A stretch of 36,384 nt of DNA from a virus, in the IMG/VR virus record IMGVR_UViG_3300010399_000062, positions 1 to 36,384 of that record. One strand, written 5' to 3'. The notes below the pieces were generated by a model. It had not been told where the DNA came from, did not search any database, and saw only the letters and a list, made by a program, of their open reading frames with translations. A program made the position numbers and the translations under genes. The stretch's first letter is position 1. Each line of letters opens with the position of its first letter. Positions 1 to 36,384 of the stretch are shown in pieces.

Positions 1-47
1 ATTTTCGAAAAAAACATGGCTGCTAGTCAGCCTAAAAAGGATGAAAA

Positions 48-1328
48 ATGGCTAACCCGATATTTCCACAAGAAGCAAACTCAGTTAATGAGAATAACTT
101 ACTCAAGGACTGGTATACCCATGACCGGATCCGCGACTTAGTTTATCCAACTGTACCGTTTACAATGATGTTGCGTAAGGATATGAGTGTAAGTGGTCGT
201 CAATATGTAGCACCACAAATTTTCTCGGACCCACAAGGTACTTCGGATACTTTCTCAGTTGCTCAAGGTAATCAATTTCCTTTAACAGCTGCAACCTTTA
301 TCCAACAACCTTTGCAAAAGTATACTCTTGGCTCTATCACTGGTCGTTTAATGCGCCAAACTCGTAATGAGGAAGGTGGATTCTTAAACATGACTAAGGA
401 GTCAATTGACAAATCCCTCAAAACGCACGTAAACCGCCTACATTGCGATTTAACTGCAAATGATGGTACAGGTGCGCTAGCTGAGATTGCAAGCGTAACA
501 CCGGTCGTTTTAGCCCCTTATACTAACGTTGTTCAGATTCAATTGTCTATTCCTGAACAGGTTCGTTATTTCGAGCTTCGTTTGTCTGTAACGATGGCTG
601 CTAACAAGGTAGCCCCTTATGGTGCCACTGACGTCGGAAGTGTCGTTGCAATTGCCCGTACCCCAGGAATCATCACTGTTGCCCTCAATGCTCCTTTTGC
701 TGGCCCTGTAAACTGGCTTGGGGTAGATGGCGACTTTGTAACCAATGACCCATCGAATGGTGCACAACCTTGGCAAGGACTTCCTGCATGGCTCCCGACA
801 GTAGCATCTAGAAGTGCTGGCGCATTAGTTCCTCTATTCAATGGTGTTGATAGAACTCAAGACTCTGACCGTCTTGCTGGTGTTGCACTTGATTTAACAG
901 GCTCCCCCGTTAAGTCTGCTTTGATTCGTTTGGCATCTGCAATTAGTGCCAATGGTGGGTCCCCTGATACTTCTTTCATGCATCAATTTGATTTTGCTGC
1001 GTTGGCTGAAAGTCTTGGCCCAAACGTTCTTTATGACAATATTGTCCTTTCTAAGGAAGCTAATATTTCATATCGCTCTATTGTCCTCCAAACTGAAAGT
1101 GGCGAAGTAAGAATAGTTCAAGATGCTGCAATCCCACGCGGGACCCTGTACATGCTTGAAATGGACTCCTGGAAACTTGCTTGCTGGGGTGACTTTGCAA
1201 ACATCATTCAAGATGACGGATTAACTGTGCTTCGTAACTCTGCTGATGATGGTGTTACTTGGAGAGCAAGAACCTTTGGAGTTTTGACTTGTGACAGCGT
1301 TGGATCCAATGGCGTTGTGAGCATCTAA
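48..1328 (+). CDS. Major capsid protein (probable)
   Basis: A 426-residue protein that would form the icosahedral shell. The call rests on size and position: it follows a portal and a scaffold gene if the window ends are joined, and precedes small head-completion genes and a gp4-like adaptor. The N-terminus (MANPIFPQEANSVNENNLLKDW) and an early arm-like region followed by alternating beta and helical stretches fit HK97-fold capsid proteins, but I recognise no invariant motif. The start at 48 has an AAAAAGG ribosome site at 34-40, seven bases upstream. The end is followed by GGAGG for the next gene, so the two are co-translated. Other structural roles are possible but less likely given the order of genes. 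Confidence 0.78.
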   Translation: MANPIFPQEANSVNENNLLKDWYTHDRIRDLVYPTVPFTMMLRKDMSVSGRQYVAPQIFSDPQGTSDTFSVAQGNQFPLTAATFIQQPLQKYTLGSITGRLMRQTRNEEGGFLNMTKESIDKSLKTHVNRLHCDLTANDGTGALAEIASVTPVVLAPYTNVVQIQLSIPEQVRYFELRLSVTMAANKVAPYGATDVGSVVAIARTPGIITVALNAPFAGPVNWLGVDGDFVTNDPSNGAQPWQGLPAWLPTVASRSAGALVPLFNGVDRTQDSDRLAGVALDLTGSPVKSALIRLASAISANGGSPDTSFMHQFDFAALAESLGPNVLYDNIVLSKEANISYRSIVLQTESGEVRIVQDAAIPRGTLYMLEMDSWKLACWGDFANIIQDDGLTVLRNSADDGVTWRARTFGVLTCDSVGSNGVVSI

Positions 1329-1337
1329 GGAGGCTTT

Positions 1338-1811
1338 ATGTCAGCTCCAGAATTTCCAGACCTTCCCTTGTATACGTACAAGGGAGCACAAATAAACTTA
1401 ATCCAATATGCAAATATCCTTAGTCCATCAGGGCAGGGATTTTTTCCAATATTGGGATATAATGAACGTTTCAATTATTCTTTTTCAGCTGGTAACTCAA
1501 ACAGCGTACAGTTTAAAGATAGTGTAGACATCACTCCAGATGATTTTGCAAATACTTCTATGCTAGCTAAAGATATGAAAAACAGTCTAGGAAAGACTCT
1601 GGCTGTTTTCACGTCTCATTTTGTCTACGATATTGGTACACCAGCTCTTTACACTGGAGCATCGATTGATTCATCAGTTGGACAATATAGTGGGCCTGGA
1701 GAATTTGGAAATGTTACCATCAATTGCCAGACTTTTGATGGAGGTGTCCCAAGCTTCCAGTTGTTTGGATTCGTAACTGTCACATCATTCTTGAATAATT
1801 TGAGGACATAA
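1338..1811 (+). CDS. Small structural protein, possibly head decoration
   Basis: A 157-residue protein I do not recognise. It lies ten bases after the capsid gene with a strong AAGGAGG site. It is rich in Gly, Ser, Phe, Thr and Asn, has no signal peptide or membrane segment, and looks largely beta-stranded. A gene in this place in podovirus-like genomes is often a decoration or minor head protein; that role is inferred from position only. The next gene starts one base after its stop codon. Confidence 0.6.
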   Translation: MSAPEFPDLPLYTYKGAQINLIQYANILSPSGQGFFPILGYNERFNYSFSAGNSNSVQFKDSVDITPDDFANTSMLAKDMKNSLGKTLAVFTSHFVYDIGTPALYTGASIDSSVGQYSGPGEFGNVTINCQTFDGGVPSFQLFGFVTVTSFLNNLRT

Positions 1812-1812
1812 A

Positions 1813-2400
1813 ATGGTAGCACAAATTTATCCCATTGCGGCTATCGAAAATTATGTAGCCTATACGAATGTACCTAACACTATTGAATTAACAGCTTCTT
1901 TTGATGTATTCCTTGCTCCTCATAATGCCTCACAAGGTGGCGTTAAAGGCGCACTTGATAAACTATGTATCAATCAGCTGTTTCCAGGTATTTACCAGAT
2001 CTTCTTACAAGATGTTTTCCAGACTGTTCCATATCCATATAACGTCACTCAACCAGTTCCCATCAATTATCCAAAAGTGGAATCCAGAAATTCTGAGAAA
2101 ATATTGCATGCCCAAGTAAGCTTATCAAATTGGCTTGCTGGTCCTCTCAATACTACTCCGACTAACCATCGAGCATACGTCTGGTGGTGGATGCCTAACA
2201 CTTTTGCATCTGAGATGGCGCCGGCAGATCCTTCTATTAAGAATAGTCTCATTGTGAGCATTTTTAATACTGAGACTGGGGTTGTTGAGGATGTAGACGG
2301 GATGAGAGCGCATATTATGGTCACTGTGGTAGATACATTCGATAATGCAGACTTTTTGCCAGGGACCACAAATGTGCAACCTTATAGGGGAGGTGTTTAA
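1813..2400 (+). CDS. Hypothetical structural protein (195 aa)
   Basis: An unrecognised 195-residue protein between head genes. The sequence is mostly beta-type with many aromatic and proline residues (for example AYVWWWMPN near the middle) and no transmembrane segment. Its start follows the preceding stop directly, and its own stop overlaps the next ATG (TAATG), which indicates tight translational coupling within the head operon. It is likely a virion protein or assembly factor, judged only from its neighbours. Confidence 0.58.
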   Translation: MVAQIYPIAAIENYVAYTNVPNTIELTASFDVFLAPHNASQGGVKGALDKLCINQLFPGIYQIFLQDVFQTVPYPYNVTQPVPINYPKVESRNSEKILHAQVSLSNWLAGPLNTTPTNHRAYVWWWMPNTFASEMAPADPSIKNSLIVSIFNTETGVVEDVDGMRAHIMVTVVDTFDNADFLPGTTNVQPYRGGV

Positions 2401-2888
2401 TGTCTACCGAGTTTCAATCCAACCCTGTTGCGACATTTATGTGGACTTACAACTATAAGCTGCAATTTGATTGCCGTCACTTTTACGATCTGACACCAAG
2501 CGTAACTTCATCTGATCCATTAATAGTTCCTGTTGTTTATAATCAGGCACAAAATTACTTTCAATTTTTGTTTAAAGGAGGATTTCCTATAAGTTTAGCA
2601 TCAATTATTCTTACACCAATGGTTCTTGCTCCTCCTGTTCAAGGAGGTGTTCCATTTGTGGGACCATTGCAAAATTATGGTCTCTGGTGGGCGTCTACTT
2701 CTACTACGGCTTATGACGGCCAACAATATCCATTATTTACAGTAGGTGCTGAGAAAAATTCTGCTGGTCTATTGGCAAGATTGCCAGATGTAGTAATGGT
2801 GCAAATTATCATGAATAGTGACTACCGTATGAGATTTCCTTCTTCTCAAGCGACGCCTCCTTCACCAGGTCCTATTGTGGGGATGTAA
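2400..2888 (+). CDS. Hypothetical structural protein (162 aa)
   Basis: An unrecognised 162-residue protein. GGGGAGGTGT immediately upstream gives a strong ribosome site, and the start overlaps the stop of the previous gene. It has a general resemblance in size, aromatic content and composition to the two genes before it (for example 'YNYKLQFDCRHFYDLTPSV' near the N-terminus). The three may be a set of related small head or neck proteins, but I cannot show homology by eye. Confidence 0.55.
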   Translation: MSTEFQSNPVATFMWTYNYKLQFDCRHFYDLTPSVTSSDPLIVPVVYNQAQNYFQFLFKGGFPISLASIILTPMVLAPPVQGGVPFVGPLQNYGLWWASTSTTAYDGQQYPLFTVGAEKNSAGLLARLPDVVMVQIIMNSDYRMRFPSSQATPPSPGPIVGM

Positions 2889-2891
2889 TTT

Positions 2892-3599
2892 ATGCAACAA
2901 GTTACACTTGGTAATCTTATTCAGAATGCTAGATTATATGCTGATATGGTCAATAATGATTTTATGTCTACAGCAGAGTGGATCATATTTATCAATGATG
3001 CATTGAGAAGATATTATGATCTGATTGAACAACTATCTCAAGATTATTATTTCCAAGAGTACTTTTTCTTCACACAGAATAATGTCCTAACTTATCCGCT
3101 TCCAAATGACTTTTACCATTTAAGAGGTGTGGATGTTTGCGCAAATCTTATTCCTGGCAGCGATGTTAATGATGCTAGAAATCTGTGGGTTGCTCTGAGT
3201 CCATTCATGTTTGATGAGCGTAATACTAGGTCTTTTCTTTACTACCAAGCTGTAACTCCTCCATACTTCAGTAGGTATAGAATCCAGGGCAATGATCTAA
3301 AATTTGAACCATTGACAGCCACAGCTAACAGTTTGATTAGGATTTCCTATACCGTAATTTGCCCAGTCCTTCAAAACTTAAATGACACATTTGACGTTAT
3401 ATCGGGATATGATGCATTTATCTCAAAAGTAGCTGCTATGAGTGCCAGAGCACGTCAGGAATCAGATGTAAGCTTTTTAATGGCCGATATTGAGAGATTT
3501 GAGGCTGAGATTAAACGTCTAGCTTCTGATCGTAACCGTGACCAAGGAATGCGTATTTCAGATGTATACGCTAAACAAATGAACATATGGGGATTTTAA
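2892..3599 (+). CDS. Head-to-tail adaptor, P22 gp4-like
   Basis: A 235-residue protein resembling podoviral head-tail adaptors (P22 gp4 / tail-accessory-factor type) that sit under the portal and join it to the tail nozzle. Recognisable features are an N-terminal helix pair with 'WIIFINDALRRYYDLIEQ', a middle section with 'TYPLPNDFYHLRGVDV', and a C-terminal helical tail ending 'DRNRDQGMRISDVYAKQ', which is typical of this group. Its place between head genes and tail genes agrees. Upstream GGGGATG is only a moderate ribosome site. The call is based on recognised pattern and synteny. Confidence 0.68.
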   Translation: MQQVTLGNLIQNARLYADMVNNDFMSTAEWIIFINDALRRYYDLIEQLSQDYYFQEYFFFTQNNVLTYPLPNDFYHLRGVDVCANLIPGSDVNDARNLWVALSPFMFDERNTRSFLYYQAVTPPYFSRYRIQGNDLKFEPLTATANSLIRISYTVICPVLQNLNDTFDVISGYDAFISKVAAMSARARQESDVSFLMADIERFEAEIKRLASDRNRDQGMRISDVYAKQMNIWGF

Positions 3600-3600
3600 G

Positions 3601-4140
3601 ATGGTGATGCAAACACCACGCCTCAAACAATTAATAACTGAAAACTACGAAATTAACCAGATTCAGCATTACACAACGATAATGAAGGATGAGATAAACA
3701 ACTTTATCAACTCTGTATCTAAGCAAAAATGTGTTGTAAATCTTATTACTAATCTTACTTTAACTTCAGTGAGTAGTTATGTTTTATTTAATTCGGTTGG
3801 CTTTGATCCTTTCCAAACATATAATGCAACTACTGGTGTTTTTACTTCTCCAGTCACAGGAGTAGTAGAGATTTCTTGTAACATTATTGCAACAGGACCT
3901 GCTGGATCAAATATGCAAGTAGTCGGGCAGATTAACAAATCTGCGATATCTGGAAGTCCTATCACAAACTATGATTTCAATCTAAGCTACATAGGCAATG
4001 TGGCAACTGCAAATCTGAATGGGGTACAACTGATAAATTTGAACAAAGGTGATCAAGTCAGAATAGTATTTGTATCAACAAATGTTCCTGTAACTATATC
4101 AAGTATTCCAAATAATTCACAAATAACTTTTCAATGGTGA
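3601..4140 (+). CDS. C1q/TNF-like jelly-roll virion protein
   Basis: A 179-residue protein with a helical N-terminus (about residues 1-45) and a C-terminal beta-sandwich. The stretch 'FDPFQTYNATTGVFTSPVTG' followed by 'VVEISCNI' is close to the conserved strand pattern of C1q/TNF-like domains (F-D...YN..TG.F..P..G.Y). The end 'GDQVRIVF...SQITFQW' fits the last strands of such domains. These trimeric jelly rolls occur on phage head or tail fibres as binding tips. It starts one base after the adaptor gene. A short fibre on the head or neck is the likely role, inferred from fold and position. Confidence 0.62.
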   Translation: MVMQTPRLKQLITENYEINQIQHYTTIMKDEINNFINSVSKQKCVVNLITNLTLTSVSSYVLFNSVGFDPFQTYNATTGVFTSPVTGVVEISCNIIATGPAGSNMQVVGQINKSAISGSPITNYDFNLSYIGNVATANLNGVQLINLNKGDQVRIVFVSTNVPVTISSIPNNSQITFQW

Positions 4141-4144
4141 TGAT

Positions 4145-5245
4145 ATGGCCGAAATAAATGGGATGAATTTAATAGAAATCCCAATCGGATTATCAGCGCA
4201 AGACTGGGCTCGTCTATTCAACTATAATCTTTCTATTGTTGATTACCACAATCATACTTTGAACAATGGTGTAAAGATACCGAGCGTAGACTTAGGTAGT
4301 GGAGATCTATTATTAAATAGTCAAAACATGAATAATGTTAATTTCTTAAACTTTGCACCAACTTCTACAGGAAGTACACAACCATATTGTCTATTTGTGA
4401 GTCCTGGTGGTGATCTAATATATGAGAATACTGTTTTCAGTTTGCCTATTACATCAGGAGGTGGTTTAAACATCACTTCTCTACCGGAAGGTTTTACAGT
4501 TGTTGGATCTCCACCAATTGCCATATTTGATACTACAAACTCTGTATTCTCAATAAAGTTTGAAAGTTCAGTAGGCGCAAATACTTCAACAATAAATGTT
4601 GATACAGTAAATTGTGTTAATTTCACAGTTGAAAATATTGCTACTGTATCTGTAACAGATTTACCTTTAGATCCTCATATAATTAAGACTGGAACTAACC
4701 ACATTTTTCTAGGAGTTAATCTGTCTCCTGGACCTACTTATACAACATTTGAAAGTTCATACGTAGCCGATGTTACACTTGGTCCTACTGGAATATATAA
4801 ATTGAGTGAGAATGGTGTATTTTATTACACTACTTCAAGTGCAGGATCTCAGGATCTATCATATTTTTTAGGTTCAAAAAACTGGGTAAGCTCTAATAAC
4901 AACACAGATATTGTAAAAACTGGTACACGTTATTATATGAAAACCGTATCTTTTTCAATAGTTGGTCTTAAAGTTGATCAGACATTTTTACTTGACGACA
5001 ATCTAAATAATAGCAACCTAGTTTCATTTATACCAAAAGTTTCAACAACATCTACTAATGAAATAGGAAGTACAAATACCATACTAAGTAACATTCAACT
5101 ACCTACTTTTAAAGTGTTATTTACTGGAAATAGCGTATCAGTAGCGGTGTTTTTAGACTTTAGTTCATATACATCTTTATTTAAAACATTACAGTTAGAC
5201 TTTAAAATGATATATGCAAACAATAAATACCAAGTTGATAATTAG
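4145..5245 (+). CDS. Fibre-like virion protein, HxH paralogue 1
   Basis: A 366-residue beta-rich protein, the first of three adjacent paralogues. The shared N-terminal motif is 'DWARLFNYNLSIVDYHNHTLNNG' in outline: W, then N-x-N, then I, then H-x-H (residues about 20-40). Later it carries 'LFVSPGGDLIYEN...GGGLNI', matched in the other two. Phage tail fibres often have this N-terminal block followed by a ladder of beta strands. The C-terminal half is unlike that of its neighbours, as expected for exchangeable tips. The ribosome site is weak (GGTGATG). Confidence 0.55.
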   Translation: MAEINGMNLIEIPIGLSAQDWARLFNYNLSIVDYHNHTLNNGVKIPSVDLGSGDLLLNSQNMNNVNFLNFAPTSTGSTQPYCLFVSPGGDLIYENTVFSLPITSGGGLNITSLPEGFTVVGSPPIAIFDTTNSVFSIKFESSVGANTSTINVDTVNCVNFTVENIATVSVTDLPLDPHIIKTGTNHIFLGVNLSPGPTYTTFESSYVADVTLGPTGIYKLSENGVFYYTTSSAGSQDLSYFLGSKNWVSSNNNTDIVKTGTRYYMKTVSFSIVGLKVDQTFLLDDNLNNSNLVSFIPKVSTTSTNEIGSTNTILSNIQLPTFKVLFTGNSVSVAVFLDFSSYTSLFKTLQLDFKMIYANNKYQVDN

Positions 5246-5256
5246 GAAATAAAAGT

Positions 5257-6261
5257 ATGGCTGCTAATTTACCACTTGTAACAATTGAAGATGGAGATGC
5301 TGATTGGGCACAAAAGATCAATCAAAATTTTCAGATTATAAAAGAACATTCTCATAATTTTGAAGATGGAACTGGAATAGTAATATCATCAAACGATGTT
5401 TCATTTGTTAGTGATGTAGATTCAGATGATATGGATGTAAACACATTACAATTCGTATCATTTGATAATTTGTCAGAAACGATAATATCAAGAAACACAC
5501 TTTATGTGGTAGATGAAGAACTTTATTATTCAAATGGAACAAGATTCCCTATTAAGATAACTAATAACGGAAGTTTAAACATAAAAGTAATAGGTGGAGG
5601 AGGATTCAGTGGTGGTCTATCAGCTGCTGGTGCTTCAGTAACTTATACTTCCGCTTCGGACACTTATCAATTTTTAGGCAATACTGCATCACCATGCTCA
5701 ATAAATGTTAATAATGTTAACGTTAACAATGCAACTATCCAATCAATTTTATCTTTTTCTACAATGACATTAACTGATTTAGTTATTACAAACTACTCTC
5801 CACAACCAAATGGAAATTATGTTTATTTTGAAGGTCCAGTTTATAATCCACAAGCAACATTAGTTCCCATCACAACTTTTGCTCAAACAGGAGCATTAGC
5901 TAGAAGTTCAATATTACAAACAAATTTCTCACCTGCATTAGTTGAGAAATCATATTCAACAGATATAATGACAGGTACTTGTAGGCTTTATGGAATTGGA
6001 TCATCTCCATCTACTTCATTTGCTTTTATTCAAACACCACATTCTTTTATGTCTGATAGAAATGCTTATTTGACTAACAGATTTCTTTTTACTAAATCAA
6101 CTAGTTTATTTTTTTCTATTTATGATAGAGATGGTAATAATATTCCTCCGACTTGTTTTGTACCAGGAACAATACCACCTGTAATTAGATTCGATTTTAA
6201 CTCTTCATATAATAAAAATCTGTTTACTCCACTTGTAATGGCGAGCAGAAGGAATACATAA
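5257..6261 (+). CDS. Fibre-like virion protein, HxH paralogue 2
   Basis: A 334-residue paralogue of the preceding gene. The N-terminal block reads 'DWAQKINQNFQIIKEHSHNF', so the W, N-x-N, II and H-x-H positions are kept. The next shared piece is 'LYVVDEELYYSNGTRFPIKI' and then 'NGSLNI'. The rest is Ser/Thr/Asn-rich beta sequence that has diverged. It is a probable tail or neck fibre. Its stop overlaps the start of paralogue 3 by one base (TAATG), so the three are co-expressed. Confidence 0.55.
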   Translation: MAANLPLVTIEDGDADWAQKINQNFQIIKEHSHNFEDGTGIVISSNDVSFVSDVDSDDMDVNTLQFVSFDNLSETIISRNTLYVVDEELYYSNGTRFPIKITNNGSLNIKVIGGGGFSGGLSAAGASVTYTSASDTYQFLGNTASPCSINVNNVNVNNATIQSILSFSTMTLTDLVITNYSPQPNGNYVYFEGPVYNPQATLVPITTFAQTGALARSSILQTNFSPALVEKSYSTDIMTGTCRLYGIGSSPSTSFAFIQTPHSFMSDRNAYLTNRFLFTKSTSLFFSIYDRDGNNIPPTCFVPGTIPPVIRFDFNSSYNKNLFTPLVMASRRNT

Positions 6262-7460
6262 TGAGTAATCTATTTTTGCCTCCATTTCCAGAAGAAGGTC
6301 TAACTACCGATTATATAAGTAGTATAAACAATATATTTACAGTCATATCATCACATACACATGTTCCTATTATTGTTCCTCAACAATATCCACAATACCC
6401 ATCTGGAAACCAAATAGAAAGCGATTCTGTAAGCTGGGCTGATACACTTTCAGTTATTTCTATTCAAGACTGTAATAGTTTATCAATGATTAAATATGAT
6501 TCTACTCCTCAAGATAACACTTTGTTTGTTCAGGATATTTACAGCAATTTATATTTTAAAAAAACAGGATTTGCTGCAATAAAAATAACAAATAATTTAT
6601 TTGTTAACTTCTCTACAACTATTGCAGGTATACAAGGACCTATAAATTTTTATAAGGCAAATATAAACTTTGATACAGGTACAAATACATACAATTTCAT
6701 ATATAATGCTGGATTATTAAGTATTTACTCATTCAATATAAATATATCTTCATTGAATTCAACAGGTAGTATAGGTACATTTAAATTAAGTTTAAGTGAT
6801 GCTCCCCATATTACAAATTCAAATGGATATGCCTTTATTGATCACAATAATAAATTTGTTTATTCGCCTCACCCAATACGTTTAGATAGGACTACTCAGG
6901 CAATAGGTTATGTATTTAACAATCAGTGTGATTTTCTTATACCGCCATTAGGATTTGGCTCGGTATATCCCACACCTGCTAGTAGTACTACATTTATAAC
7001 TTTAACAATATTTACTAATACTGGTTCTTCATCAATAAATAATTTATTTACAATAGATTCTCCAATATGGTTTCCAGTAATCACTAATGATGAAACATTT
7101 GGGGGTAATATAAAGTCTTGTTTCTATTCTGAACCATTTAGCTCATTATCAAGCCCAGGAGGAACTCAGATTTTATCATTATCTACAAACACTGAAAGAT
7201 TTGTATGGAATCTTACAACTTCTTCGAATTACACTAAATTTACTAGAATAATTCACTACAATTTTAATCTTTTTGAATCAATAGGTGCTACCAATGAAAC
7301 TAAATTGCCAATAACAGGATGGAATGATTGTCTAATAGAAAATACAACAGATGCAGGAGTGATAGAAAAATATATTTTATGTGACGTAAGAGGAAGCACG
7401 GGAATAAATTTCGGTTATAAATTCCATTATCTTTACGATATGGGAGCAACAGCTGTATGA
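6261..7460 (+). CDS. Fibre-like virion protein, HxH paralogue 3
   Basis: A 399-residue third paralogue. The N-terminal block is more worn: 'SINNIFTVISSHTHVP' keeps N, I and H-x-H but has lost the tryptophan. It shares 'LFVQDIYSNLYFKKTGFAAI' and 'KITNNLFVN' with the others, matching the 'FPIKITNNGSLN' block of paralogue 2. The remaining sequence is diverged beta-rich fibre type. Its stop overlaps the start of the nozzle gene by four bases (ATGA). Confidence 0.53.
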   Translation: MSNLFLPPFPEEGLTTDYISSINNIFTVISSHTHVPIIVPQQYPQYPSGNQIESDSVSWADTLSVISIQDCNSLSMIKYDSTPQDNTLFVQDIYSNLYFKKTGFAAIKITNNLFVNFSTTIAGIQGPINFYKANINFDTGTNTYNFIYNAGLLSIYSFNINISSLNSTGSIGTFKLSLSDAPHITNSNGYAFIDHNNKFVYSPHPIRLDRTTQAIGYVFNNQCDFLIPPLGFGSVYPTPASSTTFITLTIFTNTGSSSINNLFTIDSPIWFPVITNDETFGGNIKSCFYSEPFSSLSSPGGTQILSLSTNTERFVWNLTTSSNYTKFTRIIHYNFNLFESIGATNETKLPITGWNDCLIENTTDAGVIEKYILCDVRGSTGINFGYKFHYLYDMGATAV

Positions 7461-10400
7461 AATTACAAGAACAATCAGTAAATATAATCCTAACAAAGGG
7501 TATTGATACCAAGACAAACAGCAAGCTTGTCGAAGGTAAGTTGTTAGAGATGGAAAACTGTGAGATTAACAATGAACAGATTATCAAATCTCCTGGTACA
7601 AATGAATTAGCAAAATCTCAGACTGCATTGAGTGTTGTACAAGATCAAAAGGCTATAATAAACGCATACAACACTATGATTGTCGCTGATAACAATTCAA
7701 TTTACAAATACAATTCAGATCAGAATGTTCTAAATAAGATAGAAAATTGTGCATTCAGTTCTCATGATGAGATCAATGTTGTTCAAAATATTTCAGAGAT
7801 TCTCTATACATCATCAGGAAATGTAAACCAACTATCATCTCCATACTTCACTTATGGAGCACCATTTGCAGCTGGTTACAATGTGATGGCACCTATTTCA
7901 TGCCAATTTGGTGTGTATTTATTTACTGTAACGTTTGTGGCAACGGCTACATCTGGAACGACACAAACAGGATATTATCAAATAGTACTTTTGAATACTT
8001 CAGCTCAAACACAGGTATATGAAAGTGTTTTCCCATTTACTTTCATGGCAAGACAAGAAGTTCCTGCGGATTGTATTGCTACTCCTGCTGGCATTTTTAT
8101 GTATACCATTGATTATGTTACTGGAAAAGTTTACGAGTATTTCATGACGTACGATTTAAGCATCATTCAAATGCTTCCTTCTGCTCCAGCATCATCTGAT
8201 ATTTTTCCTATAAACACTGTTTTTATTCCAAACAGAACTACAATAAATAACTTAACTAACTACGTAGTTTCAATGACAATAGAATATTCAGATAGCCTAA
8301 TATTCTTTGCTTTTAGGCAGGGAACAGCGGCAAGCTGGGATGGTATGATTGCTGTCCGTGATCTTGGAAATGTTAATGTGTTTTCCCCTCAGCTGTATAT
8401 AAACGCATTGGCAATAAATACAACATTCTTAACACAAACATTATGTTCATGCATTTTTAATCATCCTATTTCTCAGCAAAACTATTTTGTAGCTATATTT
8501 GGACTGAGATTTATCATTATCGATACGGCTTCTTTTGTCACTAGGGCATCATTTCCACCTAGTGGAATACCATCAAACATATCACTACACTCTGTCTCAT
8601 TTTTGCAAAGTAATCAAAATCTGGTAGTTCTACTGCATGATATTAGAGAATTCGATGGTATTGATACCAATTTTAATATTATTGCTCCTACAGTTTACCA
8701 ATACAATTTGGAACCAGTAACTACTGGAAGCTTAACTTTGACAGTCACTCCACAAACTGCTGCATTTGGGTTTGATCCTAGATGGGTTAGTGGAAGCTTT
8801 GGAACATCTGCTATTGCGGGTCCTATTTTTACTGTTTATGACAAGATATTCATTCCTATCCTATATTTCGCATATCTTACAGGAACTGATGGTGGAACTA
8901 ATTATGACACTCCAAAAATAGACCTAAACTGCAGTGCTCATTTAACTCAATTCATATCATCAATAGATTTCCCAAGCCCATTGGCAGGCATGACAAACTT
9001 ATTAAATCATGTTAGTTGGTTGAAAGATTATAGCTGTTCACTCTATACGAAAACAGGTACGGAACCACCTCCAAATCGTTCTATGCCACCAGCATTGTTG
9101 AGAACAAAGGCCACATCTGCTGATGATACAAATCAAACGAATAATCATTATGTTGGTTTTTTTGTTCAACAACAGACTGTTAGTATAGGTGGTCAAGTTT
9201 TTTATTTACATCAACTTAACTCTTACGCAATACAGATTCCAGATGACTTTAACTTTCAAGGATTTCCTAGAGGCGCATTTTATTTTGGATTTGGAAAACT
9301 ATATGAGCTAACGAGAAATACCATATCGGAGCAGGGTTTTTTTGCATTTCCTCAGATTAGCATCGGTGCAACAGCTGGAGGTGGAACCATAGCAGCTGGA
9401 AAATATCTGTATGCTGCACATTATGAATGGACAAATGGTAACGGAGAACTCGTTAGAAGTGCAGTTTCAGAGGTGTTATATACTCTCGCTGCTGGTGCTG
9501 CATCTATCGATGTTTTTGTTACACCACCTGCATTTTTCAGCAATAAAACAAATGCAGTAGTAAGGATATTTAGAAGTACAGTAAATGGTAGAGTTCTTTT
9601 TTCAGAAGCAAATATCGCCATAAGTAATCCATGGCCATTAAAATATGTTGATTCATATGCAGATACAGATCTAGAAAAGAATGAGATAATATACACAAAT
9701 GGGGGTGTTCTTCAAGACTTTCCATTTCCTGCTATTACATCATTTACAGCATTCGACAATAGTATCTATGCAATAGATGAGAATAATCGTAATCAAATAT
9801 TCATATCTAAAACAAACTCACCAGGATTCGCGTTATCTCTTATTGCTGAGGCATCTATTCAGGTAGAGACAACTGATGGACCATGCACGTTTCTAGCTAA
9901 AATGGATGACAAACTCATCATCTTTAAGAAGAACACTTTATACTTCACATCAGGTCAAGGACCAAGCAATGTTGGTGCAGGTTCAACACTATTCCCTCCT
10001 CAATTTATTACATCTCCAGTTGGTTGTAACCAGCCTAATAGCATAGTCGTATTCCCAAATGGAATAATATTTAAGAGCCAAAAAGGAATTTGGCAGTTAG
10101 ATCGATCATTAAATGTGAGATATATTGGCGCAGATGTAGAGGCATACAATGATCTTACTATTAGCTCAGCCGAGCTTCTAAGCGATAAAAATAAGGTTAA
10201 ATTCACAACATTAGAAGGTATCATTCTTGTTTATGATTATTACTACAATACATGGAATATTGAGACTTATTCATCTGGTATCGTGGATACTGCTATTTCT
10301 AACAATATTTTCACCACAATTGATTTAAATGGAGTTATCTCTGCTGAAAATGACACGATAAATCAAAGAAACAATAAGAACTATTCCATGAGATTCACTA

Positions 10401-18335: not shown

Positions 18336-18354
18336 AGTCGAAAGGGTTAAAGTT

Positions 18355-18669
18355 ATGTTAAGTCTACAGTCTCTCTCCAATCAAGAAATCTCTGAATTAC
18401 TAGAAAACAAAAATTACGAATTAGAAATAGAACGTGCAAAAACAAGAATATATTACTCAACAATGAGGCCATTCGAAGATTACCTCGAAGTTGAACGTAC
18501 AGATAGATTCGATGAGCTTATAGATGATATCAATTGGATAGAAGACGAGATATTAACTCGTGAATGTGCAAATATCCAAATATCTCAAGATTTAAAAAAT
18601 CTTCATAATGCAAAAGATGATTTGTTTAGATCATTGGATAATTGGAGAAAGTCATTTGATAACCGTTAA
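18355..18669 (+). CDS. Early hypothetical protein, coiled coil (104 aa)
   Basis: A 104-residue charged protein made of helices, with heptad-like pattern across 'NQEISELLENKNYELEIERA' and again in the C-terminal half. AAAGGG lies eight bases before the ATG. As first gene of the early operon under a strong promoter, it may be a host take-over or regulatory factor. No family recognised. Confidence 0.55.
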   Translation: MLSLQSLSNQEISELLENKNYELEIERAKTRIYYSTMRPFEDYLEVERTDRFDELIDDINWIEDEILTRECANIQISQDLKNLHNAKDDLFRSLDNWRKSFDNR

Positions 18670-18717
18670 TAGTTGATTGATTCTAATTTGTAAAACCTAA
18701 TTTAAGGAGTGTTAAAT

Positions 18718-18903
18718 ATGTACAAAGATAACTTCGACGAAGAACTATTCGAATTCGCTGCCAACCAACGTGATTACATCCATTACTTAAGAAATCCATT
18801 TGCCATCTTAGATGATGAGCGCGCTATGGAATTAGAACTTGCTGTGTATGAACTTGATAAAATCGTGGAAGAACTAAAAAGGAGAAAGGTGTATGCGCAT
18901 TGA
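18718..18903 (+). CDS. Small acidic early protein (61 aa)
   Basis: A 61-residue acidic, helical protein (MYKDNFDEELFEFAANQRD...). The ATG at 18718 is preferred: AAGGAG (18704-18709) lies eight bases upstream, whereas the possible GTG at 18709 overlaps that site. It overlaps the next gene by 11 bases. Function unknown. Confidence 0.5.
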   Translation: MYKDNFDEELFEFAANQRDYIHYLRNPFAILDDERAMELELAVYELDKIVEELKRRKVYAH

Positions 18904-19126
18904 AGATATCCCAGATAAAGAATGGGCTGAGATTGTAGAAAGCTTGAGACTTTGGACGATAAGAGACGGTAAATTGGGGTCTGTAAGTAAGCAGACAGGA
19001 ATCAGTGTCATTACTCTTAACCGCGCATTGCGCGGTGGTAGGCTTGGTTTTTTCCCAGAGATGAAGATTAAACATTGGATAAACGAAAGGGAGCATGAAT
19101 ATGAAAGTACAAAGAAAAAGAAGTGA
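18893..19126 (+). CDS. Small helix-turn-helix DNA-binding protein (77 aa)
   Basis: A 77-residue basic protein. The central part 'GKLGSVSKQTGISVITLNRA' looks like a helix-turn-helix: a first helix with S-K-Q-T, the turn G-I-S, and a recognition helix V-I-T-L-N-R-A. It is preceded by GGAG eight bases before the start. Its size and location in the early operon, downstream of a promoter with a palindromic operator, fit a Cro-like regulator. It overlaps the exonuclease gene by 26 bases. The gene also contains the GC-rich hairpin at 19021-19035. Confidence 0.55.
   Translation: MRIEDIPDKEWAEIVESLRLWTIRDGKLGSVSKQTGISVITLNRALRGGRLGFFPEMKIKHWINEREHEYESTKKKK
19021..19035. repeat. GC-rich perfect hairpin inside HTH gene
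   Basis: CCGCGC-ATT-GCGCGG is a six-base perfect stem with a three-base loop, all G/C in the arms, in an otherwise AT-rich operon. It encodes part of the recognition helix region (R-A-L-R-G-G-R). No T-run follows directly, so it is not a typical terminator. It could stall or protect mRNA, or simply reflect the Arg/Gly codons. Confidence 0.5.
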
Positions 19127-19646
19127 GTATCTGGGATCAGCAGACATGGCAACAATCATGGGTATAAATCCATGGCAGACTAGATCAGAGCTTTACTTAT
19201 CTAAGGTAGAAGGAGTTGATAAAGAAGAAAACGAAGCTATGAAATGGGGTCGTTTGTTAGAGCCAGTGATAATAGATGAGCTATGCCGATTAAAAGAGAT
19301 TCCAAATTATAGTATGCAAGTTCATGTACGTCATGAGAAATATGATTTTATTGCTGGCACAGCTGATGCTATCACTCCTGCAAAATTGATTGAGATAAAG
19401 ACAACTAACGAGTTCTCTCATCGTAAATGGCAGGATGAAATACCCCTCAATGTTCAAATACAATGTCAGTTCTTAATGGGTTTGACTTCATTGCCAGAAG
19501 CTTTGATAGGTGTATTGGTTGCTGGTCAAAAGCTTAGAGATTACAAGTTAGAGTTTGATCAATGCTTGTACAATAGAATTGTAATAGAAGCAGTTAAGTT
19601 TTGGGAAAATCACATCATTCCACGCATTCAACCGGAGGACTTTTAA
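19101..19646 (+). CDS. YqaJ-type viral exonuclease (lambda Exo-like)
   Basis: A 181-residue PD-(D/E)XK nuclease that would resect double-stranded DNA ends 5' to 3' and feed single strands to the Bet annealase. Seen motifs: 'GSADMATIMGINPWQTRSE' near the N-terminus, 'MKWGRLLEPVI' (Glu54), 'AGTADAIT' (Asp89), 'LIEIKTT' (Glu98, Lys100) and 'VQIQCQFLMGL' (Gln119, Gln121), in the order of the YqaJ family. Start 19101 is chosen over 19095 because AAAGGGAG (19086-19093) is seven bases from it and only one from the other. Shorter than many YqaJ proteins but complete in motifs. Confidence 0.88.
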   Translation: MKVQRKRSEYLGSADMATIMGINPWQTRSELYLSKVEGVDKEENEAMKWGRLLEPVIIDELCRLKEIPNYSMQVHVRHEKYDFIAGTADAITPAKLIEIKTTNEFSHRKWQDEIPLNVQIQCQFLMGLTSLPEALIGVLVAGQKLRDYKLEFDQCLYNRIVIEAVKFWENHIIPRIQPEDF

Positions 19647-19748
19647 ATGTTAACTTCTTTGATTATCGGCATGTTGCTAATGGCTGGACCTGGTTTGTTT
19701 GTTCTAATTATTGAATATATAGAAAGTAAGGAAAACGAAAATGAATAA
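19647..19748 (+). CDS. Tiny membrane protein (33 aa)
   Basis: A 33-residue protein with a single transmembrane helix ('LTSLIIGMLLMAGPGLFVLI') and an acidic tail ending in KENENE. GGAGG (19634-19638) lies eight bases before the ATG, which follows the exonuclease stop directly; its stop overlaps the next gene. The precise spacing and strong ribosome site argue that it is translated. Function unknown. Confidence 0.6.
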   Translation: MLTSLIIGMLLMAGPGLFVLIIEYIESKENENE

Positions 19749-19914
19749 TAATAACATTAGACTAATACCAAAAAAATATTGTCATTTGGCAGGAATTAGG
19801 AACACATCAAAAAGTGAAAATTATCGTGAACGTCATAAAACTGCCGAAATTATAGTTGAAAATGCCCGTGTAAAAAAACTTTTGGAATCTCACTTAAAAG
19901 GTATGAAAAAATGA
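19741..19914 (+). CDS. Small basic hypothetical protein (57 aa)
   Basis: A 57-residue Lys/Arg/Asn-rich protein (MNNNNIRLIPKKYCHLAGI...). AAGGA lies about eight bases upstream. It overlaps the preceding tiny membrane protein by eight bases and the Bet gene by four (ATGA), so it is in a tightly coupled run. No family recognised. Confidence 0.5.
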   Translation: MNNNNIRLIPKKYCHLAGIRNTSKSENYRERHKTAEIIVENARVKKLLESHLKGMKK

Positions 19915-20690
19915 CTAACGAAAATCAATTATGTGTATGGAATGACGAGACAAATATAGTTCAGATAAGACAGATATTTGCTCCAACTCTTACGAGTGGT
20001 GAGTTTGATGCATTCATGCAAATGGGTAAAGCAACTGGTTTAAATCCGTTTCTTAAAGAGATCTGGGCTGTTAAGTATGGTAATTCTCCTGCTCAGATAT
20101 TCGTTGGTCGTGATGGGTATAGAAAGTCAGCTCAACGTAATCCTCTTTATGATTATCATACTGTAGACGCTGTGTACTCTAACGATAATTTCGAGGTTTG
20201 CAGTGGAGATGTGAAGCACAGTTACGGCATGAAAGATCGTGGTGTATTAGTTGGTGCTTACTGTATGGTTCAGCGTAAAGGTTCTTCTCGAGCTGCATAT
20301 GTCTTTGTTGATATGAAAGAGTACAACAAGGGTCAATCAGTTTGGAAAGAGAAGCCAGCTACTATGATTAAGAAGGTTGCAGAGGCTCAGGGTTTGAGAA
20401 TGGCTTTCCAAGAACTGTTCTCTGGAACATATGACGAAGCAGAGGCATGGAATGATAAACAGAGACAAGTTGATATTCCTGTAAAAAAGACTACGACCGC
20501 CAGTACTCCAGCGTTAGAAGCAATCGAAGTGTACACAGTTGATCAAGTAAAGGATAAAATAGAAATGGCAAAGACTAAACGTGATCTTGCTAAAGCGGCA
20601 CAGATGGCTCAAACGTTAACAGCAGAGGAAAAGAACGAAGTTAGAGAGTTGTACAATACGAAGAAACTAACAGTGGAGGATACCGCATGA
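19911..20690 (+). CDS. bet: Bet/RecT-family single-strand annealing protein
   Basis: A 259-residue recombinase that anneals single strands made by the exonuclease. Family signatures: 'KATGLNPFLKEIWAVKYG' (about 39-56), 'IFVGRDGYRKSAQRNPLYD', 'WKEKPATMIKKVAEAQGLRM' and 'FSGTYDEAEAW', matching the lambda Bet type of the RecT family. The C-terminal 70 residues are a charged helical tail. Together with the adjoining YqaJ exonuclease and SSB-like gene it forms a complete Red-type recombination set. It overlaps both neighbours by four or fewer bases. Confidence 0.92.
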   Translation: MTNENQLCVWNDETNIVQIRQIFAPTLTSGEFDAFMQMGKATGLNPFLKEIWAVKYGNSPAQIFVGRDGYRKSAQRNPLYDYHTVDAVYSNDNFEVCSGDVKHSYGMKDRGVLVGAYCMVQRKGSSRAAYVFVDMKEYNKGQSVWKEKPATMIKKVAEAQGLRMAFQELFSGTYDEAEAWNDKQRQVDIPVKKTTTASTPALEAIEVYTVDQVKDKIEMAKTKRDLAKAAQMAQTLTAEEKNEVRELYNTKKLTVEDTA

Positions 20691-20770
20691 TTATTGATTT
20701 TTTGGCAGTGATTGGTGGAATTACAGTAGCATTGATGGTAGTTGTTTTAACGGGTTACTTAATGAGGTAA
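20687..20770 (+). CDS. Tiny membrane protein (27 aa)
   Basis: A 27-residue peptide that is almost all one transmembrane helix ('LAVIGGITVALMVVVLTGYL'). GGAGG (20674-20678) is eight bases before the ATG, which overlaps the Bet stop (ATGA). The SSB-like gene begins three bases after its stop. A second single-helix mini-protein in one recombination operon is notable. It may anchor replication or act as a holin-like or inhibitory peptide; this is not shown. Confidence 0.55.
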   Translation: MIIDFLAVIGGITVALMVVVLTGYLMR

Positions 20771-20773
20771 ATA

Positions 20774-21169
20774 ATGGCTTACTGGGATGAAGTAGAACAA
20801 AAATGGGTTGAGAAGTTTACAAGAACAGCGGCTTTGAAAAGAAGGGACGATACAGTGGTAGAAGAAAACAATACAAATCAGATCCAGTTAGTAGGTCAAT
20901 TACAGCAGTACACCCGTTTTTCGAGCAAAGTTGGTAGCTGTAAGATTAAGGTTTCAGACTTCAGCCATGGCAAGAGGCACGAGAATCGATTCTATGTGGC
21001 CGTATTTGAAAGTTTGCTAGATTGTGTAGACAATATACCTTTGGGTTCTAAAGTACGCGTTACAGGCCGTTTAAAGAACAATGTTGTAGAACGGGATGGG
21101 GTTACTAACACCAAGATTGAAATAGTTGCCAATCAGATCGAGAAGATGGAAGACGCACCAACTTGGTGA
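20774..21169 (+). CDS. ssb: Single-stranded DNA-binding (SSB-like) protein
   Basis: A 131-residue protein. Residues about 35-125 look like an OB fold of the SSB type: 'NQIQLVGQLQQYTRFSSKVG', 'NRFYVAVFESLLDCV', 'IPLGSKVRVTGRLKNNVV' and 'KIEIVANQIEKM'. The N-terminal 30 residues are charged and not part of the fold. The acidic SSB tail typical of bacterial SSB is short here (EKMEDAPTW). It is the last gene of the early operon and ends directly against a convergent gene. Confidence 0.7.
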   Translation: MAYWDEVEQKWVEKFTRTAALKRRDDTVVEENNTNQIQLVGQLQQYTRFSSKVGSCKIKVSDFSHGKRHENRFYVAVFESLLDCVDNIPLGSKVRVTGRLKNNVVERDGVTNTKIEIVANQIEKMEDAPTW

Positions 21170-21493
21170 TTATTCCTCTTCAATTATAAGTTCTGGAACT
21201 TCCGTCATTAACCTTACAAATTCAACTCCATCAAATTTCTGATAATAGTCTCTAGCTTCTTCTTCCGATCTAAAATAATTACTATTCACATAAAATTCTG
21301 CATTTACTCTAATTATAGAAGGATATTTCTTAATTTTTACTTTAATTATTTCCCACTCTCCTAGAATCTCATTTTCAGTAGCCGAAGAAACAATACTCAT
21401 CTTATTCCATAAGGTTTGATTAAATCGTCTACCTCTTTCAGAAACAATTGTATTTCCTTTTCTATAAGCCTGCAAAACTTCTTCGAGTTTCAT
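21170..21493 (-). CDS. Hypothetical protein (107 aa)
   Basis: A 107-residue protein beginning 'MKLEEVLQAYRKGNTIVSER' with 'ENEILGEWEII' near residue 45. This plan (a short 'eAl.ayk.Gk.i' helix, then 'i...dWEii') recurs in many small phage proteins, including the DUF2829-like group, but the similarity is short and I do not assign a function. AGGAG lies upstream of the ATG. Its stop abuts the stop of the SSB-like gene with no terminator between. Last gene of the minus-strand operon. Confidence 0.5.
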   Translation of the reverse strand: MKLEEVLQAYRKGNTIVSERGRRFNQTLWNKMSIVSSATENEILGEWEIIKVKIKKYPSIIRVNAEFYVNSNYFRSEEEARDYYQKFDGVEFVRLMTEVPELIIEEE

Positions 21494-21508
21494 AGTGTCT
21501 CCTTTTTG

Positions 21509-21751
21509 CTACTCGATCATAAGGTCTTGAATTTCGATAAAATCTTCATCGTCGTTGTCATCATTCTTGCAGTTGAAGAAGTACTGAAACTTAGAGTTAT
21601 TTTTGTCCCAGAAAGTATAAACTACGCAATTGTCATAATCGAAAATTCTCTGGACGTGGTACTTATCAACCTCAGATTCAGCTTGTGATTCCATTGCCGT
21701 ACATCCTAAGAAAAGTAAGCTACCAATGGTTAAGGTTAAAATAGTCTTCAT
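21509..21751 (-). CDS. Small lipoprotein (80 aa)
   Basis: An 80-residue protein with a lipoprotein signal: 'MKTILTLTIGSLLFLGC', giving lipobox L-F-L-G-C with Cys17. The mature part is acidic and ends with an Asn/Asp/Glu-rich tail. The start at 21751 has AAGGAG (21757-21762) five to six bases upstream; a longer reading would bury the signal. Phage lipoproteins act as superinfection-exclusion factors (T5 Llp type) or outer spanins. No proline-rich spanin pattern is seen, so exclusion is the more likely guess. Confidence 0.62.
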   Translation of the reverse strand: MKTILTLTIGSLLFLGCTAMESQAESEVDKYHVQRIFDYDNCVVYTFWDKNNSKFQYFFNCKNDDNDDEDFIEIQDLMIE

Positions 21752-21798
21752 ACGAACTCCTTTTGTGGTAAAAATGAGACACTCTTCCTTTTTTTCGA

Positions 21799-22014
21799 TC
21801 ATACTTCTTCCTTTGCCCAACCCATTCGTACATATTCTCCAAGATAAGTTAAATATTCTTGCATTCTGTCCCTTTCATCTTTGAAAATCATCTCAAAACC
21901 GCAACTCTGTTTTAAATGTAATCTGTTCATTGTTTGTATTTGTACGAGTATTCCATATCTCCACTCGTCGAAACTAGTCGGGAGTGGCATTAAAACTTCT
22001 TCCTGTGGATTCAT
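21799..22014 (-). CDS. Hypothetical protein (71 aa)
   Basis: An unrecognised 71-residue soluble protein (MNPQEEVLMPLPTSFDEWR...). Its start overlaps the stop of the upstream membrane protein gene (ATGA), which supports translation by coupling. It has no signal peptide or membrane helix. The genes around it are for lysis and a lipoprotein. Confidence 0.5.
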   Translation of the reverse strand: MNPQEEVLMPLPTSFDEWRYGILVQIQTMNRLHLKQSCGFEMIFKDERDRMQEYLTYLGEYVRMGWAKEEV

Positions 22015-22964
22015 TCTTTCTTCCTAAAAAATTTGGTGATATTGTGGAGGGAGATCATGCATAAAAAAACGAGCCCTAGACGATAGAATATTTTCAGAGG
22101 ACCTGATTGGTTGGCGTCTTTTTGAGGAGTTAAGGCGAGATCTAATGCTTTTTGATTAGCAGCATAGGCGGACCAAGAGGGCTCGAGTTGTTTCTTTTGG
22201 TACCAAGTATTGTGGAAAACATTAGACGTTGAATCTTCATATGCTGCTTTATTTATCTTATATGATTCTAAAGACTTTGAAACCTGCTCTTTCAAGAAAA
22301 TGACACGGGGGTTTTCTTGCACTACCCTCTCAGAGCTCGTAATTTCGTTTTTAAGCGTTCCTTGCACTATTAGGCTGACTTCATATGCCGAAGCATACAA
22401 ACATAAAAATAAAGCCAATTTAGAGCGTGTCATGCTATGCATAACTGCGAACCCGCTGATCATCAAGAGAGCCCCGGCAGCACAGAGCTCTGGAGAGACG
22501 AAACCAATTGACTCATAAAGAGGCACCGACTGGATATAGATCAAACTCATGCTCAAAAGAGCACTTGCTGAGAAAATTATGACGGTTGGGATTTTTTGGA
22601 GTAATGCGCTAGAGACCAACCCGTCCAGGGTGAATAACCTTTCCACGTTGAATGGTAGGCGATTCGGAACATGCTCCACTTCAGCCAATTTGGGGGCTGC
22701 CTGCGGTTGAACAGATAATGAGCTTTTAACCTTTGGCCTGTCGGTATGCTTCCCAACCACCGTCCCCTTTCTTTTTTTATCATAAGCTTGTTGTCTAAGG
22801 CTTTTAAGAAGAATTGCTTCATCATTCGTAACTCCATCAGTTTTAAGAAGATGTTTAACTTGATCAAGAACATAATCAAGTTCACCTGTCTTTATTCTTT
22901 CTTTTAGATCATGAATTTTGTCTGAAATCGACGAGTTTTTCTTCATATTTAACACTTTTACCAT
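22011..22964 (-). CDS. Four-helix membrane protein beside endolysin
   Basis: A 317-residue protein. Residues 1-105 are soluble and charged; then hydrophobic segments near 'IPTVIIFSASALLSMSLIYI', 'LCAAGALLMISGFAVMH', 'LALFLCLYASAYEVSLIV' and, after a helical loop of about 80 residues, 'IFYRLGLVFLCMISLHNI'. It lies directly downstream of the endolysin, so a holin-like or other membrane role is possible, but it is large for a holin and I recognise no family. The first ATG is chosen because AGGGG lies upstream. An extended -10 element (22998-23006) may give it a separate promoter. Confidence 0.58.
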   Translation of the reverse strand: MVKVLNMKKNSSISDKIHDLKERIKTGELDYVLDQVKHLLKTDGVTNDEAILLKSLRQQAYDKKRKGTVVGKHTDRPKVKSSLSVQPQAAPKLAEVEHVPNRLPFNVERLFTLDGLVSSALLQKIPTVIIFSASALLSMSLIYIQSVPLYESIGFVSPELCAAGALLMISGFAVMHSMTRSKLALFLCLYASAYEVSLIVQGTLKNEITSSERVVQENPRVIFLKEQVSKSLESYKINKAAYEDSTSNVFHNTWYQKKQLEPSWSAYAANQKALDLALTPQKDANQSGPLKIFYRLGLVFLCMISLHNITKFFRKKE

Positions 22965-22997
22965 ACTTCTACCCCTTTTTTGTTAATACCCGTCATA

Positions 22998-23006
22998 ATT
23001 ATATCA
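22998..23006 (-). promoter_or_regulatory. Extended -10 promoter overlapping endolysin stop
   Basis: On the minus strand TGATATAAT is a full extended -10 element. Its TGA is also the stop codon of the endolysin. There is no good -35 box (weak match in the T-rich stretch upstream). Transcription would start near 22991 and give a leader of about 27 bases before the membrane protein gene. Confidence 0.45.
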
Positions 23007-23438
23007 TGATTTGGGAAAAAACTCCACCTCCTTCTTTCGACGTTCAACTAACCCTTTTGTGACGTTCCCGGCAACTTTGTTGTATCGCTGCATTTCATTT
23101 GCGAGGGCTTGCCAGTCGTTTTTCTGAATTGACTTGACCATCACATAGTCTAGTTCGCCAACGTTGTACAGAAACGATCCTAGGCCCACCCAGACAGGAT
23201 CTGGTAGAACGTATCTGCTGAGGACGGGGTACACGTTTTTGTGTAAATAGGCCTGGATCCATCCTACTGCTTGCTCCTCGGTACATTTGTCGCCCATGTG
23301 CACACGGCCACCCCCTGGGTAGTTTGTGGTTCCATAACCTATTGTTGGAATACCCCGTAAGTCCAAGTACGCGTCTTTTCTGAATGATTCAAAATGCTTA
23401 ATAAGGTCTATAAGGACGGTGTCTTTGCTTAACATCAT
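23004..23438 (-). CDS. Endolysin, GH24 phage lysozyme
   Basis: A 144-residue muramidase that cuts the glycan strands of host peptidoglycan at lysis. The T4-type catalytic triad is present with exact spacing: Glu17 ('KHFESF'), Asp26 ('AYLDLRG') and Thr32 ('IPTIGYG'). 'GLVERRKKEVEFF' near the C-terminus is the usual family ending. No signal or SAR segment precedes the domain, so release should need a holin. Start overlaps the upstream stop (ATGA); a second ATG is the next codon. The gene is visibly richer in G+C than its neighbours, which suggests separate acquisition. Confidence 0.9.
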   Translation of the reverse strand: MMLSKDTVLIDLIKHFESFRKDAYLDLRGIPTIGYGTTNYPGGGRVHMGDKCTEEQAVGWIQAYLHKNVYPVLSRYVLPDPVWVGLGSFLYNVGELDYVMVKSIQKNDWQALANEMQRYNKVAGNVTKGLVERRKKEVEFFPKS

Positions 23439-23761
23439 TTTTTATCCTTTTTCATATTTAATTTTTTATACACATCAAATCCATATTGTTCGCTGTAATG
23501 TTGTACATAGGCATTTCTCATAGACGGATCTTCATTCTCATATGCCGTGACACTCTGAGCATAGATACTATTTCTGTTCTTATTGCAATAATCAGCATAA
23601 TCGGAATATTCCCACATTCCATTCTTCAGAAAGTCTTTTCCCTCTCTTACAATCCGTGTTCTGAGCTGTTTGGCATGATTTTCTGGAAGAAGGGAATACC
23701 ATTCTATCCATGATGGCCAATTTTTGCTTATGTAATTTAAAACATCTTCTACACTTCTCAT
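23435..23761 (-). CDS. Hypothetical protein (108 aa)
   Basis: An unrecognised 108-residue basic protein with several Trp and Tyr ('YISKNWPSWIEWYSLL') and a Lys-rich end. It starts one base after the stop of the replication gene and overlaps the endolysin start. In lambdoid phages the gene after O is the helicase loader P; this protein is much too short for that and shows no loader motif, so a replication role is only a possibility. Confidence 0.5.
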   Translation of the reverse strand: MRSVEDVLNYISKNWPSWIEWYSLLPENHAKQLRTRIVREGKDFLKNGMWEYSDYADYCNKNRNSIYAQSVTAYENEDPSMRNAYVQHYSEQYGFDVYKKLNMKKDKK

Positions 23762-23762
23762 A

Positions 23763-24746
23763 TTAATTTCTCCTCATTTCAGAAAATTTTATCATCTCAT
23801 CAAGATTTTCTTGCAAAGTCATTGTCTTTAAAGGGGGAAGACCAATTTTTTCCCTTATTCTTGCCTGCTGTTCTGCGTATGTTTCCTCCTTCTTCGGTTG
23901 TTCAGTGATTGTTTTCCTTTCCTCTAGACAGTTGTATTTTTTCTCCTTTAAGAACTTCGAGAATCCCCTTTCTGCGATATCTAAGGTCACATTGTTAATG
24001 TTCATGAACTGATGAAGGTTTGATAAAGACTGGAATTTGCAGAACTCATCAAAAAATATCTGGGCTGTCAAATCTGGAAACTGTTTGAATATGGAATCCA
24101 CATTTTTCTGAGAAACTTCGAATGTTATAAATTTCTCTTTCGTAAACTTTTTAACGAAGTCTCCAAATATTCCAGATAGCCTATTTTCTAAGCATTTTTC
24201 TTTTTTCTTAACATCATTAAAAGTGTGTGTGTCTGTCTTTTCCTCACACACATGAGGGAGTTCATTGGGGGAGCTAAGACTGGGGGAGCTAAGTGTGTGT
24301 TTTTCACACTCATCATACGTGTGTTTTTCACACTCACTTGAGTGTGTTTTTCTCACGTACCTATGTGTGTTTTTCACACTCAAGTTTTTAGAAAGATACT
24401 CTCGATAGTTTTTGAAAACTTTTTCAGTAAGTCTATAAAAAAGAGTTCTGTAATCGATATTAAATTTTTCACATTCTTCTACGGTCGATGTTCTGCTTTC
24501 TAACCATCCATCTTTCTGTATTTCCTTAAGACGTTTATTGATCTCTATGCGCGAAGATCCAATCCAAGTTGCCATGGTCTCGTGGTGGATGTAACGCCAT
24601 TCTCTGAAATTTCCCTTGAAATTTAGACCTTGTGCAAATCTCATGAGGATACGATATTCGAGATGGCTTAGATCAGGAATCGCGTCAATTTCTAATAAAT
24701 AACGCCCTCCTCCAGTTGACATTTCTTCGTTTTTATCTGATAACAT
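23763..24746 (-). CDS. Replication initiation protein, lambda O-like
   Basis: A 327-residue protein. Residues 15-110 form a winged-helix-like domain ('LSHLEYRILMRFAQGL', 'IHHETMATWIGSSRIEINKR', 'EIQKDGWLESR'), as in O/DnaD-type initiators. Residues about 120-175 are Ser/Thr/Glu/Lys/His-rich with repeats (ECEKHT twice) encoded by the iterons. The C-terminal part (190-327) is helical and would contact the replication machinery. An initiator whose gene carries its own iterons is the lambda O arrangement. AGGAG is a few bases upstream of the ATG. The call is strong from layout, moderate from sequence. Confidence 0.72.
   Translation of the reverse strand: MLSDKNEEMSTGGGRYLLEIDAIPDLSHLEYRILMRFAQGLNFKGNFREWRYIHHETMATWIGSSRIEINKRLKEIQKDGWLESRTSTVEECEKFNIDYRTLFYRLTEKVFKNYREYLSKNLSVKNTHRYVRKTHSSECEKHTYDECEKHTLSSPSLSSPNELPHVCEEKTDTHTFNDVKKKEKCLENRLSGIFGDFVKKFTKEKFITFEVSQKNVDSIFKQFPDLTAQIFFDEFCKFQSLSNLHQFMNINNVTLDIAERGFSKFLKEKKYNCLEERKTITEQPKKEETYAEQQARIREKIGLPPLKTMTLQENLDEMIKFSEMRRN
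24223..24382. other. Putative replication origin inside initiator gene
   Basis: Four direct repeats of GTGTGTTTTTCACACTCA begin at 24295, 24319, 24342 (degenerate: GTGTGTTTTTCTCACGTA) and 24365, spaced 24, 23 and 23 bases. Each is also a hairpin (GTGTG-TTTTT-CACAC). Beside them is a direct duplication of TGGGGGAGCTAAG (24266-24278 and 24281-24293), then a looser GTGTGTGTGT...CACACACA pair (24223-24252). An AT-rich tract (24181-24222, about 19% G+C) lies next to that. This is the plan of the lambda origin: iterons plus AT-rich segment within gene O. Confidence 0.72.
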
Positions 24747-24816
24747 AAGTACTCCTAGTGTAGAGAGATTCCGAAGCCATCTTCCCCGATGGCTTTTTCC
24801 ATTTACCCCATTTCAT
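24733..24816 (-). CDS. Possible leader peptide (27 aa) before initiator gene
   Basis: A short open frame (MKWGKWKKPSGKMASESLY...) that is basic, contains two Trp, and overlaps the start of the initiator gene. It has no direct ribosome site, but it begins in an ATGA overlap with a four-codon GTG frame that follows AAGGAGGTG. Coupled translation through this leader could tune the initiator. It may equally be untranslated leader. Confidence 0.25.
   Translation of the reverse strand: MKWGKWKKPSGKMASESLYTRSTYVIR
24774..24798 (+). terminator. Hairpin with T-run (plus strand) in initiator leader
   Basis: AAGCCATC (24774-24781), loop TTCCCC, GATGGCTT (24788-24795) make an eight-base stem followed by T to 24798. 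On the plus strand it has the form of an intrinsic terminator that would stop transcripts running antisense to the initiator gene before the fibre promoter. On the minus strand it is a hairpin in the initiator mRNA leader, about 28 bases before the start codon. Confidence 0.5.
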
Positions 24817-24879
24817 TTTTTTATCACATATTCACCTCCTTTTTGTGCAAAAGGTGACAAAATTTTATGTAATTGTGTA

Positions 24880-24908
24880 TTGATTTTGATGTATAATCGT
24901 GATATAAT
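24880..24908 (+). promoter_or_regulatory. Strong extended -10 promoter for RNA / fibre operon
   Basis: TTGATT (24880-24885), 17 bases, then TATAAT (24903-24908) preceded by TGA, an extended -10. A second TATAAT lies at 24892-24897 without a good -35. Transcription should start about 24914-24916 and give the three-hairpin RNA, with possible read-through into the fibre genes. Confidence 0.65.
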
Positions 24909-24913
24909 GTAAT

Positions 24914-25017
24914 CAAGTTAGACGTACTCCTTGTAAGTATGGCTAATGGTCAAAACGTGTCGGATCGTGTTTGACCGGTGTTGTGAGCGTGGTCTGCAAA
25001 ACTGCGCTCATTTTTTT
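24914..25017 (+). ncRNA. Candidate three-hairpin small RNA or attenuator leader
   Basis: The roughly 100 bases after the strong promoter fold as three successive hairpins. Hairpin 1 (24918-24946) pairs TTAG with CTAA and TACT with AGTA, with only one mismatch over 11 positions. Hairpin 2 (24948-24976) pairs GGTCAAA with TTTGACC. Hairpin 3 (24984-25010) pairs TGAGCG with CGCTCA and is followed by seven T. No open frame of note lies within, and it does not resemble tRNA or a riboswitch class I know. It could be an independent phage RNA, or a leader that attenuates the fibre operon. Confidence 0.5.
24984..25017 (+). terminator. Intrinsic terminator / attenuator
   Basis: Six-base stem TGAGCG...CGCTCA with a 15-base loop and seven T at 25011-25017. 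It ends the candidate RNA and lies about 115 bases before the first fibre gene. Between it and that gene I see only a weak promoter candidate (TTTACA, 17 bases, TAATCT), so the operon may depend on read-through. Confidence 0.55.
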
Positions 25018-25132
25018 GTGTAAATTCATCATACCTAGTTTTTTTGGCATTGCAAATCAGTCCATCAAAAATCTATTTACATATCGATGCACACATTTTA
25101 ATCTTTTTTTGTACTTACCAAAGGAGAATAAA

Positions 25133-25630
25133 ATGGTAGCACCAGCTATAACCAGCATCGCCCCATCGAGCGGCACAAACTTAGGAGGAACAAGCGTTGT
25201 CATCACGGGTACTGACTTTACAGGAGCAACATCTGTCTCTTTTGACAGTGTGCCTGCTGCGAGTTTTGTTGTTAACTCAGCAACTCAAATCACAGCTGTA
25301 TCACCGGCTTTAGGTAGCGGAGGGGTTGCGATTAAGAACATCATAGTCGTGACACCGGGTGGAACATCTTCGATAAACTTTGCTAGCCAATTTATCTATG
25401 TTCAACCACATCCAGTACCTACTTATACTGTAAACAATGTGTTTTTTGATCCATTAGCTAACTACACATTCTTTGGACATGTAGAGTTTGCTTATGCTCC
25501 AACCTTTCCAGATATGGGTGGAGTAGTAGCAGGAGGTGGCGCTAAGCCTGCAGGTACATTGCCCGCTGGCTATTACGTAGTTGCATACAATCCAAACACA
25601 CGCACTTACTCATACGTAACGGGGTACTAA
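25133..25630 (+). CDS. Fibre-associated protein with IPT/TIG-like domain (165 aa)
   Basis: A 165-residue protein with an N-terminal Ig-like IPT/TIG domain (residues 3-90): 'PAITSIAPSSGTNLGGTSVV', 'GTDFTGATSVSFDSVPA' and 'VVTPGGTSSI' are the classic pattern P.I..I.P..G...GG..V.I.G..F. The next block, 'FFDPLANYTFFGHVEFAY', is shared with the following gene. The start at 25133 has AAGGAG six bases before it; a longer frame upstream covers the terminator and is not credible. Such domains decorate phage tails and may bind sugars. Confidence 0.68.
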   Translation: MVAPAITSIAPSSGTNLGGTSVVITGTDFTGATSVSFDSVPAASFVVNSATQITAVSPALGSGGVAIKNIIVVTPGGTSSINFASQFIYVQPHPVPTYTVNNVFFDPLANYTFFGHVEFAYAPTFPDMGGVVAGGGAKPAGTLPAGYYVVAYNPNTRTYSYVTGY

Positions 25631-25633
25631 AAA

Positions 25634-26365
25634 ATGGCTGCACCAACAGTAACATCGATTTCACCGAGTTTTGGCGTACTTGCTGGAGGTTATACTGTAG
25701 ACATTGTCGGAACAGGTTTCTCCGTCAGTGCACCTACTGTCAAATTTGACCAAACGGCTGCAACAAGCGTTGTAGTTTTAACAGACTTACATCTAACCTG
25801 CGTAGTTCCAGCTACATCAGCTGTCCATTCAGTTCATGTAACTGTGACAACTACAGATGGAACTTCACAAGTAAATGATGCGAGCTTATTTTACTATGTA
25901 AGCGCTGTACCTCAACCAACCTATGACACTTACAATCCTTTCTTTGACCCATTAGCTAATTACACATTTTACGGTGAAGTTAAGTTTGCCCGTGGTGTTG
26001 CAAGTAGCGGTGGTGGTGGTGGAGGTGGTGGTAGTGGATTAACTTGGGTTTCTAATAGCACCACATCAATCACAATGGCTGCTGGAACTGGATACATTAC
26101 AACAAATGCTGGTGCTATTGCCGCAACTCTACCAGGGGGCGCTGCTGTGGGAGATGTTTTTGGAATAGCTAGATCTGGAGCAGGTAATTTTACAATTACA
26201 ACTCCTGGTGGATCACTCTTTAGACTAGCATCCAGTCAAGGTACAAGTGTTGCGAGTACTCAACTCGGAGATACGCTGCAGATCGTATGCGTCGCCGCGC
26301 CTGCGCCAGGGGTAGTATCATTTATGGCAATTAGTGCAACTGGCTCAACATTTAGCGTAACTTAA
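25634..26365 (+). CDS. Fibre protein with IPT/TIG-like domain and C-terminal beta tip
   Basis: A 243-residue paralogue of the previous gene with an added tip. Residues 3-90 are IPT/TIG-like ('PTVTSISPSFGVLAGGYTV'), residues about 98-118 carry the shared 'FFDPLANYTFYGEVKFA', then a polyglycine hinge (about 125-135). A C-terminal domain (135-243) contains 'AATLPGGAAVGDVFGIARSG', a pattern seen in receptor-binding tips of phage fibres. The first gene looks like this one with the tip replaced, which suggests duplication. Confidence 0.62.
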   Translation: MAAPTVTSISPSFGVLAGGYTVDIVGTGFSVSAPTVKFDQTAATSVVVLTDLHLTCVVPATSAVHSVHVTVTTTDGTSQVNDASLFYYVSAVPQPTYDTYNPFFDPLANYTFYGEVKFARGVASSGGGGGGGGSGLTWVSNSTTSITMAAGTGYITTNAGAIAATLPGGAAVGDVFGIARSGAGNFTITTPGGSLFRLASSQGTSVASTQLGDTLQIVCVAAPAPGVVSFMAISATGSTFSVT

Positions 26366-26378
26366 GGAGTAATAAAAA

Positions 26379-27272
26379 ATGGTAGATACTAACGCCACAG
26401 GCACGCAGACGGACAGTTTTTCAAATAGTGGTAACTGGAGCTTTTTAGGGACTAACTTCGATGTTACCGCAACTGGTATTGGTCAGATTGATGCACCATC
26501 TCTAAACATTGGTATTTCACTAGCGACCACAATGAACTTTGGTAATGTAGGTTTGTCAATAACGATGACCGCTTTACTTTACAATATCGTATCTCCTGGT
26601 TTGAGATTTTCGAGCTTGCTGTCGGGGCCGCCAGCTGGAAAATTCGCTGTGTTGGCCGATGGATCTGGGAATGTTTCACTAAGCAATACGCCTAGTGGTT
26701 CAGGAACAAGTTGGGATGTAGGCGGTAATACTGGTTTAGCAGACCCCAGTATATTTGGTACACTTGATGCAGCTGGGATTAGTTTTATAGTAAACACATC
26801 AAGTTTTATGGATGTTAGTGCTACAAAAAATGTTACTTTTGCTTTCGATGATGTCACTTTTAATGCAGGCGGAGTAGCTGTTCTTTTTGGAAGTGGTACA
26901 ACATCGTTACAAATTGGCTATACAGGAATGCCTGTACAGTACTATGGCAGCACGATGAACCTTTCATCAAATGCTAACATGACAATAACAACTGCCGCAG
27001 ATATGTTTTTACAAGTACCTATCGGTGCATTCGATTTGGGTGTTGCAGGCGCGATTACGCTAGGCTCTGGATTATCGATCGGCTTATCTGGCCCAAATAT
27101 TACGATCAATTCAACTGCTTTGACAAATACAACCACAATTGGAAATGTTTTAGCAGGGAACGTCGTAAACATTAACTCTGCAAGTATTAGAGTGCCGAAT
27201 ATCCCAGTAGCCACTGGCGGTGAGCAAATGTTGATGTGGGATTCTGTGACAGGCGAAATTAGACACACTTAA
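26379..27272 (+). CDS. Tail fibre-like protein (297 aa)
   Basis: A 297-residue Ser/Thr/Asn/Gly-rich protein with many short beta repeats, as in trimeric fibres. Near residues 225-265 it has 'ITINSTALTNTTTIGN' and 'NVVNINSASIRVPN', closely matched in the next gene. It ends 'QMLMWDSVTGEIRHT', like the end of the fifth gene ('VALMYDTGTGQIYHA'). AAGGAG lies upstream. It is probably a receptor-binding fibre subunit. Confidence 0.57.
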   Translation: MVDTNATGTQTDSFSNSGNWSFLGTNFDVTATGIGQIDAPSLNIGISLATTMNFGNVGLSITMTALLYNIVSPGLRFSSLLSGPPAGKFAVLADGSGNVSLSNTPSGSGTSWDVGGNTGLADPSIFGTLDAAGISFIVNTSSFMDVSATKNVTFAFDDVTFNAGGVAVLFGSGTTSLQIGYTGMPVQYYGSTMNLSSNANMTITTAADMFLQVPIGAFDLGVAGAITLGSGLSIGLSGPNITINSTALTNTTTIGNVLAGNVVNINSASIRVPNIPVATGGEQMLMWDSVTGEIRHT

Positions 27273-27289
27273 CAAGTTTGGAGAATAAA

Positions 27290-28579
27290 ATGGCAGCTTA
27301 TACTATACCAGGCGATTTCACATGGACGGGGGCCATAACTGTAACTGGTAGCTTTTCTATGGGATCAGCTACCGATTTTTCTATTAGTGTTTCTAATGAC
27401 ATCCAAATGGAAGCAGGTAACAATGCCCGTTTCGATAGTGCATTTGGCGCTACAGGTGGCGTTCTTATTGCAAATTCTAATGCAACATCCTTTAATATGG
27501 GCAATACATCCTGTGCAATAGATATCGCTTCCTCTACGTATACATTAAATGCATCCGGAGATGCGAATCTACATTCTACTACAGCAGTTGATATTGATGC
27601 ACCAACCACAGGACTGGGCGGAACTTCCACTCTTGTAGGCATTGGTAATAGTGGTGCAGGTGTAACAGTTGTTGGTGCAACGTTATCAATAAATGCAGTT
27701 ACAAATATCGATTTTGGTGCTACTGTTGCTAACATTAATATGGGTAGTATCACTACTGGTATAGGAATACTAGGAGATGACATCACGATACATGGTGATG
27801 GAGACGTGGTTGTAGAGTCAGGAAGCGGCACGCAAACATTCGGTAATGTATTTAGACCTACGGGGCTTTTTGGAACCACTATTGATAGCTATGCTCAAAC
27901 TGGAGATGCTAGTTTTCAATCTGCTACTGTATTGCAGCTAGGCGGCGCTCTTACTCCGACCGTTCATCTTGCAAAAGATGTATTTACAACTTCTTTACTG
28001 GTAGGTTCGGGATCGACAGTTATTACAGTATCAGCGGATACATGTTCGCTGGATACAGTGGGAACATTACATCTAGGAGGAGGAGGGGCAACAACTCTTC
28101 AATCAGGATTAAGTGTTGATTTAGGAGCTCCAGGGGTTAACATTAATATTGCCGCTGCTACAAATACAACTACAATTGGAAACGCATTTGCTGGTAATAA
28201 TTTTGTTGTTAACTCAACAGCTGTAGACTTTCCAAATGCTAATTTCGCTATTGGTTCTATCGCCACTCCAGCAGGAGATTTTCATGTTTATTGTGGGAAC
28301 AATAGTGCAAATAGGATTGCAGCAGATCTTGGAACATCCCAGTTTATAATTGATTCGGTAGCATTGCGTTTAAACTCAAATGCTTTGGGTGCTCGTGTAA
28401 CTCTCGTAGGATTAGATGTGCCTGGAAATACTGTCTATCTTGTTCCTAACGATACAAGGATTCCAAATATTTCATCTCTTTCTGGAGATGCTGCAGTTCC
28501 TGCAACTGTTCAGCCTGCTGGCTATGCAACTGTAATATTGGAAATAGCAACTGGAAAGCTTGCATACTACGTCCAATAA
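27290..28579 (+). CDS. Tail fibre-like protein (429 aa)
   Basis: A 429-residue fibre-like protein opening 'MAAYTIPGDFTWTGAITV', nearly the same as the next gene's N-terminus. The body is repeated beta-type sequence. Near residues 275-315 it shares 'NTTTIGNAFAGN' and following strands with the preceding gene, also visible in the DNA (27121-27165 against 28156-28200). Start 27290 is used because TTTGGAG precedes it; an upstream TTG adds only four residues. Confidence 0.57.
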   Translation: MAAYTIPGDFTWTGAITVTGSFSMGSATDFSISVSNDIQMEAGNNARFDSAFGATGGVLIANSNATSFNMGNTSCAIDIASSTYTLNASGDANLHSTTAVDIDAPTTGLGGTSTLVGIGNSGAGVTVVGATLSINAVTNIDFGATVANINMGSITTGIGILGDDITIHGDGDVVVESGSGTQTFGNVFRPTGLFGTTIDSYAQTGDASFQSATVLQLGGALTPTVHLAKDVFTTSLLVGSGSTVITVSADTCSLDTVGTLHLGGGGATTLQSGLSVDLGAPGVNINIAAATNTTTIGNAFAGNNFVVNSTAVDFPNANFAIGSIATPAGDFHVYCGNNSANRIAADLGTSQFIIDSVALRLNSNALGARVTLVGLDVPGNTVYLVPNDTRIPNISSLSGDAAVPATVQPAGYATVILEIATGKLAYYVQ

Positions 28580-28594
28580 AAGGAGTGAATTAGC

Positions 28595-29515
28595 ATGGCT
28601 GCATATACGATAGCAGGTGATTTTACATGGACAGATACTGCTACCTTTAGCACTATAGATTTTAACGGACTAAATGCATTTGGAAATGGCAACATTGTCT
28701 TAGGCACAAATTCTGGGACTGTTCAATTCGGTACATCGTCAGGATCTAATACCATATATGGCAATCCTATCTGGTTAAAAGCTGAGGGTGGGCAATTAAA
28801 ACTTACTGCTGAAGTTGGCCAAACGATAGATTTCGAAGGAGATGCTGGAAATCTTTTAGCTATTAATATAGGTGCAGTTTTTACAGATGCAATAAATATA
28901 GGAAGTAACTCTGTTGTTATTTCAGAAAATAGCGCATCTTTTTCTCAAAAAATTGCAGGAACAAATATTTTTACAATAAGTTCTGGAAGAGATATTGTCT
29001 GGACTCCTGATGATTATACTATTACCGGAACTGGTACTTTAATAATAAATTCAGGACCTGTGACAAGTGGTAAGACTCTTCAAATTGGTACGGCAGCCGC
29101 AAGTTTTGTGGTAATTGGTAGTACAACTGCTAATGCTTTTTCAGAGATGTTAGGTTCACAGGTATATGTAACTGGCACATCAAATACTTTCATAAGCGGT
29201 CAAGCTGCAACATCGACTGCTAATAATACTGCCATCTATGGAAAGACAATAACGATCTGCCCAGTGTCTGATTGTACTGCTCTTAATGTAGGGTTCTCAA
29301 CGACCGCATGGACTACGACAGGTACAACTCACAATGGTACTTTCTCTTCAAGTTATACGCTTAATTCTACAGCTGGAAACATCACATTAAATGCTCCTTC
29401 CGGTACTCTCAATCTAACTTCTCCTATCGTCAAAATGCCATCGATTGGTGCTGATCCAGGTGGTACTGTTGCGCTCATGTATGATACTGGAACCGGCCAA
29501 ATTTATCATGCTTGA
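28595..29515 (+). CDS. Tail fibre-like protein (306 aa)
   Basis: A 306-residue fibre-like protein, opening 'MAAYTIAGDFTWTDTATF' like its neighbour and ending like the gene at 26379. AAAGGAG is upstream. It looks like a mosaic: the N-terminus of one paralogue with the C-terminus type of another. Last gene of the fibre block; only a weak AT-rich hairpin follows. Confidence 0.55.
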   Translation: MAAYTIAGDFTWTDTATFSTIDFNGLNAFGNGNIVLGTNSGTVQFGTSSGSNTIYGNPIWLKAEGGQLKLTAEVGQTIDFEGDAGNLLAINIGAVFTDAINIGSNSVVISENSASFSQKIAGTNIFTISSGRDIVWTPDDYTITGTGTLIINSGPVTSGKTLQIGTAAASFVVIGSTTANAFSEMLGSQVYVTGTSNTFISGQAATSTANNTAIYGKTITICPVSDCTALNVGFSTTAWTTTGTTHNGTFSSSYTLNSTAGNITLNAPSGTLNLTSPIVKMPSIGADPGGTVALMYDTGTGQIYHA

Positions 29516-29533
29516 TGAAAAAATGATTAATTT

Positions 29534-29573
29534 TTGACCTGTCTTGACACTTTTCTTAAAATTTTACTATGAT
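29534..29573 (+). promoter_or_regulatory. Overlapping promoters before packaging operon
   Basis: Two overlapping candidates: TTGACC (29534-29539), 17 bases, TAAAAT (29557-29562); and TTGACA (29544-29549), 18 bases, TATGAT (29568-29573). The first would start near 29569 and the second at about 29580. The ATG at 29579 has no ribosome site, so the messenger would have a very short leader or none. Confidence 0.6.
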
Positions 29574-29578
29574 GAAGC

Positions 29579-29929
29579 ATGGAAAAAGCTCAGACCGAAG
29601 CCGAGATACAAAAAGAGATCCTAGACTACCTGACAAATCACAACATTTGTCACTTCCGTATTAACACACAAGGTATAAAACATACTTTGAAAAACAAAAG
29701 CTTTTACAAAAAAAATCCTAATAAAGGGATGGCTGATATCCTGGTTCTCATGGACGATGGAAATATTTGGATTGAAGTTAAAACAGAAAAAGGTAAACTA
29801 TCTGAAGAGCAGGAAGTGTTCAGAGATGTAGTAGAACGCAGGAACAATCACTACTTAGTAGCTCGCAGCTTAGAAAATGTGGAAAACTATATGAATTATA
29901 TTTACACACGGCATAACGATGGATATTGA
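29579..29929 (+). CDS. VRR-NUC-type nuclease (116 aa)
   Basis: A 116-residue PD-(D/E)XK enzyme of the VRR-NUC type: 'NKGMADILVLMDDGNIWIEV' and 'KTEKGKLSEEQ' contain Asp53, Glu66, Lys68 and Gln78. These small phage nucleases are thought to act on branched DNA and are often encoded near packaging or replication genes. First gene of the packaging operon; translation seems to start without a ribosome site. It overlaps the next gene by 11 bases. Confidence 0.82.
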   Translation: MEKAQTEAEIQKEILDYLTNHNICHFRINTQGIKHTLKNKSFYKKNPNKGMADILVLMDDGNIWIEVKTEKGKLSEEQEVFRDVVERRNNHYLVARSLENVENYMNYIYTRHNDGY

Positions 29930-30341
29930 AGACTTAGAATTTTTTATAAGAAAAGGGATTTTTTCGCATGATGAACTTGCGAAAGCATTACTTATGCCTT
30001 TGGAGAAATTCAAAGAAGAGCTTACCCCTGATCTTGAAGAGAAGATTGATTATTGGATTGTTAAAAATAAACTCGGTTTACTCGAGAACATGTTCAACCT
30101 TGCCACTGAATGCCCAGACGAACACGACGGAATTCGAGTCACAGCCACAAAATACTTGCTTGCCGCCCTTCATGGACTCACAGAAAAAAATGCGTTAGAT
30201 AAAGCCTCTCTAGATCTCAAACGTCAAAATACAAAATTCAATCAAACATTGAAGGCAGCTCAAATGAGCACTCAATGGGATGAAGATATAACCGAGAAAT
30301 TTATCAAAAACCTCAAGAAGGTAGAAAAGGTACTCAAATGA
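29919..30341 (+). CDS. Putative small terminase subunit
   Basis: A 140-residue helical protein. Residues 1-60 could form a helix-turn-helix ('GIFSHDELAKALLMPLEKF'), followed by helices and a charged coiled-coil end ('FIKNLKKVEKVLK'). Size, helix content and place between the nuclease and TerL fit a small terminase that recognises the packaging site. No diagnostic motif; assigned by context. Confidence 0.45.
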   Translation: MDIEDLEFFIRKGIFSHDELAKALLMPLEKFKEELTPDLEEKIDYWIVKNKLGLLENMFNLATECPDEHDGIRVTATKYLLAALHGLTEKNALDKASLDLKRQNTKFNQTLKAAQMSTQWDEDITEKFIKNLKKVEKVLK

Positions 30342-30721
30342 CTTATGTACACAAACCAGATTATCAAATTGCTGTCGTTCTTACTGGAAATTATGACAGT
30401 CCTAAAGTTTGGGATCCAAGTCTAAATAGGGTGTCATTTCAAATGCAGTGGACAGCTGGACTTGCTACAGGAACATTAAGCTTGTATGGATCAAATCAAG
30501 CTCTCCCTGCATATGGAAGTGCTAATGAGGTTACTTATCCTCCTCCACTCGCTCCTATGCTCCTTGCGCCTCCTATTGATGTTTCATTAGCTCCTTATGT
30601 AACCGCTCATTCTGGTTTTTTTGATGTAGAGTTTTCTTGTCAATTTGTGTGGATACACTACACAGGCGTTGGCGGTGGAAGTTTATCTATCGCCTATAGT
30701 GGAAAATCATTTGGGAGCTAA
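30338..30721 (+). CDS. Beta-rich hypothetical virion protein (127 aa)
   Basis: A 127-residue beta-sandwich-like protein. 'VSFQMQWTAGLATGTLSLYG' followed by 'SNQ' resembles a domain frequent in phage structural proteins (strand, W-x-G, then G-T-L-x-L-x-G-S). It overlaps the previous gene by four bases. A structural protein placed between the two terminase genes is unusual but recurs in some podovirus-like genomes. Confidence 0.45.
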   Translation: MTYVHKPDYQIAVVLTGNYDSPKVWDPSLNRVSFQMQWTAGLATGTLSLYGSNQALPAYGSANEVTYPPPLAPMLLAPPIDVSLAPYVTAHSGFFDVEFSCQFVWIHYTGVGGGSLSIAYSGKSFGS

Positions 30722-30723
30722 AT

Positions 30724-30912
30724 ATGGCTGAAAAGAAAAAATTTATCCAGGAAGCAATCAAGAAACCGGGCGCGCTGCGTAAAGCGCTCCATGTTAAAGA
30801 GGGGCATGATATCCCTGAGAAGAAGTTAGAGAAGGCTGAGAAGTCCAAGAATCCTACAATGCGTAAGAGAGCTCAACTTGCCGAAACCCTTAAACACATG
30901 AGGAAAAAATAG
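30724..30912 (+). CDS. Small Lys-rich phage protein (62 aa)
   Basis: A 62-residue, very basic protein containing 'FIQEAIKKPGALRKALHVKE' and 'KRAQLAETLKHMRKK'. This 'fI..AikkPGaLrk.l' type is widespread among phages, function unknown. It starts three bases after the previous gene and belongs to a run of small basic genes; DNA or capsid binding is possible. Confidence 0.6.
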   Translation: MAEKKKFIQEAIKKPGALRKALHVKEGHDIPEKKLEKAEKSKNPTMRKRAQLAETLKHMRKK

Positions 30913-31074
30913 ATGCCATTAGTACATGGGAAATCAAAAAAGGCTTTCAAAGAAAACATTAAAAAGGAAGTGAAGGAAGGTAAACCGGTAAAACAAAGCG
31001 TTGCTATTGCCTATGCTGAGAAGCGTGATGCTGAAAAACGTGATGCTAAAGAAAGGATGAAAAAGAAAAAATGA
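30913..31074 (+). CDS. Small Lys-rich phage protein (53 aa)
   Basis: A 53-residue protein: MPLVHGKSKKAFKENIKKEV, then 'GKPVKQSVAIAYAEKRDA' with a direct EKRDA duplication and a Lys-rich end. The pattern 'P...GkS.kaf..NI..E...GKP.kQ..AIAY' is common in phages, function unknown. The ATG follows the preceding stop directly and its stop overlaps the next start (ATGA). Confidence 0.65.
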   Translation: MPLVHGKSKKAFKENIKKEVKEGKPVKQSVAIAYAEKRDAEKRDAKERMKKKK

Positions 31075-31289
31075 AACACCCACATATCAAAAATTTAGAT
31101 TCAAAAAATCCTCAGGAGAAGCTGGAGTATAATGTTCCTATCCCTGAAGGAGCAAATAAATCAAACCTATCTGCTTATCAATTTGCATCTGAAGAGACAA
31201 CAGGAACCCCTCATGGTTCTTGGCAAGTACAACCAATGAAACCTAAGGTCAACAACAACAAAAAGGAGAAATTCGATGAAAAAGTCTAA
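31071..31289 (+). CDS. Small hypothetical protein (72 aa)
   Basis: A 72-residue Pro/Asn/Lys-rich protein, probably disordered ('KHPHIKNLDSKNPQEKLEYN'). Coupled to the upstream gene by ATGA and overlapping the next gene by 14 bases. Not recognised. Confidence 0.45.
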   Translation: MKHPHIKNLDSKNPQEKLEYNVPIPEGANKSNLSAYQFASEETTGTPHGSWQVQPMKPKVNNNKKEKFDEKV

Positions 31290-31449
31290 AGTCAAAATGA
31301 CAGGAGCTATGGAGGCAAAAGGCCATAAGCCGAGTGAACCGCAAAAATGTGACTCCCCTATGTCCATTCAAAAAGCTCTCAGCGATCACAATATGAAAAG
31401 ACAAAAAGAACTAACTTCCTCTTCCTATAAAAAGAAAGGCTCACGTTAA
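31276..31449 (+). CDS. Small basic hypothetical protein (57 aa)
   Basis: A 57-residue basic protein (MKKSKVKMTGAMEAKGHKPS...) ending in KKKGSR. AAAAGGAG (31261-31268) lies seven bases upstream. It ends one base before the next ATG. The third small Lys-rich protein in under 1 kb. Not recognised. Confidence 0.5.
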   Translation: MKKSKVKMTGAMEAKGHKPSEPQKCDSPMSIQKALSDHNMKRQKELTSSSYKKKGSR

Positions 31450-31450
31450 T

Positions 31451-31795
31451 ATGCTACGAGTAAAACATCTCATCACGAAACAGATTGAAAGCGCTCTAAA
31501 GAAAGTTATTCCAGAAGATATGACAGCTGGTGAGAGTAAAAAAGTTGCATACTTTATCAAGAAACTTCAAGAAGAACATGCTATTGCTAAGCAAGTTTAT
31601 ATCAACCAACAAGCTAAGCTAGAAAAACAAGATCCTCAGGCTCTAGAAGAATGGAAAGTACTAGAAGAAACGGTCGTTGATCATCCTCTTTTGCCATATT
31701 CACTTCTAGAAAAATTGGAAAAATCTGAAACTCTTGTGCTAAAACCAGAAGAATATATGGCCCTCGAACAAGTTTTTGAGCCTAAACCTGCCTGA
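31451..31795 (+). CDS. Hypothetical coiled-coil protein before terminase (114 aa)
   Basis: A 114-residue charged helical protein with a probable coiled coil in the middle ('VAYFIKKLQEEHAIAKQVYI'). Its stop overlaps the TerL start (TGATGG). Direct coupling to TerL makes it a second candidate for the small terminase subunit or a terminase accessory protein; no motif decides this. Confidence 0.48.
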   Translation: MLRVKHLITKQIESALKKVIPEDMTAGESKKVAYFIKKLQEEHAIAKQVYINQQAKLEKQDPQALEEWKVLEETVVDHPLLPYSLLEKLEKSETLVLKPEEYMALEQVFEPKPA

Positions 31796-33264
31796 TGGAT
31801 TTTTCTACCGAACTCGATCAATTTTTTGAAGTACGTACAAGTTTGATGCTTAAAGATGCTAAGAAAGAGTTTGATATTGAGAAACTCTGCTTTAAGCAAC
31901 AAATTGATTTTATCCGTTCCGATGCCCGCTATAAGGTGGCACGCTGTACGCGACGGTCAGGGAAGACTACTGCGTTAGCCCATTACCTCATTGAAGAGTG
32001 TTTAAGCCATCGAAGAGCCAATTGTGTGTACATTTCTAAGACACGAAACTCAGCAAAAGACATAGTATGGCAGATTTTAAAAGATTTGGTGGTAGATAAC
32101 GATTTAAAGGTAAAAGTGAATGAGACTGACCTTACCATCAAATTCTTCAAAACTGAGTCAATTTTGAAGCTCTATGGTGCCGATAACCTACGAGATATGG
32201 AGAAGCGCCGGGGTATGAAACTCCGTTTGGCGATTATCGACGAGGCTCAGCTGTTCAATAACGATGTTCGAACTCTTTGTAACGATATTTTGTCTATCGC
32301 GCTGAGTGACCAGCAAGGAACCCTATGCCTGTCCGGTACTCCTTCCCCTTCCTGTGGAGGGTTTTTTTATGAGAAGGACAACACAGAAGGTTACGAAAAA
32401 CACTTCTGGTCATGGCGTGATAATAAGTTCTATATCAATTCTGCTATGGAAAATAACAAACGACTGAAGGATTCTGAAGAGATCATGCTCCAGGATTTGA
32501 AGGAAAAAGGGCAAGATATCAATGATCCCTCTGTTCGTCGCGAATGGTTTGGTGAATGGGTACGAAGCGAAGATCTGATGGTTTACAAGTATTCACGTGC
32601 CAAATGTGATTACAAAGTACTTCCTAATTTTACTCATTATACTTTAGGAATAGATATAGGCAGCAATGACTCAGATGCTATTATTTGCTGGGGAAGTAGC
32701 ACAGAATTTCGTGAAGCTTATGTTGTAGAACAGTTCAAGAAGTCTAAGCAGAATATCACAGAACTTGCTCATCAAATCCAACGTTTCATTGATAAATACA
32801 AGCCTTACTCGATTCGTATGGATGGTGGAGGACTGGGTAAAAAGATCCATGAGGAGCTTAATTTTCGATATTCTTTCTCAATTCAGATTGCAGAAAAAGA
32901 GCGCAAGTTTGAATTCATCACTCTCATGAACAATGATATCGAGCAGGGATTTGTCAAAATACAGGATCATACACCCCTTGCTGAAGAAATGAAGATACTC
33001 ACTAAAGATGAAGAAAAATATCGAGATGGTATCTTAAAAGAGGACCAACGTTACTCTAACGATTGTTGTGATGCTGCCCTGTATGCTTGGCGTGACTTGT
33101 ACAATTTCCGATTCAAAGAAAAACCAGCGCCCAAGACTGCCGAGGAGTTATTGAGTGAAAAGATTAAAGCCGAAAAGGATCGTGCTCTCGAGCGCAAACG
33201 TCAAACAAATGAGTGGGGAGATACCCGCGTGGACAACCCTAAAAATCAAAATTGGCGATATTAA
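31795..33264 (+). CDS. terL: Terminase large subunit
   Basis: A 489-residue packaging motor with ATPase and nuclease domains. ATPase: Walker A 'CTRRSGKT' (51-58), Walker B 'LAIIDE' (145-150), coupling motif 'LSGTP' (179-183). Nuclease of RNase H fold: Asp287 in 'GIDIGSNDSDAI', Asp343 in 'RMDGGG', Asp423/Asp426 in 'SNDCCDAALYAW'. All motifs are in order, length is normal. It would cut concatemers and pump DNA through the portal encoded downstream. Start overlaps the previous stop. Confidence 0.95.
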   Translation: MDFSTELDQFFEVRTSLMLKDAKKEFDIEKLCFKQQIDFIRSDARYKVARCTRRSGKTTALAHYLIEECLSHRRANCVYISKTRNSAKDIVWQILKDLVVDNDLKVKVNETDLTIKFFKTESILKLYGADNLRDMEKRRGMKLRLAIIDEAQLFNNDVRTLCNDILSIALSDQQGTLCLSGTPSPSCGGFFYEKDNTEGYEKHFWSWRDNKFYINSAMENNKRLKDSEEIMLQDLKEKGQDINDPSVRREWFGEWVRSEDLMVYKYSRAKCDYKVLPNFTHYTLGIDIGSNDSDAIICWGSSTEFREAYVVEQFKKSKQNITELAHQIQRFIDKYKPYSIRMDGGGLGKKIHEELNFRYSFSIQIAEKERKFEFITLMNNDIEQGFVKIQDHTPLAEEMKILTKDEEKYRDGILKEDQRYSNDCCDAALYAWRDLYNFRFKEKPAPKTAEELLSEKIKAEKDRALERKRQTNEWGDTRVDNPKNQNWRY

Positions 33265-33655
33265 ATCCATCCCAGACTTCGATTTATTGTTTTGTGTCAA
33301 TTTTGAAGACTATTTGACTTCAATTCGTCAATATTCTAGGATAAATAAGGAAAAACGCGATAATTTCATCAAATCTCGAGTAAAATCGATTTATGAAAGG
33401 TCAGCAATTATAGCCATAGTGGATAAAGAAATACCAAACATTGTGTACTCTTTTGTGGCGTGCGAATTCCATGGCAAAAAATTAGTGGTTCATTTTTGTT
33501 ACACTAAAGAAGGATTCAGGAAGAACGGATTTATCAGTTATCTTTTAAAACTTTTAGAGTTTTCTAAGACTAAGTTCTCCTATTTCCATCCAACCAGCGA
33601 ACCTAAAACACATACTTTATTTAAAAAGTACAAAATGGAAAAAGAATATGAATGA
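33212..33655 (+). CDS. GNAT acetyltransferase-like protein (147 aa)
   Basis: A 147-residue protein whose middle, 'AIVDKEIPNIVYSFVACEFH', 'LVVHFCYTKEGFRKNGFISY' and 'LLKLLEFSKTK', has the strand-loop-helix pattern of the GNAT fold (the R-K-N-G part as the acetyl-CoA-binding turn). Members near terminase genes are common in podoviruses, role unknown. Start is uncertain: ATG 33212 overlaps TerL by 53 bases and has no clear ribosome site; GTG 33155 has GAGGAG seven bases upstream but overlaps by 110. Confidence 0.5.
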   Translation, partial: SGEIPAWTTLKIKIGDIKSIPDFDLLFCVNFEDYLTSIRQYSRINKEKRDNFIKSRVKSIYERSAIIAIVDKEIPNIVYSFVACEFHGKKLVVHFCYTKEGFRKNGFISYLLKLLEFSKTKFSYFHPTSEPKTHTLFKKYKMEKEYE

Positions 33656-33866
33656 CCAATCGTTATTGAATGCTTCAAAAATGACTAAGACAGAAATAAA
33701 AACTCTTGAGTCAGTATTAAGAATCCTTAAACATAACAAGGTTAAAGAGTATAAAACTTCGTCAATGCATATTATCCTGGATACAGTGACTTATACTGAT
33801 CCAAATAAGCTTTACGAATCAATCATGAAACAAGAAAAGGCAAACAACTATGGCCCGACCTACTAA
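33648..33866 (+). CDS. Small hypothetical protein (72 aa)
   Basis: A 72-residue basic protein (MNDQSLLNASKMTKTEIKTL...) overlapping the end of the GNAT-like gene by eight bases and the portal start by 17. Two helices then a strand are suggested. Not recognised; probably real given tight packing. Confidence 0.45.
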   Translation: MNDQSLLNASKMTKTEIKTLESVLRILKHNKVKEYKTSSMHIILDTVTYTDPNKLYESIMKQEKANNYGPTY

Positions 33867-35733
33867 TAACTATAAGTATCTCGATGGTCGCGATAAGAAT
33901 GATATAAAGTTCAGCTCGGACTATTGGTGGCTACAGCCTAAGAACGAATGCAATAAAGTGGCATTTGAAAATGCAAAAGATTACTTCAAGAAGTGGGGTG
34001 CAAACTATTTTGATCTTATTGCTCACAAAAATAGGTATGAGGAAAGAGATGTTGGGGTTGGGATCAACATATCTCCATGGTCTAAGATAGTAGGAAGCCG
34101 TTATTTAAGCGCAAATGTGACTGCTTCTGTGATTGATACTTTAGTCTCTAAGGTAGCAAAGGCTGTTCCAAGTGTACAATATGTTACTAGCGGTGGTTCA
34201 TGGACAGAACAAAAACAAGCAGAAAATCTAGAAAAATATGTAACAGGAACATTTTTAAACAGAAATTTCCAAGGTAATGCTAGGAGGATGTTTGGCGATG
34301 CATGTAAAGTTGGAACGGGTTTTATTGTCCTTGATGACCATAATGGCAGTCTTTGTTATCATAATTACCCTGCATATCAGGTCATGTGCGACTGGATTGA
34401 TGCGCAAAGTGGGCAGCCGGTAGATATTCATTTTGTTGATTTGATATCGCGTTTTAGGCTAATGCAATTATATCCAGAACATAAAGAAAAGTTACTGATT
34501 ACAAATTCAGCATCTTATTTCTACACAGATACAAATTTAAACTCAAAAGATTGTGTAGTTGTCATTCGTTCATATAATACATTTGCGCGTAGGCGTGCCA
34601 TTACAGTAGAAAACTGCACTCTTAGAGATGATGATACTTTGATGGGAGAAAATGGTCTTACAAATTCTAGTGGTGAGCCAATTCCTCCCTATGTTTACAT
34701 GAATTACAAAGATACATCTCTAGGAATGTTCTCTATTGGAATTGCTGAAGAGTTAAGACCATTGCATGACTCAGTCGATAAAACTCTTAGAATCATTCAA
34801 AGAAGTGCACATCTTTGCTCAGTCCCTAAAGTATGGGTATCACGCCAGGCAAATATTGTAGAAACACTCATAGATAATGATATTGGAACCATTGGATTAT
34901 ACGACGGACCGCCATCAAATGTGCCAGTTTCTCAACCAATGGGGATTATTCCAACCGATCTTTATCACTTGGTCCAATACTATTATGACCTTGCTTTCAA
35001 AAAAGCTGGTATGAGCCAATTAACGGCAAACTCTCAAAAGCCACCTGGATTAAATTCTGGAAAAGCTTTGGATACATACTTTGATATTGAAGCAGACAGA
35101 TTCCAATCTACTGCTAAAAAATATGAACGAGCTATTATTGATGCGAATTATCTGACTGTAAAATATTCCAGATATCTCCAGAAAATGGGATACAAACAGA
35201 AATCAAAATTCTATGGACGAGATATTCAAAAGGTTCTGGATTTCGATAAGGTTGATCTGGATGAGGAATATTTTGATATTCAAGCTTACCCTACTTCCAT
35301 TATTCCACAGACTCCATCAGGACGTTATCAGACAATTCGAGATATGATGCAAGCTGGTCTTGTAGACGCAAATCGTGCTTTAAAATTGCTTGATATGCCT
35401 GATATTGAAGATGATATACATATCCAAAATGCACAAAATGAGTATGTTAGATATCAAATATCTTGCATTGTAGATAATAATGAAACGATTTCTGTGAATA
35501 GCGCTCAAGATCTAGATATGCTGATTAATGAAGCTCAGAACCATTACTTCTATTACAAACAAAAGAACATGGATCCTGATGCATTGGATAGGCTAGAGAA
35601 ATTCATACAAGATGCTATTTTAAGCAGAGATCAACGAGGAAAAGATGCCACTGCTATTGCTCAAATGATCATGGAACAACAGCAACAGGAAGCAGGCGCT
35701 GCCGGTATGCAACCACAAATTATGGCACAGTAA
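33850..35733 (+). CDS. Portal protein
   Basis: A 627-residue protein forming the dodecameric ring at one capsid vertex. Evidence: size, place after TerL and before scaffold, and typical portal segments: 'VTASVIDTLVSKVAKAVPSV' at the N-terminal domain, 'RRMFGDACKVGTGFIVLDDH', 'LRPLHDSVDKTLRIIQRSAH', 'PPGLNSGKALDTYFDIEADR' (the conserved helix after the stem), and a Gln-rich C-terminus ending 'MEQQQQEAGAAGMQPQIMAQ'. AAAAGG lies nine bases upstream of the ATG. It resembles podoviral portals more than siphoviral ones. Confidence 0.88.
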   Translation: MARPTNNYKYLDGRDKNDIKFSSDYWWLQPKNECNKVAFENAKDYFKKWGANYFDLIAHKNRYEERDVGVGINISPWSKIVGSRYLSANVTASVIDTLVSKVAKAVPSVQYVTSGGSWTEQKQAENLEKYVTGTFLNRNFQGNARRMFGDACKVGTGFIVLDDHNGSLCYHNYPAYQVMCDWIDAQSGQPVDIHFVDLISRFRLMQLYPEHKEKLLITNSASYFYTDTNLNSKDCVVVIRSYNTFARRRAITVENCTLRDDDTLMGENGLTNSSGEPIPPYVYMNYKDTSLGMFSIGIAEELRPLHDSVDKTLRIIQRSAHLCSVPKVWVSRQANIVETLIDNDIGTIGLYDGPPSNVPVSQPMGIIPTDLYHLVQYYYDLAFKKAGMSQLTANSQKPPGLNSGKALDTYFDIEADRFQSTAKKYERAIIDANYLTVKYSRYLQKMGYKQKSKFYGRDIQKVLDFDKVDLDEEYFDIQAYPTSIIPQTPSGRYQTIRDMMQAGLVDANRALKLLDMPDIEDDIHIQNAQNEYVRYQISCIVDNNETISVNSAQDLDMLINEAQNHYFYYKQKNMDPDALDRLEKFIQDAILSRDQRGKDATAIAQMIMEQQQQEAGAAGMQPQIMAQ

Positions 35734-35743
35734 AGGAGATAAT

Positions 35744-36384
35744 ATGAGCGAAGAAGTAAAAACAGAAACAGCACCCGTCACGCCAGAAGCAGAAGCCCCA
35801 AGGGATGAGTCTCTAGAGAAGGCACGAGAGGCAGAGCGAACTCGTTATACACGTGAAGAAACATTGCGTAGAGATCTAGCTGAAAAGGAACGAAAACTAG
35901 AAGCTATCAAGAAAAATGGTTGGGATATTGATATTCTCGAAAAGAAGGCAGCAGGTGAAACAATTAAGATTGAACCTGACAGTCGAAAAGAGATTGAAGA
36001 GCTTAAACGTGAAATGCAGGTTGAGCGTACCAGAAGACTTGAGATGGAAGAGTTCCAAAGTATTGTTGATTTTGCTCATAAATCAGAAGATTATGAACTA
36101 ATTCGACAAACAGACGCTTTTAAGTATGTTCAAATGGCTATGAAGGAACACTATCAAAATACTGGCAAGTACTTGTCTGTACGCGATGCATGTGATTATA
36201 TAGAGGGAGAGATCGAAAAGAATGCAAAAGGTAGTTTTGAGAAAATATCCAAAACTAAAAAAGCAGACAAAATCTATGGAGGTCTCTCTAAGAGCGCGCC
36301 AGCTGCAAAAACAGCTCCGACGTCAAATAAAGTGCAAGAACGTACGGCACCCACAGAGGATCCGCCGGAATTTAAAACTATAAC
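35744..36384 (+). CDS. Scaffolding protein (runs off window end)
   Basis: At least 213 residues, highly charged: an acidic N-terminus, long helix with coiled-coil character (about 25-110), and a Lys/Ala/Pro-rich C-terminus, as in capsid scaffolds. AAAGGAG precedes the ATG. The frame is open at 36384. If the window is circular it continues from base 1 and stops at 53-55, overlapping the capsid start by eight bases, for 231 residues. The continuation is open but uses rarer codons than the alternative frame, so a base error at the join is possible. Confidence 0.68.
   Translation, partial: MSEEVKTETAPVTPEAEAPRDESLEKAREAERTRYTREETLRRDLAEKERKLEAIKKNGWDIDILEKKAAGETIKIEPDSRKEIEELKREMQVERTRRLEMEEFQSIVDFAHKSEDYELIRQTDAFKYVQMAMKEHYQNTGKYLSVRDACDYIEGEIEKNAKGSFEKISKTKKADKIYGGLSKSAPAAKTAPTSNKVQERTAPTEDPPEFKTI

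Follow-up and report, generated by a model that had tools for sequence, protein, structure and literature searches.

A probable lambda-ori-like replication origin inside a putative initiator gene of an uncharacterized phage

Organization of the locus

The window analyzed here is the whole of a 36,384-bp virus record, which may be incomplete because terminal repeats are absent. A minus-strand gene encoding a 327-aa protein (Table 1), preceded by a good ribosome-binding site (AGGAG, 24752–24756), heads a leftward group whose other genes encode a 108-aa protein and small proteins, all of unknown role, as well as a phage lysozyme (Pfam, E = 5e-23). Genes for a RecE-like nuclease, RecT, and SSB face this group from the opposite side, and the phage also carries a VRR-NUC gene. 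Family searches recognized no polymerase, helicase, primase, or helicase loader in the window, and no loader-like Walker A motif was found in it. A P- or DnaC-like loader gene is absent next to the 327-aa gene, whose neighbor encodes the 108-aa protein. The lack of recognized replication enzymes is as expected if an initiator recruits the host machinery. Relatives of the phage sought via its terminase amounted to only two contigs, with approximately 30% identity, that contained neither the gene nor the repeat array described below.

Elsewhere in the window, the minus strand encodes a papain-family cysteine protease (17140–18078; Pfam Peptidase_C1, E = 2e-7). The plus strand carries a run of rightward genes (25130–29515) with zero PHROG matches, which probably encode surface or tail proteins. 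The first two genes of this run have in common a repeated segment (25434–25491 and 25932–25989; 76% alike at the DNA level) as well as TIG-like sequence.

Table 1. Coordinates of the features of the putative initiator gene and its candidate origin (positions in the window)
Feature	Coordinates	Strand	Remarks
Putative replication initiator gene	23763–24746	-	327 aa; proposed from the probable winged helix, the array, and a distant relative
Probable winged-helix DNA-binding domain	24393–24695	-	Residues about 18–118; weak HTH_Crp_2 match, HTH_36 relative, O-like register
A+T-rich stretch across the iterons from the 42-bp tract	24383–24481		Alternative candidate unwinding element
Iteron 1 (gene sense), GTGTGAAAAACACAC	24365–24379	-	Frame 1; SVKNTH
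Iteron 2, GTGAGAAAAACACAC	24342–24356	-	One mismatch; frame 0; VRKTH
Iteron 3, GTGTGAAAAACACAC	24319–24333	-	Frame 2; ECEKHT
Iteron 4, GTGTGAAAAACACAC	24295–24309	-	Frame 2; ECEKHT
Direct repeat TGGGGGAGCTAAG, iteron-adjoining copy	24281–24293		13 nt; 15-bp period, in frame
Direct repeat TGGGGGAGCTAAG, second copy	24266–24278		13 nt
Inverted repeat TGTGTGTG / CACACACA	24224–24252		13-nt loop; -6.9 kcal/mol as ssDNA, z -2.9
42-bp tract, A-rich on the coding strand	24182–24223	-	Candidate unwinding element, from duplex weakness

The 327-aa product consists of a probable winged-helix N-terminus, an iteron-encoded linker, and a helical C-terminal part. Its matches to known families were a weak, below-cut-off hit to HTH_Crp_2 (residues 52–85; E = 5e-4), a weak MarR-type hit, and a PHROG annotated as "primosomal protein" (E = 0.009). 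Profile alignment brought residues 23–83 into register with the O-like winged helix; the match was weak (E = 0.025) and reached E = 5e-4 when one relative, from Pigmentibacter, was added. No Pfam, NCBIfam, or PHROG model of Phage_rep_O (PF04492) or of O-like proteins matched the 327-aa protein, whereas the Phage_rep_O model did match the initiators of two environmental phages used as positive controls (L006 and L008, described below). The RepA_N domain (PF06970) likewise gave no match at E ≤ 1, whereas a control gene (L084) matched it at 1e-25, and there was no match to the DnaD family. AlphaFold models of the whole protein (pLDDT 36) and of its N-terminus (pLDDT 61) yielded no meaningful Foldseek match. 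Close relatives of the gene were found neither by tblastn in phages (best E = 2), IMG/VR, or GTDB nor with a two-sequence alignment as query. A MAFFT alignment with the proteins of the two control phages was discarded as evidence of homology, since it misplaced the domains. Membership of the O or RepA_N family is not established; an initiator role is suggested by the probable winged-helix N-terminus, the array, and a distant relative on a probable phage-plasmid.

A phased iteron array within the gene

The gene contains four GTGTG-N5-CACAC palindromes with an A5 center (GTGTG-AAAAA-CACAC; one copy carries a mismatch), spaced by 24, 23, and 23 bp on the plus strand and hence by 23, 23, and 24 bp in the gene sense. 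They form part of 21-nt repeat copies (24292–24312, 24316–24336, 24339–24359, and 24362–24382) that are 76–100% identical to the reference copy, and they occupy codons 123–151 of 327, some 370–450 bp into the gene. All three reading frames are used, and the peptide ECEKHT appears twice; the spacings, frames, and residues agree with those of a preliminary description of this DNA.

Across the 36-kb window, GTGTGTTTTTCACAC occurred exactly or with one mismatch only at the four iterons (plus-strand starts 24295, 24319, 24342, and 24365), against a chance expectation of 0.12, and four or more matches arose in none of 100 shuffles. The array was also the top-scoring tandem repeat of the window, with a TRF score of 111 that was reached in 0 of 200 first-order Markov simulations (maximum, 73). 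A looser statistic was weaker: any 5-bp dyad appeared three times within 120 bp in 5 of 60 simulated windows, and this generic dyad-cluster test was set aside as too permissive to serve as evidence. When synonymous codons were permuted with the protein held fixed, three or more exact palindromes appeared in only 4 of 20,000 permutations (p ~2e-4); DNA rather than the peptide therefore accounts for the array. The earlier proposal that the DNA, and not the protein, is held constant was thereby borne out, where "conserved" applies only among the copies inside this array. A search of viral contigs with the exact 18-mer iteron gave no match.

Dyad symmetry is intact in all copies except one. The preliminary description had treated each repeat as a hairpin; such single-strand hairpins exist but have little stability (-3.3 kcal/mol as ssDNA), and a double-stranded dyad, that is, a dimer site, is consequently the better description.

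In the gene sense, the iterons are followed on their 3' side by the two direct repeats, the inverted repeat, and the 42-bp A-rich tract. The duplication of TGGGGGAGCTAAG noted previously is present at 24266 and 24281. An AT-rich tract of 42 bp does exist as described, but it lies just outside the interval 24223–24382 that had been assigned to the origin. This tract ranks within the weakest 1.4% of all 42-bp stretches and is separated from the last iteron by 73 bp. On the 5' side of the iterons, a tract at about 24409–24481 is similarly weak; it lies in the A+T-rich stretch 24383–24481, and no other 100 bp of the locus is weaker than this stretch.

Cumulative GC skew had a local peak at 21.15 kb and a local minimum at 25,972, with no extremum or switch at 24.3 kb, where one had been anticipated for an origin. 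The minimum at 25.97 kb tracks the point at which leftward genes give way to rightward ones and is explained by gene orientation; the skew neither supports nor refutes an origin.

Comparison with phage 434 and O-like phages

The annotated origin of phage 434 (record OL657226), which belongs to the ori-lambda type (PMC7466680, PMC3349717, PMC5043065), was used as a positive control. Its four gpO dyad sites lie inside gene O, after the part encoding the winged-helix N-terminus, and the palindromic iterons of the window gene are likewise located 3' of the probable winged helix. The sites are spaced 20/24/23 in phage 434 and 23/23/24 in the window (gene sense) and are read in frames 0/2/2/1 and 1/0/2/2, respectively, both sets covering all three frames. 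The 434 sites span codons 117–139 of 300, a range similar to that of the window iterons, given as 123–146 in this comparison. Both loci have an A-rich 3' tract of approximately 40 bp, although this tract adjoins the last iteron in phage 434 and is well removed from it in the window, where a second tract is found on the 5' side. The iterons themselves are unrelated (ATCCCTCAAAACGAGGGA in phage 434 and GTGTGAAAAACACAC in the window), and the O models do not recognize the window protein. Moreover, a P-like loader is encoded next door in the lambdoid type, whereas the window has a gene of unknown role followed by that for the endolysin.

Among 2.9 million viral contigs scanned, six contained two GTGTG-N5-CACAC dyads 4–20 bp apart. 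In two of the six, IMGVR_UViG_3300019890_000001 (L006/L089) and IMGVR_UViG_3300028800_000026 (L008/L090), this dyad class occupies the corresponding part of an initiator gene, spaced 24/23 bp and read in two frames; three copies lie in codons 107–132 of a winged-helix gene, compared with four copies in the window. The initiators of these two phages belong to Phage_rep_O proper (Pfam, E = 5.6e-14 and 3.5e-10), and in L008 the initiator gene is followed downstream by one for a DnaC-like loader, which the window lacks. The window protein had no match in either record. The repeat sequence had previously gone unrecognized; it does not correspond to a lambdoid iteron, although its dyad recurs in these other phages.

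Starting from these two phages, we fetched a set of 15 O-like records (L089–L103), and all 15 had an in-gene array in the same place. Ten records had spacings of 23/24 bp, and the remaining ones had 22, 22/26, or 27/23 bp; in L095, two GTCTY-N5-RAGAC dyads, read from the sequence, were 23 bp apart. The palindrome arms varied, including GTGTG, GTGTC, CTGTG, GTACC, CCCCT, and CCCCTCGG. As judged from these records, spacing is better conserved than palindrome sequence among O-like phages. That the spacing is kept while the palindromes change is the strongest argument for reading the 24/23/23 array of the window as an origin, although this argument may come from a protein family different from that of the window protein. 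In most of the O-like relatives, the last iteron and the A-rich tract abut or almost abut. The lambda-ori layout proposed for the locus was thus upheld by the anatomy of the 434 origin and by the same dyad and spacing in two Phage_rep_O genes, except for the distance of the A-rich tract, which is unlike that in phage 434 and most O-like relatives. In most of the 15 records, we also observed CACAAAAGAAAC (TKET) after the array and a GATTCAAATAATTC-like stretch (DSNN) before it.

Comparison with RepA_N replicons, SPP1, and a Pigmentibacter plasmid

In RepA_N replicons such as pSK41 and pTZ2162, the origin lies in the central, linker-coding part of rep, the initiator has a winged-helix N-terminus, and the iterons are direct repeats of semi-palindromic form, with inverted arms that meet at an A tract (PMC5703833, PMC7145576). 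The window resembles these replicons in origin position, in dyads around an A tract, and in the probable winged-helix N-terminus; its mid-gene GTGTG-AAAAA-CACAC repeats, with arms around a poly-A center, correspond to the RepA_N iteron as defined in those studies (PMC7145576, PMC5703833). The difference is that RepA_N does not match the window protein. A relaxed pattern scan also recovered L084, a RepA_N gene in which three TGTG-N5-CACA dyads are spaced by 23 bp and read in three frames. It is conceivable, though doubtful, that the GTGTG-N5-CACAC module is a recurrent site of at least three initiator families (orphan winged-helix, Phage_rep_O, and RepA_N), arising through shared recognition chemistry or through exchange of segments that combine origin and DNA-binding region, the 23/24-bp assembly geometry predating any single iteron sequence.

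The gp38 protein of phage SPP1 binds direct repeats in its own gene, at oriL, beside an AT-rich unwinding element (PMC6316719). By this description, SPP1 is similar to the window in layout, combining an initiator, in-gene repeats, and an AT-rich element, but differs in that it has an additional origin, oriR, and encodes a loader and a helicase of its own.

The sole detectable relative of the window protein was an HTH_36 protein and putative initiator (BFD33691.1) encoded on Pigmentibacter ruber plasmid pGTC16762-2 (AP029161). The two proteins share 27% identity over 116 aa in the winged-helix region (database E = 2; pairwise E = 2e-7), and we consider the relationship tentative. Because a phage baseplate gene is present on pGTC16762-2, this element is probably a phage-plasmid. 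The BFD33691.1 gene contains repeats of GCAAAACCTGCA, 22 and 44 bp apart and in two frames, located 3' of the HTH domain and followed by a TGTGTG..CACACA inverted repeat; the repeat sequence differs from that of the window, and the protein is longer. As a parallel to the window array, these in-gene repeats are suggestive only.

Repeats were also observed outside initiator genes. Metagenome-assembled genomes of Treponema, Spirochaetaceae, Tannerella, and Prevotellaceae contain head-to-tail units of 23–24 bp with a GTGTG-N5-CACAC dyad in each (L010, L012, L018, L021, L026, L037, L039, L042, L043, L057, L059, L066, and L076). These arrays share the geometry of the phage iterons, comprise 6–10 copies, occur several times per genome, and are mostly intergenic or outside recognizable genes. 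In genomes of Sedimentisphaerales and other Planctomycetota, copies occur of the inverted repeat GTAGGGTGTGC...GCACACCCTAC, which encloses a short AT-rich loop and resembles a dispersed miniature element (L014, L019, L022, L030, L031, L035, L036, L041, L047, L054, L061, and others). Neither the gut Treponema and Tannerella arrays nor the Sedimentisphaerales inverted repeats, all detected with the same pattern, were retained as initiator origins, as they are not in initiator genes. A short gene in L085 (2370–2640) has in-frame 24-bp repeats of TATGTGGAACCCACAAAGTCTAAC (YVEPTKSN) with the dyad TGTGGAACCCACA, and its product has a probable ribbon-helix-helix domain at the end.

Alternative explanations

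Taken together, the phased dyad repeats and the A+T-rich tract in the linker-coding region have the layout of an iteron origin, and we consider it very probable that the locus is a theta-type phage replication origin of the lambda-ori kind, located inside its own initiator gene. The palindromes could instead be operators, with the winged-helix protein acting as a CRP- or MarR-like regulator, roadblock, or autorepressor within its own gene and with no origin present. GTGTG-N5-CACAC has the typical shape of a dimeric HTH operator, and the weak HTH_Crp_2 and MarR-type matches agree with such a role. However, the array lies hundreds of base pairs into the gene rather than at a promoter; its 23/24-bp phasing, frame-crossing, and position after the winged helix match initiator genes with an embedded origin; and the window yielded no recognizable helicase, primase, or alternative initiator candidate. 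We regard the operator explanation as quite unlikely.

Very unlikely, in our assessment, is a peptide repeat or neutral tandem duplication in the linker with no function at the DNA level. The two ECEKHT copies, the adjoining in-frame LSSPS/LSSPN repeat, and the probably disordered nature of the linker would fit this explanation, but only one of the three spacings is a multiple of three, so that four copies fall in three frames, and the synonymous permutations as well as the dyad symmetry kept by all copies but one argue against it. The hairpins might also act in the transcript or as ssDNA, as a terminator-like structure or a recombination hot spot, instead of functioning as initiator sites in duplex DNA. 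Terminator-like structures were indeed predicted on the plus strand at 24329–24346 and 24365–24379, in addition to the single-strand folds mentioned above. Five-pair stems are weak, however, a terminator needs no four phased and evenly spaced copies, and the orientation would stop antisense transcription only; this is the least probable of the explanations considered.

Proposed mechanism and significance

For the preferred reading, a replication origin within the initiator gene, a mechanism can be proposed by analogy with lambda and pSK41 (PMC5043065, PMC3349717, PMC7466680, PMC5703833). The putative initiator would bind each GTGTG-A5-CACAC dyad as a dimer via its winged helix, and the bound array would bend or wrap the DNA. 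A neighboring A+T-rich tract, on one side of the iterons or the other, would then melt, and the C-terminal part of the protein would recruit the host helicase or its loader. In the linker-coding part, about two helical turns separate successive dyads, with A+T-rich DNA on either side of the array. The location of the sites in a tolerant linker would explain how the DNA can remain constant while the peptide varies.

The arrangement of an origin inside an initiator gene is already known from lambda, and the window provides an ordinary yet convincing example with a different sequence. It locates a likely replication start for an uncultivated, otherwise uncharacterized phage and gives a possible function to a gene left blank by homology searches. 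As O-like phages keep the spacing while the palindrome is replaced, origins that belong to orphan initiators can be located from array geometry instead of sequence, and one gene suffices to study how an initiator and its site coevolve.
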